From the NCBI GenBank assembly GCA_018902545.1, contig JAHIQM010000018.1, positions 62,001-126,000 of the forward strand: 64,000 nt of DNA. The letters run 5' to 3'. The first letter of the stretch is position 1, and each line of letters opens with the position of its first letter. Positions 1-64,000 of the stretch are shown here, in pieces. Source of the DNA: Pseudomonadota bacterium (GTDB lineage Bacteria > Desulfobacterota > Desulfovibrionia > Desulfovibrionales > Desulfomicrobiaceae). Below the pieces are notes generated by a model. That model searched no databases. It was not told the origin of the DNA and worked only from the letters and a program-made list of their open reading frames with translations. A program made the translations under genes and the position numbers.

Positions 1-1
1 G

Positions 2-316
2 GGCATCGTTTTTCTGGGCGGCAAGTACCTGACCACCTACGCCAGGTGCGGCACGGGGGCCTGGAACACGACCACCGAGTCGGGAGGCAAATACGCCCCG
101 GCCGAACCTTCGCCGGAAGCCATAGGCATGGCCGAAAAGGCCCAGGCCCTTTTTGATCTCGATTTCACCTGCGTCGATGTGGTGGAATCGGCCACGGGCC
201 CGGTTGTCTTCGAAGTGTCGGCCTTTGGTGGCTTCCGAGGCATCCAGGACGCCTGCGGCCTCGACGCGGCGGCCATGTATACCGATTACGTGATGGAGAA
301 AATCCGTGTGCGCTAA
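2..316 (+). CDS. GAK-system ATP-grasp enzyme (C-terminal part, cut by window edge)
   Basis: Only the last 104 residues are present; the gene begins before the window. The frame reads in from base 2 and stops with TAA at 314-316. The visible part has the alternating beta/alpha character of a RimK-like ATP-grasp C-terminus, including VVESATGPVVFEVSAFGGF, where the acidic residue sits in the usual metal-binding strand. The assignment rests mainly on the neighbours: an HprK-related kinase, a CofD-like protein and an amphi-Trp protein follow, the known set called the GAK system. ATP-grasp enzymes ligate a carboxylate to an amine or thiol; the substrate here is unknown. It overlaps the next gene by 11 bases, so the two are translationally coupled. 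Confidence 0.72.
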   Translation, partial: GIVFLGGKYLTTYARCGTGAWNTTTESGGKYAPAEPSPEAIGMAEKAQALFDLDFTCVDVVESATGPVVFEVSAFGGFRGIQDACGLDAAAMYTDYVMEKIRVR

Positions 317-1376
317 CACCACCCTGACCGGACTCATAAACCTCTTGAGCGCCGGTGTCGCCACCCCGCATCAGGTCAGCCTGAGCATGGGCGACTGCCG
401 TTTCATGGTCATGACGAATTCGGAAAAACTGGCCCGCGAACTCGATACCTACTTTGCGCCTTTTCTGAACTCACGCGAAGATGCGGACATTTTCATCACC
501 GCGCTGCAGGCCGAGGTCCCGGATCTGGGCCTGTCCTTTGAGGTCAAGGAGCCGGACCCCGGCAAGACCAAGATCAAGGAGGAGTGGGTCGATGTCCCTG
601 GCGGACGCGTCATTCGCAAGCGCTTGACGGGTATGCATTTTCTTTTCGGAAACGGCGACAATCTGGCTATGGGCGACTGCGAAGCCAACCCCAACCAGGT
701 CGTCAATTTCATCAACAACCGCTTCATCGAGCGCAAGCTCAGTGATGGCTGTCTGCTGGCCCACGCTGCCGGTGTGGCCGTGTGCGAAACCGGCATGGCC
801 ATGGCCGGGTTTTCGGGCATGGGCAAGTCCACCCTGGCCCTACATCTGGTCAGCAGGGGCGTGACCTTTGTCAGCAACGACCGCCTGATGGTCAGTCCGG
901 GCAGCTCCGGTCCGGTCATGTTCGGCGTGGCCAAGCACCCGCGTATCAATCCCGGCACTGCGCTGCACAATCCTGATCTGACAAGCATAATCTCTCCCGA
1001 GGACACTGCGCGTTTTCAAAGCCTGTCCTCGGAGGAGCTCTGGAGCCTGGAGCATAAATACGACGCCCTCATCGATCAGCTCTTTGGCCCGGATCGCTTC
1101 ATTCTGCAGTGCCCCATGCGCTTTCTGATACTGCTCAATTGGCGGCGGGATGGGTCGGCCATGCGCATGGCCGAGATCGACATCCGGCAGCGGCACGACC
1201 TGCTGGCGGCCTTCATGAAGGACACCGGGCTCTTTTTCCAGTCCGAAATCGGCTACGCCCCCACCGCCGAGGATTACGCCGAAGCCCTTGCCGGATGCAG
1301 GGTTTTCGAGATCACCGGGGGCGTGGACTTCGACCAGGCTGCGGATGGCTGTCTGCGGCTGCTGGAAAACGCATGA
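306..1376 (+). CDS. HprK-related kinase B (GAK system)
   Basis: A 356-residue P-loop protein of the HprK/P-ser-HPr kinase-related type. The Walker A sequence GFSGMGKS is at residues 168-175, followed by STLALHL and then a region (FVSNDRLMV) resembling the acidic strand of HprK kinases. The preceding residues (LAHAAGVAV) match the HprK-type fold, where the P-loop follows a beta hairpin. The start is GTG at 306, inside the end of the ATP-grasp gene; no later start keeps the conserved N-terminus. The stop overlaps the start of the CofD-like gene (ATGA at 1373-1376). The phosphorylated target is unknown; within the GAK set it presumably acts on a partner protein or its product. Family assignment is fairly secure, function is not. 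Confidence 0.85.
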   Translation: MCANTTLTGLINLLSAGVATPHQVSLSMGDCRFMVMTNSEKLARELDTYFAPFLNSREDADIFITALQAEVPDLGLSFEVKEPDPGKTKIKEEWVDVPGGRVIRKRLTGMHFLFGNGDNLAMGDCEANPNQVVNFINNRFIERKLSDGCLLAHAAGVAVCETGMAMAGFSGMGKSTLALHLVSRGVTFVSNDRLMVSPGSSGPVMFGVAKHPRINPGTALHNPDLTSIISPEDTARFQSLSSEELWSLEHKYDALIDQLFGPDRFILQCPMRFLILLNWRRDGSAMRMAEIDIRQRHDLLAAFMKDTGLFFQSEIGYAPTAEDYAEALAGCRVFEITGGVDFDQAADGCLRLLENA

Positions 1377-2563
1377 CGGCGATACGCATAACCCGGGAAG
1401 TCAGAGTTCCCGACCCGGTGCGCGTGGCCAGGGCGCAGCGCAGCCCCGACCTCGGGCCGCGTATTCTCTTTTTCACGGGTGGAACGGCCATAAAGGAAAC
1501 CAGTCAGGCCCTGGTTGGTTACACCCACAACTCCGTGCATCTGGTTACCCCTTTTGATTCCGGCGGCAGTTCGGCCGTACTGCGCCGTTATTTCGACATG
1601 CCCGCCGTAGGCGACCTGCGCAACAGGCTCATGGCCCTCGCCGATCGCACCCTGCATGGGTACCCTGAAATTTTTGAGCTCTTCGCCCACCGCCTGCCCC
1701 GGACTGCGAGCGCGGAGCAGCTGCAGAGCGAACTTGCCGCCCTGGTCGGGGGCAGTCATCCTCTCGTCACACGGGTTTCAGACCCCATGCGCAAGATCAT
1801 CCGCCATCACCTGCAACTTTTTGAGAAGTCCATCGGGCCGGATTTCGATCTGCGCGGCGCAAGCGTCGGCAACCTTATCCTGACCGCCGGCTACCTTGAA
1901 AACAGAAGGCACATCGATCCCATCGTCTACATCTATTCCAAACTGGTGCAGGTGCGCGGCGAAGTCCGCCTGCTCATCAACTCGAATCTGCAGCTGCGGG
2001 CCGTGCTGGAAGGCGGCGGGCATCTCATCGGCCAGCACCTGCTCACGGGCAAGGAGACTCCTCCTTTGACCAGACCGGTATCCGAACTGTCCCTGGTCGA
2101 TCCGGCCAAGGGCAATGCCCCGGTCAGGCCGCTCATCCGGGACAAGATCCGCAAGGCCATCCAGAGCGCGGACCTCATCTGCTACCCCGTAGGCAGCTTC
2201 TACAGTTCCCTGATCGCCAACCTGCTGCCCGCAGGCGTGGGCCAGGCCATCAGCAGGACGCACTGCCCCAAGGTCTTCATTCCCAACACTTTCGCCGATC
2301 CCGAATCCGTGGGCCTGTCCCTGGAGGGTCAGGTCCGCACGCTTTTGCGTCACCTGCGGGCCGACGACCCGGACAGCATCGCCATCAGCGACGTCCTGGA
2401 TTTTGTCCTGCTCGATTCGGCCACGGACTACCCGGGCGTCAGGAATCCGCAACGGGAGCTCGCCTCCCTCGGCGTGCAGGTTATCAGAACCCCGCTGAGC
2501 GTCAGGGGTACCGGCGCCATCGACCCGCATCTGCTTTGCCAGGCTCTCATCTCCCTGGCGTGA
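1373..2563 (+). CDS. CofD-related protein (GAK system)
   Basis: A 396-residue protein resembling the CofD/YvcK fold: an N-terminal glycine-rich nucleotide-binding loop (ILFFTGGTA, about residues 27-35), then THNSVHLVTPFDSGGSSAVLR, very like the YvcK/CofD segment where the conserved Asp and Ser-rich loop bind substrate. CofD transfers a phospholactyl group and YvcK binds UDP-sugars; which chemistry applies here is unknown. The start chosen is ATG at 1373, overlapping the kinase stop; the open frame extends further upstream but only as an out-of-frame reading of the kinase gene. It is followed after 19 bases by the amphi-Trp gene, preceded by an AAGGAGG ribosome site at about 2570-2577. Confidence 0.85.
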   Translation: MTAIRITREVRVPDPVRVARAQRSPDLGPRILFFTGGTAIKETSQALVGYTHNSVHLVTPFDSGGSSAVLRRYFDMPAVGDLRNRLMALADRTLHGYPEIFELFAHRLPRTASAEQLQSELAALVGGSHPLVTRVSDPMRKIIRHHLQLFEKSIGPDFDLRGASVGNLILTAGYLENRRHIDPIVYIYSKLVQVRGEVRLLINSNLQLRAVLEGGGHLIGQHLLTGKETPPLTRPVSELSLVDPAKGNAPVRPLIRDKIRKAIQSADLICYPVGSFYSSLIANLLPAGVGQAISRTHCPKVFIPNTFADPESVGLSLEGQVRTLLRHLRADDPDSIAISDVLDFVLLDSATDYPGVRNPQRELASLGVQVIRTPLSVRGTGAIDPHLLCQALISLA

Positions 2564-2582
2564 TATTTTAAAGGAGGATCTT

Positions 2583-2894
2583 ATGGGAAAAGACAAGCTC
2601 AAATCGAAGAACATCATGACCCGCGACGATCTGGTCGCGTACCTGGAAACCGTGCTTTCGGGCCTGAGGCAGGGCACGCTCATCCTCGACAACGAAGACA
2701 GGCCGTTGATCCTGAGGCCTTCGGACAGCATCGAGGCCGAGCTTGAGATAAAACAGAAGAGCGACAAGGAAAAACTGGAGCTCAAACTTTCCTGGGTGCC
2801 GAACAAGATGCAGCCGCTGACCCCGATTGCGACGCAACTGGAAGCCCCGGTCCTGCCTTCGACCCTTCCGGGTGACGAAGCAAAAAAAAAATGA
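2583..2894 (+). CDS. amphi-Trp domain protein (GAK system)
   Basis: A small charged protein of 103 residues. Residues about 10-75 fit the amphi-Trp domain: a helix with RDDLVAYLETVLSGL, a short hairpin (GTLILDNEDRPLIL) and a final strand ending LELKLSW, whose Trp gives the domain its name. The rest is a flexible Pro-rich tail ending in KKK. A strong AAGGAGG site precedes ATG 2583. The three Lys codons and the stop are made by a run of ten A (2882-2891). Losing one A, or gaining two, would remove the stop and fuse the tail to the HU-like frame that follows. The role of amphi-Trp domains is unknown; they occur repeatedly in GAK clusters. Confidence 0.85.
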   Translation: MGKDKLKSKNIMTRDDLVAYLETVLSGLRQGTLILDNEDRPLILRPSDSIEAELEIKQKSDKEKLELKLSWVPNKMQPLTPIATQLEAPVLPSTLPGDEAKKK

Positions 2895-3237
2895 GCTGAA
2901 GGAAGGGGAAGAAAGGGAAGAAGACAGGACCTATGGGGCCCAAAGGACGAATGAGGTAAATGAGCCGTATGAGAATACGGAATCCACGGCAGACCATACG
3001 TCCCATGAGACCCATAGGGCCCATTCTTCCCCACAAAAGGCCTTCTACGCAGTAATCCGCGAAGCCCTGGCCGAGGGCCAAAGAATTTCTTTGCCGGGGC
3101 TTGGTTCCTTTTCCGTGGTGCTTCATGCCGCGCGCGCCGGGCGTAACCCACGCACCGGGGAGGCCATCGTCATCGAGGCCCGCAGGCGGGTTCATTTCAA
3201 GGCGGGCAAGGATCTGCGCCTGCTTATCAATCCGTGA
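2872..3237 (+). CDS. HU-family DNA-binding domain lacking helix 1; start uncertain
   Basis: The C-terminal 65 residues are clearly HU/IHF-like: FYAVIREALAEGQRISLPG, then GSFSVVLHAARAGRNPRTGE (the beta arm with its invariant RNP), then a C-terminal helix with FKAGKDLRLLIN. The first helix of HU is missing and is replaced by a charged, repetitive stretch (about 2895-3030). There is no ATG in this frame between 2830 and the HU part. The listed GTG at 2872 lies within the amphi-Trp gene and has no good ribosome site; ATG 2827 is even deeper inside. The likelier reading is a fusion to the amphi-Trp protein by frameshift, slippage or a sequencing error at the A10 tract. It could also be a decaying gene. 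Confidence 0.55.
   Translation: MTKQKKNELKEGEEREEDRTYGAQRTNEVNEPYENTESTADHTSHETHRAHSSPQKAFYAVIREALAEGQRISLPGLGSFSVVLHAARAGRNPRTGEAIVIEARRRVHFKAGKDLRLLINP
2882..2891 (+). other. A10 homopolymer at the junction of two overlapping frames
   Basis: Ten consecutive A form the last codons and the first base of the stop region of the amphi-Trp gene. Nine or more A are a known substrate for transcriptional slippage in bacteria. A net +1/-2 shift (one A fewer or two more) joins the amphi-Trp frame to the HU-like frame, which has no convincing start of its own. Confidence 0.6.
2930..3030. repeat. Imperfect CCCATRGG-type degenerate repeats inside the HU-like frame
   Basis: Several short imperfect copies of a roughly 9-base unit (CCTATGGGG, CCCATGAGA, CCCATAGGG) occur, preceded by GA-rich repeats (GGGGAAGAAAGGGAAGAAG). 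CTATGGGGCCC at about 2931 and its near reverse GGGCCCATT at about 3020 could pair. The tract lies in frame with the HU-like domain and replaces its usual first helix. Confidence 0.5.
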
Positions 3238-3282
3238 CCCTATGCCCGGCCATGCCGGGCTTCCGGGGCACAGGAGTTTTGC

Positions 3283-4569
3283 ATGAAGTTTCTTTCAACG
3301 TGTCGCGCCCTGTTTCGGGGGCGCTTGCCAGGCCAGGCTGTGATCCAGATCACCACCCGTTGCAACGCGCGGTGCGTGCAGTGCGGCATGAGCGTGGATC
3401 ATGCCTACCCTCGCCACAGCCTCGACCCGGAGGTCGTGGACCGGATTCTCGACGCCGTGGCCCGGCTCGGAATGCAGGCCGTGTCGTTCACCGGCGGGGA
3501 ACCTCTGCTGGACCTGCCGCGTTTGACGGGCATGATCCGCCGCGCCAGGAAGCTCGGCATCCCCTATATCCGCACCGGCACCAACGGCTTCATCTTTCAG
3601 CGTCACGAATCCCCGGATTTCGAGGACCGCATGCGGCGCATGGCCGACGAGCTGCTTGAAAGCGGCATCCGCAATTTCTGGATCAGCCTTGACTCCAGCG
3701 ACCCCCAGATTCATGAGGCGAACCGGGGTCTGCCCGGAGTGGTGCGGGGCATGGACAAGGCGTTGCCCATCTTTCACAGGAGCGGTCTCTACCCCTCGGT
3801 CAATCTCGGCATCAACCGTCTCTGCGGGGGGCGCATTCCTGCCCTGACCGGGCCCTTTGACGCGCAGGGGTTTCGCCAGGGGTTCGGCGAGGCTTTCAGT
3901 CGATTTTTCGGCTTCGCCACGGATCTTGGTTTCACCATCGCCAATTGCTGTTACCCCATGAGCGAAGAAGACGCGGCCGTGTATCAGGCGACTTCTTCGG
4001 ACCCGTTCATCCGCTTCAGTCCCGAAGAGAAAAAAGCCATGCTGCTGGCCCTTGCCGATGTCGTGCCGAACTTCAGGCCGCGCATCCGCCTCTTCACGCC
4101 CCTCTCCTCTCTGGACGCCCTTGTCCGGCAGGCCGACGGGGATTGCGGGCGAACCTACGCCTGTCGAGGCGGCCTCGATTTCTTTTTTGTGGATGCCACG
4201 GCAGGGCACGCCTATCCCTGTGGGTATCGCAGCGAAGAGGATCTGGGTCCCTTCTGGGAACTCAAAGACTTGCCCGGCGGCGAATCGACCTGTCGGCGCT
4301 GTGACTGGGAATGCTTCCGCGACCCGTCGGAGCTGCTCGGCCCCTTCGGCATGGCCCTCTCCAACCCGCTGGAAGTGATGCGCAGATTTTCGTCCCGCCC
4401 GGAGCTGTTCAGCACCTGGTTGTCCGATCTGCGCTACTACATGGCCTGTGATTTTTTTGATGGCACTAGGCCCATGCGGGTGGAAAGGTTGGCGCGCTTC
4501 GGGCAAAAGCGGGAGCCGTCTGAACGAGTCCCGACGTCCGGTGCTTCGGAAGCTCCGGCCCGGCCGTGA
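3283..4569 (+). CDS. Radical SAM protein with extra C-terminal cysteine cluster
   Basis: A 428-residue radical SAM enzyme. The 4Fe-4S motif CNARCVQC is at residues 27-34 (CxxxCxxC), followed by the SAM-binding sequence SFTGGEPLLDLP. The C-terminal third has further cysteines: YACRGG, YPCGYRS and CRRCDWEC. These look like a SPASM/twitch-type auxiliary cluster site, as found in enzymes that modify peptides, proteins or cofactors. The start ATG 3283 follows AGGAG-like GGCACAGGAG with good spacing. It lies 45 bases after the HU-like frame on the same strand, so it may belong to the GAK transcript or stand alone. Substrate unknown. It faces the dedA gene with only 15 bases between the two ends. 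Confidence 0.85.
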   Translation: MKFLSTCRALFRGRLPGQAVIQITTRCNARCVQCGMSVDHAYPRHSLDPEVVDRILDAVARLGMQAVSFTGGEPLLDLPRLTGMIRRARKLGIPYIRTGTNGFIFQRHESPDFEDRMRRMADELLESGIRNFWISLDSSDPQIHEANRGLPGVVRGMDKALPIFHRSGLYPSVNLGINRLCGGRIPALTGPFDAQGFRQGFGEAFSRFFGFATDLGFTIANCCYPMSEEDAAVYQATSSDPFIRFSPEEKKAMLLALADVVPNFRPRIRLFTPLSSLDALVRQADGDCGRTYACRGGLDFFFVDATAGHAYPCGYRSEEDLGPFWELKDLPGGESTCRRCDWECFRDPSELLGPFGMALSNPLEVMRRFSSRPELFSTWLSDLRYYMACDFFDGTRPMRVERLARFGQKREPSERVPTSGASEAPARP

Positions 4570-4584
4570 CACAGGGCGTTGAAC

Positions 4585-5133
4585 TCAAGACTGGTGTTTG
4601 AGCCGCCTGCGCAGCAGCAGGCACAGGCCGAGGAGCAGCACCGCGCCTGCGCCCAGGAGTGGCAGCCGCGCAACCACGGACGGATCGGTCAGGAATTTTC
4701 CGGCATGAACCCCGATGACGGTGAAGAGCACGGACCAGAATCCAGCCGTAAGCAGGTTGATCAGGAAAAAGCAGCGCCAGTTTAAATCCGAGACGCCGAA
4801 GGCAAAGGGGATGACCCCGCGCATGCCGTAGATGAACCGATAGGTCCCCAGAAATGCGGCGCGGTGACGCAGGAGCAGGCGGCTGATACGTGCGACTCTG
4901 TCCCCGAAGCGCGGATGCCGTGCGAGGTAGGCCGAGCCCCTGGTCCTGCCGAGCCAGAAGAAAAATTGATCCCCGGCCAGACTGCCCGCGAAGGCCGCCC
5001 CCGCCACGGTCCAGAAATCAAACAGCCCCAGCGCAAGCCCTGCTCCGCCAAGAAGCACGGCCGTCTCCCCTTCCGCAAAAGCTCCCAGCGCAATGGCCAC
5101 AGGGCCGTACTGAGCGATGCTGTGCATGTCCAT
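4585..5133 (-). CDS. DedA-family membrane protein
   Basis: A 182-residue integral membrane protein of the DedA/SNARE-associated family. It has the family's early acidic re-entrant motif (GAFAEGETAVLLGGAGLALG), the sequence GSLAGDQFFFWLGRTRG and the later YRFIYGMRGVIPFAFG, matching the conserved FxGRFxPxxR region with basic residues. About five hydrophobic stretches are visible and the C-terminus ends in RRRLKHQS. DedA proteins are linked to membrane potential and phospholipid flipping. The start is ATG 5133; a second ATG two codons on is also possible. It is divergent from the 5305 operon across a 171-base gap. Confidence 0.85.
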   Translation of the reverse strand: MDMHSIAQYGPVAIALGAFAEGETAVLLGGAGLALGLFDFWTVAGAAFAGSLAGDQFFFWLGRTRGSAYLARHPRFGDRVARISRLLLRHRAAFLGTYRFIYGMRGVIPFAFGVSDLNWRCFFLINLLTAGFWSVLFTVIGVHAGKFLTDPSVVARLPLLGAGAVLLLGLCLLLRRRLKHQS

Positions 5134-5187
5134 GCACCGTCTCTGCCGTGAGGCCGTGTATGCATCCGCGACGGCCGGGTGACGTTT

Positions 5188-5245
5188 CCGTGACAGTAAG
5201 CCGGGCCGGCGTCCCTGGCGGGAAAAGCTGTCACGCGCCGGTCAC
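5188..5245 (+). promoter_or_regulatory. Weak Pho box-like site upstream of the 5305 operon
   Basis: CTGTCAC-GCGC-CGGTCAC at 5228-5245 has the 7-4-7 spacing of a Pho box, and an inverted half site (GTGACAG) lies near 5190. One half matches the pstS and phoB boxes in this window exactly (CTGTCAC); the other deviates. A TATTTA-like -10 follows at about 5267, somewhat far away. Suggestive only. Confidence 0.3.
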
Positions 5246-5304
5246 CGGTTCTCCGCATCCCCATCATATTTATCTGTTCAAGGCAGTGAAACAAGGTGGG
5301 ATGC

Positions 5305-7698
5305 ATGTTTTTCGACACGACAATGATGCAGGCGGGTATGGAAGGGCGGTTGGCCGAAAAAATGGGTTTCAAGGAAGGCTGGAGCGACCGTTCGCTGGGC
5401 CTTATTCCCTTTGGCCCGGACGACGCCACGGCCGGCAGCGAGAGTGAACTCCAGGTTGCGGTCATGGGCAGCCCGGAAAACGTGGACCTGCCGCTGCGCA
5501 TCCGCGAATCGAGCTTTTATCAGAACCTGGCCCGCCGTACGGTGGCAGGGGATACGTCAAGCCGGACCCTCGTTGACCTTGAGCGTTATCTGCAAGCCGG
5601 GGCCGACGCGGTCTGGGAAAACAGCTGGGTGCGGTTTCCCCTGCATCGGCTGAACGCTTTCGCCCGTCACACCCTGGAGCGGGACCTGCTGGCGGACAAG
5701 AGCGATCCAGCGGCGGGGCGCAGAAAGGACAGCTCGGATTTCTTCTTCAGCAAGGACGGCGAGGACTGGCTGCGCGTCCCCATCAGCTACCTCCTGAAAC
5801 TCGCCCTGGCCGACCTGGCCGGTTCGGGTGTGCCCCCACAGGTGCGCAAGCTGGCCGAGTCCTACTTCGACCATTTTCTGAACGACAACACCTCGCCGGA
5901 GACGTTCTCCTTTTACCCGTCGCCCATGGACGCCGCCTTTCAGGACGGACGCGGTATCGCCCGCGAGACCAGCCAGCGCTTTCTGCTCTCGCAGCTCCTG
6001 CTCGATCATGCCAACGAGGATTTCGGACTGCTGGAGCATGGCCAGCGAGCCATGCTCTATTTCGCGCCGCTGCCTCCGGCCCGGCAGAAGCGCTTGAACG
6101 AGATCATTCCCGACGCCCATTACCGCGAACTGTTCATGAACCCCTGCCTTTCGGGCTGGGACAAGGGCGAGGCCAAGAAGGAATACATGGGCCTGTGCCA
6201 CCGCATGCTCTCGCGCAGCCAGTTGAACACCATCGCCAAGCTGCGCGAGTCCGGCATCCTGACCCATAATCTGGTGGTGCTGCCGAACACCTCAAACACC
6301 TGCCTGGCCAACAACGGGACGCACATCTCGCTCGGGAGCAAACGCCTGGGCGAACTTCTGCGCGGCGGGGATTTTGGCGCGGCCGACGAGAAGCAACTGG
6401 GCGATCTGGTCATCAAGATCGTGGAACATTTTCTGCCGCTTTTTGTCGGCACCTACAGCGCCGCGCCCATGCGCATGGATTTCGAGGATTTTCACCCGGA
6501 AAGGGCGCTCGGGTTCCTTCCGCATGAGCTGGATTACTCCCATCTGCGCATGATCTGGCGGCGATGGAAGAAGAAGGCCAAACTCAAGATCTGCGGCCGT
6601 CCCCTGACTCCTTTCGGGCCTGTGCTCATGGACCGGACAGTCGCCCGGATCTTTGGCCTGCGCGGCGATTTCATCCCGGATTTTAGGCTGCTGGACTACA
6701 TGACCACGCTCATGAGCACGCACCGCTGTGCGGCCCTGGACGGGGAACTTGGCAACGACCTGCGTCTCAAGCGCGATCTTGCGGCCATGGGCGTTTTCCA
6801 TGAGTCCATGTCCACCTATCTGCTCTACAAACAGCGCTCGTTTGAGGTCATGGGCTTCTCCGGCTTCGAGGGCCGCTTTTACAGCCTCTTCGATTCATTG
6901 GAAGCGGACATGCGGCCCGCAGCCCGCCTGCAGCAGTTCCTGAGCGCTCTGGCCTGCAAGCTCGTTCTGTGCGGCCGCGTCGGCCGCGCCTCGATACCGG
7001 ACAGTCCGGAAGTGGAGAGCGAACGGCGCCAGATATTCTTCGCCACGGCCATCAACCTGCCGACCATTTTCGTGCGCCGGGATTCGGGCAACGCCCTGCT
7101 TCTTGATATTGTGTCCAGGGCCTCCCGCGTCCGGGGCAGCCACCGCTACCCCGGCAACCTGCGCGTGCACGTTCAGGAATACCGCCTGGCGCTGCTGGAA
7201 TTCATCGAATCCGAAGGCCGCGATCTGATTGAGCTGTTCGGGGCGGGGGAGCTGCTGCGCGACCTGCGTGCCCGCATCCACGACCCCGAACTTGGCGCAG
7301 GTGGCAAATTGACCCGCCGCATTCTGAAGCATGTCGGGGCGCGTTCCGCGCTGTCCCTGCGCGCGCAGGAATTCAACATGGGAGCCGAAGAGGTTTACCG
7401 TGGCGAACTGCATCGCGCCCACCTTGGCGAAGCCCTCGACTATCTCCTGGAAGATTGCGAAACGGTCAAGAATTTCGGGTGCCTGCCCGCAGGGTTCTGT
7501 CGCGCGGGCCTGCCCGCACTGCTCGGCGGGCGGGATATCGTAGAATTTGTCCGCGAGGCCCGTGACAGACTGGCACGCACAGGAGAACTGGGGGAACGAC
7601 GCTCGGTCTTGACCCAGCTTCTGCTGCTGGTCATCGGCATGCACAAGGAAAACACCCGCATCAGTGGAAGGAACAATGACGCATCAGTATGTAGTTAG
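5305..7698 (+). CDS. Large soluble protein of unknown function, first gene of a lipid-enzyme operon
   Basis: I do not recognise this 797-residue protein. It has no signal peptide or membrane helix and looks helical and globular throughout, with recurring charged helices. Notable conserved-looking patches are NTSNTCLANNGTHISLGSKR (mid protein), GTYSAAPMRMDFEDFHPERA and GVFHESMSTYLLYKQRS. The start chosen is ATG 5305, with AAGGTGG ending five to six bases before it; a GTG at 5296 would sit on top of that ribosome site. Its end overlaps the decarboxylase-like gene by 23 bases, so they are translationally coupled. Context (a phosphatidylserine decarboxylase-like protein and an Lgt-like protein next) suggests work on a phospholipid or lipid-linked substrate, but this is inference. 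Confidence 0.8.
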   Translation: MFFDTTMMQAGMEGRLAEKMGFKEGWSDRSLGLIPFGPDDATAGSESELQVAVMGSPENVDLPLRIRESSFYQNLARRTVAGDTSSRTLVDLERYLQAGADAVWENSWVRFPLHRLNAFARHTLERDLLADKSDPAAGRRKDSSDFFFSKDGEDWLRVPISYLLKLALADLAGSGVPPQVRKLAESYFDHFLNDNTSPETFSFYPSPMDAAFQDGRGIARETSQRFLLSQLLLDHANEDFGLLEHGQRAMLYFAPLPPARQKRLNEIIPDAHYRELFMNPCLSGWDKGEAKKEYMGLCHRMLSRSQLNTIAKLRESGILTHNLVVLPNTSNTCLANNGTHISLGSKRLGELLRGGDFGAADEKQLGDLVIKIVEHFLPLFVGTYSAAPMRMDFEDFHPERALGFLPHELDYSHLRMIWRRWKKKAKLKICGRPLTPFGPVLMDRTVARIFGLRGDFIPDFRLLDYMTTLMSTHRCAALDGELGNDLRLKRDLAAMGVFHESMSTYLLYKQRSFEVMGFSGFEGRFYSLFDSLEADMRPAARLQQFLSALACKLVLCGRVGRASIPDSPEVESERRQIFFATAINLPTIFVRRDSGNALLLDIVSRASRVRGSHRYPGNLRVHVQEYRLALLEFIESEGRDLIELFGAGELLRDLRARIHDPELGAGGKLTRRILKHVGARSALSLRAQEFNMGAEEVYRGELHRAHLGEALDYLLEDCETVKNFGCLPAGFCRAGLPALLGGRDIVEFVREARDRLARTGELGERRSVLTQLLLLVIGMHKENTRISGRNNDASVCS

Positions 7699-8680
7699 AA
7701 GCACAGGCCGTATCCGGGACGAGGAACTGTATTGCGATCGGGTTATAGGCTATCTCTATTCCCGGGTGCGAGAGCGCGCCCCGGCCATTTTTAACGCCGT
7801 GGTTTCCGCGCGCATGTCGAGCCTTTTGGGTTTCATGAACTACGACCTGCCCCTGGGCGCCCGTATTTCGGGAGCGAACTCGCTTATCAGGCGTCTGGGC
7901 ATCGACCTCTCCGAGTGCGTGGAGGAATCGTCGTACTACTCCACGGCCCGCCGCATTTTCGAGCGCCGTATCCGCTACGACGAGGTCCGGCCCATGACAA
8001 ACGATGCCCTGGCCGTGGTCTCGCCCGCTGATTCACGCATGTTCGCGGGGTCCTTGAGCGAGGACAGCGTACTTTTCATCAAGGACAAGTTTTTCTCCTA
8101 CGCGGATTTTCTGGGGCGGCCAAACTGGGTCTGGGCCTTTGCGGGCGGCGATTTCGCCATCTTTCGCCTCACACCTGACAAATACCACTACAACCATGCC
8201 CCGGTCAGCGGGGTGGTGCGCGATTTCTACGAGATCGAGGGTGCGTTTCATTCCTGCAACCCCACGGCGGTGATCAGCGCGGTCACGCCCTTCTCCCGCA
8301 ACCGCCGGGCGGTGACGATCATCGACACCGACGTGCCGGGCGGAAGCGGGTGCGGCATGGTGGCCATGGTCGAGGTGACGGCGCTGATGATCGGACAGAT
8401 CGTGCAGTCCTATGCCAGCGAAGGGTACGAGCCGTGTGAAGGGATGCGACCCGGACTTTTTCTGCGCATGGGGCAGCCCAAGAGCCTGTACCGACCCGGC
8501 AGCTCCCTGGACGTGCTCATTTTTGAGCCGGGCCGGGTCGAATTCAGTGCGGACCTTGTCGCCAATCAGTTTCGCGCGGACGTGGGCAGCCGTTTTTCCA
8601 GCTGGTTGGAACGGCCCTGGGTGGAAACGGATGTGCGGGTGCGCGAAAGCATCGCACGCGTCCTCAACAAACAAGCGTGA
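7676..8680 (+). CDS. Phosphatidylserine decarboxylase-like protein
   Basis: A 334-residue member of the phosphatidylserine decarboxylase family. These are pyruvoyl enzymes that cut themselves at a Gly-Ser bond. Visible family marks are FRLTPDKYHYNHAPVSGVV (the conserved YHxxHxPxxG region), GGSGCGMVAMVEVTALMIGQI (matching VGMxxVGAxxVGSI) and, near the C-terminus, LYRPGSSLDVLIFEPGRVEF, where PGSS replaces the usual LGST self-cleavage site but keeps the Gly-Ser. The family normally makes phosphatidylethanolamine in the inner membrane. The start ATG 7676 follows GGAAGGAA and lies inside the end of the previous gene. The partners are unusual for a housekeeping psd gene, so a specialised substrate is possible. 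Confidence 0.75.
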   Translation: MTHQYVVRSTGRIRDEELYCDRVIGYLYSRVRERAPAIFNAVVSARMSSLLGFMNYDLPLGARISGANSLIRRLGIDLSECVEESSYYSTARRIFERRIRYDEVRPMTNDALAVVSPADSRMFAGSLSEDSVLFIKDKFFSYADFLGRPNWVWAFAGGDFAIFRLTPDKYHYNHAPVSGVVRDFYEIEGAFHSCNPTAVISAVTPFSRNRRAVTIIDTDVPGGSGCGMVAMVEVTALMIGQIVQSYASEGYEPCEGMRPGLFLRMGQPKSLYRPGSSLDVLIFEPGRVEFSADLVANQFRADVGSRFSSWLERPWVETDVRVRESIARVLNKQA

Positions 8681-8714
8681 CGGGCAGGCTGATCCGCGCC
8701 CGGATGGAGAAAAT

Positions 8715-9746
8715 ATGGAGTATGTGCTGATCGTCTGTTTCGGGGCCGTGCTTTTTGCCTTTATCACCTGGGGCGGCCGCGCACTGCCCGCCGAGCGCTG
8801 GCAGATGCTGGCCAGCGTGCCCCTGATCCAGAATTCCGAGGGAATGTGGCAGGGGCTCAACCTGACCTGGTACGGGTTTCTGAGCGCCCTGGCCTACACC
8901 CTGGCCACGGCCGTGGCCGTCGCGCTGCTGGGTTCCGTGGGCATGGGGCTGGGCGGACTTGTGCTGATGGTGGCGGGGATGCTCGGACTGTGCATCCCGG
9001 CGGCGAAAATCGTCGCGCGGCTCGTTGAAGGCAAACCCAATACCTTGAGCGTGGGCGGCGCGGTCTTCGTGGGCATCGTCATCGCCCCTGCGGTAGCCTG
9101 GGGCGTGGTCACGCTGACCGGAACTGGCGCCGTGCTTCCGGCCCTTGCCGCCCTGACCATCGCCTACGCCGTGGGCGAGGGTGTGGGACGCATGGCCTGC
9201 CTGAGTTTTGGCTGTTGCTACGGTCGACCGGTGGACACTTTGCCACAGCCGTGGCGGGGGATTTTCGGCCGGTGGAACGTGGTTTTCCACGGTCGGACCA
9301 AAAAGGCGGCCTATGCCCATGATCTCTGCGGGCGGGAACTGGTGCCCGTGCAGCTCCTGACCGCCTATCTGTATTGCGCCAGCGCCTGTCTTGGAATGAT
9401 ACTCTTCGCGGCCGGAAGCTTTTCCGCGGCCATGATCGTGCCGCTGGTCGTCACGCAGGTCTGGCGTGTGGCATCCGAATTCTTGCGCGCCGATTACCGG
9501 GGCGAGCAGAAGATCTCTGCCTATCAGATCATGGCCGCAGCGGGCGTTCTCTACGGGCTTGTGCCCGCGCTGACGCTTTCCGCGCACGGCGCGGTGGCGC
9601 ATTTCCAGCATGGGCTTGACGCCCTGTGGAGCGTGCCGGTGCTGCTTCTCCTGCAGGGGGTTTTTCTGCTCGTGTTTCTGTATACGGGCCGCAGTTCGGT
9701 CACGGGCTCGCAGATCCGTTTTTATGTCAAGGAAGGGGAAATATAA
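8715..9746 (+). CDS. Lgt-like (prolipoprotein diacylglyceryl transferase family) membrane protein
   Basis: A 343-residue polytopic membrane protein with about seven to eight hydrophobic segments. GVGRMACLSFGCCYGRPVD resembles the Lgt signature GRxGNFxNxExxG, with the GR and GRP kept but cysteines replacing the Asn/Glu part. Many Lgt-like paralogues have this GCCYG variant. Lgt moves diacylglycerol from phosphatidylglycerol to the lipobox cysteine of lipoproteins; the variant signature makes another lipid transfer equally possible. The start is ATG 8715 after a GGATGGAGAA ribosome site. The stop lies one base before the next gene's likely start. Part of the 5305-10839 operon. Confidence 0.7.
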   Translation: MEYVLIVCFGAVLFAFITWGGRALPAERWQMLASVPLIQNSEGMWQGLNLTWYGFLSALAYTLATAVAVALLGSVGMGLGGLVLMVAGMLGLCIPAAKIVARLVEGKPNTLSVGGAVFVGIVIAPAVAWGVVTLTGTGAVLPALAALTIAYAVGEGVGRMACLSFGCCYGRPVDTLPQPWRGIFGRWNVVFHGRTKKAAYAHDLCGRELVPVQLLTAYLYCASACLGMILFAAGSFSAAMIVPLVVTQVWRVASEFLRADYRGEQKISAYQIMAAAGVLYGLVPALTLSAHGAVAHFQHGLDALWSVPVLLLLQGVFLLVFLYTGRSSVTGSQIRFYVKEGEI

Positions 9747-9747
9747 G

Positions 9748-10839
9748 GTGCATGTTTTCTTTGGCTTCAGGAGAGGATGGGTCTGCGGGCTTGTCCTCTT
9801 TTTTGTGAGTTTTTGTCCGGATTCGGTAGGCGCTTTCGGCCCGCACGCGCCGTTGCCCGGCCTTGAACAGGCGGTGGAACATCTGTGCGGGGAGGTGCTC
9901 AATGGGCAGGATCCCGACCCGGCCCGCATCGCATCGATCATTGCCCATGTGCGCGCGCAGGGCGACGCTTCGCATAGCCTGCCCGGGTATGCCGATGCTC
10001 CCGGAGCGTACCTTGGTTTTCAAATCCGCATGTCCATGCAGCGCCTGCTGCGTTATCTCTACAATCCCGAAATTCCCCAGGAGCTGATCAAGCCTTTCTC
10101 GATCCGTTCCTCGGACTGGACCACGCCCGGGAGCGCCGAGGACCAGAGGCGCTTGTGGACCGATCCCTGGCCAGCATCCAACGTAGTTGTCGTCAGGGGC
10201 GAGCAGTACGATCGGACCACTGCAGACCTGTCCACGGGCGGTTGCTACGGCATGTCTCTAAAGCGGGTCCTGATTTTTTTGCCGCAAGAGATGGCGCTCC
10301 TGTCCGTGAGCGTGCAGACCGGCCCTTCGGAAGTGGGCACCAAAGGCTATCTCCTTGGTCACGACGAGGGCAGCCGTTACGTCTATTCCGAAGAAGAGGG
10401 GCTGACCAGGGCCGGGCTTGGCTGGGTGTCGTCACGGATTCTGACCAACGTCTCCATCGGGGTCTACCTCGGCCAGGGCGAAGCGGTGCAAAGCGGGGTG
10501 TTCCAGTGGATGCGGGCGGGGTGGTCGGGCATGTCGGTGGTCAAGGAGAGCCACATCAAAGATTCCCTTACGCGCTACCGGGAGCGGATAGGCGCGGTCC
10601 TGCACGCCCCGGGTCTGCTGGCGCCCGAAGAACTGGAGCAGCTGTTCAGGACGCTTGACGGAAAGTCCGACGCGGACTTGCGCCGTGATGCCGAGCCTCT
10701 TCTGGCCGCGTATCTGGAGCAGGCCAGGCAGGACAACAACAAGGCCGCGATCAGGATACTGGAGGACGGTTATGCCGAGCTCCTCGATCGCGGAGAATTG
10801 ATCGGGCTTCTGATGCGGGAACGGCTTATCGCCCCGTAG
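9748..10839 (+). CDS. Secreted protein of unknown function, last gene of the lipid-enzyme operon
   Basis: A 363-residue protein with a clear N-terminal signal peptide (FFGFRRGWVCGLVLFFVSFC, probable cut after SVGA). The mature part contains STGGCYGMSLKRVLIF, GTKGYLLGHDEGSRYVYSEEEG and a long helical C-terminus rich in Glu and Leu. I do not recognise the family. I prefer GTG 9748, nine bases after AAGGAAGGGG and directly after the Lgt-like stop; ATG 9724 would add eight charged residues before the signal peptide and overlap the previous gene. It is likely exported to the periplasm or outer membrane, where it could receive or use what the three preceding genes make. It ends three bases from a convergent gene. 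Confidence 0.7.
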   Translation: MHVFFGFRRGWVCGLVLFFVSFCPDSVGAFGPHAPLPGLEQAVEHLCGEVLNGQDPDPARIASIIAHVRAQGDASHSLPGYADAPGAYLGFQIRMSMQRLLRYLYNPEIPQELIKPFSIRSSDWTTPGSAEDQRRLWTDPWPASNVVVVRGEQYDRTTADLSTGGCYGMSLKRVLIFLPQEMALLSVSVQTGPSEVGTKGYLLGHDEGSRYVYSEEEGLTRAGLGWVSSRILTNVSIGVYLGQGEAVQSGVFQWMRAGWSGMSVVKESHIKDSLTRYRERIGAVLHAPGLLAPEELEQLFRTLDGKSDADLRRDAEPLLAAYLEQARQDNNKAAIRILEDGYAELLDRGELIGLLMRERLIAP

Positions 10840-10842
10840 CCT

Positions 10843-11043
10843 TCATTTCGATTCGTTATCGCCGGGCGAGCAGACATCCTGGCTCGCCGCGATCTTTTCC
10901 TTCCATCCTTTCAGCACTTCGAGATAGGCGGCGAAACGCTGCCGGTCTTCCTCGTTTTCGGCCTCGCGCAGCTGGGTTTCGGCCTTGGCGATCAGTGCCT
11001 CAAGATATTTGGGATCCGTGAATCCGTGCAGGATATGGCTCAT
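10843..11043 (-). CDS. Small helical protein co-translated with the Lrp regulator
   Basis: A 66-residue soluble protein beginning MSHILHGFTDPKYLEALIAK, with two predicted amphipathic helices rich in Glu, Lys and Ala and a polar tail. No known family recognised. ATG at 11043 overlaps the stop of the Lrp-type gene (ATGA), so it is translated with it. The frame continues upstream, but only into the regulator gene. It may be a partner of the regulator or an unrelated passenger. Confidence 0.6.
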   Translation of the reverse strand: MSHILHGFTDPKYLEALIAKAETQLREAENEEDRQRFAAYLEVLKGWKEKIAASQDVCSPGDNESK

Positions 11044-11513
11044 TTGGTGTCTTCCTGGCGCTGCTGCACCCATTTGTTGATGGTTTCCAGATACAAGAAG
11101 GTCTCGGTGTTCTGAACCGCGCCGATGGCCGACAGGTCATCGACCAGAAAGCGGCGCAGGTCGCTGCGGGAGGCCACATGGATCTCCACCAGTAGATCAA
11201 AGCGCCCCGAGACGTTGGACACGGACTGCACCCCCTCAAGATTCGCTATGGCCTGCATGATCTCCGCGTTCGCCCGCCCCTCAAGGCTGACCCCAACGGT
11301 GGCGGTCAGGCCGTCTTCGAAGAACATGGGGTTCACCGAAGCGCAGATGCGCAGATATCCGCTTTTTAGCAGCCGCTCCGTGCGCAGCCGCACCGTGCCG
11401 TCGGACACGGCCAGACGCTGGGCGATGCTCTTGTAGGATTCGCGCCCGTTTTTCTGCAGGGCGGCGATGATCTGACGGTCCGTGTGGTCCAGGGTAATTT
11501 CTTTTTCGTTCAC
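11040..11513 (-). CDS. Lrp/AsnC-family transcriptional regulator
   Basis: A 157-residue Lrp/AsnC protein. Residues about 5-65 form the winged helix-turn-helix (LDHTDRQIIAALQKNGRESY, then SIAQRLAVSDGTVRLRTERL). Residues 70-150 are the RAM/AsnC ligand domain, with GVSLEGRANAEIMQAIANLE and VSGRFDLLVEIHV. Such proteins bind amino acids and form octamers on DNA. The start is GTG 11513 after GGGAG seven bases upstream; an upstream ATG at 11561 would add an unrelated leader. It is transcribed divergently from kbl, so it is a strong candidate to control threonine degradation (kbl, tdh), as Lrp does in enterics. It is followed by a 66-residue gene that overlaps its stop. Confidence 0.88.
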   Translation of the reverse strand: MNEKEITLDHTDRQIIAALQKNGRESYKSIAQRLAVSDGTVRLRTERLLKSGYLRICASVNPMFFEDGLTATVGVSLEGRANAEIMQAIANLEGVQSVSNVSGRFDLLVEIHVASRSDLRRFLVDDLSAIGAVQNTETFLYLETINKWVQQRQEDTK

Positions 11514-11630
11514 GTGCGTGCTCCCGCGTGAGCGCATAGCCCAGTCCGGCCGGAAAGACAAAAGCTGGACGGAGAGGACTTAAGAGGGTTGCAAATTAAG
11601 TTATTCGTTATTATAGTGCTTCTTAATTCA

Positions 11631-11658
11631 TTGACAAGAAATTTTATGGCGATAAAAT
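11631..11658 (+). promoter_or_regulatory. Sigma-70-type promoter for kbl
   Basis: TTGACA at 11631-11636 and TAAAAT at 11653-11658 with a 16-base spacer, 31 bases before the kbl start. The surrounding 11583-11675 stretch is AT-rich, unlike the rest of the window, and would suit Lrp-type binding by the divergent regulator. Confidence 0.65.
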
Positions 11659-11688
11659 TGCGTAAATCGAAATTTTCAGGGAGGCGGC

Positions 11689-12873
11689 ATGAAACGGATA
11701 CTTCAGGACCTGGCGCAGCGGACGGAAGAATTGCGGCAAGAGGGGCTTTTCAAGGCCGAACGGGTCATCACCTCGACCCAAGGCGCACAAATCTCCGTGG
11801 CCGGGGGGCGCGAAGTGCTCAATTTCTGCGCCAACAACTACCTTGGCCTGGCCGGAGACCCGCGCCTGGTGGCCGCCGCGCACACGGCCCTGGACCGATG
11901 GGGCTATGGCCTGTCCTCCGTACGCTTCATCTGCGGCACCCAAGGGGTGCACAAGGAGCTTGAAGAGCGCCTGTCCGAGTTCCTGGGCACTGATGACACC
12001 ATCCTGTACAGTTCCTGCTTCGACGCCAATGGCGGCCTCTTCGAGACCCTGTTCGGGGCCGAGGACGCGGTCATCAGCGACGCCCTGAACCACGCCTCCA
12101 TCATCGACGGGGTGCGGCTGTGCAAGGCCAAACGGTTCCGCTACGCCAGTAACGACATGGCCGACCTGGAAACGCAGCTCAAAGACGCGGCGGATTGCCG
12201 TTACAGGCTCATCGTCACCGATGGCGTCTTCTCCATGGACGGGCACATCGCCAATTTGAAGGCCATCTGCGACCTGGCCGACAAATACGATGCCCTGGTC
12301 ATGGTCGATGATTCCCACGCCGTGGGCTTCATGGGCAAAAACGGGCGGGGCAGCCACGAGCATTGCGGGGTCATGGGCCGGGTGGACATCATCACCGGCA
12401 CCCTGGGCAAGGCCCTGGGCGGGGCCTCCGGCGGCTACACCTCCGGGAGGAAAGAGATCGTCGAGTGGCTGCGCCAGCGCTCACGGCCGTATCTGTTCTC
12501 CAATACGCTGGCCCCGGTCATCACGGCCACATCCCTGGCTGTACTCGATCTGATCAGGGAGGAACCGGAGCTGCGCGTGCGATTGGAAGAAAACAGCCGG
12601 TATTTCAGGGCGGCCATGACCGAGGCCGGATTCACCCTGGCCCCGGGCGAGCATCCCATCATCCCGGTCATGCTGGGGGATGCCGTGCTGGCCCAGCGCA
12701 TGGCGGCGCGGATGCTGGAAGAAGGGATCTACGTGGTTGGGTTCAGTTTTCCGGTGGTGCCCAAGGGGAAAGCCAGAATCCGCACCCAGATGAGCGCGGC
12801 GCATACGCGGGAGCAGCTGGAGCAGGCGGTGGCGGCGTTTGTGAAGGTCGGGAAGGAACTGGGAGTGATTTAA
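11689..12873 (+). CDS. kbl: Glycine C-acetyltransferase (2-amino-3-ketobutyrate CoA ligase)
   Basis: A 394-residue PLP enzyme of the alpha-oxoamine synthase family. It splits 2-amino-3-oxobutyrate with CoA into glycine and acetyl-CoA, the second step of threonine breakdown. The length equals the E. coli enzyme. Family marks: [14 protein letters not shown] near residue 45, [18 protein letters not shown], the Asp of [13 protein letters not shown] that holds the pyridine ring, and [14 protein letters not shown] with the Schiff-base lysine at 241. A GGGAGG ribosome site precedes ATG 11689. Its usual partner tdh follows, but 380 bases later, with repeats between. The divergent Lrp-type gene is the likely regulator. 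Confidence 0.93.
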
Positions 12874-12894
12874 CGGGGGACGCTGGGCGGAAGG

Positions 12895-13072
12895 GGCTTT
12901 GCGGGCTGGCGGGATGACGGGCCGCCGAAACTCCTTCGCGGGCCTCGTAGAGTTGCATTGTCGCTGCTGTCGAACGGAGGCTTTGACTTCGAGTGATGGG
13001 CGACAATGCAACAAACGATGCCTGGCTCAGTCAGACAGTCGACGCCCCGCCATCCCACCAACCCGCAAAGCC
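12895..13072. repeat. Two-stem palindromic element, copy A (between kbl and tdh)
   Basis: Outer arms 12895-12916 and 13051-13072 pair at 20 of 22 positions. Inner arms 12953-12964 and 13000-13011 pair perfectly over 12 bases around a 35-base loop. Between outer and inner arms lie segments conserved in copy B: a 5' part ending CCTCGTAGAG and a 3' part CAAACGATGCCTG plus CAGTCAGACAG. The arm sequences themselves differ from copy B. No open frame of note lies inside. Confidence 0.85.
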
Positions 13073-13088
13073 TTGAGCGCTGTTCGAA

Positions 13089-13120
13089 AAAGGCACTCTT
13101 GAAAAGCATGAGTGCTTTAT
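13089..13120 (+). terminator. Possible terminator hairpin after kbl and repeat A
   Basis: AAAGGCACTC (13089-13098) can pair with GAGTGCTTT (13110-13118), leaving one bulged G, followed by ATT only. The weak T tract makes this doubtful. The rest of the 380-base kbl-tdh gap is the palindromic element and one REP-like repeat. Confidence 0.3.
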
Positions 13121-13171
13121 TCAATGAGGCAGTGGGGGCATTTCTGGCATCACGAGGGCGTTCTATCTGGC

Positions 13172-13199
13172 GTCACTCCCGCGAAGGCGGGAATCCATC
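13172..13199. repeat. REP-like palindrome, copy 1
   Basis: GTCACTCCCGCGAAGGCGGG followed by AATCCATC. This is the widespread proteobacterial repeat of the type GTCATYCCCGCGAAGGCGGG, with CCCGC pairing with GCGGG. Two more copies follow tdh, so the gene is bracketed. Confidence 0.85.
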
Positions 13200-13253
13200 T
13201 TCAAGATTTGGAAAGGCTGAGAATACAATTTCAGAGCATACGAGGACAAGGAA

Positions 13254-14291
13254 ATGGAAAAAATGAAAGCGCTGGTAAAGGCGAGGCCCGAGGTCGGGAT
13301 CTGGATGGAAGAGATCCCCGTTCCCGAGGTCGGCCATAACGATATTCTGATCAGGGTTGGCAAGACCGCCATCTGCGGCACTGACATCCACATCTACAAC
13401 TGGGACGCCTGGGCCGCCAAAACCATTCCCGTGCCCATGGTAGTGGGGCACGAATTCGTGGGCCGCATCGTGGAGGTGGGCTCGGAGGTGCGCGGGCTTA
13501 AAGTAGGGGACCGGGTCTCCGCCGAAGGGCACATCACCTGCGGCCACTGCCGCAACTGCAAGGCGGGCAAGCGCCACCTCTGCCGCAACGCCATCGGCGT
13601 GGGCGTCAACCGTCCGGGCTGCTTCGCGGAATACGTCTGCGTTCCGGCCGTCAACGCGTTCAAGGTCCCGGATACCATCTCCGGGGACGTGGCCGCCATG
13701 CTCGACCCCCTGGGCAACGCCACGCACACGGCCCTGTCTTTCGACCTGGTCGGCGAGGACGTGCTCATCACCGGGGCCGGGCCCATCGGCATCATGGCCG
13801 CAGGCATCGCCCGCTTCTGCGGGGCCCGCCACGTGGTCATCACCGACGTCAACGACTACCGCCTGGACCTGGCCCGCAAGATGGGGGTCAGCCGCGCCGT
13901 CAACGTGGGCAGTGAATCCCTGGCCTCGGTCATGGCCGACCTGCGCATGGCCGAGGGTTTCGACGTGGGCCTGGAGATGTCCGGCAGCCCCCATGCCTTC
14001 CGCGAAATGCTTTCGCAGATGAACCACGGCGGACACATCGCGCTGCTGGGCATCATGCCCGACGACACAGCCATCGACTGGGGTCAGGTGGTCTTCAAGG
14101 GTCTGAAACTCAAGGGTATTTACGGACGGGAAATGTTCGAGACCTGGTACAAGATGACGGCCATGCTGCAGAGCGGCCTGGACATGACCCCGGTCATCAC
14201 TCACAACTTCGCGGCCGAGGACTTTCAAAAAGGCTTCGACGTCATGCGCACGGGAAAATCCGGCAAGGTCATTCTGGACTGGAACGCCTGA
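13254..14291 (+). CDS. tdh: L-threonine 3-dehydrogenase
   Basis: A 345-residue zinc-dependent medium-chain dehydrogenase that oxidises L-threonine to 2-amino-3-oxobutyrate with NAD+. The catalytic zinc ligands are visible as C41 ([12 protein letters not shown]) and H66-E67 (VVGHEF). The structural zinc cysteines are C96, C99, C102 and C110. The Rossmann loop is [11 protein letters not shown]. ICGTDxHIY and the final GKVILDW are typical of true threonine dehydrogenases rather than sorbitol dehydrogenases. ATG 13254 follows GAGGACAAGGA; ATG 13263 is an in-frame alternative. It works with kbl, which lies upstream beyond inserted repeats. Repeats also follow it, so it may need its own promoter. 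Confidence 0.93.
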
Positions 14292-14329
14292 TTCGGGTTC
14301 CCTTGCCCCGCGAATACGAAGGCTAATGG

Positions 14330-14357
14330 GATGGATTCCCGCCTTCGCGGGAATGAC
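14330..14357. repeat. REP-like palindrome, copy 2 (inverted)
   Basis: GATGGATTCCCGCCTTCGCG then GGAATGAC, the reverse complement of the type seen at 13172. With copy 3 it forms an inverted pair about 70 bases apart. Confidence 0.85.
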
Positions 14358-14429
14358 GCATCTGTGGCTCGATGGGATCAGGCTTGTCCGAATCTTCGAG
14401 AAATGCACGAGCCGCCCGTCCTCCACAGT

Positions 14430-14457
14430 GTCATCCCCGCGAAGGCGGGGATCCATG
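14430..14457. repeat. REP-like palindrome, copy 3
   Basis: GTCATCCCCGCGAAGGCGGG then GATCCATG, same orientation as copy 1 and opposite to copy 2. The 270 bases between tdh and the next gene hold this inverted pair and nothing else I can identify. Confidence 0.85.
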
Positions 14458-14561
14458 TCTTTTTCATCTTTAGAAGGCGTTCTTCGACACGGTCTTGCGC
14501 CTTATCACGGGTCCTGACATACTCGCCAAGTCCCCGCCATCCCTGCACCAAGGAGCCCACC

Positions 14562-15041
14562 ATGCGCCACACCATCTCCGCCCTGGTCCAGAACAAGCCT
14601 GGCGTCCTGGCCGCCATGGCCCATGTTTTCCAGCGCCATGACATCAACATCCGCTCAATCTCCTGCGGCGAGACCGAGCTTGAGGACGTCTCGCGCATGA
14701 TTATCTGCGTCGAGGCCGAAGACGGGAAAATCAGGGCCGTGACCGACGAAATCGCCTCCCTGGATTTCGTGCTGCGCCTGGAAGACCTCTCGGGCCAGGA
14801 TCTCATGGACCGCGAGCTGGTCATGATCAAGGTCCGCATCACCAAGGACACGGTCAGCCAGATCCTGCAGATCTTTGAAGTGTTCCGGGCAAATGTGGTT
14901 GACATGGGCAACGAGACCATCTCCGCCGAGTTGTCCGCACCTCAGGGCAAGGTTGCCGGGCTCATTCGCACCCTGGCCCCGCACGGCATCCAGTCTCTGA
15001 GCCGCACCGGGCTCATTGCCCTGTCGCGCGGTGACGGCTGA
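14562..15041 (+). CDS. IlvN/IlvH-like ACT-domain protein (acetolactate synthase small subunit type)
   Basis: A 159-residue protein with the layout of the acetolactate synthase regulatory subunit. It has an N-terminal ACT domain starting HTISALVQNKPGVLAAMAHV, including INIRSISCGETE and DVSRMIICVE, a linker containing DRELVMIKV, and a C-terminal domain ending in ALSRG. ACT domains of this family bind valine and restrain the catalytic subunit. The catalytic IlvB is not next to it; instead a phosphate acyltransferase overlaps its stop (TGATG). The start ATG 14562 follows AAGGAG. Either it serves a distant IlvB or it has become a regulatory subunit for another enzyme. Confidence 0.8.
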   Translation: MRHTISALVQNKPGVLAAMAHVFQRHDINIRSISCGETELEDVSRMIICVEAEDGKIRAVTDEIASLDFVLRLEDLSGQDLMDRELVMIKVRITKDTVSQILQIFEVFRANVVDMGNETISAELSAPQGKVAGLIRTLAPHGIQSLSRTGLIALSRGDG

Positions 15042-15955
15042 TGGCCGCCGGGCCTGTTCGCTCCCTGGATCAGATGGTCGAACTGGTCCGCTCCCGCAAG
15101 ACGCCGGTGCGCGTGGTCATCGCCGCCTGTGCCGAGGCCAACGCCGTCCTCGCAGGGCTTGAGGCCGCGCGCCAGGGCCTGGCCGAACCGGTATTTGTCG
15201 GAGATGTGGACCGCATGCGCGGTTTGCCTGAGCTGGCCAAAGAGGATTTCCATGCCTTTGAGTGTCTGCATGAGCCGGATGACAAGACAGCCCTCGCGGT
15301 GAGCCTTGACCTGTTGCGCGATGGCCGCGCCCGGTTTTTGATGAAGGGCTCGGTCAAGACCGACGTGCTGCTGCGCGCCGTCTTGGGCCGCAAGCAGGGT
15401 GGAACAGGTCTTTTGAGCCACATCGGACTCTTTCCCCATCCGCGTGAGGAGCGCCTGCTCATCGTGACTGATGCGGGCGTCAACATCGCGCCTTCGCTGA
15501 CGCGCAAGATCGACATCATCAACAACGCCGTGGGAGTTGCCGCGAAGCTGGGCATGAATCCGCCCAAGGTCGCCGTGCTCTCGGCCACGGAAAAAGTTTC
15601 CTACAATGACATGACTTCCAGCAAGGACGCCGACATCCTGGCCAAGCTGTGCCGCATGGGCATGTTCGGCGATGCCGTGGTCGGGGGACCCTTTGCCCTT
15701 GATATCGCCGTTTCCGTGGACAAGGCCCGGGCCAAGGGCGTGGACCATCCCGTGGCGGGCCGGGCGGACGTGCTCTGCGCGCCCAACATCGTCACCGGCA
15801 ACGTGCTCTACAAGGCCGTGACCAGCCTCATGGACCTGCCCATGGCCGGAATCGTGGTCGGGGCCGGTTACCCCCTGGTCGTGCCCTCGCGCGGCGATTC
15901 CGACCAATCCAAATTCTACGCCCTGGCCCTGGCCGCTTTTCTGGCCGGGATGTGA
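15041..15955 (+). CDS. Phosphate butyryl/acetyltransferase family protein
   Basis: A 304-residue protein of the PTA_PTB family, which exchanges CoA and phosphate on short acyl groups. The length matches phosphate butyryltransferase rather than the longer Pta. Family marks: RFLMKGSVKTDVLLRAVL, THE-like segment LLSHIGLFPHP, TDAGVNIAPSL, VAVLSATEKV and the C-terminal VVGAGYPLVVPSRGDSDQSK close to the conserved SRGDSxxxK of this family. Its start overlaps the stop of the ACT-domain gene, so the two are co-translated. In context it could turn an acyl-CoA from threonine or branched-chain metabolism into an acyl phosphate. A terminator follows at once. Confidence 0.82.
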   Translation: MAAGPVRSLDQMVELVRSRKTPVRVVIAACAEANAVLAGLEAARQGLAEPVFVGDVDRMRGLPELAKEDFHAFECLHEPDDKTALAVSLDLLRDGRARFLMKGSVKTDVLLRAVLGRKQGGTGLLSHIGLFPHPREERLLIVTDAGVNIAPSLTRKIDIINNAVGVAAKLGMNPPKVAVLSATEKVSYNDMTSSKDADILAKLCRMGMFGDAVVGGPFALDIAVSVDKARAKGVDHPVAGRADVLCAPNIVTGNVLYKAVTSLMDLPMAGIVVGAGYPLVVPSRGDSDQSKFYALALAAFLAGM

Positions 15956-15966
15956 TCTGAAAACAA

Positions 15967-15993
15967 GGACCGGCCCCGCGCCGGTCCTCTCAT
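15967..15993 (+). terminator. Terminator after the phosphate acyltransferase gene
   Basis: AGGACCGGC (15967-15975) and GCCGGTCCT (15981-15989) form a perfect 9-bp stem over a 5-base loop, followed by CTCATTT, a poor T tract. Confidence 0.6.
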
Positions 15994-16042
15994 TTGCAGG
16001 CGTTCCTGTTCAAAGGCGAGGGTGCGCTTATGCGCAGGGCAT

Positions 16043-16074
16043 AAAAAAAGGGAAGAGCCGCAGCCCTTCCCTTT
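16043..16074 (-). terminator. Rho-independent terminator of the pst operon
   Basis: Read on the minus strand: stem AAGGGAAGGGC, loop TGCG, stem GCTCTTCCCTT (one mismatch), then a run of seven T. It lies 20 bases beyond the pstA stop. Confidence 0.85.
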
Positions 16075-16093
16075 GATGTTCAAGCCGGAAGCC

Positions 16094-17254
16094 TTACCAT
16101 TTGCGCTCGTATTTGTTGCGCAGCAGGATGGCCACGGCGTTCATGGTCAGGAGCACGACCAGGAGCACGATGATGCCGGCCGAGGTGCGTTCGGTGAAGG
16201 CGCGGATGGACTCCGAGGACCAGACATAGATCTGGGCCGGCAGGACCGTGGCCGAGCTGGTCAAACCGCGCGGCACGTCCTGGATGTAGGCGACCATGCC
16301 GATGATCAGGAGCGGCGCGGTCTCGCCGATGGCCCGGGCCAGACCGATGATGGTCCCGGTCAGGATGCCCGGCAGGGACAGGGGCAGGATGTGGTCCCAG
16401 ACCAACTGCCAGTGGGTGGCGCCCAGCGCCAGAGCCCCTTCGCGGATGGAATCCGGGATGGCGCGGATGGCGGCGCGGGTGGAGATGATGATGACCGGCA
16501 GGGTCATCAGCGCCAGCGTCAGGCCGCCGACCAGGGCCGAAGACCGTGGCAGTCCCATGAAGTTGATGAAGATGGCCAGGCCCAGGAGACCGAAGAGGAT
16601 GGAGGGGATGGCGGCAAGATTGTTGATGTTGACTTCAACGATTTGCATGATCCGGTTGTCCGGCGCGAACTCTTCCATATAAATCGCAGCCATGACCCCG
16701 GCCGGAAAGCTGAAGATGAAGGTGATGCAGAGCACGTAGAGGGTGCCCACTGCCGCCGAAAATATGCCCGCCATTTCCGCGAGCTTGGAGTCGCCGTTGG
16801 TGAAAAAGCCGATATTGAAGGCCTTCTTGATCGTGCCCTCGGCCAGGAGCTCGTCGACCAGGGCCGCTTCATTGGGTTTAAGCCGGTTGGGCTTGCCCTT
16901 GACGTACTGATCCACCTCGGCATTGGCCAGCACCCAGAATTCTTCCGTCTGGCCGAGGAGCTGCGGATTTTCCCGCAGATGCATTGGCAGGATGCGGGTA
17001 ACCCCGCGGCTGACCAGAGGATTGATCCTGGGGTCCAGGGCCGAACGGGGGTTGTCGAAAATGGTCTGCGAGTAGGTGATCACAGCCTTGATCTCGGTCT
17101 GCTGAAAGGCGGTGTATCCTTTGCGGATGATGTCGGAGAAGAAGAGGACCAGAAATATTCCGGCCACGGAGATGGCCATGAAGGACAGGGCCTTGAACTG
17201 TCCTTCGCTGTTCTTGCGCTTCTTCAGACTGCGCGGGTCTATGGGCATGCTCAC
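16094..17254 (-). CDS. pstA: Phosphate ABC transporter permease PstA
   Basis: A 386-residue inner-membrane permease. The N-terminus is positively charged (RSLKKRKNSEGQFK), then a membrane segment, then about 130 periplasmic residues, longer than in E. coli PstA. The conserved permease core follows: the EAA loop DSIREGALALGATHWQLVWD and the Gly after it, and GTIIGLARAIGETAPLLIIG, diagnostic for PstA. The start ATG 17254 has a GGAGTC-type site. pstC lies ten bases upstream. With PstC it forms the channel driven by PstB, which is encoded 11 kb away in the phoB cluster. Confidence 0.93.
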   Translation of the reverse strand: MSMPIDPRSLKKRKNSEGQFKALSFMAISVAGIFLVLFFSDIIRKGYTAFQQTEIKAVITYSQTIFDNPRSALDPRINPLVSRGVTRILPMHLRENPQLLGQTEEFWVLANAEVDQYVKGKPNRLKPNEAALVDELLAEGTIKKAFNIGFFTNGDSKLAEMAGIFSAAVGTLYVLCITFIFSFPAGVMAAIYMEEFAPDNRIMQIVEVNINNLAAIPSILFGLLGLAIFINFMGLPRSSALVGGLTLALMTLPVIIISTRAAIRAIPDSIREGALALGATHWQLVWDHILPLSLPGILTGTIIGLARAIGETAPLLIIGMVAYIQDVPRGLTSSATVLPAQIYVWSSESIRAFTERTSAGIIVLLVVLLTMNAVAILLRNKYERKW

Positions 17255-17264
17255 GATGGACTCC

Positions 17265-18497
17265 TTATTCGTAACGCAGACGGAACTTGCGGATAACTGT
17301 CAGGGAAATGATGTTCAGGCACAGGGTCAGCATCAGAAGCACAAAACCCAGGCCAAAGGCGGCCATGGTCTCCGGGCTGTCAAAGGCCTGATCGCCGGTC
17401 AGCGCATCGACGATGCGTACGTTGACCGTGGTCATCCCTTCCAGGAAATTCCAGGTCAGGTTGGGCTGCAGTCCGGCGGCCATGACCACGATCATGGTCT
17501 CGCCCACGGCGCGGGACACGGCCAGCAGGCAGGCCGAGATGATGCCCGGCAGCGCCGCGGGCAGGACCACGCGCTTGATGGTCTCCGAGGGGTACGCGCC
17601 CAGTGCCAGCGAGCCCTCGCGCAGGCTTTGCGGCACGGAGCTGATCACGTCGTCGGACAGGGAGGAGACCAGGGGGATGATCATGATGCCCATGACCAGG
17701 CCAGGGCTTAAGGCGTTGGTATAGGAGGCATCGAGGCCCACCTTGGCGGCCAGATCTACGACCAGGGGGCTGACTGTTATGGCCGCGAAGAACCCGTAAA
17801 CAACGGTGGGGATGCCGGCCAGAATCTCCAGGGCCGGCTTGGCGATGCGCCGCAAAGGCAAGGATGCGTATTCGGACATGCAGATGGCCGAAAGGAGCCC
17901 CACCGGGATGGCCACGCACATGGCGATGGCCGTGATCATGAATGTGCCGGCGAAAAGGGGCACGGAGCCGAAGAGCGGCTGGGTCCTGCCGTCTTCGTCG
18001 ATGGTGGCCGAGTCGGGGTTCCAGGTCGTTCCGGTCAGGAAGTCCCAGAAGTTGACGAGGCGGAAAAAATTGACGGCTTCGAAGACGATGGACAGGACGA
18101 TGCCAATGGTCGTCATGATGGAGATAAGTGAGGCCAGCAGCAGCACGCGGATGATGGTCTTCTCGATCATCGTACGCACCTTGAGGCGGGGATTTATGGC
18201 CCGCACGGCCAGCCACATGCTCCCGGCCGCCAGGAGCAGGGCCGTGGCGGCGAACATGGGCCAGGGTACCTCGAAACTGTCGACGAAAAGGTCGAGGATG
18301 GTGGCCCCCGCGCAGATGATCACGGCCGGAACGAGCATTCTGACCACGGCAAACCAGCCGAACAGGTTTTCCGATGTCTTGTAGCGGGCCGCGGGGTCCT
18401 GCTGGGCGCGGATTTTTCTGCGTCCGATCAGGTAGCCGAACAGCGCCAGGGGCAATAGGCCCATGAGCAAGTATTGGGTCAGATAAGATGTGGTCAC
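17265..18497 (-). CDS. pstC: Phosphate ABC transporter permease PstC
   Basis: A 410-residue permease, longer than E. coli PstC because of an N-terminal block with three additional hydrophobic stretches (ending near LRLKV/RTMIEK). The conserved part has GSVPLFAGTFMITAIAMCVA, the EAA loop QSLREGSLALGAYPSETIKR and AVSRAVGETMIVVMAAG, diagnostic for PstC. GTG 18497 is chosen because GAGGAG lies four bases before it on the minus strand; the upstream ATG 18527 would cover that site. A hairpin lies in the 82-base gap to pstS. Confidence 0.92.
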   Translation of the reverse strand: MTTSYLTQYLLMGLLPLALFGYLIGRRKIRAQQDPAARYKTSENLFGWFAVVRMLVPAVIICAGATILDLFVDSFEVPWPMFAATALLLAAGSMWLAVRAINPRLKVRTMIEKTIIRVLLLASLISIMTTIGIVLSIVFEAVNFFRLVNFWDFLTGTTWNPDSATIDEDGRTQPLFGSVPLFAGTFMITAIAMCVAIPVGLLSAICMSEYASLPLRRIAKPALEILAGIPTVVYGFFAAITVSPLVVDLAAKVGLDASYTNALSPGLVMGIMIIPLVSSLSDDVISSVPQSLREGSLALGAYPSETIKRVVLPAALPGIISACLLAVSRAVGETMIVVMAAGLQPNLTWNFLEGMTTVNVRIVDALTGDQAFDSPETMAAFGLGFVLLMLTLCLNIISLTVIRKFRLRYE

Positions 18498-18512
18498 GTG
18501 GCTCCTCGCTTG

Positions 18513-18546
18513 TATCAGGCGCGGCAAAGGGCCGACCCGTCTGATA
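18513..18546 (-). promoter_or_regulatory. Possible hairpin between pstS and pstC
   Basis: TATCAG (18513-18518) pairs with CTGATA (18541-18546) and an inner CGGC/GCCG pair is possible. Such structures between the abundant binding protein and permease genes often lower downstream expression. There is no T tract, so it is not a simple terminator. Confidence 0.35.
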
Positions 18547-18579
18547 ACGGCCCGGCCCCAGGTTGCTTCATGGTGGGCG

Positions 18580-19599
18580 TTATTTCTTCTTCAAGCTTTC
18601 AAGGGTCAGCTTCTTTTTGTCCAGCACGTTCTGGCGGGCCTCGGCGCGCATCGCGTCAGGCATGGGCACCAGTCCGATGGACTTCAGCAGACCGTCGGTG
18701 CCGATCATCTTTTCGCTCATGAACAGTTCCACGTATTCCTTCAGGCCGGGGATGGCGTCGTAGTGGGCGTTCTTGATGTAGAAGAAAAGAGAGCGGGAGA
18801 TGGGGTACGTGCCTTCGGCGATGGCCTCGGGAGTGGGGTCGACGCCGCTGATGGCCGTGCCCTGGAGGCTGTCGGAGTTCTCGGACAGGAAGCTGAAGCC
18901 GAAGATGCCGAAGGCGTCCTTGTCATTGGTCAGCTTCTGCACGATCAGGTTGTCGTTCTCACCAGCCGGGACATAGGCGTTGTCCTGACGGATTTTCTTG
19001 TAACCTTTTTCGTATCCTTCGATCTTGCCGCAGACCTTCTCAACAACCATCTCTTCGAAGGCGTCGCGGGTGCCGGAAGAGGTCGGAGGACCGTAGAAGA
19101 CGATCTTGCGGGCCGGGAGGTTCGGGTTGATCTCGTTCCACATCTTGTAGGGGTTGGGCACGATCTTGCCGTCTACCGGCACGTCGGCGGCCACGGCCAT
19201 GGCCAGTTCCTGCAGGGTAATGTCGAAGTGGGCGTTATCCTTGTTCTGGGCGATGGCGATGCCGTCAAAGCCGATCATGGCTTCGGTGATGTCGGTAACG
19301 CCGTTCTTTTCGGCCGCTTCGAATTCGGTGTCCTTCATGCGGCGCGAGGAATTGGCGATGTCAGGAGTGTTGGCACCAATGCCGGTACCGAACAACTTCT
19401 GGCCTCCGCCGGAACCGGTGGATTCGACGACCGGGGCGGGGAACTTGGTGGTCGCGCCCATTTCTTCAGCCACGTAGCTGGAGAAAGGGAAAACCGTGGA
19501 AGATCCGGTAATTTTGATCTGATCACGGGCATGGGCCATGCCCGTGCCGACCAGCAGCAGGGCCATGACGAGTACGGCTTTGTTCAGAAAACGGTTCAT
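18580..19599 (-). CDS. pstS: Phosphate-binding periplasmic protein PstS
   Basis: A 339-residue solute-binding protein with a signal peptide (KAVLVMALLLVGTGMAHA, cut after AHA). Family marks are ITGSSTVFPFSSYVAEEM, the phosphate-binding loop ESTGSGGGQKLF and PPTSSGTRDAFEE. There is no lipobox, so it should be free in the periplasm. ATG 19599 has AAGGAGG seven bases upstream; an upstream ATG at 19626 would cover that site. It is first of pstS-pstC-pstA, controlled by the Pho box at 19695-19712. Confidence 0.93.
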   Translation of the reverse strand: MNRFLNKAVLVMALLLVGTGMAHARDQIKITGSSTVFPFSSYVAEEMGATTKFPAPVVESTGSGGGQKLFGTGIGANTPDIANSSRRMKDTEFEAAEKNGVTDITEAMIGFDGIAIAQNKDNAHFDITLQELAMAVAADVPVDGKIVPNPYKMWNEINPNLPARKIVFYGPPTSSGTRDAFEEMVVEKVCGKIEGYEKGYKKIRQDNAYVPAGENDNLIVQKLTNDKDAFGIFGFSFLSENSDSLQGTAISGVDPTPEAIAEGTYPISRSLFFYIKNAHYDAIPGLKEYVELFMSEKMIGTDGLLKSIGLVPMPDAMRAEARQNVLDKKKLTLESLKKK

Positions 19600-19694
19600 G
19601 TAGGTGCCTCCTTGGCTATGTTTCAAATTCAGGTTCGCATCATTGCGTTGCAGCAGTATCTAGACAGGTTTTGTTACAGGATATTGAGGTGTCT

Positions 19695-19712
19695 GTGACA
19701 GCTTTGTGACAA
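19695..19712 (-). promoter_or_regulatory. Pho box upstream of pstS
   Basis: On the minus strand TTGTCAC-AAAG-CTGTCAC: two 7-base direct repeats spaced by four, as in the PhoB consensus. Eighteen bases (TGTCACAAAGCTGTCACA) are identical to the box before phoB. It lies about 95 bases from the pstS start. Confidence 0.85.
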
Positions 19713-19819
19713 GCTTGCGGTCTTTGCCCGAGCCTCAGATTTCGCTTGACCGGGAGTGGTGAACAGACAGGGCCCGAAGATTCAAGGGAAACCAAACCCT
19801 TGCAAGGAGGACGGCTTCC

Positions 19820-20596
19820 TTGCCGTTCTGGGCACGCAGCGCTACAGGGCCGGTGATGAGTGCGCAAAACCTTGATTGCGGCGGATATTGCCGGGATTGC
19901 GGGCGGGAACACACCCTCGCCGCCGAGCCAGCCCTGCCCCTTGCCCGCGACCTGCTGGCCGAGCTGGAGCGGTGCGGGGGGATTGGCCCTGACCCGCGCC
20001 TGTCCCTGGACTACCTTTATGGCCCGGCCCGTGGGCAGATGTTCGGGGTGCTCAAATACAGGGACGAGGAAGGAAACCAGGGCGCACTCAAGGCGTTTTC
20101 GGGCCAGTACAACGGTCTTTGGCACGTTGCGGGCTGGGTGGCACCTATCCTCGATGCGGCGGAGTTTGCCCGTGTCATCCGCTTCGACGAGCCGCGCATC
20201 AAGGACTTGACCCTGCGCATGCGTGGCCTTCAGGAGATTGACCCCCTGCGGCTGGCCATGCTTGCACAGCGCCGCGATTTGTCCCGCAACCTGATGGAGC
20301 GTATTTTCACGTTGTACCAGTTGACCAATTTTCGTGGCCAAACCAGGGCCATGGCCGAGGTGTACACGGGCAAGGCCATGCCTACGGGCACAGGAGAGTG
20401 CTGCGCTCCCAAGCTGCTGCACCATGCCGCCGTGCATGGCCTGACCCCGCTGGGGCTGGCGGAGTTCTATGTCGGCCGCGAGAATCGTTCCGTCACCCGC
20501 CGCCATGGGGAATTCTTCGCCCCGTGCGCGGAAAAATGCCGCCCCATTCTGGGCTTTTTGCTGTGCGGGCTGGAAGAAAGAAACGGGCGCACATGA
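19820..20596 (+). CDS. Stand-alone domain resembling the N-terminus of long RluA-type pseudouridine synthases
   Basis: A 258-residue soluble protein. PLARDLLAELERCG, GQMFGVLKYRDEEGNQGALKAFSGQYNGLWHVAGWVAPIL and GECCAPKLLHHAAVHGLTPLGLAEFYVG, then CAEKCRPILGFLLCGL, resemble the N-terminal region that I recall from about 550-residue RluA-family synthases of gamma-proteobacteria. Here the catalytic synthase domain is absent and the gene stops. Cysteine pairs (CGGYCRDCG near the N-terminus; ECC; CAEKC) suggest metal binding. The start is TTG 19820, nine bases after AAGGAGG; ATG 19856 is the alternative but lacks such a site. It overlaps the MATE gene by four bases. Function unknown. Confidence 0.7.
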   Translation: MPFWARSATGPVMSAQNLDCGGYCRDCGREHTLAAEPALPLARDLLAELERCGGIGPDPRLSLDYLYGPARGQMFGVLKYRDEEGNQGALKAFSGQYNGLWHVAGWVAPILDAAEFARVIRFDEPRIKDLTLRMRGLQEIDPLRLAMLAQRRDLSRNLMERIFTLYQLTNFRGQTRAMAEVYTGKAMPTGTGECCAPKLLHHAAVHGLTPLGLAEFYVGRENRSVTRRHGEFFAPCAEKCRPILGFLLCGLEERNGRT

Positions 20597-21996
20597 GCGG
20601 CACGCCCCTTGTCACCAGGCATTCTCCTGCCTCAACGGCCTCCATATATCGCCGTATCCTCAAGGTTTCCATGCCCCTGGTCGCAAGCCTGGGCGCGACC
20701 ACGGTCATGGAATTCACCGACCGCCTCTTCCTGGCCCGCTATTCTCTCGACGCCATCGCCGCAGCCACGCCCGCCGGAATCATGGCCCTGCTGGCCATGA
20801 CGATTTTTCTGGGCACCACCAGCTACGTGTCCGTGTTTGTCGCCCAATATACGGGGCAGGGGCGGCCCGAGATGGTCGGAAGGATTGTCTGGCAGGGCAT
20901 CTACGTGGCTCTGTTTGGAGCCGCGGTGCTCGCGGCGTTGGCCTTTCTTTCCGATCACATCTTTGCCCTGGCCGGGCATTCCCCGGAAGTCCAGGAGCTT
21001 GAATCGGTCTATTTCCGCGTTCTGTGCCTGGGCGCGGGGATCCATCTGGTGGGTGGTGCGTTGGCCGGATTCTTCACCGGACTGGGCCGCACGCGGGTGG
21101 TCATGCTGGCTAACGTGGCCGGCATGCTCATCAATATCCCCCTGGACTATTGCCTGATTAACGGAGTGGGGCCGTTTCCGGAGATGGGAATTTTTGGCGC
21201 GGGGCTGGCCACGGTGCTGGGATGGGGCGTGATCACCGCTATCCTCTGGCTGGCCATACTCCGCCGGGAGCACAGGCGTTTTAAGCTGGGACAGGACCGA
21301 CGACTACGGTCAGAACTGTTGCTGCGCCTGGCGCGCTTCGGGCTACCGACCGGCATGGAGTTTTTTCTCGACATCTTTGCTTTCACGGTGTTCATCTTTG
21401 TGGTCGGCAGGCTCGGGACCGTAGAATTGGCGGCTACCAACATCGCGCTCAACGTCAACGCACTGGCCTTCATGCCCCTGGTCGGATTCGCCATGGGCAC
21501 CAGTGCCCTGGTCGGCCAGGCCATGGGCGCGGGCAGGCAGGATGACGTGCCGATGGTGGTGCGGGCCAGCCTCGTGCTGACCTTCGCCTATCTGACGATC
21601 ATGTCCGCTGTGTTTCTCCTGGCCCCGGAAGCGGTGTTGGGGCTGTTCCAGCCCCGCGACATGGACCCGGTCGCCTTTGCCGCCGTGGTCGGAATGGGTC
21701 GGACCCTGCTCATGATCGTGGTCGCCTATCTGTTTTTCGATGGGGTCAGCTTCATTGTTTACGGGGCCCTCAAAGGAGCGGGGGACACGATCTTCGTCAT
21801 GACCTCGCGTCTTGTCCTGGTTATCTTGTTCATGATCGTGCCGATTCTGGTCGGAGCCAGACTTGGCTTTGGGATATATTATTTCTGGGCCGTGAGCTGT
21901 ACGTTTCTGGTCATGCTGTCGCTGGTGGGCTGGTGGCGCTTCAGACAGGGAAAATGGCGGGACATGCTGGTGGTGGAGAAAATGCCGCCCGCCTGA
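20593..21996 (+). CDS. MATE-family multidrug/toxin efflux protein
   Basis: A 467-residue polytopic protein with about 12 membrane helices in two matching halves, the size of a MATE transporter. The first half begins KVSMPLVASLGATTVMEFTDRLFL, equivalent to the MATE motif around the first helix, and has GFFTGLGRTRVVMLANVAGMLINIPLDY. The second half has RFGLPTGMEFFLDIFAF and GTSALVGQAMGAGR, the repeat of the helix-2 motif. These proteins export cationic compounds with Na+ or H+. The start overlaps the preceding stop (ATGA), so the two form one translational unit, though no link in function is obvious. Confidence 0.9.
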   Translation: MSGTPLVTRHSPASTASIYRRILKVSMPLVASLGATTVMEFTDRLFLARYSLDAIAAATPAGIMALLAMTIFLGTTSYVSVFVAQYTGQGRPEMVGRIVWQGIYVALFGAAVLAALAFLSDHIFALAGHSPEVQELESVYFRVLCLGAGIHLVGGALAGFFTGLGRTRVVMLANVAGMLINIPLDYCLINGVGPFPEMGIFGAGLATVLGWGVITAILWLAILRREHRRFKLGQDRRLRSELLLRLARFGLPTGMEFFLDIFAFTVFIFVVGRLGTVELAATNIALNVNALAFMPLVGFAMGTSALVGQAMGAGRQDDVPMVVRASLVLTFAYLTIMSAVFLLAPEAVLGLFQPRDMDPVAFAAVVGMGRTLLMIVVAYLFFDGVSFIVYGALKGAGDTIFVMTSRLVLVILFMIVPILVGARLGFGIYYFWAVSCTFLVMLSLVGWWRFRQGKWRDMLVVEKMPPA

Positions 21997-22029
21997 TATC
22001 GTACGACTGTCGCCGGGCGGCTCTTTGCA

Positions 22030-24291
22030 TCAGGCCGACTGTCCGCAGCTGGACGAGCCGCGCCGGTCGCGAACATACACGTTCCCGGGCTGGGACTTGG
22101 CGTAACCCTTGATCTGGGCCGCTTTTTCCCCGAGGGCCTGCAGGCTGCATGGGGCAATGCAGTCCATAATGCCGATGGATACGGAGACAAGCGGAAATTG
22201 CTGCTCCCTGCCGTCGCGGCCTTTGCCATTGATCCATCCTCTTTCGCGGTCCTGCGCGTGGTAGCACTTCATGATGAGCCGCTTGAAGCAGCGGATGACG
22301 GCCAGGCAGATACGCTCCGCCTGTTCGGGGTTGACCATGGCCACAAAGTCGTCTCCGCCGATGTGGGCCAGAAAGTCGCCGCTGTGCCCGTGCCGGGCGA
22401 TGGCCCAGGTCAGGATGCGCCCCAGCAGCAGGATGACGATGTCTCCGTCTTTGAAGCCGTAGACGTCGTTGTACACCTTGAAATTGTCCAGATCCGCATA
22501 GAGCATGCAGAAGGGGCTGCCGCGCTTGAGACGTGTCTCGATCTCCTTCTCAAGAGCCACGTTCCCGGGGATACCCGTCAGAGGGTTGGTGCCCTTGGCC
22601 ATTTCGACCTGCACCTGGGCCAGGGTGGTCAGCATCTTTTGTACCGTGACCACGCCTGCGAATTGCCCGCAACCGGTGACGATGACTTCGTCGTAGGCCT
22701 TGAGCATTTCGCGCGTGTTGGCGTTTTTGGCCACGGACTCCACGGGTTCGCGTTCGTCCACGATCATGGGCGCGGAGTCCATGATCACGGACACGGGTTT
22801 ATCCGCGTACAGCGCCCGGCCGTACATCGTGGCCAGGTGCCGGTCCAGGCTGTAACCCATGACCAGACCCAGAGGCATGCCATCGTCCACCACGACCACG
22901 CTTGAGAGGGAGGGGCTGGTGGTGAAAATCCGTTGCACCGACTGCACCGGAGTGCGCGGGCTGACCGTTACCGTCTTCTGCGCCAGGTGCCCGATAGGGA
23001 TCGAACAGGACAGCCTGCTGAAAGTGTCGGACTTGAGCGGGGTAAGCTCCTTCATGTCCAGATGTGTCTCGGGTTTGGGAAAATGGGGGCGGCTTAAGAA
23101 ATACCCTTGCCCGTAATGAACGCCGATTTCCGTCAGCGCACGGGCCTCGCCCTTGGTCTCGATCCCTTCGGCGATGATCTCCGACCCGATGCGTCCGGCC
23201 AGGGTGACCATCGTCTCCATGAGCGCCCGGCGCACCGGATCCTTGTCCACGTCGCGGACCAGGGACATGTCCACCTTGATGAAATCCGGCTTCAGGGCCG
23301 CGACGGTGGAGAGCCCCGAATAACCGGTCCCGGCGTCATCCACGGCGATCCTGAAGCCCTGGCTGCGGTAATGGTCCAGGGTCTTGTGAAAGGAGGTGAA
23401 GTCCTTGATGCAGTGACGCTCGGTGATTTCAAAGACGATGTCTTCCGGACTCAGACCGTGGGCTTCCAGGAGTTCAAGGGTTTTTCCGGGTGCGAAGGTC
23501 GGATCGACGACGGTGCGCGGATGGATGTTCAAGAACAGGCGCTGGCCTGTTGCCAGAGCGCCAACCGTTTCCATGGCCTTGGCCCGGCAGGCCTGCTCCA
23601 GGGCGAAGAGCTGCCCGAACTGTTCGGCGAAATCAAAAAGGATGGCGGGCGACTCGAATTCCGAACCGCGCGGTCCGCGCGCCAGGGCCTCCCAGGCCAT
23701 GACCGTGCCGTTTTTGAAATCGTAGATGGGCTGGAAGAGCATCCTGATCTGACCGTTGCGGATGATGGAGCGAAAAATCGAGGACAGCTTGACCGCTTCG
23801 AGGTCAATGCCGCCCTGGGCCATGCGCCGCGCGTCTTCAATGGCTTCGTGAAAAACACGTTCGCGTTCGAAGATGGTGGATTCGGGCAGCAGGGCGAAGC
23901 CGACCTCGATCTCGAATTCCCTCCCCAGCGAGGAGACGGTGTGCTTTCTGAGCGCGGACTGCAGCGTCACCTTGAGGCTGAAGGCCTGATCCATGAGCAG
24001 CGTGTCCCCGGCGTGCCCCGGACAGCGGATGAGCAATGCTTCCCCGGCGGCCACGCGCAAGGCGTGCCGGGGGGGCGCGGGGGGATGTGCGGATTCGTGA
24101 TTGCTGAGTGCGGTGATGAGCAGATTTTCGAGTTCCTCGGCGACATGGTCGCCGTAAAGCTCCCGGCACAGAGTGAAGTCTTTGAGTCTGAATATGAAGA
24201 TGCTCAGACCGTGATAGGTGTGCAGAAATTTTCTGAGCTCGAAGATGGGCTGCGTTGTGCGCTGTGTGATCTCGGCTTGAGAGTGGGACAT
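22030..24291 (-). CDS. EAL-CBS-GGDEF protein (c-di-GMP turnover)
   Basis: A 753-residue cytoplasmic protein. Residues about 10-150 are a divergent GGDEF-like region (SIFIFRLKDFTLCRELYG) without the GGDEF motif. An EAL phosphodiesterase domain follows with EAL at 201-203, RLFLNIHPR, ITERH, DDAGTGYSG and IAEGIE, so it is probably active. Next come a CBS pair (about 440-570) and a C-terminal GGDEF domain whose signature is GGDDF at 645-649, a conservative change that may or may not allow cyclase activity. The start is ATG 24291 with GAGGA eight bases before; the frame extends upstream to 24384 without a ribosome site. It is divergent from phoB. Confidence 0.88.
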   Translation of the reverse strand: MSHSQAEITQRTTQPIFELRKFLHTYHGLSIFIFRLKDFTLCRELYGDHVAEELENLLITALSNHESAHPPAPPRHALRVAAGEALLIRCPGHAGDTLLMDQAFSLKVTLQSALRKHTVSSLGREFEIEVGFALLPESTIFERERVFHEAIEDARRMAQGGIDLEAVKLSSIFRSIIRNGQIRMLFQPIYDFKNGTVMAWEALARGPRGSEFESPAILFDFAEQFGQLFALEQACRAKAMETVGALATGQRLFLNIHPRTVVDPTFAPGKTLELLEAHGLSPEDIVFEITERHCIKDFTSFHKTLDHYRSQGFRIAVDDAGTGYSGLSTVAALKPDFIKVDMSLVRDVDKDPVRRALMETMVTLAGRIGSEIIAEGIETKGEARALTEIGVHYGQGYFLSRPHFPKPETHLDMKELTPLKSDTFSRLSCSIPIGHLAQKTVTVSPRTPVQSVQRIFTTSPSLSSVVVVDDGMPLGLVMGYSLDRHLATMYGRALYADKPVSVIMDSAPMIVDEREPVESVAKNANTREMLKAYDEVIVTGCGQFAGVVTVQKMLTTLAQVQVEMAKGTNPLTGIPGNVALEKEIETRLKRGSPFCMLYADLDNFKVYNDVYGFKDGDIVILLLGRILTWAIARHGHSGDFLAHIGGDDFVAMVNPEQAERICLAVIRCFKRLIMKCYHAQDRERGWINGKGRDGREQQFPLVSVSIGIMDCIAPCSLQALGEKAAQIKGYAKSQPGNVYVRDRRGSSSCGQSA

Positions 24292-24452
24292 GATTTTCCT
24301 CGGGTGATGACGCGCTGACCGTTTTTTAATGTGCGCGCTCACTACGACGCGTTTTGTTTTAGGCGTGCGTCGTTTCGGCGACAAATTGACGACAGACCCG
24401 AGGCCGACTGATTGAATAGCACAGAGGTGAATGTTACAGGAAATTCATATCG

Positions 24453-24470
24453 GTGTCACAAAGCTGTCAC
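24453..24470 (+). promoter_or_regulatory. Pho box upstream of phoB
   Basis: GTGTCAC-AAAG-CTGTCAC, two 7-base repeats spaced by four, 78 bases before the phoB start. A further CGTCAC follows at 24472-24477. Its core is identical over 18 bases to the pstS box, implying autoregulation of phoBR-pstB-phoU. The divergent EAL-GGDEF gene starts 160 bases to the left and could share it. Confidence 0.85.
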
Positions 24471-24547
24471 ACGTCACCTGTACCACATGTGGGGTAAAGT
24501 GATCCGGCTGACCTCGCCAGGGCGCTTTTCGACACCAAGGGGGAAAT

Positions 24548-25243
24548 ATGGCTCAAAAGATTGTCGTCATCGAAGACGAACCTGATATCGCCAACCTGCT
24601 GGCCTTTCATTTGAAGTCCGGCGGCTATGACTGTTTCGTGGCCCGTGACGGAAAAAAGGGGTTGCAGCTGATACAGTCCGAAAGGCCGGATCTGGTGCTC
24701 CTTGACCTGATGCTGCCCGGGATGAGTGGCACGGATGTGTGCAAGGCCGTCAAGAGCAGTGCCGATTGCGCCCACATACCAATCATAATGCTCACCGCCC
24801 GGGGGGACGAGGTCGACCGCATCTTGGGCTTCGAGCTCGGTGCTGACGACTATGTCATCAAGCCCTTCAGTCCCCGCGAACTGATGCTGCGCATCAAGAC
24901 CATCCTGCGTCGCAACGTGAACATCCTGCCCAAGGTCTCGCACTGGCAGCGTGATGGGTTGGTGGCGGATTTCGAGGCGTATACGCTGCTGGTCGATGGG
25001 GTGGATGCGCATCTCACGCCCACGGAATTCAATCTTTTCGGGGAATTCGTGCGCAACGAGGGCAAGGTGCTGTCCCGGGAACAGCTACTCAGCAACGCCT
25101 GGGGCTATGAGTTCGAGGGCTATTCGCGCACCGTGGACACCCATGTGCGGCGATTGCGCAAGAAGCTGGGGCACTATGCCGACTGGCTGGAAACGGTCCG
25201 GGGCATCGGCTACCGTATGCAACGTGAAAATCAGGCCGATTAA
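24548..25243 (+). CDS. phoB: Phosphate regulon response regulator PhoB
   Basis: A 231-residue OmpR/PhoB-type regulator. The receiver domain has the acidic pair ED at 9-10, the phosphorylation site D53 (LVLLDLMLPGMSG), T83 and K105. The DNA-binding winged helix (about 130-228) includes HLTPTEFNLFGEFVRNEG, REQLLSNAWGYEFEGYSRTVDTHVRRLRKKLG and ends VRGIGYRM. Gene context with phoR, pstB and phoU, plus a Pho box before it, makes the PhoB identity firm. phoR starts three bases after its stop. Confidence 0.95.
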   Translation: MAQKIVVIEDEPDIANLLAFHLKSGGYDCFVARDGKKGLQLIQSERPDLVLLDLMLPGMSGTDVCKAVKSSADCAHIPIIMLTARGDEVDRILGFELGADDYVIKPFSPRELMLRIKTILRRNVNILPKVSHWQRDGLVADFEAYTLLVDGVDAHLTPTEFNLFGEFVRNEGKVLSREQLLSNAWGYEFEGYSRTVDTHVRRLRKKLGHYADWLETVRGIGYRMQRENQAD

Positions 25244-25246
25244 AAA

Positions 25247-27055
25247 ATGACTACACCGATTGTTTCCCTGCGGCTGCGGCTGCTTCTGGCCTTCGGGGTC
25301 ATCCTGCTGCTGGCCCTTGGCGTGCCGGCCTATTATCTGCACCAGAATTTGGGGCAGACCATTGAGCAGGAGGCCCGGGACGGGGCGCTGCGGGATCTGC
25401 ATTCCGTGGAGTGGATGCTCACCTCCATGTCCTTCGACGATGTCGCCGACATCAACGAGGCTTTGCGCAATCTGGCCGCGCGCATGGATATCCGGATCAC
25501 ATTCATAGCACTTGACGGTACGGTGCTGACTGATTCCGGGGTGACGGCGCAACAGCTGAGCCTGCTCGATAATCATCTTGGCAGACCGGAAGTGGAGCAG
25601 GCCCTCGCCGGGACGCCGGGACTGAGCCAGCGCTACAGCGAGACCCTGGGACAGGACCTTCTGTATGCGGCGCAGCGAATCGCGGCCCGCGGCGCGGTGC
25701 CGGAGGGAGTTGTGCGCATCGCCCGGCCTCAGAGCCAGACGCGCAAGACCCTCGACAGTATTTACGGCGGAACTGGTTGGGTCTATGCACTCAGCCTCGT
25801 GTTCGCATTCGGACTGATCTCGCTTACCTCAAGGCAGGTTTCGCGCGCCATCGGGAGCGTGGCTCAGGCTGCGGCCGGCATCGGCCAGGGCGAGCCGGGC
25901 AAGCGCATCCGTTTTTCCCCGAGCACAGAGTTCACCCCCCTGGTTGTGGCCTTCAACAACATGCTTGAGCGCATCGAGTCCAATATGCAGACCATCGTCA
26001 AGCAGAAGATGGAATCCGAGGCCGTGCTCAACGGGATGCGGGCCGGGGTCATCGTTCTTGACGGAAACGGGCGGATTCTGCGCGGCAACTACGCCGCCCA
26101 GGAGATTTTTCCCGGTCTGTCCACGTTCGCCAGCCGCAAGCCCATGGAATTGTCATTGCTACAGGACCTGCAGGATGCCTGCGACTTGGCACTGAACAAG
26201 CGTCGTCAGGGGGATTTTTCTCAGGTCGGATTGGTGGTTTCCTTGGCCGGAAGCAAAAGCTTCGACGTGTCCATCGTGCCCATCAAGGGCGACGCCGATC
26301 TTGGCGTGATCATGGTTTTTCACGACATCACCGAGATAAAGCGCGTGGAGCAGATCCGTCGCGACTTCGTGGCCAACGTGTCCCACGAACTTCGGACCCC
26401 GCTGACGTCCATCAAAGGGTATGCCGAAACCCTGGTGGGCATCGAGAAGTACGAGCCGGAGCAGACGCGCTCGTTTTTAGAGGTCATCCTGCGCAATGCC
26501 AACCACATGAACACCATGCTGGACGAGCTCTTGCAGCTCTCTCGCCTGGAACATGGCAAACTGCGCGTGGACCTGGTCTCGGTGGACCCGTCGTCGGCGC
26601 TCTATTCGGCCTGGAAGAGCTGCCACCCGTTAAGCAAGAACATAATGTTCGTGAACGAGCTTGATGCGTCCACACCTGCGGTGCGGGCCAATTTTGAGCA
26701 ACTGGTTCAGGTTTTCCGCAACGTGCTGGAGAACGCCGTCAAATACGTGCCCGACGAAACGGCCGTCATCCGCGTCCACGCCCACCCGGAAGGACGAGAG
26801 CTGGTCGTGTCCATCGAGGACAACGGGGCGGGTATTCCGGCCGGGGACCAGAGCAGGATTTTCGAGCGGTTCTACCGCGTGGAAAAGGACCGCAACAGCT
26901 CCATCGGAGGTACTGGCCTTGGCCTGGCCATTTGCAGGCACATTCTGGCCAACCATGGAGGGCGGATCACGGTGCAGAGTCCCGTGCCGGAAACCGGGAC
27001 CGGGTCCCGATTCATCATCACATTGCCCCTGGCCGGGCAGATTTCAGAGGAATAG
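25247..27055 (+). CDS. phoR: Phosphate regulon sensor histidine kinase PhoR
   Basis: A 602-residue membrane kinase. It has an N-terminal membrane helix ([24 protein letters not shown]), an extracytoplasmic sensor region of about 140 residues, a second helix ([16 protein letters not shown]), HAMP ([11 protein letters not shown]), a PAS domain (about 250-360) and the HisKA box VSHELRTPL with H380. The ATPase part has an N box with [10 protein letters not shown], then DNGAGIP and [13 protein letters not shown]. The large periplasmic loop is of the Gram-positive/deltaproteobacterial type, unlike the short E. coli PhoR. It begins three bases after phoB and ends just before pstB. Confidence 0.93.
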
Positions 27056-27057
27056 AC

Positions 27058-27819
27058 ATGACAGAGCAGATCAAGATTTCGTCCAGAAATCTCAATTTCT
27101 ACTATTCGGACTTTCACGCCTTGCAGGACATCACTTTCGACATGCACAAGCATCAGGCCACGGCTCTGATCGGCCCTTCGGGCTGCGGCAAGTCCACTTT
27201 CCTGCGCTGCATCAACCGTATGAACGACCTTATCCCCGGAATCCGGGTCGAAGGCTCCCTGACCATGGAGGGACAGGATTTAAACGATTCTGCCCATGAC
27301 GTGGTCGTGCTCCGGCGTCGGGTGGGCATGGTCTTTCAGAAACCCAATCCCTTTCCCAAGACCATCTTCGAGAATGTGGCCTACGGGTTGCGTGTCAACG
27401 GCGTTACTGACAGGGAGTACATTGACGCCAGGGTGGAGGAGAGCCTGAAGCTCGCCGCCCTGTGGGACGAGGTCAAGGACCGCATGGATCATTCGGGGCT
27501 CAGCCTCTCCGGCGGACAGCAACAGCGTCTGTGCATCGCCCGGGCCATGGCTGTGGAGCCCGAGGTCCTGCTCATGGACGAGCCCGCTTCGGCGCTGGAC
27601 CCCATCGCAACCCAGAAGATCGAGGAACTTATCCACGATCTCAAGCACAAGTTCACCATCGTCATCGTCACGCATTCCATGCAGCAGGCCGCCCGTGTTT
27701 CCGACCGGACCGCCTTTTTCTACATGGGCCGCCTTATCGAGGTCGGCCCCACGGATAAATTGTTCACCAGGCCTGAGAACAAGCAGACCGAGGACTATAT
27801 CACCGGACGTTTCGGTTGA
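27058..27819 (+). CDS. pstB: Phosphate ABC transporter ATP-binding protein PstB
   Basis: A 253-residue ABC ATPase of normal PstB length. Walker A is GPSGCGKST at 39-47, followed by [11 protein letters not shown], a PstB hallmark. The signature is [14 protein letters not shown], Walker B is [13 protein letters not shown] and the switch His is in [21 protein letters not shown] 27058 follows AGAGGAATA; the frame runs further upstream inside phoR. It powers the PstC-PstA channel encoded elsewhere in this window, and with PhoU and PhoR it forms the phosphate-sensing complex. Confidence 0.95.
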
Positions 27820-27868
27820 TGCGGGTTGCTCTCCTGAACGGTTTGATAAAAATTTAAGGAAGTCAAAT

Positions 27869-28537
27869 ATGTACACGCATTTACATGAAGAGATCGAGGT
27901 TTTGAAGCTCAGGGTGCTGAAGATGGTGGCCCTGACCGAAGAAGCGGTGCACAAATCCATCCAGGCCTACGTGAACAAGGATTTGTACTTGGCCGAGGAA
28001 GTGCAGGACGGGGATGTGGAAGTCAACCGTCTGGAAGTGGAGATCGATGAGCTGGCGCTCAAGCTGCTGGCCCTGGAACAGCCCGTTGCCGGGGATCTGC
28101 GCTTCATTTTGGGATGCATGCGCATCAGCGTTGATCTGGAGCGCATCGCCGATGAGGCCGTTAATATCGCCGAACGGTCCATCATGCTCAGTTCCCGGCC
28201 GCCGCTGCCTTTTCATCAGGACGTGCTGGAGATGGGCAACAAGGCGTTGGCCATGCTGCGGCATGCGGCCCAGGCCTTCTCCTCGGGCAACGTGGAGGCG
28301 GCCTTGCAGGTCTGCCAGCTCGACAACGAGGTCGACGTGCTCAACCACAAGAACGTGCGTCAGGTCATCGAGTACATGATCAACGAGACCCCGGCCATCG
28401 AGCGGTCCGTGCACACCATCATTCTTGTTCGCCGACTGGAACGCATCGGCGACCTGGCCACCAATATCGCAGAGTCCGTCGTTTTCATCGCCAAGGGCGT
28501 GAACATCAAGCACAAACTGTACTTCGACGAGCGCTGA
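27869..28537 (+). CDS. phoU: Phosphate signalling protein PhoU
   Basis: A 222-residue all-helical protein made of two PhoU repeats, each a three-helix bundle. The metal-binding motifs are seen as DLERIADEAVNIAE in the first repeat and RRLERIGDLATNIAE in the second. It links PstSCAB activity to PhoR and represses the Pho response when phosphate is plentiful. ATG 27869 follows TAAGGA eight bases upstream; the frame upstream is a read-in from pstB. It is the last gene of phoB-phoR-pstB-phoU and is followed by a terminator. Confidence 0.93.
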   Translation: MYTHLHEEIEVLKLRVLKMVALTEEAVHKSIQAYVNKDLYLAEEVQDGDVEVNRLEVEIDELALKLLALEQPVAGDLRFILGCMRISVDLERIADEAVNIAERSIMLSSRPPLPFHQDVLEMGNKALAMLRHAAQAFSSGNVEAALQVCQLDNEVDVLNHKNVRQVIEYMINETPAIERSVHTIILVRRLERIGDLATNIAESVVFIAKGVNIKHKLYFDER

Positions 28538-28558
28538 ACCCGGCGACATCACCGCATA

Positions 28559-28582
28559 AGGGCGCCTGCGGGCGCTCTTTTC
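28559..28582 (+). terminator. Terminator after phoU
   Basis: AGGGCGCC, loop TGC, then GGGCGCTCT followed by TTTTC; one mismatch in the stem. Twenty-two bases after the phoU stop. Confidence 0.7.
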
Positions 28583-28657
28583 GTTGGTGCGCAAAAGCTT
28601 GCGCTTGCACCTTCAACTGGCTAGTGGTCGCGCATACACTGTCGTGGAGGATCGCGA

Positions 28658-29953
28658 ATGCATCGTGCCCTGTTGTCGTGGCTTCTTGTTCTGGGCTGTT
28701 TCACGACGGCCCTAGCCTATGAGTATCCGTTCAAGAACCCTTACGTGGCCACGGTTCTCGGCACCCTGCCTGAGGACCAGCTGCCGCTGGATTCCGTGCG
28801 CCCCGCGAGACTGGGCGATCTCAACCCCCTCAAAGACCTTGGCGCGGTGCGCACCCGGGAACTTCTGCTGCACGATCGTCCTGTCCCCGACATCCTCTGG
28901 TATGACGACACCCTGCAGTATTCCGTGGCCATGCAGCGCAGGGTCGCGCCGCTCCTGTTCATCATCGCCGGAACCGGCTCCTCTTATGAATCGGCAAATT
29001 GTCGCTATTTGCAGGCAGTCTTTCATCGGGCCGGGTTCCATGTGGTCAGCCTGTCCTCGCCGACCTACCCGAATTTCGTGGTCAGCGCCTCCACAAATCA
29101 GGTTCCAGGGTTCATTCCCTGGGATGTGGCCGATCTGTATCAGAGCATGGACGCCATCGCGAACCAGATCGGACGGGAAAGGATATCCTCCTACAACCTG
29201 ACCGGATACAGCCTCGGCGGGACCCAATCGGCCTTTTTGGCCGAGCTCGACACGCGCGAGAAACGCTTCGGGTTTGACAAGGTCATGCTGCTCAATCCAG
29301 CCGTGAGCCTCTTGACCTCGGCGACCACCCTTGACCACCTGCTTTCCGATAACGTCGCCAACCGGGACGAGGCCACCAAAGTCGTGGCCAATCTGGTTTC
29401 CGATTTGTCCGAAGCCTACCGGAGCAGCAGCGAGGTCAATTTCGGCGATGATTTCCTTTTCGCCCTGTATGGCAAGCGCTCTCTTTCCGAGACGGAGCTC
29501 AAGATCCTCATTGGGGTGGCCTTTCGCATGTCCCTGGCGTCCATGGTCTTTGCCAGCGACGTATGCACCGGGGCCGGCTACATTGCGCCCCGAGGACATC
29601 GCATCTCCAAGACCGAATCCCTGTCGCCCTATCTGGACGCGACCGTGGGCGTGAGTTTCGAGGACTATGTGGACGAGTATCTCCTGCCTTTCCTGGCCTT
29701 CCATGACCCTGAAATGACCAGGGAGCGCGCCGTGGCAGCGAGCAGCCTTGAATTCATCGCGCCTTTTCTGCGCGACTCAGGGAACATCGCGGTGATGACA
29801 AACGCCGACGACCCCATTCTGACCCCGGAGGATTTCAAATTCCTAAAGAGCACCTTTGGAGATCGGCTCCGGCTCTATCCGGTCGGGGGACACTGCGGTA
29901 ACCTGCGATTCAGGGACAACGTCACGGCCATGCTCGAATTTTTCCGTAAGTGA
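28658..29953 (+). CDS. Secreted alpha/beta hydrolase paired with MlaA
   Basis: A 431-residue protein with a signal peptide (LLSWLLVLGCFTTALA, probable cut before YEYPF). The fold is an alpha/beta hydrolase: APLLFIIAGTGSSYES forms the oxyanion strand, the nucleophile elbow GYSLGG puts the serine at 185, and the likely catalytic His is H412 in VGGHCGN; an Asp in TNADDPILTP just before is a fitting acid. The start ATG 28658 follows GTGGAGGATCG. The MlaA lipoprotein gene starts eight bases after it, so the pair probably works on phospholipids in the periplasm, perhaps as a lipase or esterase. Substrate unknown. Confidence 0.8.
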   Translation: MHRALLSWLLVLGCFTTALAYEYPFKNPYVATVLGTLPEDQLPLDSVRPARLGDLNPLKDLGAVRTRELLLHDRPVPDILWYDDTLQYSVAMQRRVAPLLFIIAGTGSSYESANCRYLQAVFHRAGFHVVSLSSPTYPNFVVSASTNQVPGFIPWDVADLYQSMDAIANQIGRERISSYNLTGYSLGGTQSAFLAELDTREKRFGFDKVMLLNPAVSLLTSATTLDHLLSDNVANRDEATKVVANLVSDLSEAYRSSSEVNFGDDFLFALYGKRSLSETELKILIGVAFRMSLASMVFASDVCTGAGYIAPRGHRISKTESLSPYLDATVGVSFEDYVDEYLLPFLAFHDPEMTRERAVAASSLEFIAPFLRDSGNIAVMTNADDPILTPEDFKFLKSTFGDRLRLYPVGGHCGNLRFRDNVTAMLEFFRK

Positions 29954-29961
29954 GATACTCC

Positions 29962-30717
29962 ATGCGCACATTTCTGCTCTGCCTCATGCTCTTCTTTGCC
30001 GCTGGCTGCGCCACCACCTCGGAGCATCAGCCTGGTCCTTTCGAAGCGCCCGTGCACCGAGGGTTGCCGAAGGACCCCACAGTGGAGCGGCACTTTCAGG
30101 TGGATGACCCATGGGAAGGATTCAACCGCAGCATGTACCATTTCAATGCCAAGTTCGACCGGCATGTGTATCTGCCGGTGGTCGGCGTCTACGAACAGGT
30201 CTTGCCGGACAGCATGCAGCAGGGGATTTCAAATATTTTCAATAATTTAAAAGAAATCCCCATTTTCGTGAATTCCGTTTTGCAGGGCAAGGCCAAAAAG
30301 GCTTCAGTCTCACTGGGCCGGTTTGTCTTTAACACCACCATTGGCCTTGGAGGCATCATCGATGTGCTGGGCGATGGGGGCATCCCGCAGGAGGATGAGG
30401 ATTTCGGGCAGACCCTGGGCGTCTGGGGTGTACCCGCTGGCCCGTATCTGATGCTCCCGGTGCTCGGGCCTTCGGGAGTGCGGGACGCGGGCGGCGTGTT
30501 CACGGACGCGATCATGACCATAAACCCGTCGTATGGGCTTTTCCAGGACTTCAACTGGCTCGCGCGCGAGTCGGCCTCTACTGGCGTGAACACGCTCAAG
30601 GCCGTGGATGCGCGCCATCAGGTCAAGTTCCGCTACTACGAGACGGGAAGTCCCTTCGAATACCACTTGGTGCGTTTCATCTACACCAAGAAGCGCGCGC
30701 TCGACATCGAGAAGTAG
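29962..30717 (+). CDS. mlaA: MlaA (VacJ) family outer-membrane lipoprotein
   Basis: A 251-residue lipoprotein. The signal peptide ends in the lipobox FAAGC with the lipidated Cys at 16. The MlaA body shows DPWEGFNRSMYHFNAKFDR, the channel region, and FGQTLGVWGVPAGPYLMLPVLGPS, the family's best conserved block. MlaA sits with porins in the outer membrane and removes misplaced phospholipids from the outer leaflet, passing them to MlaC. No mlaBCDEF genes are in this window. ATG 29962 is chosen; GTG 29950 is four codons upstream. A strong terminator follows. Confidence 0.92.
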   Translation: MRTFLLCLMLFFAAGCATTSEHQPGPFEAPVHRGLPKDPTVERHFQVDDPWEGFNRSMYHFNAKFDRHVYLPVVGVYEQVLPDSMQQGISNIFNNLKEIPIFVNSVLQGKAKKASVSLGRFVFNTTIGLGGIIDVLGDGGIPQEDEDFGQTLGVWGVPAGPYLMLPVLGPSGVRDAGGVFTDAIMTINPSYGLFQDFNWLARESASTGVNTLKAVDARHQVKFRYYETGSPFEYHLVRFIYTKKRALDIEK

Positions 30718-30742
30718 CCCCGTTTTCATCGCTCTGCTTCGT

Positions 30743-30779
30743 AAAGGCACGGACACCCTCGCGGTGCTCCGTGCCTTTT
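30743..30779 (+). terminator. Strong terminator after mlaA
   Basis: AAAGGCACGGACACC and GGTGCTCCGTGCCTTTT form a stem of about 14 pairs with a single bulged base over a CTCGC loop, ending in TTTT. It starts about 25 bases after the mlaA stop. The rest of the 310-base gap to the next gene holds a candidate sigma-54 promoter. Confidence 0.88.
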
Positions 30780-30941
30780 GGCTTTGCGGCGCAGGCCTCC
30801 CAAATGAACCGGCTGCGGGGTGGATACTTGAGGAATATGCTGCAAACCAGAGTATGCAGCTGCAAAGGCTTGTTCGCAGGTTCACAAGCAAGTCGATATT
30901 CTATTATGCTGATATCATGGATTTTTAATATTTTTAGGCCA

Positions 30942-30957
30942 TGGCATGCCTCTTGTA
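30942..30957 (+). promoter_or_regulatory. Candidate sigma-54 promoter for the YeiH-family gene
   Basis: TGGCATG-CCTC-TTGTA resembles the -24/-12 consensus TGGCACG-N4-TTGCA, with GC changed to GT at -12. It lies 71 bases before the start codon, after an AT-rich stretch. A sigma-54-dependent response regulator is encoded 4.7 kb downstream in the same gene group. Confidence 0.4.
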
Positions 30958-31027
30958 ATGGGCCTGTTGAAAATGAAGCCCCGTAGTGGGGAACAGGTAT
31001 CAATCAATCACGGAGGATGAAACACCA

Positions 31028-32767
31028 ATGGCACAAGACAGCAACGTCGTAATAGACCACGGCCAGAGCAGTTGGTCGGATTTATGGAAAAAAGAGGATT
31101 ATCTGGCCATCTGGCTCGGCTTTTTGATCATAGCGGTGTGTTATCTGGCTTACACCAGCTTTGGCCCCAAGGCCGAGTATGCCGAGAAATTCGCGAGCCT
31201 GAATCAGATTCAGGAAACAGAGCTGACCGCTGCCCCGTTCAAGACCATCGCCTGGCATCAGGCGCAGGACGGCAAGGGCAAGCTGAAGGGCACGAGCACC
31301 GCTTTCGGCAAGTTCGCCATCAACTCGACCAAGACGCCCGGTTCCTGGAAAACCAACCCCGTGGATTCTCTGATCCGGTCCGAGAGCCAGGCCAAGGCCC
31401 TGAACGACAAGGCCATGCCCGCTTTCGAAGAGGCCAAGGGCAAGAGCGAAGCCGCCTTTGCCATGGCCGTCGCCGCTGAAGCCTCCGCCAAGGACGCTTC
31501 GTTCCAGAATCAGGCCTTGAACGACGACGCTGCCGCCAAGATCGCGGCCTGGCGCGACGCGCAAAAGGCCGCCGGGGACGCCAAGAAGAAGACGGAGAAC
31601 AAATCCTACAACTATATTCCGACCCTGATCGGGCTGGGCATTTTCCTGGCCGCCATGTTCGGCCTGGGCATCGCGCTCATGGGCAAGAGCATGCCTGCCT
31701 TCATGCAGGGCTTTTCCATGGTCTTCCTGGTCGCGGTGCTGGCCTACATGCTCGGCGGACAGGCCATCTCCAGGCAGTACGGCTTCGGCGCCGAAGCCTG
31801 GGGTGTCATCCTCGGCATGCTCATCGCCAACACCGTGGGCACTCCCAAATGGGTGCTGCCGGCCTGCGAAGTGGAATTTTTCATCAAGACCGGCCTTGTC
31901 CTGCTCGGTGCCGAGGTGCTCTTCAACAAGATCGTGGCCATCGGTACTCCCGGCATCTTCGTAGCCTGGGTGGTCACTCCCGTTGTTCTCGTGCTGACCT
32001 ACATCTTCGGCCAGAAGGTACTGAAGATGCCTTCCAAGACGCTGAACGTGGTCATCTCCGCCGACATGTCCGTGTGCGGCACCTCCGCCGCCATCGCCAC
32101 GGCAGCCGCCTGCCGGGCCAAAAAGGAAGAGCTGACCCTGTCCATCGGCCTGTCCCTGGTCTTCACCGCCATCATGATGATCGCCATGCCCGCCTTCATC
32201 AAAGCCGTGGGCATGCCGGAGATTCTGGGCGGCGCATGGATGGGCGGCACCATCGACTCCACCGGCGCGGTGGCTGCGGCCGGTGCGTTCCTGGGCCAGA
32301 AGGCCATGTATGTGGCCGCGACCATCAAGATGATCCAGAACGTCATGATCGGCGTGACCGCCTTCTGCGTGGCCGTTTACTGGTGCACGAAGGTTGATTG
32401 CGTAGCCGGCAAGACCGTTGGCGCCGGAGAGATCTGGCATCGCTTCCCCAAGTTCGTCATCGGCTTTATCGGCGCTTCGATCCTCTTCTCCATTCTCGAT
32501 GTGCATCTGGGTAAGGATATGGGAGGCGCGGTCATGGAGCACGGCATCGTACGCGGCGGAACCAAGCTGCTGCGCGACTGGTTCTTCGCCCTGTCCTTTG
32601 CGGCCATTGGCCTGTCCACCAACTTCCGTGAGCTGTCCAAGTACTTCAAGGGCGGCAAGCCTCTGATCCTGTACGTTTGCGGCCAGAGCCTGAACCTTGT
32701 GCTGACCCTGACCATGGCGTACATCATGTTCTACTTGGTCTTCCCGGAAATCACCGCCAAGATCTAA
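31028..32767 (+). CDS. YeiH-family putative anion (sulfate/sulfonate) exporter with long N-terminal insert
   Basis: A 579-residue membrane protein. The second part (about 195-579) is a YeiH/UPF0324-type transporter with roughly ten helices: [56 protein letters not shown] (the family's CGxSA signature) and [16 protein letters not shown]. Before it are a first membrane helix (residues 24-42) and about 140 soluble residues rich in Ala, Lys and Glu, predicted helical or coiled coil, which ordinary YeiH proteins lack. The family is annotated as sulfate exporters but transport is poorly proven. ATG 31028 follows GGAGG. It precedes a terminator-like hairpin and a two-component system. Confidence 0.82.
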
Positions 32768-32775
32768 ACCATATC

Positions 32776-32804
32776 GGCCGGGAGGCTTTCCTCCCGGCCA
32801 TTTT
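32776..32804 (+). terminator. Terminator or attenuator between the YeiH-family gene and the small membrane protein
   Basis: GGCCGGGAGG, loop CTTT, CCTCCCGGCC: a perfect 10-bp stem followed by ATTTTC. The next gene starts only 14 bases later, so read-through may be used to set its level. Confidence 0.8.
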
Positions 32805-32817
32805 CAAGGTGACCGCC

Positions 32818-33051
32818 ATGAACGAAAAAAGCCTGCCAGTCCGGCTGAAGAATTTTGTCCTGGCCTTGGGGGCGACGTTTGCGTTTGTCTATCTGTTCCT
32901 GCCCCTGCTGACCAGTTCGTGCGGCATCCTGAACCGCATGTCCGTCTATCTCGACGCCAACGGCATCGACCCGACCCGCTATTACTACACCGATGTGGAG
33001 CAAGTCAAAGAAGGGGAGGAGTACCTGCGCAGCGTCCTTGAGGAGAAGTAG
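32818..33051 (+). CDS. Small single-pass membrane protein of unknown function
   Basis: A 77-residue protein with one membrane helix (FVLALGATFAFVYLFLPLL) followed by TSSCGIL and a charged C-terminus ending VLEEK. A single cysteine follows the helix; this is not a proper lipobox because the helix is too far from the N-terminus. The start ATG 32818 follows AAGGTGACC, 14 bases after a terminator hairpin. It sits between the transporter and the heme kinase on the same strand and may be an accessory subunit of the transporter. No family recognised. Confidence 0.65.
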   Translation: MNEKSLPVRLKNFVLALGATFAFVYLFLPLLTSSCGILNRMSVYLDANGIDPTRYYYTDVEQVKEGEEYLRSVLEEK

Positions 33052-33224
33052 GGCCCGCCTGTAACCGCCCTGCGGGTGACCGGCAAAGCGGCTCTTGATC
33101 ATTCCCCTCTTTCCGCCGTATCATTTCACTGTTGCGCCCTGCTTCGCCGGGGTTTGATTTTTCGCTTCCGATCATTGCTCGCCGTTTGTCCGCAGCGACG
33201 CGGCCCCTCGACCCAGGCAGGCCC

Positions 33225-35654
33225 ATGCATTTTCCCAAGCCGTCAAAGATTCAGACCAAGTTCATCTCCGGATTGCTGATTGCGTCCATCACGCTGGGCA
33301 TCGCCTTTGCCACGGGCTTCTATCTGCACATGCACAGCGTCCTGGAAGAAGAGGTGCGCGACAAGGGCAAACTCATCTTTCTGCAGGTGGACTCCATCCA
33401 GAATTACGTCCGCAACCAGCTGCGGCCCATCATGTACGACCGTCTGCCCGCCTCGTTTGTCATTGAGGCCATGTCGTCCTCATACATCTCCCGGACCATC
33501 ATGGCCTCGGTCAACGAAGAGCACGAAGGCACGATCTATCGCCGAGTGGCCATCGGGGCGCGTAACCCCGCCTATGAGGCCACGCCAGAGGAGAAGGAGC
33601 TGATCGATGCGCTGAGCTCCGACCCTGGTCGCGACATCTGGGAGGGGTACAAGATCATCGGCGGGGAAAAGTATTTCATCAAGGCCCGGCAGGTCCGTTT
33701 CGGCAAAGAATGCATGTACTGCCACGGCAAACCCGATGAGGCTCCGCCCGAGCTGATCACGCTGTATGGAGAGCGTGGGTTCGGCAAACACCTCGGTGCC
33801 ATCGCGGGCGTGGATTTCGTGGGCATTTCCGTGCATAGTAGCGTGGGCAGGGTCCAGAAGACCATTCTGACCTATTTCGCTTTTTTCGCTTTTGGAGCGC
33901 TGCTGTTTTTTTCCGCCACCAATCTGCTGTTTCGTGTCCTGGTCGTGAACAACTTGAAGCGGCTCAGCGTCGTGTTCCGCCGCAATGTGGCTGACGACAA
34001 AGGTACCGCGTTGCTGAAAAGGCTGGAGCAAGGGGATGAGATAGAGGAACTGGTCGACGGCATGGAGCAGATGGGCGAGCATTTATATGATGCCCGCCGC
34101 CAGCTGCAGGACTATGCCGAGAACCTGCGCAGGATGGTCGACGAGCGCACGGACGAGCTTTCCCGGGAAGCCGCGGCCAGGCAGGCCGACGTGCATCTCT
34201 TCGTGCATCTGCTGGAAGACATGCGCCAGAGCAATTCACGCTCCGAGTTGTGGCGGCTGGCCCTGCCCCAGATCTGCACGCGCTTCGAGGCGAGGCGCAT
34301 CGCCTACGTCTGTACCATGTCTTCCCAGAACTATTTTGTATGGCCAGAGTCTCCGGACCGTCCTGATTTGCCGGAAGATTTTGTCGGGGCGTTGACCAAC
34401 AGCACCTGTGTGCAGTCAGGGTCCAGAATTTTTATTCCAGTGGAATCGAGCACGGGCAATGCGGAGGGCATGCTGTGCCTGTACTTCGATTCCGCCGCCG
34501 AGGCTGCCAGCCACGACCAGGGCGTGCTGGTGGCCCTGGGCCGCCAGCTCGGCACTGCCGCCGAGAACCTGACCGCCATCGACAGCCTGATCCGGCAGAT
34601 GCGGGTGCTCGAAACCATTGTCGAGGGCATAACAGACCCCCTGGCGCTCATGGATTCGACCTGCTCCGTGCTGACCGTGAACCAGGCCGCCCGGCAACTG
34701 ACCGCAGAACTGACCGATGGCCGCCGCACCGACGGGAACATGCTGCCCATCTTTTTCGACCTGGATGCCGACAATTGCCCCCTGCGCAACGCCATAAGCC
34801 AGGGCGCGCCGGATTTGCGCGAGGTCGAGCTGCCCTGCGGCCGGTCCTTTTCCCTGTCCATGTATCCGGCCTATGCCCACGGCGGACAGACCGACCGGGT
34901 TGTCGTGTATGTGCGGGAGACGACCATGGAGAAGCGCATGCGCGCCCAGGTCTGGCAGTCCGAAAAGATGGGCACCGTGGGCAAGCTCACAGCCGGCCTT
35001 GCACATGAAATCAACAATCCCTTGGGGGTCATCCTCTGCTACGCGGGCCTCCTGCGGGAGACCCTGACCGATCCCCAGCAGGCCATGGATCTGGACATCA
35101 TCGAACGTCATACCCGGCAGGCGCAGCGCGTCCTGCAGGAACTCCTGAACTTCGCACGCCCCAAGGCCGCAGGTTCCGGTACCGCCGATGCCTGCGCCGT
35201 GGCCGCCTCGATCACGGAGGTTTTCTCCGTGAAGGCGGTCAAGAGGCAGGTTCGTCTGAACGTTACGGTTCCGCCGGAAGCGCTCATGGTGCGCATAGGT
35301 GTCGGAGAACTTGAGCAGGTAGTCAGCAACCTGGTCATCAACGCCTTGGACGCCGTTGCCGAGGGCAGCGGCGAGATCATGGTCCGGGTTACGTCCGCCC
35401 AGGAAGGCGTGGTCATTGCTGTCGAAGACAATGGTCCCGGTGTTGCGGCTCAGGACGCCCCGCATATCTTCGATCCATTTTACACCACCAAGGCCGTGGG
35501 CGCGGGAACGGGCCTCGGGCTGGCCGTGGTCTACGGGCTGGTCCGCGACGTGGGCGGCGAGGTCGGCGTGCAGAGGTCGGACATGGGCGGCGCACGCTTT
35601 TACGTCGTGCTGCCTGCGGCGGTCGATGGCCAGGACGCGGACCCCTTGCAGTGA
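33225..35654 (+). CDS. Membrane histidine kinase with a c-type heme (DUF3365/Tll0287-like) sensor
   Basis: An 809-residue kinase. A membrane helix (FISGLLIASITLGIAFATGF) leads into an extracytoplasmic DUF3365-type domain with the heme c motif CMYCH at 163-167. A second helix is near residue 215, then a HAMP-like and coiled segment, a GAF-like region (about 320-450), a PAS region and the kinase core: HisKA with AHEINNPLG and H594, ATPase with NLVINALDAV, EDNGPGV and GTGLGLAVVYGL. The heme suggests sensing of redox state or a gas. ATG 33225 is chosen for the signal helix, though its ribosome site is weak; a TTG at 33132 is possible. The partner regulator starts 13 bases later. Confidence 0.85.
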   Translation: MHFPKPSKIQTKFISGLLIASITLGIAFATGFYLHMHSVLEEEVRDKGKLIFLQVDSIQNYVRNQLRPIMYDRLPASFVIEAMSSSYISRTIMASVNEEHEGTIYRRVAIGARNPAYEATPEEKELIDALSSDPGRDIWEGYKIIGGEKYFIKARQVRFGKECMYCHGKPDEAPPELITLYGERGFGKHLGAIAGVDFVGISVHSSVGRVQKTILTYFAFFAFGALLFFSATNLLFRVLVVNNLKRLSVVFRRNVADDKGTALLKRLEQGDEIEELVDGMEQMGEHLYDARRQLQDYAENLRRMVDERTDELSREAAARQADVHLFVHLLEDMRQSNSRSELWRLALPQICTRFEARRIAYVCTMSSQNYFVWPESPDRPDLPEDFVGALTNSTCVQSGSRIFIPVESSTGNAEGMLCLYFDSAAEAASHDQGVLVALGRQLGTAAENLTAIDSLIRQMRVLETIVEGITDPLALMDSTCSVLTVNQAARQLTAELTDGRRTDGNMLPIFFDLDADNCPLRNAISQGAPDLREVELPCGRSFSLSMYPAYAHGGQTDRVVVYVRETTMEKRMRAQVWQSEKMGTVGKLTAGLAHEINNPLGVILCYAGLLRETLTDPQQAMDLDIIERHTRQAQRVLQELLNFARPKAAGSGTADACAVAASITEVFSVKAVKRQVRLNVTVPPEALMVRIGVGELEQVVSNLVINALDAVAEGSGEIMVRVTSAQEGVVIAVEDNGPGVAAQDAPHIFDPFYTTKAVGAGTGLGLAVVYGLVRDVGGEVGVQRSDMGGARFYVVLPAAVDGQDADPLQ

Positions 35655-35667
35655 GGAAACAGTGAAT

Positions 35668-37100
<1,433 letters not shown>

Positions 37101-37104
<4 letters not shown>

Positions 37105-37131
37105 AATCGATTCAATTCTTTTCATTATAAT
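37101..37131 (+). promoter_or_regulatory. Promoter-like sequence just before repeat copy B
   Basis: A perfect TATAAT at 37126-37131 lies 19 bases after TTGAAA (37101-37106), in an AT-rich patch right after the response-regulator stop. The only thing downstream on this strand is the palindromic element, so a short RNA could start here. The palindrome TTGAA-N5-TTCAA at 37101-37115 could instead be a weak terminator. Confidence 0.3.
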
Positions 37132-37149
37132 TTCTTGGCGGTACGCGGC

Positions 37150-37318
37150 CCGTTGTCGCCATGGGCCTTTGACCCGCCGGAACTCCCTCTTCGGCCTCGT
37201 AGAGTTGAATCGTTGCGTGCAGGGCGGAAAATTCAGGCAGCACATCAGGCAACGATTCAACAAACGATGCCTGACTCGGTCAGACAGCCGACGAGTCAAA
37301 GGCCCATGGCGACAACGG
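37150..37318. repeat. Two-stem palindromic element, copy B
   Basis: Outer arms 37150-37173 and 37295-37318 are a perfect 24-bp inverted repeat. Inner arms 37205-37216 and 37249-37260 are a perfect 12-bp inverted repeat around a 32-base loop. The segments between are shared with copy A: CCTCGTAGAG on the 5' side, CAAACGATGCCTGACTCGGT and CAGACAG on the 3' side. Apart from the TTG/CAA ends of the inner stem, the arms differ from copy A. With copy C it fills the 392-base gap between two convergent regulator genes. Confidence 0.9.
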
Positions 37319-37320
37319 TC

Positions 37321-37445
37321 CTTGAGGCTCGCCGGAGCCCTTCTTTGGTCTCGATGATTCGACTCTATTTTTGCGGACGGAAAAACCAGGCCGCATCAAA
37401 AGCGATGTTTGGCTCGGTCGGATAGCAGACCAGTCTCAAGCCTAT
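37321..37445. repeat. Degenerate third copy (C) of the palindromic element
   Basis: GCCGGAGCCCTTCTTTGGTC then TCGATGATTCGACTC parallels the 5' conserved part of copies A and B, and AGCGATGTTTGGCTCGGTCG then GATAGCAG parallels the 3' part. Outer arms are short (CTTGAGGCT against AGTCTCAAG) and the inner stem is broken. It abuts copy B directly, in the same orientation. Confidence 0.55.
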
Positions 37446-37496
37446 GGCTACAAGGGGCATTGAGGCGCTGCGGGGTATTTCTTTGGCTTCGGGGAG

Positions 37497-39095
37497 CTAC
37501 TCGACGCGTACGGGGCGGGACACGCGCAGGCCGTGTTTTTTAATCTTGTTCAGGATGGCGGTGTGCGACAGGCCCAGGGTGCGGGCGGCCTGGCGTACGC
37601 TTTTGGCGCGGCCAAGGGTGCTTTCGAGGATTTCCTTTTCCAGGAGGTCCAGCTGGCCTTTGAGGGGTTTTCCGGGTTCGAGGGTTCGGGCCGGACGGCT
37701 TTGCCCGGGAATTCCATCACCGAGTTCATGGGCGAGGATCAGGAAGCGTTCGTCGATGCTTTCCCCAGGGCAGAGGATGGCGGCGCGGTCGACCACGTTC
37801 TTGAGTTCGCGCACGTTGCCGGGCCAGTGGTGGGCGCGCAGCTTGGCCAGTCCCTCCGGCGTGAGCGCTTTGACCGGTCGCCCCATGCGCGAGGCCAGGG
37901 TGAAGAGGAAGTGCTCGGCCAGCAGGCCGATGTCGTCCAGGCGCTCCTGCAATGGCGGGATATGGATGGGCAGCACGTTGATGCGGTAATACAGGTCCTG
38001 CCGGAAGGTTCCCTCCTCGACCATTTTCTCCAGATTCCCGTTGGTGGCGGTGATGATCCGCGCCCGGATGGGGATTTCTCGCGACCCTCCGATACGCCGC
38101 ACGCAGTGGTCCTGCATGACCCGCAGAATCTTGGCCTGCGAAGGCAGCGGCATGTCGCCAATCTCGTCCAGAAAGACCGTGCCTTCCCCCGCGACCTCGA
38201 ACAGTCCGGGCTTGCCGTCCCTCAGGCCGCCGGTGAAGGCTCCGCTCACATAGCCGAAGAGTTCGCTCTCCAGCAGCTGTTCGGGCAGGGCCGCGCAGTT
38301 GATGGGCACGAAAGGGCCGGACCGGCGGCTTGCCGTGTGCATGGCCCGGGCGAAGAGCTCCTTGCCCGTACCCGACGCGCCGCGGATGCACACGATGGAG
38401 TCCGTGGTCGCGATGAGCTGGGCGTAGCTGATCAGGTTGTTGATGTTCTGGTTCTGGCCGACGATGTCCGAGAAGCTGATCTGGATGGGCTCGGAGATGC
38501 TGCGCGCCAGCATGCGGATCTCCTGCATGTCCTTGGCGATTTCCACCGCCCCGATGATATGGCCTTCGGCGTCGCGGATGGGGCGGCAGGTGGCGAAGTA
38601 CTGGAAGCGGCCCGAGGGCGTGACCAGGGTGCGTTTCACATCGGCGCTTTCGCGTCCGGCCAGGCTGTCCAGGATGGCCGTGTCGCCAAGGCCCAGCTCG
38701 CGCACATCGATGCCGGGCACGCTGTCCTGGTCGAGGGTGAGGATCTGGCAGGCGGAGGCGTTGATGGTCGTGACCCGCCCGCTCGCGTCTACGGCCACGA
38801 CCCCGTCGGCAATGTTGTCCAGGACCACGCGCAGCCGCATGGCCTGTTCTTCCTGGGGCAGGGTGTCGATGGGGCGGGAGGTGAGCAGACCGGGGATGTC
38901 ACCCAGGGCGTGAGGCAGATCCGTCGGCGCGCCTTCGGGCCGCCGGTCTTCGGCTTGCACGTAGACATGGGCCAGATCGTTTATCCGGTCCACTTCCATG
39001 GCCACGATGTTGTACATGCGCTCGGCAATGCGTCGCGAGACATCGGCGACGATGCCGACCCGGTCCTGAAAGACAAGATGCAGCTTGATGGCCAT
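37497..39095 (-). CDS. TyrR-like sigma-54 activator (ACT-PAS-AAA+-HTH)
   Basis: A 532-residue regulator. The N-terminal ACT domain starts AIKLHLVFQDRVGIVADVSR, followed by a PAS domain (about 90-200: LRVVLDNIADGVVAVDASGR). The AAA+ domain has Walker A GASGTGKE, the loop GAFTGG, Walker B VFLDEIGD and HHWPGNVRELKNVVDRA. A TyrR-type C-terminal helix-turn-helix contains ARTLGLSHTAILNKIKKHGL. The GAFTG loop is intact, so it likely drives sigma-54 promoters, unlike E. coli TyrR. The ACT domain should bind an amino acid. ATG 39095 follows GGAGGAAGG; the frame upstream lacks a site. It is the last gene of a minus-strand group and faces repeats B and C. Confidence 0.9.
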   Translation of the reverse strand: MAIKLHLVFQDRVGIVADVSRRIAERMYNIVAMEVDRINDLAHVYVQAEDRRPEGAPTDLPHALGDIPGLLTSRPIDTLPQEEQAMRLRVVLDNIADGVVAVDASGRVTTINASACQILTLDQDSVPGIDVRELGLGDTAILDSLAGRESADVKRTLVTPSGRFQYFATCRPIRDAEGHIIGAVEIAKDMQEIRMLARSISEPIQISFSDIVGQNQNINNLISYAQLIATTDSIVCIRGASGTGKELFARAMHTASRRSGPFVPINCAALPEQLLESELFGYVSGAFTGGLRDGKPGLFEVAGEGTVFLDEIGDMPLPSQAKILRVMQDHCVRRIGGSREIPIRARIITATNGNLEKMVEEGTFRQDLYYRINVLPIHIPPLQERLDDIGLLAEHFLFTLASRMGRPVKALTPEGLAKLRAHHWPGNVRELKNVVDRAAILCPGESIDERFLILAHELGDGIPGQSRPARTLEPGKPLKGQLDLLEKEILESTLGRAKSVRQAARTLGLSHTAILNKIKKHGLRVSRPVRVE

Positions 39096-39120
39096 GAACC
39101 TTCCTCCGTGCCGTTGCCTA

Positions 39121-41499
39121 TCAGGGCTGCCCCGCGCTGCCAAGACCAGCCTTGGCCGGATTGCGCACGCTGAAGGATGAGCTGGCGCTGCGCCCCTGGT
39201 CGTCGGTGACCATGACTACGTGCTCGCCTTCTACAAGAGGGATGAAGCAGGGTGTTTCGGGAGCGGTCCGCGCCACATGCCGTCCGTTCACGTACCAGTA
39301 GTGCGCCGATGCGCCCGCCGCTGCGGCTGCGGACAGGGCCAGGCGCTGAAAGCTCGGGGGCGCGTCGGGGCGGATCAGGTAGGGAGTGGACGGCGACGGG
39401 GACGTGATGACCGGTCCGCTTTCCTCCGGCACGTCCGCGCAACCGGGATCGGTGGCGGGGAGTCCCTGTAGGTTTGCGCCCTGGGCGCGGCGGAAGGCCA
39501 CCAGTTCGGAGGGCCAGACCAGGGCGGTCTCTTCCCTTGATTCCCCGGCGAGCAGGCAGTCACCGTGCAGACGCAGGCCGGTGTCTGGGTTCACGAATAT
39601 GCGCCTGTGCATGGCGCACGCCGGCAGCTTGGTCACGCCTGCGATGGCCGTGGTCGTGGTGGTCTGGCAGGCCGGGCCGGGGCTGTCTCCGCTGACGGAG
39701 CAGACCTGGATGCGCTGCAATGCGGGGGTGGGGAATGCGGGCAGCTGCGTGGTTCCCGGGGAGAGGGCCCGGAAGAGGTCGAACAGCAGCGGAGCGGCGT
39801 GACGCGCCCCGGATATGTTGGCGCATTGGGAGCCATCGGGGTTGCCGACCCAGACGCCGATGGCCAGCTCGCGGCTGAGGCCCACGGCCCAGGCGTCACG
39901 GTGTCCGAAGGAGGTTCCGGTCTTCCAGGCGACCTTTGGAGCGGCCAGGGTGAATTCCCAGGCGTCGGGGAGGTCGGGTCTTCTGGTCCCGGTCAGGATA
40001 TCAAGGACCATGGCGCACGCCTCGGGCGAGAAAATCCGCACGCCCTCGCCGGTCGCGCCCGAACCACCTGACTGTGGCCGCACCGGCTTGTGCACTCCAC
40101 CCTCGGCCAGCGTGGCGTAGAGGTTGGTCAGTTCCAGCAGGCGGACCTCGCTGCCGCCGAGAGCCATGGACAATCCGTAGTGCCCAGCTGCCCTGTCCAG
40201 GGTGGAGAGGCCTCCCCGGCGCAGCAGGTCGTGAAAGGGGACAAGGCCGCAGCGGACCAGCAGCCGCGCGGCCGGCACGTTGAGAGACGTGGCCAGCGCC
40301 AGGCGCGCGCTGACCAGGCCCTGGAAATTTTGACCATAGTTTTCAGGAACATAGCCCGCGAAATCCGTGGGCACGTCAAGGAGCATGGAGCCGGGCGCGA
40401 GATGTCCCTGGTCGAACGCCAGGGCGTAGAGGAACGGCTTTAATGTCGAGCCGGGCGAGCGTCTGGACAGGGCGTTGTCGACCTGGCCCTGGGTCTTGTC
40501 CCAGAAATCGACCGATCCCGCGTAAGCCAGGATCTCGCGGCTCTTTATGTCCAGCACCACCACCGCCGCATTGCCGATGCCCTGGCGGCGCAAGTCGTCC
40601 ATGCGTCCCGTGATCCTGGCCTCCATGATGTCCTGGGCGCGGCGGTTTATGCTGCTGCCGATCACGCTGGCTTCGGGCTGCCGCGCGCGCACCCAGCGAC
40701 TAAAATGCGGCGCTCCCTGTGGCACGGTGGCGCGGCTGGCCAGCAGCGGGCGTGTTTTGGCCTCTGCCACGCGGGCCGCATCGAAGACCTCGTGCGCCGC
40801 GAAGCGGTCCAGAACCCGGTCGCGGACTTCGCGGGCAAGCCCCGGGTTTTTGAGCGGATTGTAGCGGGTCGGCGAGCGCGGCAGGACCGAGAGCAGGGCG
40901 ATCTCACCCAGGGACAGGGTCGCCGGGTCCTTGCCGAAATAATGCCAGGCCGCCGCCCTCACCCCGACCACGTTGCCGCCGAAAGGAGCAAGGTTGACAT
41001 ACCACAGCAGGATCTGGTCCCGGGGGTGGTGCCAGCAGAGCTGCAGGGCGCGAAAAGACTCCACGACTTTGGCCTTAAGGGTGCGCGGGCGCGGATCGGC
41101 CAGACGGGCGACCTGCATGGGGATGGTCGAAGCCCCGCTCACGACCCGCCCATGGCGGACGTTGATCCAGGCTGCGCGCAGCACGGACAGGGGGTTGATG
41201 CCCGGGTGAATGCGGAAATGGCGGTCCTCGGAATCGATGAGGGCCGCGGCCAGATCCGGGGATATTTCCTCCAGGGTCATGGGAAAGCGCCACATCCCGT
41301 CAGGAGCCAGGAAAAAGCGCAGCGGCTTTCCGTCCCGGTCCAGGACACGGGTCGCGGGAGACGGCTCAAGCTGCTGCACCGGGAAGGGGAAGAGGCGGTC
41401 CAGCAGCAGACCCAGGCCCGCCGCGATCCCCAGGATCAGGGTCAGGATCGCGGCGGCCCGGCGCAGGGGACCGGCCGCAATCCTGATCAGTGAATTCAT
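39121..41499 (-). CDS. pbpC: Penicillin-binding protein 1C
   Basis: A 792-residue bifunctional class A PBP. One membrane helix (AAAILTLILGIAAGLGLLLD) precedes the glycosyltransferase domain with the catalytic EDRHF at 91-95 and GASTIPMQVARL. The transpeptidase domain has STLK at 351-354, SLN at 405-407 and KTGTS at 526-530. A C-terminal BiPBP_C-like domain (about 690-780) ends in a beta-rich region. Its start overlaps the stop of the alpha-2-macroglobulin gene (ATGA at 41496-41499), the classical pairing of yfhM-pbpC. The pair is thought to trap proteases in the periplasm and repair the wall. All catalytic motifs look intact. Confidence 0.95.
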   Translation of the reverse strand: MNSLIRIAAGPLRRAAAILTLILGIAAGLGLLLDRLFPFPVQQLEPSPATRVLDRDGKPLRFFLAPDGMWRFPMTLEEISPDLAAALIDSEDRHFRIHPGINPLSVLRAAWINVRHGRVVSGASTIPMQVARLADPRPRTLKAKVVESFRALQLCWHHPRDQILLWYVNLAPFGGNVVGVRAAAWHYFGKDPATLSLGEIALLSVLPRSPTRYNPLKNPGLAREVRDRVLDRFAAHEVFDAARVAEAKTRPLLASRATVPQGAPHFSRWVRARQPEASVIGSSINRRAQDIMEARITGRMDDLRRQGIGNAAVVVLDIKSREILAYAGSVDFWDKTQGQVDNALSRRSPGSTLKPFLYALAFDQGHLAPGSMLLDVPTDFAGYVPENYGQNFQGLVSARLALATSLNVPAARLLVRCGLVPFHDLLRRGGLSTLDRAAGHYGLSMALGGSEVRLLELTNLYATLAEGGVHKPVRPQSGGSGATGEGVRIFSPEACAMVLDILTGTRRPDLPDAWEFTLAAPKVAWKTGTSFGHRDAWAVGLSRELAIGVWVGNPDGSQCANISGARHAAPLLFDLFRALSPGTTQLPAFPTPALQRIQVCSVSGDSPGPACQTTTTTAIAGVTKLPACAMHRRIFVNPDTGLRLHGDCLLAGESREETALVWPSELVAFRRAQGANLQGLPATDPGCADVPEESGPVITSPSPSTPYLIRPDAPPSFQRLALSAAAAAGASAHYWYVNGRHVARTAPETPCFIPLVEGEHVVMVTDDQGRSASSSFSVRNPAKAGLGSAGQP

Positions 41500-44400
41500 G
41501 GGCGCGGCGCTTCCTTTTCGACGGTGATGCGTGAGAGAGGCCCAGCGGCGCGCAGGCTGGGAATGTACATGGCTTCAGCCTGGGCCGGGGGCAGCGTGAA
41601 CTGGCCAGGGGTCACGGCCCGGAGCACGCTGTAGCCTGTTTTCCAGCCGTTGCCGTCAAGACTGGTGAAGACCAGAACACGGTCGTCACGCAGGTCCTGG
41701 TGACCTTCCAGCGACGCTTCTTCGCCCATCCAGTCGAGGCGCTCCGTGGTCGCCAGGCGCGGGTTTTCCACTTCAAGGCCCGCAGGCAGCAGGCTTTGCA
41801 CGACCACGTTGTCCACCGGGCCGGAGGTGCTGCGCACCCTGGTGCGCATGACAATAAGCTCGCCCTGGCGCACGGAGTTCTCTTCCAGGGCGCTTCCGTC
41901 ATCGCGCAGGAGCGTCTGCTCGACCTCAAGTCCCTGGCTGACGGGGGCATGAGCATCCGCTCTGGGCGTGGCCGAGGTCAACACCGTGGCGAACACGGTC
42001 CGGTCAGCGGGGGTTTTGTCCAGGGTGATGGCGCCCGAAGTCAAGATGCCTTCGCGCATGAAGAGCTTCGTGTCGGCGAATATCTGGGCGCCTTCGGGCC
42101 AGGCCACCGTACCCGCGAAGGGGCGACTGTCGTCAAGCAGGCCCAAGTACTTGCCCAGGGCCATGAAGGCCAGACTCGTCTCCTGGGTCGAATGCCACCG
42201 GTCCCCTGCAAGCTCCGCGCTGAGCCGGGTCATCAGTTCCGGCAGGCGGGGATCGTCGGGTATGTTTTTCAGCAGGACAAGAGCGATGAGCGCCCGGTCA
42301 CGCAGGCCCGAGCCAAGGTTGCCGCCGCTTTCCCGGCGCGAATCGTCAATGGCCGGGGCCGTGTGCAGGAGCTCGAAGCCTGCGCCGTGGTTTGCGGTCT
42401 CCAGGTACGCTCCGGCCAGAAGGGTCCGCGCCACGCCGCCAAGAGACTTCTCGAAGGTCGCGCGCAGGTAGTCCTGGCTGCCCAGGTCGCTCCTTTTGCC
42501 GAGCGCCAGCACGTAGAGCGCATAGGCAGCCTGTTCGACCTGCTGGCCGGTGCTTCCCGGTGCCGGATTGGTCAGTGATCCCAGATAGTAAAATGCGCTT
42601 TCGAGCATGCGGCCCGGGATGGTGTGCCCGGCCTGGCGGGCTTCGAGCAGGAAGTGGCAGACATAGGCCGAAACCCAGGGGTCCGGCTCGCCGCCTCCGG
42701 GCCAGAAGGCGTAACCGCCCGAGGCGGTCTGCATGGACTGCAGGCGGCGGATGGCTGTCTGCACCAGTCCGGCGGGAGCCGTGGCGTTGAAACGTTCCGG
42801 CGCGAGTTCACGGGCCAGGGCCCCGAAATGAAGCAGCGGGAAGGCCTTGGACACGGTCTGTTCGGCGCAGCCATGGGGGTAGCCGAGCAGCGTCTCCAGA
42901 TGTCCCGAGTAGCGCAGCAGCGGCCTCGTTGAGAGGCGCACCGCACGTTTGACCGAGCCGGGCAGGAAGCTGTCCGCAACAGGCGCGTCGATTTCGCCCG
43001 AACCTGCGTCTAGCACGGTGGAGCGCATGGTCCGGGTCACGGGCAGGGGCGAGCGCTGGTCGAGTTCCTCTCCGGCCGTGGCTGTCTCCCCGCCGCCTGT
43101 GGCGGTGAATGACAGGGTGATTTTGCCTTCCTCCATGCCGCAGCGCAGCGGGAGGTACACGGTGTCTTCCCGGCCCGGTTCCAGAGTAAGGGGGCCGGGC
43201 ATGGATCCGAGCGTCGCCGGACCGGTGATACTCGCGCCGATCTGGAAAGATCCGGCAAGGGGGGTGTCGTTGCGCAAGGTCAGGGGGATCTCGATCTCGT
43301 CGCCGAGGGACAGGAAGCGGGGCAGGGTCGGGGTCAGCACCAGGGGCGTGCGCACGCGGGTCATGGCCGTGCTCGTGCCGAAGCGCTTGCCCTGATTGCC
43401 TACGGCCACGATGCGCAGTGCGCCTTGGAAATCGGGCAGGGATACGCGGTGGATGATTGCTCCGCTGTTGTCCGTGTCGAGCACCCCGGACCAGAAGGTC
43501 ACGGGCTTGACCCGTCGGATGCCTTCGGTGCGCATGAAGGACGACGCACCGCCCAGGTCGTCGCCGCCCCCGGCGAGCGGCCGGGCCGCGCCCACGTGCG
43601 GGAACATGAAGGCGAAGTTGTCGTAGCTGATGACATCAAGGGCGCGCTTGGCGTAGAAATGGGCGAAGGGGTCCGGGTTTTTGCCGCCGGCGAGCTGCAT
43701 GATGCCTTCGTCGACCACGGCCACGGTCACCCGGGAGTGGGGCTCGGCCTGGACCTTGAGTTCAAGATCGGTCAGGGGTCGGACTTCGGCCGGGGCATCG
43801 ATGCGCAGGCTCATACGGTTCGACAGGCTGTCCACGAACAGGGCCGTGGCCCCGAAGGCCCGTCCCGCGCTCCCCGGCGCGATGTCCGCGCCTGGGCGGA
43901 TCAGGGTCGCGGTGATGTACGCGCCCGGCTGCCATTCCTCGCGCACCGGGATGCGCACCTGGCCCGTGTTGCCGTCAAGCTCGACAAGCTGCATGAATTC
44001 CACGTTCCGGCCTTCGACCGTGACCAGCGCCTTGCCCGCGAAGGGCGAACGGATCTGGACCGAGGCCGTCTCTCCGGCCTGATACCCTTCCTTGTCCGTG
44101 ACCAGCTCCAGCCTGGCCGGATTTTTCACCGCCCAGGGCGAGTAACCCCACCCGCCGCAGTAGAATTCCAGCTCCGACACCGCCCCACTGGACGGGTCGC
44201 CGAGGCGTATTCGGTAGGAGCCGTAATCTGGGGGCGTGATGGAAAAAGAGCCCCCGCCCTCGCCCGGACTGACCCGCTGAGTGGACACCTCCACGGGGTT
44301 ACGCACGGATTCGTAGCTGAAACCGGACTGGGTTTTGCGCATGACGGTCTGCCACTGGTCCTGAAACAGGGTCGCGACCAGTTCCGGGTGCTTCACCCGC

Positions 44401-46853
44401 TGGCCTTCGGGGCTCACGGTCACAAATTCGAACACGGCCGCCTTGCGCGGCTCAAGTTCCATGGAGTCCGGCCGCTTGATGCCCGGATAAAGGGCATAGG
44501 CGTGCACGGGGATGCGCTTTCTGGCGGTCACGCCGCGACCGCCCTGCTCGCGCACGCGGCCGGTGAACTCGGCCCACAGGGCCAGGGGAGGCCTTAGATC
44601 CTGCGGGATGTCCACGCTGAAGGACTCCCGGCCGTCGCTGCCGAGTCGACCTTCCGTGGACAGCAGGGCCAGGGGCTCGAAGGTTCTGCCCGGATCGCCG
44701 AAGCTGTACGCTTCAAAGCCCTTGGGCGCGAAGTCGGCGGCCAGCAGCCTAGCCTTGGCCGTCACGGCGAGGTTCGAGGCGGGCGGGCCGAAAAGATAGC
44801 GCGACACGACCTCAAAAGGCAGGCTTGCCCCAGGTTTACCCGTGGTATCTTCGGAGGCGATCTCCACGCTCAGTCGGTCGGGGATGAATTCCTCGACCTG
44901 ATACGAATAGGAGCCGATGACCTGTCCGCCGCTTGACGCCTGCAGAAGGTAGTTTCCGGTCAGGGACCAGTCCGGGATGTCCAGGCTGAAAGCGGCCATG
45001 CCCCGGTCCAGGACCAGGCTCAGGGTGCGCAGCAGGCGACCTTCGGGATCGAGTTGTTCCACGGTCACGGGCAGGTCCGGCGGTGTGCCGATGCGCCCGT
45101 CGCGGACCAGCAACGCGCCGTCAAGGGTTTCACCGGGCCGGTAGATGTCGCGCTTGCCGTAAAGATAGGCCTGCAGGCCCGCCTCGCCGATGGAGGCGCC
45201 GCTGACATCGAGTCCTGTGGTGTCGATGCGGAAACGGTCCAGAAAGATGAAGCTGAAATCGCTTCCGTGCCTGGCCAGGATCATGGCCGGGGAGCCGAGT
45301 TCGTCGTTGTGGCCGGTGAAGGGGATGCGGGCCAGGCCCTCGGCGTTGGTGCGGCTGGTGCCCAGGATCTGGTTCTTGAAGCTCAGCAGGGTCAGCTCGA
45401 CCCCGTCCATGGCGCGCAGGTCCCTGACGGAACTGGACCAGATCAGAAAGCCCGCGCTGTCCTCCTTGGCCACCAGGCCGATGTCCGTGCGCAGGACCCA
45501 GCGCGTGGCTCCCCGATAGTCCGATGGCAGGCTCAGGCCGAGCTTGTACAGGCCCGGGCGCTGATCGGGAATGAGTTCCGATACGGACAGGGTCCGCTTC
45601 TGCACCCGGTTCGGCGAGGAGGTCACGGAAAAGGTTTCGCGGTGGATTTCGCTGCCCAGATGATAGGGCACGGAATCTCGGGCCGCGCCGCCGTCGAAGA
45701 TGGAATAGCCGTAGTCCTGGAACATGGCGCTCAGGTTGTTGGGGAAGACCCGGCTTACGGTCAGTTCCACTGTGTCGGCGTTGACGTATTCGAGCTCCAG
45801 AAGCCCCTGGCCCTGACGGGGCAGGAACATGCCCTCGGCGGAGAAGTCCACGCTTGGGGGAAGATCGGGCATGCGCACGGCCTGCTCGAACGCGGTTTCG
45901 AGCACCGCCCCGTCCTCGGCCCGCAGGCCCTTGGCGATGCGCACGGTGCGGGTGCTGCCGGGTTCGAACTTGCCGCTCAAGGAAGCGGTCCTGCCGTGAG
46001 CCGAAATGGACAGCGGGGCATCTGGCGTGAGGGTCAGCAGTTCGCGGATGGCGGCGGCGTTGACCGGCGCGGAGAATTCAAGGTCGATGCGTGCCTGGTC
46101 CTTGTCCGACCGGGGGCTCACGCTGGCCACGCGCAGCAGCGGGTCCAGGCGCAGTTCGATGTCCCGGCGATATTCCCGGCCCAGGGTGATGCTCTTTTCG
46201 GCCACGCTCAGTTCCGGGGCCAGGCGCAGGGTGAGGGTGCGTCCGGCCGCGTCCTTGCGTATGGGCGCGCTGCGAAAGCCGAGGCTGGCCGTGCGCCAGT
46301 GGGTCTGCAGAAAAATTTCGACGGGCTCCCCACCTGCCTCGGTCAGGCTCATGGCGCGCAGCAGGTCTTGCGGGTCCACGGGGGCGTTGAAGACGACGCG
46401 GCCCTCCAGTTCGACCATATCCGGCCCGGCGTCGGAGGCCAGTTCGTTCACGGTCATTTCCTGCACGACGAAGCTGCCGGTGCGGATGAGCGCGCTGCGT
46501 TCCCCGCGCAGCGAATTTTCCGGGAAGACCTCGGGGCTCAGGGTCAGGGTGTATTGCATGTCCAGCGGCAAAGGAACCTGGGCCAGAAATTTGAGCGTGT
46601 AGGGATTGGCCCAGACCCATTGGCCCTCCACGGCGGGTTCGAGGCGGCCCGGTGCGTCCAGCGCACGTGTGGCGTCGGGGACGGGCTCGTCGAACTCCAC
46701 GGCCACGGTGGTGCGCATGAGGCTGTCAAGGCTGACGCTCTCCACAAAAAGGCCTTGCGGCTTGCCGCTCAGGTACAGGTCCTTGAGCAGCCAGGACTGC
46801 CCCGCGACGACGAGCAAAAGCACGACAATGATCCAGTTTTTGGGGGTGGACAT
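41496..46853 (-). CDS. Bacterial alpha-2-macroglobulin (YfhM type) with thioester motif
   Basis: A 1785-residue protein anchored by an N-terminal helix (WIIVVLLLVVAGQSWLLKDLYL) rather than a lipobox cysteine. It contains MG-type beta domains throughout, including YLYGKRDIYRPGETLDG, typical of MG3. The thioester site GCAEQT has Cys 1329 and Gln 1332 and lies in a helical TED region (about 1310-1600). The bait region should be upstream, near residues 1040-1110. It covalently traps attacking proteases in the periplasm. The start ATG 46853 has GAGG six bases before; the frame runs upstream to 46904 with no site. Co-translated with pbpC, divergent from lemA. Confidence 0.93.
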   Translation of the reverse strand: MSTPKNWIIVVLLLVVAGQSWLLKDLYLSGKPQGLFVESVSLDSLMRTTVAVEFDEPVPDATRALDAPGRLEPAVEGQWVWANPYTLKFLAQVPLPLDMQYTLTLSPEVFPENSLRGERSALIRTGSFVVQEMTVNELASDAGPDMVELEGRVVFNAPVDPQDLLRAMSLTEAGGEPVEIFLQTHWRTASLGFRSAPIRKDAAGRTLTLRLAPELSVAEKSITLGREYRRDIELRLDPLLRVASVSPRSDKDQARIDLEFSAPVNAAAIRELLTLTPDAPLSISAHGRTASLSGKFEPGSTRTVRIAKGLRAEDGAVLETAFEQAVRMPDLPPSVDFSAEGMFLPRQGQGLLELEYVNADTVELTVSRVFPNNLSAMFQDYGYSIFDGGAARDSVPYHLGSEIHRETFSVTSSPNRVQKRTLSVSELIPDQRPGLYKLGLSLPSDYRGATRWVLRTDIGLVAKEDSAGFLIWSSSVRDLRAMDGVELTLLSFKNQILGTSRTNAEGLARIPFTGHNDELGSPAMILARHGSDFSFIFLDRFRIDTTGLDVSGASIGEAGLQAYLYGKRDIYRPGETLDGALLVRDGRIGTPPDLPVTVEQLDPEGRLLRTLSLVLDRGMAAFSLDIPDWSLTGNYLLQASSGGQVIGSYSYQVEEFIPDRLSVEIASEDTTGKPGASLPFEVVSRYLFGPPASNLAVTAKARLLAADFAPKGFEAYSFGDPGRTFEPLALLSTEGRLGSDGRESFSVDIPQDLRPPLALWAEFTGRVREQGGRGVTARKRIPVHAYALYPGIKRPDSMELEPRKAAVFEFVTVSPEGQRVKHPELVATLFQDQWQTVMRKTQSGFSYESVRNPVEVSTQRVSPGEGGGSFSITPPDYGSYRIRLGDPSSGAVSELEFYCGGWGYSPWAVKNPARLELVTDKEGYQAGETASVQIRSPFAGKALVTVEGRNVEFMQLVELDGNTGQVRIPVREEWQPGAYITATLIRPGADIAPGSAGRAFGATALFVDSLSNRMSLRIDAPAEVRPLTDLELKVQAEPHSRVTVAVVDEGIMQLAGGKNPDPFAHFYAKRALDVISYDNFAFMFPHVGAARPLAGGGDDLGGASSFMRTEGIRRVKPVTFWSGVLDTDNSGAIIHRVSLPDFQGALRIVAVGNQGKRFGTSTAMTRVRTPLVLTPTLPRFLSLGDEIEIPLTLRNDTPLAGSFQIGASITGPATLGSMPGPLTLEPGREDTVYLPLRCGMEEGKITLSFTATGGGETATAGEELDQRSPLPVTRTMRSTVLDAGSGEIDAPVADSFLPGSVKRAVRLSTRPLLRYSGHLETLLGYPHGCAEQTVSKAFPLLHFGALARELAPERFNATAPAGLVQTAIRRLQSMQTASGGYAFWPGGGEPDPWVSAYVCHFLLEARQAGHTIPGRMLESAFYYLGSLTNPAPGSTGQQVEQAAYALYVLALGKRSDLGSQDYLRATFEKSLGGVARTLLAGAYLETANHGAGFELLHTAPAIDDSRRESGGNLGSGLRDRALIALVLLKNIPDDPRLPELMTRLSAELAGDRWHSTQETSLAFMALGKYLGLLDDSRPFAGTVAWPEGAQIFADTKLFMREGILTSGAITLDKTPADRTVFATVLTSATPRADAHAPVSQGLEVEQTLLRDDGSALEENSVRQGELIVMRTRVRSTSGPVDNVVVQSLLPAGLEVENPRLATTERLDWMGEEASLEGHQDLRDDRVLVFTSLDGNGWKTGYSVLRAVTPGQFTLPPAQAEAMYIPSLRAAGPLSRITVEKEAPRP

Positions 46854-46991
46854 GTAAACCTCGCGCCCAGGATAAAATGTTTTCCGGTGCTCATGGTCTG
46901 GCAAGGACCAGCTTAAAAAGCAAGGCCCGGCTTTTCAATGGGCAGGCTTTGCTCTACATGACCTGCATACACATTCTGCCATGGAGGAATC

Positions 46992-47546
46992 ATGATCGCT
47001 TTTCTTGTCTTGCTTGCCCTCGCGGTCGCCATTTTGCTGTGGGCCATCCTTATTTACAACGCCCTGGTGCGCATGCGCAACATGGTCCAGGAGGCCTGGA
47101 GCGGGATCGACGTGCAGCTCAAGCGGCGCACGGATCTGATTCCCAATCTCGTGTCCACGGTCAAGGGATACGCCGAGCATGAAAAGGGCACGCTGGAAGA
47201 GGTCATCCGGCTGCGCGGCCTGGCCCAGAACGCCCATGGCGTCGGTGAGACGGCCCATGCCCAGGGGCTGCTGGGCGCGGCCCTGGGCAAGCTCTTCGCC
47301 CTGGCCGAGAATTATCCCGAGCTCAAGGCCAACGCCAATTTCGCGCAGCTGCAGGCTTCCCTCGGCGAGATCGAGGAGCAGGTCCAGCTGGCACGGCGCT
47401 ACTACAACGGGGCGGTGCGCAACCTGAACATCGCGGTGGAGTCCTTTCCGTCCAATCTGGTGGCCGGGCGTTTTGGTTTTGAAAAGGCGGAATTCTTCGA
47501 GCTGGAAAGTCCCGCGGAGCGGGCCGTGCCCAAGGTGGAATTCTAG
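46992..47546 (+). CDS. LemA-family protein
   Basis: A 184-residue protein of usual LemA length. One N-terminal membrane helix (IAFLVLLALAVAILLWAILI) is followed by a long helical bundle. Family marks: YNALVRMRNMVQEAWSGIDVQLKRRTDLIPNLVSTVKGY, ENYPELKANANFAQLQ and RRYYNGAVRNLNI, then FPSNLVAGRFGF. A GGAGGAATC site precedes ATG 46992. LemA proteins are membrane-anchored; their function is not settled. It is followed one base later by a DUF2207 gene, its usual partner, and is divergent from the alpha-2-macroglobulin gene. Confidence 0.93.
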   Translation: MIAFLVLLALAVAILLWAILIYNALVRMRNMVQEAWSGIDVQLKRRTDLIPNLVSTVKGYAEHEKGTLEEVIRLRGLAQNAHGVGETAHAQGLLGAALGKLFALAENYPELKANANFAQLQASLGEIEEQVQLARRYYNGAVRNLNIAVESFPSNLVAGRFGFEKAEFFELESPAERAVPKVEF

Positions 47547-47547
47547 G

Positions 47548-49422
47548 ATGGCAGGCCTGCGGATACTCTTGGCCGCGCTCATCGCGCTCTTGTGCTGCGC
47601 ACCGGTGCAGGCCGAAACCGAACGCATCCTCGACTTTTCCTCCCTGGTCCTCATTGATCCCGACGGGTCCATGGTGGTCTCGGAGACCATCACCGTGCAG
47701 GCCACGGGGGATCAGATCAAACGCGGCATCGTGCGCGAGTTCCCCACCATCTATCAGGGGCGCGGAGGCCAGCGGGTGCGAGTGGGCTTCACGCTGCTCG
47801 AGGTCAAGCGCGACGGGGTAGGCGAAGCCTATCACACCGAGGAGAAATCCAACGGCGTGGCCATCTATGTCGGCAGCAAGGATGTCTTTTTGCAGCCGGG
47901 GCGATATTCCTACACCCTCATATACCGCACCACCAGACAGCTGGGTTTTTTTGACGGGCACGACGAGCTTTACTGGAACGTGAACGGCAACGGCTGGCGG
48001 CTGCCCCTGGACCGGGTCAGCTGCGAGGTGCGCCTGCCGGGCGAAGCCCGGGCCCTGGAGGCCGTGGCCTACGAAGGACCCATGGGCAGCACGGACAGTC
48101 GCGTTGTTCCCGCGCAGGGCCAGCACGAGGTGCGGTTCTCCTCCTCGCGGCCCTACGCCCCCGGCGAGGGCCTGACCATCGCCGTGTCCTGGCCCAAGGG
48201 GTACGTTGCCCCGCCTTCGGCCAGCGAACAGGCGGCGCGGGTCATGGCCGAAGGCGGCGGCCTGCTCCCGGTGGGTCTGGGGATGGTTTTTCTTTTTGTC
48301 TATTATATCCTGGCCTGGATGAAGGTCGGCCGCGACCCGGAAAGGGGCGTGATCATCCCCCGCTTTGTTCCGCCGCATGGTTTTTCTCCGGCCATGGTGC
48401 GCATGCTGTGGCGCATGAAGTTCGACAACACGGCCTACACCGCGGCGGTGATCAATATGGCGGTCAAGGGCGCGTTGACCATAAAGGACAATGCGAAGAT
48501 GCGCCTTGATCTGGCCGATCAGGCTCCGGCCGGTCTGTCCATCGGAGAGCGGGCGGTTTTTGACGAGCTGCGCAGGGCCGGGACGAGCATCGAGCTTAAA
48601 AACGTCAACCACCGGGTGCTCAGCCGCGCCAGGCAGGCCATAAAGGACAAGCTTCGCCGCGAGTTGTCGTCCAATTATTTCCTGACCAATACGGGCTGGA
48701 TCCTGCCCGGCCTCGCCATCACCCTGCTCACGGTTGCGGGCATGGCCTGGGCCGCGCCCGTGCCTCCCGAACTGCTTTTCATCTGCATCTGGCTGACGGC
48801 GTGGACGTTCGGCTGTTTCATGCTCGTGCGTCAGGTGGGCACGGCGTGGCGGGCCCGTGGCGTCAGGGGCAAATTCGCGGCCGTGGTGCTGTCTGTCTTC
48901 GCGGTGCCGTTCTTGTTCGCGGAGGCGGCGGGTTTGTGGGTTCTGGTCAGTCTGGCCGGGCTTGCGCCCACGCTCGGATTTGGGACCATGATCCTTATGA
49001 ACGCCCTGTTCTACGAGCTCTTGAAAGCGCCGACGCTCATCGGCCGCAAGACCCTGGACGAGATCGAAGGGTTCAAACTCTATCTGTCCGTGGCGGAGGA
49101 GGATCGGCTGAATTTCATCCACCCCCCGGACGAGACTCCCGAGCTGTTCGAGAAATTCCTGCCCTACGCCATTGCCCTTGGCGTGGAGAATCAGTGGGGA
49201 GAGCGGTTCGCGCGCCTGCTGGACCAGGCCGGGTATCAGCCTGGGTGGTACGTCGGCAGCCACTGGGACCGGGTTCATCCCGGCGCTTTCGCCACAAGTC
49301 TGGGGCGGGGCATGCAGGCCGCCGTATCCTCCGCTTCTCAGGCCCCGGGCAGTTCCTCGGGCATGGGCGGGGGTGGCTCGTCCGGAGGCGGCGGCGGTGG
49401 CGGAGGCGGCGGGGGTTGGTGA
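47548..49422 (+). CDS. DUF2207-domain membrane protein with Gly-rich tail
   Basis: A 624-residue protein. A signal peptide (ILLAALIALLCCAPVQA) leads into a periplasmic beta-rich DUF2207 domain beginning FSSLVLIDPDGSMVVSETIT and containing VREFPTIYQG and ELYWNVNGNGW. A membrane helix is near residue 250 (VGLGMVFLFVYYILAW), then a cytoplasmic region, two or three more helices (about 385-480), and a C-terminus GGGGSSGGG running into eleven Gly before a final Trp. This layout is common in the LemA-DUF2207 pair. ATG 47548 follows the lemA stop by one base; the upstream frame only re-reads lemA. Function unknown. Confidence 0.88.
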   Translation: MAGLRILLAALIALLCCAPVQAETERILDFSSLVLIDPDGSMVVSETITVQATGDQIKRGIVREFPTIYQGRGGQRVRVGFTLLEVKRDGVGEAYHTEEKSNGVAIYVGSKDVFLQPGRYSYTLIYRTTRQLGFFDGHDELYWNVNGNGWRLPLDRVSCEVRLPGEARALEAVAYEGPMGSTDSRVVPAQGQHEVRFSSSRPYAPGEGLTIAVSWPKGYVAPPSASEQAARVMAEGGGLLPVGLGMVFLFVYYILAWMKVGRDPERGVIIPRFVPPHGFSPAMVRMLWRMKFDNTAYTAAVINMAVKGALTIKDNAKMRLDLADQAPAGLSIGERAVFDELRRAGTSIELKNVNHRVLSRARQAIKDKLRRELSSNYFLTNTGWILPGLAITLLTVAGMAWAAPVPPELLFICIWLTAWTFGCFMLVRQVGTAWRARGVRGKFAAVVLSVFAVPFLFAEAAGLWVLVSLAGLAPTLGFGTMILMNALFYELLKAPTLIGRKTLDEIEGFKLYLSVAEEDRLNFIHPPDETPELFEKFLPYAIALGVENQWGERFARLLDQAGYQPGWYVGSHWDRVHPGAFATSLGRGMQAAVSSASQAPGSSSGMGGGGSSGGGGGGGGGGGW

Positions 49423-49444
49423 TGCCGCGCTAGTGCTGAAGAGT

Positions 49445-49490
49445 GAAATGCACGAGGGCCGATCCGTTTGGATCGGCCCTCGTGCATTTC
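49445..49490. terminator. Perfect 21-bp hairpin between convergent genes
   Basis: Arms 49445-49465 and 49470-49490 are exactly complementary, with loop GTTT. It sits between the ends of the DUF2207 gene (+) and the HDOD gene (-). There is no long T tract on either side, but the symmetric position suggests a two-way terminator. Confidence 0.65.
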
Positions 49491-49524
49491 AAGGCGGGCG
49501 GGTGGTGCGAACTCTTCGCGCGGC

Positions 49525-50376
49525 TCAGTCCATATCCTTCACGAAATCCACATAATCCTCCACGGTCAGCTCCAGTTCGGCGACTTTGATCTCGGAGAGG
49601 TCCAACTGGATCGCCTCCGGACTGGTGGCCAGGTCGATATCCGGGGTGTGCATGATCCCGATCCCGGCCTTGGCCAGGACCTTGTTGGCCAGACTGACGA
49701 TGGGCAGGACAATGTCCTGGCCGTCCATGCTTTCGTCGTGGTGATGCTCGGCTACAGTGCAGTAGATTTCGGGCAGGTTCCAGCTCTTGAGCAGCTGCGC
49801 GCCGAGGCTCTGGTGCAGCGTGTCGAGGACCTCTTCGATGAAGGTCTGGGGTACGTTGTCGGCTATCTGTCCGCTTTTTTTCAATTCCGCGATGGCCATG
49901 AGCAAAAAGGCCTTGCCGATGTCATGCAGTAGTCCTGCGAAAAATGCCTCGTTCATCTTGCTCGGCAGCCGGCACTCCTTGGCGATCCACTTGGCTCCCA
50001 GCGCGCAAGCCACCGAGTGGACCCAGAGCTGGTCCATGTATTCCCGGATAAAGGGGTCTTGGGTGTTGAAAGACTGTTTCTGGGTCAGCAGGACGACCAG
50101 GTTTGACACCTCGGACAGACCGAGGCGGACCATGGCGTTTCTGACCGTGGTCACTTCGACCATGCCTCGGTAAAAAGCCGAGTTGGCCACCTTGAGGAGT
50201 TGGCCGCTCAGGGCCGGATCGCGCAGTATCTGCTTCTCGATGACCTGCATGTCCGGGTCCGGTTTGGCCATTTCCTGCTGGATGGCGAGCCCGGTGCGGT
50301 TGAAGGCCGGAAGCTGCGCCTTTTCGGAGCTCACATGCTCTTTTAGGATTTCGATAAAGGATTTGGCCTCGTTCAT
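49525..50376 (-). CDS. HDOD-domain signalling protein
   Basis: A 283-residue protein whose main part (about 20-230) is an HDOD domain: PAFNRTGLAIQQEMAKPD, then QILRDPALSGQLLKVANSAFYRG and AFFAGLLHDIGKAFLL, where HD survives as LLHDIGK, and a later EHHHDE. HDOD proteins are usually non-catalytic adaptors in signalling. The C-terminus (about 240-283) is a short charged tail rich in Leu and Glu. ATG 50376 has GGAG eight bases upstream. It follows the secretion-type ATPase gene by two bases, so they form one operon, perhaps with the kinase further up. Confidence 0.9.
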   Translation of the reverse strand: MNEAKSFIEILKEHVSSEKAQLPAFNRTGLAIQQEMAKPDPDMQVIEKQILRDPALSGQLLKVANSAFYRGMVEVTTVRNAMVRLGLSEVSNLVVLLTQKQSFNTQDPFIREYMDQLWVHSVACALGAKWIAKECRLPSKMNEAFFAGLLHDIGKAFLLMAIAELKKSGQIADNVPQTFIEEVLDTLHQSLGAQLLKSWNLPEIYCTVAEHHHDESMDGQDIVLPIVSLANKVLAKAGIGIMHTPDIDLATSPEAIQLDLSEIKVAELELTVEDYVDFVKDMD

Positions 50377-50378
50377 GT

Positions 50379-52256
50379 CTATACTCCGAGCAGGCGGCGG
50401 GTTTCTTCCAGCGGGCGGGGTTTAAGTACTAGCGGCAGACAGCGCATGACCTCTTCCAGAGTGGTCAGGCCTTCGGAGGCCTTGGCCAGCCCTTCCTCAA
50501 ACAGGGTCACAAGTCCTGCGCTTTCCAGTGCGATCTTGCGGATGTCGAAGCTGGTGCGCCGTTCCAGAATGGCCGAGCGGACCATTTCATCGAGGATGAG
50601 CAGTTCAAAGACCGCGAGGCGCCCCCGGTAACCCGTGTAGCGACAGTGCGAGCATCCCGCGCCCTTGCGGAAATTGGAGCCCTGGATCGTGGCCTGCGTG
50701 TAGCCGAAAAGCTGCAGTTCGCCGGGACTTGGTTTGTATGGCTGGGAGCATTCCGGGCAAATCCGCCTGAGCAGGCGCTGCGCGACCACGCTGACCACGG
50801 TGGAAGAGATGAGGAAGGCCTCGATGTCCATGTTCATGAGCCGGATCAGCCCGCCGATGGAGTCTTCGGTGTGGAAGGTCGTCAGGACCTTGTGCCCGGT
50901 CAGGGCGGCCTGCACGGCCACCTCGGCCGAATAGTTGTCCCGGATCTCGCCGATGAGAATGACGTCGGGGTCCTGGCGCACGATGTGGCGCAGGGTTTCC
51001 TCGAAGGTCAGGTTGATCTTGGGGTCGATGGAGCACTGGGAAATGCCGGGGATGACGTATTCGACGGGCTCTTCGGCGGTGATGATCGACAAAAGCGGTG
51101 TGTTCAGGTGGTGGATGCAGCTGTAGACCGTGGTCGTCTTGCCCGATCCGGTGGGGCCGGTGATGATCACGACGCCGCTGGGTCTGGACAGCGCTCCGTC
51201 GAGGAAACGCTTGAGAATTTTCGGGTACATCCCGACGCTTGCGATGTCGATGAGGTTGCCCTGGCGGTTCAGCAGACGCAGGACGATGGCCTCGCCGTGG
51301 ATGGTCACGTAAAAGGAGGCGCGCATGTCGAGTTCGCCGCCGGGATATTCGAACAGGATGCGTCCGCCCTGGTGGCGGCGCTTCTCGGCGATGTCCGCCT
51401 TGCACATGATCTTGATGCGGCTTGAGATGTTGGGGATGATCTCGCGCGGGTAGTCCTTGTAGGGTTCGAGCACCCCGTCACGGCGGAAGCGGATGCGCAG
51501 GCGGTCCGGGAGCGGCTCCATGTGGATGTCGCTGACGTCGAGCTCGATGGCGTCGAGGATGATGCGTTCGACAATGCCGGAGGCCGAGTCGTCGTCGACG
51601 GATTCCTTGGCCTGGGCTCCGCGCTCAAAACGCTGATATGTCTCGACGATGGATTCGCGCGTGGCGATGGCCGGCAGGATTCCTTCGGGAAAGATGGTGC
51701 GGGCTTCTTCCTGGTCATCCATGTCCAGGACGTTGGCAAACGCCACGACGACCTGGTGGTCCTGCCGCTCGATGGGCACGTAGGCCGCCTTGCTCCGGTA
51801 CGCCACGGGAACCTGGTGCAGCAGGGAAATGTCAAGCGGCGCAAACCTGGGGTCGATGAAGGGATAGCCCAGCTGCAGCGAGAGGGCTTCCAGGAGTTTG
51901 AATTCCTTGATGAAGTTGTTGTTGACCAGGACTTCGCCCAGTTTCTGCGAGGTTTGGCTCGTGCGCTGGATCTGAAAGGCAGCTTCGAGGTCGCCTTCAC
52001 TGATGAGGCCCATTTCCACCAGCAGGCTACCGATGCGCATGGACAGTTTGTTCTTGCGGATTGCCGCCGTGACGTTCTCGTCGGTTACGTAGCCGAGCTC
52101 CTTGACAATTTCGAGCAGTGGCTTGGGACGCACCAGCTTTGTGCGCAGCCGCGAGGCATGGACGGCCTGTTTCTCCGTGAGCAGTCCTTCCTTTATGAGA
52201 ATGTCGATGAGCTCGCCGTGGGTGTTCTGACTCTTCGTGGGTGTGTCCTCGGGCAT
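50379..52256 (-). CDS. GspE/PilB-type secretion ATPase with MshEN-like N-terminus
   Basis: A 625-residue ATPase of the type II secretion/type IV pilus family. The N-terminus (about 10-150) carries repeated MshEN-type units (RIGSLLVEMGLISEGDLEAA, then QKLGEVLVNNNFIKE), a fold known in some members to bind c-di-GMP. The ATPase has Walker A GPTGSGKTTT beginning at 367, an Asp box (ITAEEPVEY), Walker B DPDVILIGEIRD and a His box. The zinc finger is CPECSQPY with CSHCRYTGYRGR. ATG 52256 follows GGAG. No pilins, PilC or secretin genes are nearby, so it serves distant machinery. Operon with the HDOD gene. Confidence 0.9.
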   Translation of the reverse strand: MPEDTPTKSQNTHGELIDILIKEGLLTEKQAVHASRLRTKLVRPKPLLEIVKELGYVTDENVTAAIRKNKLSMRIGSLLVEMGLISEGDLEAAFQIQRTSQTSQKLGEVLVNNNFIKEFKLLEALSLQLGYPFIDPRFAPLDISLLHQVPVAYRSKAAYVPIERQDHQVVVAFANVLDMDDQEEARTIFPEGILPAIATRESIVETYQRFERGAQAKESVDDDSASGIVERIILDAIELDVSDIHMEPLPDRLRIRFRRDGVLEPYKDYPREIIPNISSRIKIMCKADIAEKRRHQGGRILFEYPGGELDMRASFYVTIHGEAIVLRLLNRQGNLIDIASVGMYPKILKRFLDGALSRPSGVVIITGPTGSGKTTTVYSCIHHLNTPLLSIITAEEPVEYVIPGISQCSIDPKINLTFEETLRHIVRQDPDVILIGEIRDNYSAEVAVQAALTGHKVLTTFHTEDSIGGLIRLMNMDIEAFLISSTVVSVVAQRLLRRICPECSQPYKPSPGELQLFGYTQATIQGSNFRKGAGCSHCRYTGYRGRLAVFELLILDEMVRSAILERRTSFDIRKIALESAGLVTLFEEGLAKASEGLTTLEEVMRCLPLVLKPRPLEETRRLLGV

Positions 52257-52357
52257 GGGTGCTCCGCGTTGTGAGATGATTCCTGTCAAAAGGTCTTACA
52301 GAGAGAAGATTGTGGAGTCAAATTGAAGGGATGCGTGAGTCCTGTCATACCGGGCGC

Positions 52358-53377
52358 CTAATCCTTGGCGTGCTGGGGCAGGTACACGTGAAAAACGCAG
52401 CCTTGTCCGGACACGGACTCGACGCTGATGGACCCGCCCATCTTGGTCAGGATATCGCGGCATATGGACAAGCCCAGACCCGTACCCTTGCCGGCATCCT
52501 TGGTGGTGAAAAAAGGTTCAAAAATATCGGGCAGGATGTGTGCGGGGATGCCGTGGCCGTTGTCTTCGACATCGATGCGAATGAACTTGCCCTCGCGCAC
52601 GGACTTCAGCTGGACTACCCCAACGTCCTTTTCGATGGCATCGATGGAGTTGTTCACAAGGTTCAAGATGATCTGCTGAATCTCCGTGGGCGAGCACTCG
52701 ACGTCTCCCGCCTGCGGGTCGAGGCTCAGCCGCACTTCCACATCCCGGTATTTGGCTTTCTGGCGCGCGAATCCGGCGATGTCTTCCAGCAGGCTGTTGA
52801 TGTGCGCCACATTGGCGTTGCTGTCGGCCTTGCGGGCGAAACTCAGCAGCTTGTGCGTGATCTCGCGGCAGCGATGGCCCTGGGTGGCGATGGTCTGCAG
52901 GGACAACGTAATCTCGGCCATGTTTTCACTGCTGAGCGGGTCGTCCGATTTGAGCAGGTCCTGAATCCAGCCCGCGTTCTCCATCATGATGGCCAGGGGG
53001 TTGTTGATCTCGTGCGCGACTCCGGCCGCGAGTTCGCCGATGGCGGCAAGCTTGCCTGCATCGAAGACGTGCTTCTGCATCCGGCGCAGTTCGAGTTCGG
53101 CCCGCAGCAGACGCCTTTTTGTGCGTCCGGCCAGAACCAGGGCCGTAACAAGCATGCCAGCGCAACCAAGCAGGATGATGCCCCCGGCCAGCAGGGCCAG
53201 ATGCTTTTCCTCCGCCGATGCGTCGCGCAGCACATAGGCGACGAGTCCTGCGCACAGGAGCGCTGCTACGACCGCTACGATGGTCAGGGCCGTCTGCCGG
53301 CTGTCAGTGGTGCGGGTCGCAGGGCCTGAATTATCGGGCAGCCCTGTGTTTTCGGTATCGGAAAGGGGATGGGTCAT
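52358..53377 (-). CDS. Membrane histidine kinase
   Basis: A 339-residue kinase with two close membrane helices (TALTIVAVVAALLCAGLVAYV and HLALLAGGIILLGCAGMLV) and almost no periplasmic loop, so it may sense within the membrane or through a partner. The HisKA motif is AAGVAHEINNPLAIM, the N box NLVNNSIDAI, then DNGHGIP and GTGLGLSICRDILTKMGG. It belongs to the NtrB-like HAHEINNPL type. No response regulator is adjacent. It is separated from the ATPase gene by 101 bases and from the Cys-rich gene by 20 bases; the whole minus-strand group may share a transcript. Confidence 0.9.
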   Translation of the reverse strand: MTHPLSDTENTGLPDNSGPATRTTDSRQTALTIVAVVAALLCAGLVAYVLRDASAEEKHLALLAGGIILLGCAGMLVTALVLAGRTKRRLLRAELELRRMQKHVFDAGKLAAIGELAAGVAHEINNPLAIMMENAGWIQDLLKSDDPLSSENMAEITLSLQTIATQGHRCREITHKLLSFARKADSNANVAHINSLLEDIAGFARQKAKYRDVEVRLSLDPQAGDVECSPTEIQQIILNLVNNSIDAIEKDVGVVQLKSVREGKFIRIDVEDNGHGIPAHILPDIFEPFFTTKDAGKGTGLGLSICRDILTKMGGSISVESVSGQGCVFHVYLPQHAKD

Positions 53378-53397
53378 TGTCCGTCCGAAGGATGGGG

Positions 53398-53649
53398 TCA
53401 GGTGTCACGGTTTCGAATATCCTGCCGCCAGGAGTTCAGCGGCGCGCAACAGCCCTGGCCGGTATGCTGGTTCCGGCGAATGTTGTTTCCGGACTCCCCT
53501 TCAAGCATGGTCCGGCAGAGGTATCTTTCGGCATCGTCGCTCCAGTAGAGTTCGGGACAGCGGGGCAGATACCCGTGGCGACGCTGGGAATCCGTGCATT
53601 GATCATGCAGGCAGCACCATCCGCAACCAACACAGGACAGATACGACAT
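53398..53649 (-). CDS. Small cysteine-rich protein, possibly metal-chelating (YkgJ-like)
   Basis: An 83-residue protein with eight cysteines. It opens YLSCVGCGWCCLHDQC, close to the CxxCGxCC pattern of YkgJ-type putative zinc/iron-chelating proteins, and has later Cys in RCPELYW, YLCRTM and GCCAP. ATG 53649 has AGGAG six bases upstream on the minus strand, which supports a real gene despite the small size. It ends 20 bases before the kinase start and could be co-transcribed with it. Metal binding is inferred from the cysteines. Confidence 0.7.
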   Translation of the reverse strand: MSYLSCVGCGWCCLHDQCTDSQRRHGYLPRCPELYWSDDAERYLCRTMLEGESGNNIRRNQHTGQGCCAPLNSWRQDIRNRDT

Positions 53650-53850
53650 GGGGTTCTCCTGGTGCCGGGGGCGGTGCTGGGACGCCGGGACTGAAAATTA
53701 CTTGCGGAGGCTAGCCCAAGGGCATGTGATGGTAAAGCGAATTTTGAAATAATGGCGCTTCGGCAACGGTTGCGCGCAATTGCGGTCGCAAGCTGGTCAA
53801 AGACGCCCGAATTCCGCTGAAGGGTTCGGGGAAGGCGCGGGCCGGGGCGG

Positions 53851-53886
53851 GAAAAAAAAGGACCGGAGCGCCGCCGCTCCGGTCCT
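53851..53886 (-). terminator. Rho-independent terminator of the bd-type/multiheme operon
   Basis: On the minus strand GGACCGGAGCG and CGCTCCGGTCC form an 11-bp stem over four bases, followed by a run of eight T. It begins nine bases beyond the stop. The 245-base gap to the Cys-rich gene holds nothing else clear. Confidence 0.92.
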
Positions 53887-53894
53887 GTCTGTGA

Positions 53895-56540
53895 TCAGGG
53901 TCTGCCGAGGATGTTCGGGTGATGGAACTCGTAGTACATGTCTTCGGTATGACATACGGCGCAATTGCCCTTGCTGCCGATGGGGCCAGGGTGCCCCTGG
54001 TACTGCAGGGGCTGGATGGCGTCGAGGTCCGGGTGGAACGCATTGGTAGCCGGGAATTCGGCATGGGTCGAGCCGTGGCACGATTCGCACATGAGCCCCG
54101 CGTCATCGGCGCGGGTGCGGTAAAGCCCGGCCGGGCCGCGCACCCACTGGTTGAAGGCGCTGGGATTGTCGCCCTCGGGGGCTTCAAAGTCCACGTGGCA
54201 GTTCAGGCAGTCAGGCTGATCGTTCCACGGCGTGCGGGATTCGATTTCCTCGATGGATGCCACCAGGCGGGGTTTGACGTGGCGCATGAGCAGTTCGGCC
54301 TTGGGTTTGCCGGCCTCTTTTTCGGCCTTGAGCAGGGTCAGGGCGTGGTCTTCCAGGGTGCCGTGGCAGTTGACGCAGGTCAGGCCCTGTGCGGCGTGCA
54401 CGCCCCTGGCGCAGTAGGTGTAGCTGTCAGGCCCTGTGGGGTGACAGGAGTGACAGGGCTCGGCGCCGGGAGCATCGGACAGGTAGTTGGCGTGGAAGCC
54501 GTGAATGGCGGCCGGGAGGTTCAAGAGCTCCGGGTTTCCTGTGGCGTTCAGCAGCGGATCGGGATGGCAGCTCTGGCAGAGTACGGGCTTGCCAGCCTCG
54601 GCCTGGGGCAGCAGCTGGGTCTTGTGTCGCCGGTCATGCCTGGCGAGCACGTCGGAGGCCGTGGTCACGGAGATACCCATGACCCCCTCGTGCCGCCACG
54701 TTCCGCCGTGACAGTTCTTGCAGCCGATCTCGGTGGAGATGGGGGCCACGACCTTGGTGCTGGCCAGAATTTTGCCGCTGGCCGTGTCCCGTGCCTCGAT
54801 GGTGAAGACCGGGTAAGGGTTGATGGTGCCGTCATCCATGTAGGGCAGGACGGGGATGCCGTCGGCGATGAAGGTCTGGTTCTGTTCGTTTGGCTTCATT
54901 ACCCCCGACATGCCAAGGCCCTTGGCGCTGACGTTGGGCTCAAGCTCCTTGCCGACCAGGGATGGCGCGTATTTCCAGAATTCCACGTGGTTGCTCGGGT
55001 TCTCGAAGCCGGCCGGAGGCGTGAAGGTCAGCTCCACCCCGGAGGTGACGAGTTCGGGCTGGGGGCCGCGCCGGATCAGCTGCGCGATGAGGGTGCTGCC
55101 CGGAGGGAGCAGGGAGAAACGGCTGTCACTGTCGGAGATGCATTTTTCGCCCAGGTTGCACCAGGCCAGAAGCACGTATTCGTCCGCATCCGAATCGAAA
55201 GCCGGGATGTCGAGCCCGATTTCCGGGCGGGGCGGCATCTGCTCGGCCGTTTCGGATTCGCCGACAAGTTCGTGCACGATGTAGGCGGCCAGGGCCTTGC
55301 GTTCAGGCTCTGTGCCCACAAAGCGCGGCATGTAGGCGTAAATCTTGCCCATGCCCGCGATCTGGGCATCCATGCCTACGGTTCCGTAGCCTGCGCCCAG
55401 ACGCTTGATGTCGTGCAGGGGGCCGCCAATGGAATGGCAGGCGGCGCACTGGCCGCGAAAGAGTTCGCGGCCTGCGGCCATGGCGTTGTCGGGAGTGACC
55501 TCCTGGTGCCGGTTCCAGCCCGAGCTTTTCAGGTAGCCTTCGGCGGTGATGGCTTCCTCGGTGCCGACCAGGATGGAGTTGGAGTACATGTAGCCGTGGA
55601 TCAGGTAGGGCCTGCGGCCCGCCTCGCGCATGGTCTCAAAACATCCCATGTACAACAGACCGATGATGAGCAGGACCAGAGCCATGGGGCGTTTGATCGC
55701 CGCAGGCATGCGTACGGCCATGATCAGGCCGCCGGCGAAGAGGATGGCCGAGATCCACAAGAAGCCCTGCATGTACGGGGCGATTTCCGGGTTGGCACCC
55801 AGGACCATGGTCTGTGATGCTTCGGGCAGGGCGCTTATGTACCACCAGCCCGACAGAAGCAGAAAGGCGAAGGGGGCCAGCAGCCAGGTCGCGCAGTAGC
55901 GCACCAGGGTCTCGCGAGTCTGCGCATCCTTTTCCCAGGTGGCGGTGACGAATCCGTAAAGACCGGCGAGGATCAGCGCGATGAAGGTTCTGAAGGCCAG
56001 GGCCGGCCAGAACGACGGGTTGAAGAACCCGTCCCAGAAGTCTTTGGTGGTCAGCCAATCCCCGGGGGTGAGCATGAAGCCGATGATGCCGTTGATCATG
56101 AACAGCGACATCCAGCCGAAGAAGAAATAGAGCCAGCCGATGGTCAGATGGTTGCGCCGGCTCATTTTCCCGAACGTGTAGAAATAGATGAACAGGGCCA
56201 CGATCTCGGTCAGAAAGAAGACCCACTCGATGGCCCAGGCGAACACGAAGGTGTGGATGAGCTGGCTCGTGGCCGCCGGCGAGACCAGGGAGATGATGAA
56301 CCAGATGCCCACGCCGGAGATTCCGCCCAGGACCAGGGTCACGATGAGGAAGAATTTGGTGTGCCGTTTTGTGTAGTCCAGGATCGGCTGGGAACCACGG
56401 CGGTAGGCCAGGTGTTCGGTGACGACGAGAAAAAGCCCTCCGCCGATGGCGAAATGGGCGACGTAGACGTGAAAGACGGCGATGAGCGCGATGAGCAGTC
56501 CGCCGCCGGCCCAGTGGAGTTCCCAGATCGGAAAGTTCAT
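53895..56540 (-). CDS. Cytochrome bd-superfamily subunit I fused to an octaheme cytochrome c domain
   Basis: An 881-residue fusion. Residues 1-345 carry about nine membrane helices resembling subunit I of bd-type quinol oxidases: HVYVAHFAIGGGLFLVVTEHLAYR (early His), WAIEWVFFLTEIVALFIYFY and GWMSLFMINGIIGFMLTPGDW, the CydA-like core. The rest is periplasmic with eight CxxCH heme sites, the first CAACH at 365 and the last CAVCH at 860, the others between about 630 and 840. The quinol-loop GRQPW of CydA is not visible. This suggests electron flow between the quinone pool and c-type cytochromes, or O2/other acceptor reduction. ATG 56540 overlaps the partner gene stop. Members with c-heme fusions have been described (OR-C type). 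Confidence 0.85.
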   Translation of the reverse strand: MNFPIWELHWAGGGLLIALIAVFHVYVAHFAIGGGLFLVVTEHLAYRRGSQPILDYTKRHTKFFLIVTLVLGGISGVGIWFIISLVSPAATSQLIHTFVFAWAIEWVFFLTEIVALFIYFYTFGKMSRRNHLTIGWLYFFFGWMSLFMINGIIGFMLTPGDWLTTKDFWDGFFNPSFWPALAFRTFIALILAGLYGFVTATWEKDAQTRETLVRYCATWLLAPFAFLLLSGWWYISALPEASQTMVLGANPEIAPYMQGFLWISAILFAGGLIMAVRMPAAIKRPMALVLLIIGLLYMGCFETMREAGRRPYLIHGYMYSNSILVGTEEAITAEGYLKSSGWNRHQEVTPDNAMAAGRELFRGQCAACHSIGGPLHDIKRLGAGYGTVGMDAQIAGMGKIYAYMPRFVGTEPERKALAAYIVHELVGESETAEQMPPRPEIGLDIPAFDSDADEYVLLAWCNLGEKCISDSDSRFSLLPPGSTLIAQLIRRGPQPELVTSGVELTFTPPAGFENPSNHVEFWKYAPSLVGKELEPNVSAKGLGMSGVMKPNEQNQTFIADGIPVLPYMDDGTINPYPVFTIEARDTASGKILASTKVVAPISTEIGCKNCHGGTWRHEGVMGISVTTASDVLARHDRRHKTQLLPQAEAGKPVLCQSCHPDPLLNATGNPELLNLPAAIHGFHANYLSDAPGAEPCHSCHPTGPDSYTYCARGVHAAQGLTCVNCHGTLEDHALTLLKAEKEAGKPKAELLMRHVKPRLVASIEEIESRTPWNDQPDCLNCHVDFEAPEGDNPSAFNQWVRGPAGLYRTRADDAGLMCESCHGSTHAEFPATNAFHPDLDAIQPLQYQGHPGPIGSKGNCAVCHTEDMYYEFHHPNILGRP

Positions 56541-57604
56541 GAGCGTACCTCCGAATCCGTGGCCGCGGTGCGCAGCATCCAGGCGAGAACGCACAGCCCG
56601 GCGGCCAGGGTCAGGATGAAAAGGACGAGCGGGAGGTATTCACCGGTGACGACGCGGTCACTGACATGGAAATACGGGGCCAGATAGGCGTCCCGGACCA
56701 TGTCCCGCAAGAAGAGCATGAGGATGATGGTGGTCAGCGACAGAATCGCCGTGGACACGACGTTGTAGCTCAGGGCGTTGCTGATGCTGAATATCCCGAG
56801 GATCGCACCGGTGGCGAAAACCAGGGTGTGCGGCAGGGATCCGCCGAGGAGGAGGCTGCTTACGTGTTCGGGCAGGGCGGTGAGGAACCACAGGCCCAGC
56901 GCCATCTGCACCATGGTCGAGTAAGCGTACCAGTCCACGCCGTGCTTGACCCAGCGCTGTGCCGTGGGATCGTTCTTGCCCGTGAATTTGTAGAGGAGAG
57001 CCAGGGCCAGGCCCGCCACGGCGATGGAGGAGACCACGATGTGCAGATAGCGCGGCAGCACGGTGGGGTCGCCGAGGTTGAGGATGGTGCCCCAGGGGTT
57101 CTCGAAGTATTCCGCCCAGGTTAGGGGGCTCAGCATGAGAGTCATGTTGTTGGTGTAGATAAAGGCGGTGGCCAGCAGGCACAGGGTGGTCACGGCGATG
57201 AAAACCGTGCGCAGAGCGCCGAGAGATACGTAGCGGAAGTCGTAGATGTAGGCGCTCCCGTAGGCCAGGATGACCAGCCCCACCACCGAGATCCAGTACA
57301 CGGACATGAGCACGCTGCTGGTGTACAGGAACTGCCCGTAAAGAACCTGGATGAAGAGCAGGGGGGCCACGCCGAAGTTGACGGCAAAGGCGATGGTGAA
57401 GGGCAGCTTCAAGGAAATGGATCTTGTCAGGGGCTCCGATTCGGCCTTGCCCCGCAGGTGGTGGACCAGGGCGATGATGGACGAGCCAAGCATGACGTTC
57501 ATGACCAGGATGTGCAGGATGAAGGTCAGCATCTGAAAGAGGTAGAACCAGCCCCACTCCACCGGGATGGGGAGGGCTTGAGGAATGAGAGGGGTAGGAT
57601 CCAT
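56537..57604 (-). CDS. Membrane partner subunit of the bd-type/multiheme complex
   Basis: A 355-residue integral membrane protein with about nine helices and no heme c motifs. It begins WGWFYLFQMLTFILHILVMN and contains RYLHIVVSSIAVAGLALALLY and a His-rich pattern within helices (LHILVMN, VHHLRG, LHIVV) that could ligate hemes b, so it may be a second CydA-like subunit rather than CydB. Its stop overlaps the start of the fusion gene, a fixed stoichiometry arrangement. ATG 57604 has GGAGA eight bases before on the minus strand. Promoter 57663-57691 lies upstream. Assignment to the bd superfamily is by context plus weak similarity of layout. Confidence 0.75.
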   Translation of the reverse strand: MDPTPLIPQALPIPVEWGWFYLFQMLTFILHILVMNVMLGSSIIALVHHLRGKAESEPLTRSISLKLPFTIAFAVNFGVAPLLFIQVLYGQFLYTSSVLMSVYWISVVGLVILAYGSAYIYDFRYVSLGALRTVFIAVTTLCLLATAFIYTNNMTLMLSPLTWAEYFENPWGTILNLGDPTVLPRYLHIVVSSIAVAGLALALLYKFTGKNDPTAQRWVKHGVDWYAYSTMVQMALGLWFLTALPEHVSSLLLGGSLPHTLVFATGAILGIFSISNALSYNVVSTAILSLTTIILMLFLRDMVRDAYLAPYFHVSDRVVTGEYLPLVLFILTLAAGLCVLAWMLRTAATDSEVRS

Positions 57605-57662
57605 GTGCTTCTCCGGGTGTTGGGTGTGCTGCTGGCGGGGGAACCCTTTTCCAAAAATATTT

Positions 57663-57702
57663 ATTTTATCTCATACGAGGATTGGCGTCAAAAGTTGACG
57701 CC
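57663..57702 (-). promoter_or_regulatory. Promoter with overlapping palindromic operator for the bd-type operon
   Basis: Minus-strand TTGACG (57686-57691), a 17-base spacer, then TAAAAT (57663-57668): a near-consensus sigma-70 promoter about 60 bases before ATG 57604. The perfect palindrome GGCGTCAA-AAG-TTGACGCC (57684-57702) covers the -35 box, as expected for a repressor operator. Confidence 0.75.
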
Positions 57703-57748
57703 TTGCGTCCGGGCTGTTTTTGCAAAAAACGCTCGCGTTTCGAGACGC

Positions 57749-60700
57749 TCACCCCGTGTTCTGCTTTTTCAGCAGTTCCTCGAAGCGTTCTGCGGGCACG
57801 GGAGGCGAAAACAGATAGCCTTGCCCGAGCTTGCAGCCCAGTGACGTAAGCAACAGGAGTTGCTCCTGCGTCTCGATACCTTCAGCCAGCGGCGTGATGT
57901 CCAGGCTGGTGGCGATGCCGAGCATTGCGCGGACAAGAGCCAGGGCGGAGTGCTCGGGCAGGTTTTTTACAAAGGATTTGTCGATTTTCAGAATGTCGAA
58001 GGACAGCGTGTGTACGTACGACAGGGAGGAATAACCAGTGCCGAAATCGTCGAGGGCGCGTGCGACTCCCATGCGGTCGATGGCTTCGAGGGTGTCGCGG
58101 ACCATGTCGATGTTTTCCATGTATACGGTTTCGGTGATTTCCAGGGTCAGTTGCCGGGCGGGGAGCTTGCTGGTCTGCAGGATGTTTTGCACTTCCTGCG
58201 CCAGGTTGCCACGCTGAAAATGCCGGGCAGAGATATTGCCGGAGATGCGCAGGCTACCCAGTCCGTTTTCGTCCCAGGTACGGGTCTGCTGACAGGCCTG
58301 CGAGAGGATGCTGAGGTCAATGTCCATGATGAGGCTCGTCTGCTCGGCCACGGGTATGAAATCGGCCGGGGAGATAAGCCTGCCGTCGGGTTTGCGCCAC
58401 CGGGCCAGGGCTTCGGCCCCGATGATCCGGCCAGTCTTGAGGTCGATGACCGGCTGGAAGTAGGGGACGATCTCTCTGGAATCCAGAGCCTGGCGCAACT
58501 CGCTTTCGATTTCCACCCGGCGCTGGGCTTTGAGGGTCAGTTCCGGGGAATGGAAACGGTAGATGTTTTTGCCAAAGGATTTGGACTGATACATGGCCAG
58601 ATCCGCGCACCGGACCAGCTGACCGGCCGAGTGTCCGTCCTCGGGGAAGAGCGAGATGCCGACGCTGACGCCGAGATATGTTTCGGAGTCCCCGACCTGA
58701 AAGGGGTGGGTGAAGGTGTTGATGAGCTTTTGCGCCAGCTGCGCATACTCTTCCATGGTGCCGTTGGCGTCGGAAACGATGATGAACTCGTCGCCGCCGA
58801 GGCGACCGACCATCTCGGAGGATGTCAGGGCTGAACAAATACGTCGGCCAACATCCATGAGCACGATATCGCCCATGGAATGCCCCCAGGAATCGTTGAT
58901 GATCTTGAAGTCGTCGAGGTCGAGCAGGAAGACGGCAAGAGAACCGTTTTCCCGCGAAAGTCCTTGCAGCGTCCGGTCCAGTCTTTCCAGGGCGCACAGG
59001 CGGTTGGGCAATCCGGTCAGCGGATCGGCATAGGCGAGCTCCTGCAGTTTGCCCTCGGCGGCCTTGATATCGCTGATGTCGAGCAGGAAGGCGATGGACT
59101 GCCGTGAGCGCGGGATCATGGCCACGGTGAGCCTGACATGACGCTGCGCTCCCAAGCTGTCCACGAGACGCGCTTCGTAGGTTCTGGGTGCGGTGTTTTC
59201 GTCCTGGCGTCGCTGTGCGTGGTAGCGCAGCATCCGTTGCGCGTCGTCGGGATGGAAGAAGCGGGTCCAGGACGGCCCCTTGCGCATCTCTTCTTCCGTT
59301 ATCCCGGCGATGTGGAGGAATTCGGTGTTGGCCACGGCGATGGACGTGTCATCGTTGATGAGAATGCCCGGCGTGCCGGTATTCATGAAAATCGCCTTGT
59401 AGCGCTCCTCGGAATCCTGCAGGAGCCGCCGCGTGCGTTCGATCTCCCGGATGTCCAGGAATGTTTCGAGAATGTAGTCCTGTCCGTCACGGGTAACGAT
59501 GGTGGCGGATTTGAGGATGTCTATTTCCTGGCCTCCTTCTGCGAGCAGCACGCGTCTGGAATTGTCGAGACTTTGGCCCAGATCACAGACCGGACATTTG
59601 CCCGTTTCTGCGGCGCAGACAAATTTGTGGCAGGCCTTGCCCAGGATGTCGTGCTCGGAGCGTCCGATGAGCGCGCAGGCATAGGGGTTGACGCTGATGA
59701 TGGTGTTGTCGTTCATGCGGATGAGCATGACGCCGACCTTGATCGCGCCCAGGATTTCCTGCAGGAACCGCTCGTTTTCGCGGATGGATTTGAAGGCGGA
59801 GTCCACCAGGTTTGAAAGCTGGTCGATCTCGTCACAATCCTGACCGATCTGGCACAGCTGCGCATGCGGAGCGTCGCGCCTGACCTTGGCGCTTAAGGCC
59901 GTGAGTCGGGAAAGAATCCGCTTTTCAAGAAAGGCGATGCTGCTCAAAAAGCCCACAAGCCCGAAAATCAGGACCACGGCAAGAGTGGTCTTCATGGTTG
60001 TGCGCGCCAGGGCCGCCACTTCCCTGGGGGAGCTGGCGATGATGGCTATGGGGGTGCCCCCGGCGGCGTCGGACATGAGCAGGCCGCTCCAGATGACCGA
60101 GCGCTCGGGGACCACCACCGCTTCATTTAATTCTTCAAGGTTGGTGCGCAACGCGAGCATGGCCCTCGGAAACTCCGGCGCGTCAGAGACATGGATTTCA
60201 AGCGCAAGTTCGGTACGCTGGGCGAGGCTTTCGATGTAGTCTTCGTCGATCTCCTGGATCATCCACAGCCGGCCCCGGGCCGGGCCTGTCTGCTGGGAGG
60301 TCAGCACCGCGCGGCTGGCCGCCATCCACAACGATCCCCCGACATTGATGATTTCGGGCTGGCCGCTGAAAAGGTCTTCGGCCGGATACGAAAGACCGGT
60401 TCTGCGTATGTGGTTGAGCAGGGCTTCGGAGGGAGTCTCTAGTTCTTCTCCGCCTCGGGGCATGTACGAGGCGTGGAGGATTTCGCCGTGCGAGGTCACG
60501 AAGGCTATGGCGCTCAGGCCCTGGTTGAGGAACACGTCCGGGGTGACGTTGCTGTCCACGTAATCCCCAGACACCGTGGTCATGAACTGGTAGGTGTCGT
60601 CCCACCAGGCCCAGTCTTTGACCAGCTTGTCGATGCGCACCATGTCCTGCTGCAGCGAGTTGCGTGCGCGGCGCACGTTGGCGGCGGCGAGGTCCCGTTC

Positions 60701-60841
60701 AAATGTATCGAGCCTTTCGGTTATGACCAGCCCGACGATAAGCATACAGCCAAGGCCCATGGCCGCGAAAATGAAGGTGATGGCGATGATGGCGCGGGCG
60801 CGCAGGGTGGTGAGGGTTATTTTGGACATGTCGGTTTTCAT
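57749..60841 (-). CDS. CHASE4-PAS-PAS-GGDEF-EAL membrane protein
   Basis: A 1030-residue c-di-GMP enzyme. The N-terminal helix (IIAITFIFAAMGLGCMLIVGL) is followed by a periplasmic CHASE4-like domain with VKDWAWWDDTYQFM, a second helix near 290, a HAMP-like linker, and two PAS domains. The first PAS has a Cys-rich patch (CHKFVCAAETGKCPVC). GGDEF is at 682-686 and intact; EAL at 810-812 is followed by DDFGTGYSSL and AEGIETQEQ, also intact. Both activities are therefore possible. The start 60841 is used; ATG 60829 (MSKIT) is an alternative. It lies upstream of the bd-type operon but ends before that operon's promoter. Confidence 0.92.
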   Translation of the reverse strand: MKTDMSKITLTTLRARAIIAITFIFAAMGLGCMLIVGLVITERLDTFERDLAAANVRRARNSLQQDMVRIDKLVKDWAWWDDTYQFMTTVSGDYVDSNVTPDVFLNQGLSAIAFVTSHGEILHASYMPRGGEELETPSEALLNHIRRTGLSYPAEDLFSGQPEIINVGGSLWMAASRAVLTSQQTGPARGRLWMIQEIDEDYIESLAQRTELALEIHVSDAPEFPRAMLALRTNLEELNEAVVVPERSVIWSGLLMSDAAGGTPIAIIASSPREVAALARTTMKTTLAVVLIFGLVGFLSSIAFLEKRILSRLTALSAKVRRDAPHAQLCQIGQDCDEIDQLSNLVDSAFKSIRENERFLQEILGAIKVGVMLIRMNDNTIISVNPYACALIGRSEHDILGKACHKFVCAAETGKCPVCDLGQSLDNSRRVLLAEGGQEIDILKSATIVTRDGQDYILETFLDIREIERTRRLLQDSEERYKAIFMNTGTPGILINDDTSIAVANTEFLHIAGITEEEMRKGPSWTRFFHPDDAQRMLRYHAQRRQDENTAPRTYEARLVDSLGAQRHVRLTVAMIPRSRQSIAFLLDISDIKAAEGKLQELAYADPLTGLPNRLCALERLDRTLQGLSRENGSLAVFLLDLDDFKIINDSWGHSMGDIVLMDVGRRICSALTSSEMVGRLGGDEFIIVSDANGTMEEYAQLAQKLINTFTHPFQVGDSETYLGVSVGISLFPEDGHSAGQLVRCADLAMYQSKSFGKNIYRFHSPELTLKAQRRVEIESELRQALDSREIVPYFQPVIDLKTGRIIGAEALARWRKPDGRLISPADFIPVAEQTSLIMDIDLSILSQACQQTRTWDENGLGSLRISGNISARHFQRGNLAQEVQNILQTSKLPARQLTLEITETVYMENIDMVRDTLEAIDRMGVARALDDFGTGYSSLSYVHTLSFDILKIDKSFVKNLPEHSALALVRAMLGIATSLDITPLAEGIETQEQLLLLTSLGCKLGQGYLFSPPVPAERFEELLKKQNTG

Positions 60842-60902
60842 AGATTCGAAGCCCGTTTAGCGCAAATCAAAAATGGAGGCCGCAACGCACAATGAACAAG
60901 CC

Positions 60903-63557
60903 TTATGTCGTGGCTCCAAGGGCTTGCCGCAGGGCATTCGTCATTTCTTCAAGAGTGGCCGGTTTGGCGATATATCCGTTCATGCCTGCCGCCAGGAAGA
61001 TTTCCCGGTCACCGTCCATGGCATAGGCCGTCAACGCGATGATGGGGACGTTCTGCTTCGAGCCCAGAGAGGGTGAATTGCGGATGACGCGGGTCGCCTC
61101 GACGCCGTCCATGACGGGCATCTGAATGTCCATGAAAATGCAGTCGATGTCGTTTTCGGTCAGCAGTTCAATGGCCTGCTGGCCGTTTTCAGCCAGAACA
61201 ACCTCGTGCCCGGCCGCTTCCAGGAGCTTCTGGGTGGGGAAGCGGTTGGATTGATCGTCCTCGACGAGAAGCAGGCGTGCTCCGGTCTTTAGTTTCTGGG
61301 ACACGGATTTCATGGGCTGGAGCGATGCTTTTTGGTCCGTCTTGAAGGGCAGGACGACATGCACGCTCGTGCCCTGCCCCGGAGTGCTCTCGATGGTGAT
61401 GCTGCCGTTCATGAGGCTGACCAGTCGCTGCACGATGGACAGGCCAAGGCCAGCGCCCTGGTAATTGCGGGTGTAGGTGTTTTCGACCTGCAGGAACGGT
61501 TCGAAGATGTCGCGCAGGCGGTTTTCGGGGATGCCGATGCCTGTGTCCGTGACACAGAAGTGCGCCCTCAGTTCGTCATCTTTTGCGGGCTGGGCCGTGA
61601 TATTAAGGCTGACCATGCCTGTTTCGGTGAATTTCAGGGCGTTGCCCACCAGGTTGAAAAGCACTTGCCGCACCCGCATCTCGTCCCCGATCAGAATGTC
61701 GGGCATGCCCGGGTCGAGGCTGCATTTGAGGACTACGCCCTTGTTTCTGGCCGTGCCGGCAAAAAGCCCGGACACGGAATCGACGACGTCCTTGACCGTA
61801 AAGGAGGCCTGGCGGATTTCCATTCGGCCCGCCTCTACCCTTGAGAGGTCGAGGATGTCCGAGAGCAGCCCGGTCAGCCGTTTTGCGGCCTCGGCGGCCA
61901 TGCGCACATAATCGGTCTGGTCCACGTCAAGAGAAGTGGTTTCGAGCAGTTGGAGCATGCCCATGACCCCGTTGATGGGGGTGCGGATCTCGTGACTCAT
62001 GTTGGCCAGGAACTCGCTTTTGGACCGGTTGGCGCTTTCGGCTGCCTCTTTGAGCTTGAGCAGTGCCTCTTCGGCTTCTTTTCTGCTGGTCAGGTCCACG
62101 TCCAGGCAGAAGAGCTCCGCTTCGCCTCCCGCCTTCACGACGACGGCGTGGCTGGAGAAGACCACCACTCTGGAACCGTCCTTGCGCATGAGCGTGAGTT
62201 CGCTGGCCGGAATGGCGATTTTTGTTTCGGCCATGGAGGCCATGGCGGCATTGACGTCGTCGCGCATTTCAGGGGGGATGATGAGGTCGACCAGTTTTTT
62301 TCCGAGGGCTTCATCCCTGGTGTATCCGTAAAGAGACTCCGAGGCCCTGTTCCAGTAGCGCGTGGCCCCGTCCATGCCGTATCCCTGCACCGCGACAGAG
62401 GGAACCTCCTCAAAGAGGTTGCGGAACCGCGCTTCGCTTTCGAGCAGGGCTGCTTCGGCCTCCGCGCGTCTGACGATGTCGCGGGACAGGGACTGGGCCA
62501 TGTTATTGAACGCCCTGGCCAACACATCGATCTCGGCGATGTCGGGTGCAGGCGCCACCCTGACGGAAAGATCCCCCTCGCCGATCCGCTTCGAGGCTCC
62601 GGCCAATTCTTCCAGGTCAGCCGCCACGGTCCTGCCGCCCAAGAACCAGCCGCACAGCAAGGTCAGCCCGATGGCCAGAAAGAGGATGCCCAGATCGCGG
62701 AGCATCCCTTTTTGCGCGTCAGCGTAGAACGCCCTGCTCGGCGTGCCCACAAAGAAGTACATGTAGGGAGGCTGGTCCGGGGTCAGCCGCAGTTGCTGGA
62801 AGGCGGTGATGCGCTCCACCCCATCCGAACCCGTTTCCCGGATAAGGCCTTCCTGCGGCCCTGCGGTGGCCTGGGCGAAGACTTCTTGTTTGATGGGTTG
62901 GCCGGGGCGAGTGGCGGAGTTGTCGGGATAGCGGAAGAGACGGGTCCCGTTTCTGTCGCAGACCCCGACAAAGGAGTTTTCCGGAAAGCGGGTGTGTTTG
63001 AACAGCTCTGCGTAACGGTCGAGTCTGATGCTGGTCAGCAGAACCCCGCCGACTTCGCCCTGGTCGTCAAGAATGGGGTATGCGAAGGTGAAGACCGGGA
63101 CGTGCAGGGTTATGCCGACGAGGTATTCGCCGGTGGCGAAGGCCCGGGTGGCCACCGCTTCCCTGAAATGGGCGGTGTGCGCGAAGTTCGCGGGCCCGCG
63201 CGCGGTGGCGGAGGCGACAAGCTCGCCGTTGCGGTCGACCAGATGCAGGACCGCGTAGCCAGGATTGATCGTGAGCAGACTGGAGAAGAGGCGATTGCCT
63301 TCCTCGACATCGGCCCGTCTCACTTCGGGCAACAGGGCCAGGCCTTCGAGGAGGCTTTGCGTGGCCAAGGTGGTTTGCGCCTGAATCTCCGCAATATGCC
63401 GGGAAAAGCCCAGCAACTCCGTTTCGGCGGTGGAGATAGCCTGCCGGCGGTTGTTCAGACCAGCAAGGACAATGATGACCATGGCGGGGAGGGCCGCCAT
63501 AAGAAAGAGGATGGCGAGTTTTTTCTTGATGGAGCCGTGCAGCAGTCGAGAAAACAT
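60903..63557 (-). CDS. Hybrid histidine kinase with Cache sensor
   Basis: An 884-residue protein. Helix (LAILFLMAALPAMVIIVLAGL), a periplasmic dCache-like domain (about 40-280, with VGITLHVPVFTFAYPILDDQGEV), a second helix (DLGILFLAIGLTLLCGWFLGG), HAMP, a PAS domain (about 390-500) and a kinase core: NMSHEIRTPINGVMG with H522, LVGNALKFTETG, DTGIGIP and GAGLGLSIVQRLV. A receiver domain follows, with phosphorylation site D810 (CIFMDIQMPVMDG). ATG 63557 has GGAGG five bases before; the frame extends upstream without a site. No Hpt or output gene is adjacent. Ligand unknown. Confidence 0.92.
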   Translation of the reverse strand: MFSRLLHGSIKKKLAILFLMAALPAMVIIVLAGLNNRRQAISTAETELLGFSRHIAEIQAQTTLATQSLLEGLALLPEVRRADVEEGNRLFSSLLTINPGYAVLHLVDRNGELVASATARGPANFAHTAHFREAVATRAFATGEYLVGITLHVPVFTFAYPILDDQGEVGGVLLTSIRLDRYAELFKHTRFPENSFVGVCDRNGTRLFRYPDNSATRPGQPIKQEVFAQATAGPQEGLIRETGSDGVERITAFQQLRLTPDQPPYMYFFVGTPSRAFYADAQKGMLRDLGILFLAIGLTLLCGWFLGGRTVAADLEELAGASKRIGEGDLSVRVAPAPDIAEIDVLARAFNNMAQSLSRDIVRRAEAEAALLESEARFRNLFEEVPSVAVQGYGMDGATRYWNRASESLYGYTRDEALGKKLVDLIIPPEMRDDVNAAMASMAETKIAIPASELTLMRKDGSRVVVFSSHAVVVKAGGEAELFCLDVDLTSRKEAEEALLKLKEAAESANRSKSEFLANMSHEIRTPINGVMGMLQLLETTSLDVDQTDYVRMAAEAAKRLTGLLSDILDLSRVEAGRMEIRQASFTVKDVVDSVSGLFAGTARNKGVVLKCSLDPGMPDILIGDEMRVRQVLFNLVGNALKFTETGMVSLNITAQPAKDDELRAHFCVTDTGIGIPENRLRDIFEPFLQVENTYTRNYQGAGLGLSIVQRLVSLMNGSITIESTPGQGTSVHVVLPFKTDQKASLQPMKSVSQKLKTGARLLLVEDDQSNRFPTQKLLEAAGHEVVLAENGQQAIELLTENDIDCIFMDIQMPVMDGVEATRVIRNSPSLGSKQNVPIIALTAYAMDGDREIFLAAGMNGYIAKPATLEEMTNALRQALGATT

Positions 63558-64000
63558 CGGATCCTCCGGAAAGGGCGTCCCGCGAGGCTGGATTTTTGTT
63601 TCGCCGGTCGGCAAGGGCGTCTGGTATGCAGGGCGCGTTTGGATTCGGACGGCGCGGGGCGCCCGAGCGGCATAAAATCAGGACTACCGCACCTTTGGCG
63701 CCTGCGGAAGAGAAATTTTGAGATACCTGCGGCGCAGGTTTTTCGAAGCATTGAAAAAAATGACCTTGAAATGTACAGGGGCGTGTCTGGTTAGTAACGA
63801 GATGAGGAGCGAAAAATGAAAAGGGTTACGCTTGGGTTGTTTGCCAGCGGTACTGAGCGTGCATTTTCAGACGTGCAAGACTGTGACTTGCCGGGAAGAT
63901 TCAAGATCTGATAACCATTTTTACATCACATATTGGCAAACTCTGACCAATCTTTACGCATGCCTTGAGATTTTCATGGATCTGGTCCACAATGGAGTAA
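63558..64000. other. Upstream region with little coding content
   Basis: The 443 bases before the hybrid kinase hold no gene I can support firmly. There is a small hairpin (CCTGC-GGC-GCAGG then TTTTT) at about 63729-63745, a possible 31-residue frame at 63816-63911, and an AT-richer tail after 63900. Confidence 0.6.
63816..63911 (+). CDS. Possible 31-residue peptide
   Basis: ATG 63816 has GAGGAG six bases upstream, a textbook ribosome site. The frame encodes a 31-residue peptide beginning MKRVTLGLFASGTERAFSDV and stops with TGA at 63909. No signal peptide or family recognised. The good ribosome site is the only support; it could be the remains of a longer gene or chance. Confidence 0.25.
   Translation: MKRVTLGLFASGTERAFSDVQDCDLPGRFKI

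What the first reader, a model, noticed from the sequence alone, without database searches (positions are those of the whole stretch)
12895..13072. Two-stem palindromic element with covarying arms (copy A versus copy B)
Copies at 12895-13072 and 37150-37318 share the segments between stems (CCTCGTAGAG; CAAACGATGCCTG; GTCAGACAG) but have different stem sequences. In each, the outer stem (20 of 22 in A, 24 of 24 in B) and the inner stem (12 of 12 in both) remain complementary. Apart from the TTG/CAA ends of the inner stems, little arm sequence is shared. Keeping pairing while changing sequence implies selection on structure, as RNA or single-stranded DNA, or a copying process that regenerates arms. 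It does not match REP, attC or CRISPR patterns.
Basis: seen in the sequence. Interest (0 to 1): 0.75.

Follow-up and report, generated by a model that had tools for sequence, protein, structure and literature searches.

The report
Replication-oriented hairpin repeats with covarying arms
These two palindromes belong to a large family of hairpin repeats scattered between genes of sulfate-reducing bacteria, in which each copy has its own arm sequence but stays paired, one particular strand is kept able to fold, and that strand usually points the same way relative to chromosome replication.

Summary
In detail: both palindromes are real and their arms covary. They are 2 of at least 49 copies in this genome (close to Desulfomicrobium). 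The family occurs in 11 of 16 sampled genomes of the genus, 26 of 150 of the order, and in 4 further genomes elsewhere in the phylum.

The fold is one long hairpin: an outer helix of about 30 bp with nearly free sequence, a conserved internal loop (CUGUCUGA-NN-GA ... GA-NN-GAGUU, with covarying NN/NN), and an inner hairpin.

1. Only one strand (window minus) is kept foldable: 279 G·T against 13 A·C cells in 137 copies, in every gene and replication context examined and between orthologs at fixed sites.
2. That strand is the C-rich (lagging) strand in about 80-85% of copies, whatever the orientation of flanking genes.
3. Many copies are vertically inherited. Their arms change in step; the core changes about 2.6 times more slowly than flanks.

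Best reading: a multicopy structured element acting as folded RNA, or less likely as single-stranded DNA, with a trans-acting partner; template switching may help keep arms matched. No promoter, terminator, transposase, reverse transcriptase or Rfam family could be linked to it. Function and mobilising enzyme are unproven.

The parts
12895..13072 (-). copy A of the hairpin repeat, between kbl and tdh; folding strand is minus
   Evidence: CM match 153.1 bits at 12903-13067; fold
13039..13072 (-). copy A outer helix, 5' arm (as read on the folding strand)
12895..12928 (-). copy A outer helix, 3' arm
13012..13038 (-). copy A conserved core, strand 1 (CTGTCTGA-CT-GA-GCCA-GGCATCGTTTG)
   Evidence: sequence
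12929..12951 (-). copy A conserved core, strand 2 (TCTACGAGGCC..GA-AG-GAGTT)
   Evidence: sequence
13000..13012 (-). copy A inner stem, 5' arm
   Evidence: 13 of 13 pairs
12952..12964 (-). copy A inner stem, 3' arm
   Evidence: 13 of 13 pairs
37150..37318 (-). copy B of the hairpin repeat, between convergent genes
   Evidence: CM match 175.3 bits at 37155-37316; fold
37288..37318 (-). copy B outer helix, 5' arm
37150..37180 (-). copy B outer helix, 3' arm
37261..37287 (-). copy B conserved core, strand 1
37181..37203 (-). copy B conserved core, strand 2
37249..37261 (-). copy B inner stem, 5' arm
   Evidence: 13 of 13 pairs
37204..37216 (-). copy B inner stem, 3' arm
   Evidence: 13 of 13 pairs

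Best explanation
A multicopy structured element whose working form is the folded minus (element) strand, most likely as RNA. Shown: a long hairpin with a conserved internal-loop core; arms nearly free in sequence but kept paired at fixed loci; strong preference for G/T over A/C mismatches on one strand, whatever the neighbouring genes or replication direction; an orientation that follows replication and not genes. Inferred: a trans-acting factor recognises the core (tandem GA/GA motif around a 2-bp helix, resembling a kink-turn), while the arms only supply a rigid duplex; transcripts run through the element (no promoter of its own was found); new copies arise mostly by local tandem duplication and rarely by dispersal, either of which, or later selection, sets the polarity relative to the fork; template switching between arms may help repair them.
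For: Covariation: 166 cells changed on both sides against 53 in shuffles and at most 44 in slid controls on a MAFFT alignment of 18 own-genome copies. Strand: G/T 279 against A/C 13 over 137 anchored copies, 174:13 without the two recurrent wobble positions; convergent 127:3, tandem sense 53:3, tandem antisense 46:4, divergent 33:3; replication majority 73:4, minority 18:1. Orthologs: 230 both-changed paired against 18 unpaired; one-sided Watson-Crick to G/T 188, to A/C 15. Rates between two genomes about 94% identical: core 0.028, arms 0.061, flanks 0.075 per site. Core NN/NN: 154 and 140 of 157 Watson-Crick, with CT/AG, CC/GG, GC/GC and TT/AA. Polarity: 30 of 37 clusters in G012 by GC skew; 102 of 120 copies elsewhere by flanks 0.5-1.5 kb away; independent of gene orientation.
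Against: No sigma-70-like promoter enrichment on the 5' side and no U-tract, so an RNA from the element strand is not accounted for where it is antisense to both neighbours, as in copy A. No transcript data. The kink-turn likeness is by eye. Transversions are 104 of 192 double changes, not what stepwise G/U-mediated compensation predicts. Between the two closest genomes the asymmetry is weaker (32:6), and most arms still differ by one-sided changes. 5 of 16 genomes of the genus have no detectable copy. Many comparisons share loci, so counts are not independent.
Confidence: 0.5

Rival explanations
1. A non-autonomous mobile element that moves as folded single-stranded DNA at the replication fork, like REPINs or IS200/IS605 derivatives; strand preference and fork polarity both come from a single-strand nuclease/transposase.
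For: Strand-specific fold, intergenic dispersal, convergent 62 against divergent 17 sites, fork polarity. REPINs are reported to show compensatory changes (PMC3116915, passages), and IS608-type elements use the lagging-strand template (PMC6006769, passages). Y1 transposase genes occur in 8 of 11 element-bearing and 1 of 5 element-free genomes of the genus.
Against: Only 1 of 29 Y1 loci has element copies within 1.5 kb (L124, two copies), and two loci with Y1 genes of the same length (L112, L113) have none. G013 and G015 carry copies with no Y1 match. The folding strand is the C-rich strand, the complement of the lagging-strand template that IS608-type elements use (established polarity; inference here). 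Fixed copies keep evolving under structural constraint.
Confidence: 0.27
2. No function: an old palindromic repeat whose arms are kept complementary by template-switch mutation during replication.
For: Template switching can create and maintain RNA hairpins (PMC8794818, abstract and passages). 104 of 192 double changes are transversions; adjacent double changes 64 against 29 expected with position-preserving shuffling (0 of 1000), though only 51 expected, 118 of 2000, with uniform shuffling.
Against: The mechanism removes G/T and A/C mismatches alike and predicts no 21:1 asymmetry. The core outside the palindrome is conserved (0.028 against 0.075 per site) and recognisable in other orders.
Confidence: 0.13
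3. An RNA-copied retroelement (bacterial SINE-like or retron-like) inserted at forks by a reverse transcriptase.
For: RNA-like strand constraint plus fork polarity; long terminal complementary arms as in retron a1/a2 (recalled).
Against: RVT_1 is absent from 7 of the 11 element-bearing genomes of the genus, including the own genome and G002. No new dispersed copy was seen to be caused by retroposition; recent copies are mostly local tandem repeats.
Confidence: 0.04
4. Transcription terminator or mRNA 3' stabiliser for neighbouring genes.
For: Preference for 3' ends of genes (62 convergent against 17 divergent of 150 classified).
Against: Sense and antisense tandem contexts are 36:35; U-tract after the helix in 3 of 139; strand constraint equal in sense and antisense.
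Confidence: 0.06

Closest known systems
REPIN / REP elements with RAYT (TnpA-REP)
   Same: Many intergenic hairpin copies per genome, strand-specific fold in single-stranded nucleic acid, compensatory changes (PMC3116915, passages).
   Different: About 180 nt with one conserved internal core instead of two short conserved inverted REPs; arms variable rather than conserved; no linked RAYT.
Stem-loop repeat families such as bcr1 and ERIC
   Same: Size range (bcr1 167 nt, 31 copies in PMC2267715, passages), intergenic, predicted common secondary structure.
   Different: Arms of different sequence per locus, replication polarity, spread over an order and beyond; no such features seen in the passages read.
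Desulfotalea-1 RNA motif (Weinberg 2010)
   Same: Candidate structured RNA of Proteobacteria, neither cis-regulatory nor in Rfam (table entry in PMC2864571, passages).
IS200/IS605-type single-strand elements
   Same: Hairpins recognised on one strand; coupling to the replication fork (PMC6006769, passages).
   Different: No transposase within or beside the copies examined; folding strand is the opposite one.

Membership tests
REP/REPIN | conserved GTAG/CGTC-tagged short inverted REP sequences at both ends | tested here: not met
   ends and arms differ between copies; the one GTAG on the + strand lies in the core and is lost in other families
REP/REPIN | adjacent or cognate RAYT gene | tested here: not met
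   1 of 29 Y1 loci has copies within 1.5 kb; two same-length Y1 loci have none
IS200/IS605 derivative | Y1 transposase or its cleavage sites at fixed ends | tested here: inconclusive
   partly conserved ends seen by eye within subfamilies; no clean empty site found; the one site examined looks like a deletion
Retron msr-msd | linked reverse transcriptase | tested here: not met
   no RVT_1 in the own genome
Intrinsic terminator | helix followed by U-tract | tested here: not met
   3 of 139 copies
Integron attC | R box consensus and gene cassettes | not tested
   no cassette arrays seen in the neighbourhoods read; no attC model was run
Any Rfam 15 family | score at gathering threshold | tested here: not met
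   none in the window at gathering; copy A and 8 loci with divergent copies gave only weak hits below gathering
Desulfotalea-1 | published consensus | not testable with these tools
   consensus not in the main text held
bcr1-like structured repeat | sequence homology to bcr1 | not tested
   comparison by description only

The most novel reading that the evidence does not exclude
A replication-polar structured element: tens of copies per chromosome carry a strand-specific hairpin with a GA-rich recognition core, laid out so that the foldable strand is the lagging strand, and each copy is maintained in place, so that the set works as a chromosome-wide polarity or fork-linked signal (or as a fork-coupled RNA element) of a kind not described.
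Probability: 0.2. Interest if true: 0.9.

Novelty: new variant of a known kind. Interest (0 to 1): 0.7.

Why it matters
Bacterial hairpin repeats are usually treated as decaying mobile debris. Here fixed copies keep pairing by compensatory change, one strand alone is constrained, and orientation follows the fork and not the genes. That gives a natural system to separate selection on RNA or single-stranded DNA structure from template-switch repair, and a searchable motif for finding the partner protein.

Tried and rejected
Rfam, window and divergent loci: nothing at gathering. Y1/RAYT link: rejected as above. Reverse transcriptase: not in the own genome. Phages, plasmids, viral contigs: no match for copy B in phages, copy A in plasmids and two patterns in viral contigs; each collection was asked with one copy or pattern type only. 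Own promoter or terminator: no enrichment (promoter weights were recalled approximations, not from a call). Clean empty site: not found; the G002/G012 difference at G012:189093 looks like deletion between GTGGC repeats, and G000 has a copy there. Adjacent double changes as a template-switch signature: result depends on the control. Protein neighbours in low-copy genomes: ordinary genes by eye in the ORF lists, no family search was run on them. Named-genome pattern scan: 10 stretches, 9 Desulfomicrobium MAG contigs and 1 Desulfovibrionales contig. Literature: searches found no paper describing this family; most subscription papers are not held, so this is not proof of absence.

Full report
What is there. 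Copy A (12895-13072) lies between kbl and tdh, copy B (37150-37318) between convergent genes. Both fold into one long hairpin on the minus strand with 33 and 31 outer pairs and 13 inner pairs. A pattern from the core and a covariance model built from 18 copies show a family: 69 matches at E 0.01 in the own genome, including weaker matches on the opposite strand of the same palindromes, and 49 distinct placed copies after deduplication. Two complete relatives have 42 (G002) and 51 (G012) at E 1e-9.

Spread. 11 of 16 genomes of the genus match; 5 do not. In the order 26 of 150 genomes and 7 of 36 genera match, with stricter filters and 19 candidates scored per genome. A second model finds 4 genomes besides the own among 297 of the phylum, with 8 candidates scored per genome; one of the four, G191, holds only a short form. 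These tallies are therefore lower bounds. Named hits: 9 contigs labelled Desulfomicrobium and 1 Desulfovibrionales.

Anatomy. The outer helix is nearly free in sequence, with at least one both-sides change at 22 of its 26 modelled pairs. Across 157 of 184 distinct copies in which both motifs could be found (27 could not), the core reads CUGUCUGA-NN-GA on one side and GA-NN-GAGUU on the other, and the two NN pairs are Watson-Crick in 154 and 140 (CT/AG 93, CC/GG 32, GC/GC 12, TT/AA 1). Tandem GA facing GA beside an asymmetric loop resembles a kink-turn; that is my reading by eye. The short form (L338) closes the core without an inner hairpin.

Which strand. Counting outer pairs from fixed anchors without any alignment, 137 of 143 distinct copies (6 could not be anchored) give 2841 Watson-Crick, 279 G/T, 13 A/C and 155 other cells on the window-minus strand; without the two recurrent wobble positions 174 G/T to 13 A/C. 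The bias is the same beside convergent, divergent, sense and antisense genes and in both replication orientations (the minority class is small, 18:1, and 11 of its 18 lie at the two recurrent positions). It is therefore a property of the element.

In-place evolution. Of 124 reciprocal-best ortholog pairs (both flanks matching), 118 with similar arms give 2832 stem pairs: 2255 unchanged, 230 changed on both sides and paired, 18 changed on both sides and unpaired, 188 one-sided still paired, 141 one-sided broken (3 pairs could not be anchored and 3 had dissimilar arms). One-sided changes between Watson-Crick and G/T number 188, and between Watson-Crick and A/C 15. Between G002 and G012 (29 of 30 pairs measured; flank segments over 15% divergent left out) core, arms and flanks differ at 0.028, 0.061 and 0.075 per site, with 32 G/T to 6 A/C one-sided changes and 9 Watson-Crick double changes. 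So arms evolve almost as fast as flanks, but in step. At kbl-tdh a copy is present in 8 of 9 genomes with the gene (one cut by a contig end); in the ninth the contig ends soon after kbl. Two of the eight hold a different element of the family, and a remnant of it lies downstream in G002 (by eye). At site B 3 of 11 best orthologs have it. 33 of 42 G002 copies have a G012 copy with both flanks matching, 5 match on one flank and 4 on none. In a sampled set, 25 of 49 own copies have an ortholog (the other genomes were sampled in part). These pairs share loci and are not independent.

Template switching. Of 192 Watson-Crick double changes 104 are transversions (50 of them G-C/C-G or A-T/T-A flips) and 88 transitions, whereas stepwise compensation through G/U should favour transitions. 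Adjacent doubles are 64: 51 expected under uniform shuffling (118 of 2000 as high), 29 under position-preserving shuffling (0 of 1000), the latter inflated by shared loci. This fits, but does not prove, the mechanism of PMC8794818 (passages). It does not explain the strand asymmetry.

Polarity. In G012 GC skew changes sign between 1.42 and 1.60 Mb and between 3.32 and 3.50 Mb. Of 41 clusters 4 lie in the unclear gaps; of 37, 30 have the folding strand on the C-rich side (p 1.9e-4). A best-arc test gave 4 and 65 of 5000 shuffles as extreme for G002 and G012. In other genomes, local skew of flanks 0.5-1.5 kb away is negative on the folding strand in 102 of 120 copies (102 of 114 at 1-1.5 kb), and in 41 of 45 copies of the own genome with all flanks within 2 kb. 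The bias is the same for convergent (53:9), tandem sense (30:8), tandem antisense (29:6) and divergent (17:3) neighbours, so it is not a by-product of gene direction. Orthologs are counted more than once outside the own genome.

Place and movement. Of 177 distinct copies, 71 sit between tandem genes (36 sense, 35 antisense), 62 convergent, 17 divergent, 8 appear inside a called ORF and 19 lie at an edge (simple ORF calling). Closest same-genome pairs are mostly local tandem copies; copies at unrelated sites with similar arms show past dispersal. Tandem copy number differs between G002 and G012. No target duplication or clean empty site was obtained.

How it most likely works. The fold on one strand, G/U tolerance and a protein-like recognition core point to RNA; the lack of a promoter and the antisense position of copy A speak against it. 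Single-stranded DNA is the main rival, but the fork polarity is the opposite of the IS608 type and no nuclease gene is linked. I commit to RNA at 0.5.

Novelty. It works like the known class of structured intergenic repeats (bcr1, ERIC, REPIN) but combines free arms, one-strand constraint, a GA core and fork polarity. No Rfam family matches. Desulfotalea-1 (PMC2864571, table entry) could be related and could not be tested.

Noticed in passing
window 37311-37450: A stretch after copy B looks by eye like a degenerate third copy (GGTCTCGATGATTCGACTC ... AAAGCGATGTTTGGCTCGGTCGGATAG); the model did not report it at E 10.
   Followed up: partly
window 13160-13205: A second, unrelated short repeat (TCCCGCGAAGGCGGGAATCCATCTTC type) lies beside copy A and in the flanks of many copies in other genomes.
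   Followed up: no
G000 contigs C6, C7, C9 and C11 (L004-L009, L205-L207): Contigs of the own genome end inside copies of the element, so assemblies break there and copies are undercounted.
   Followed up: partly
L124:509-935 and 1015-1860: A Y1 (RAYT-like) transposase gene of the own genome has two copies just downstream of its stop; two Y1 loci of the same gene length (L112, L113) have none.
   Followed up: yes
L338:1501-1569: A 69-nt short form without the inner hairpin (core closed as GAGCGAAGCGAG) in another part of the phylum.
   Followed up: partly
L250, L253, L273: Copies with similar arms in genomes of three families (f2, f1, f4), read by eye; suggests horizontal transfer or common descent, not tested.
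   Followed up: no
L345, L348, L350: Three reverse transcriptase genes with identical scores in G012, probably copies of one element; group II type is a guess.
   Followed up: no
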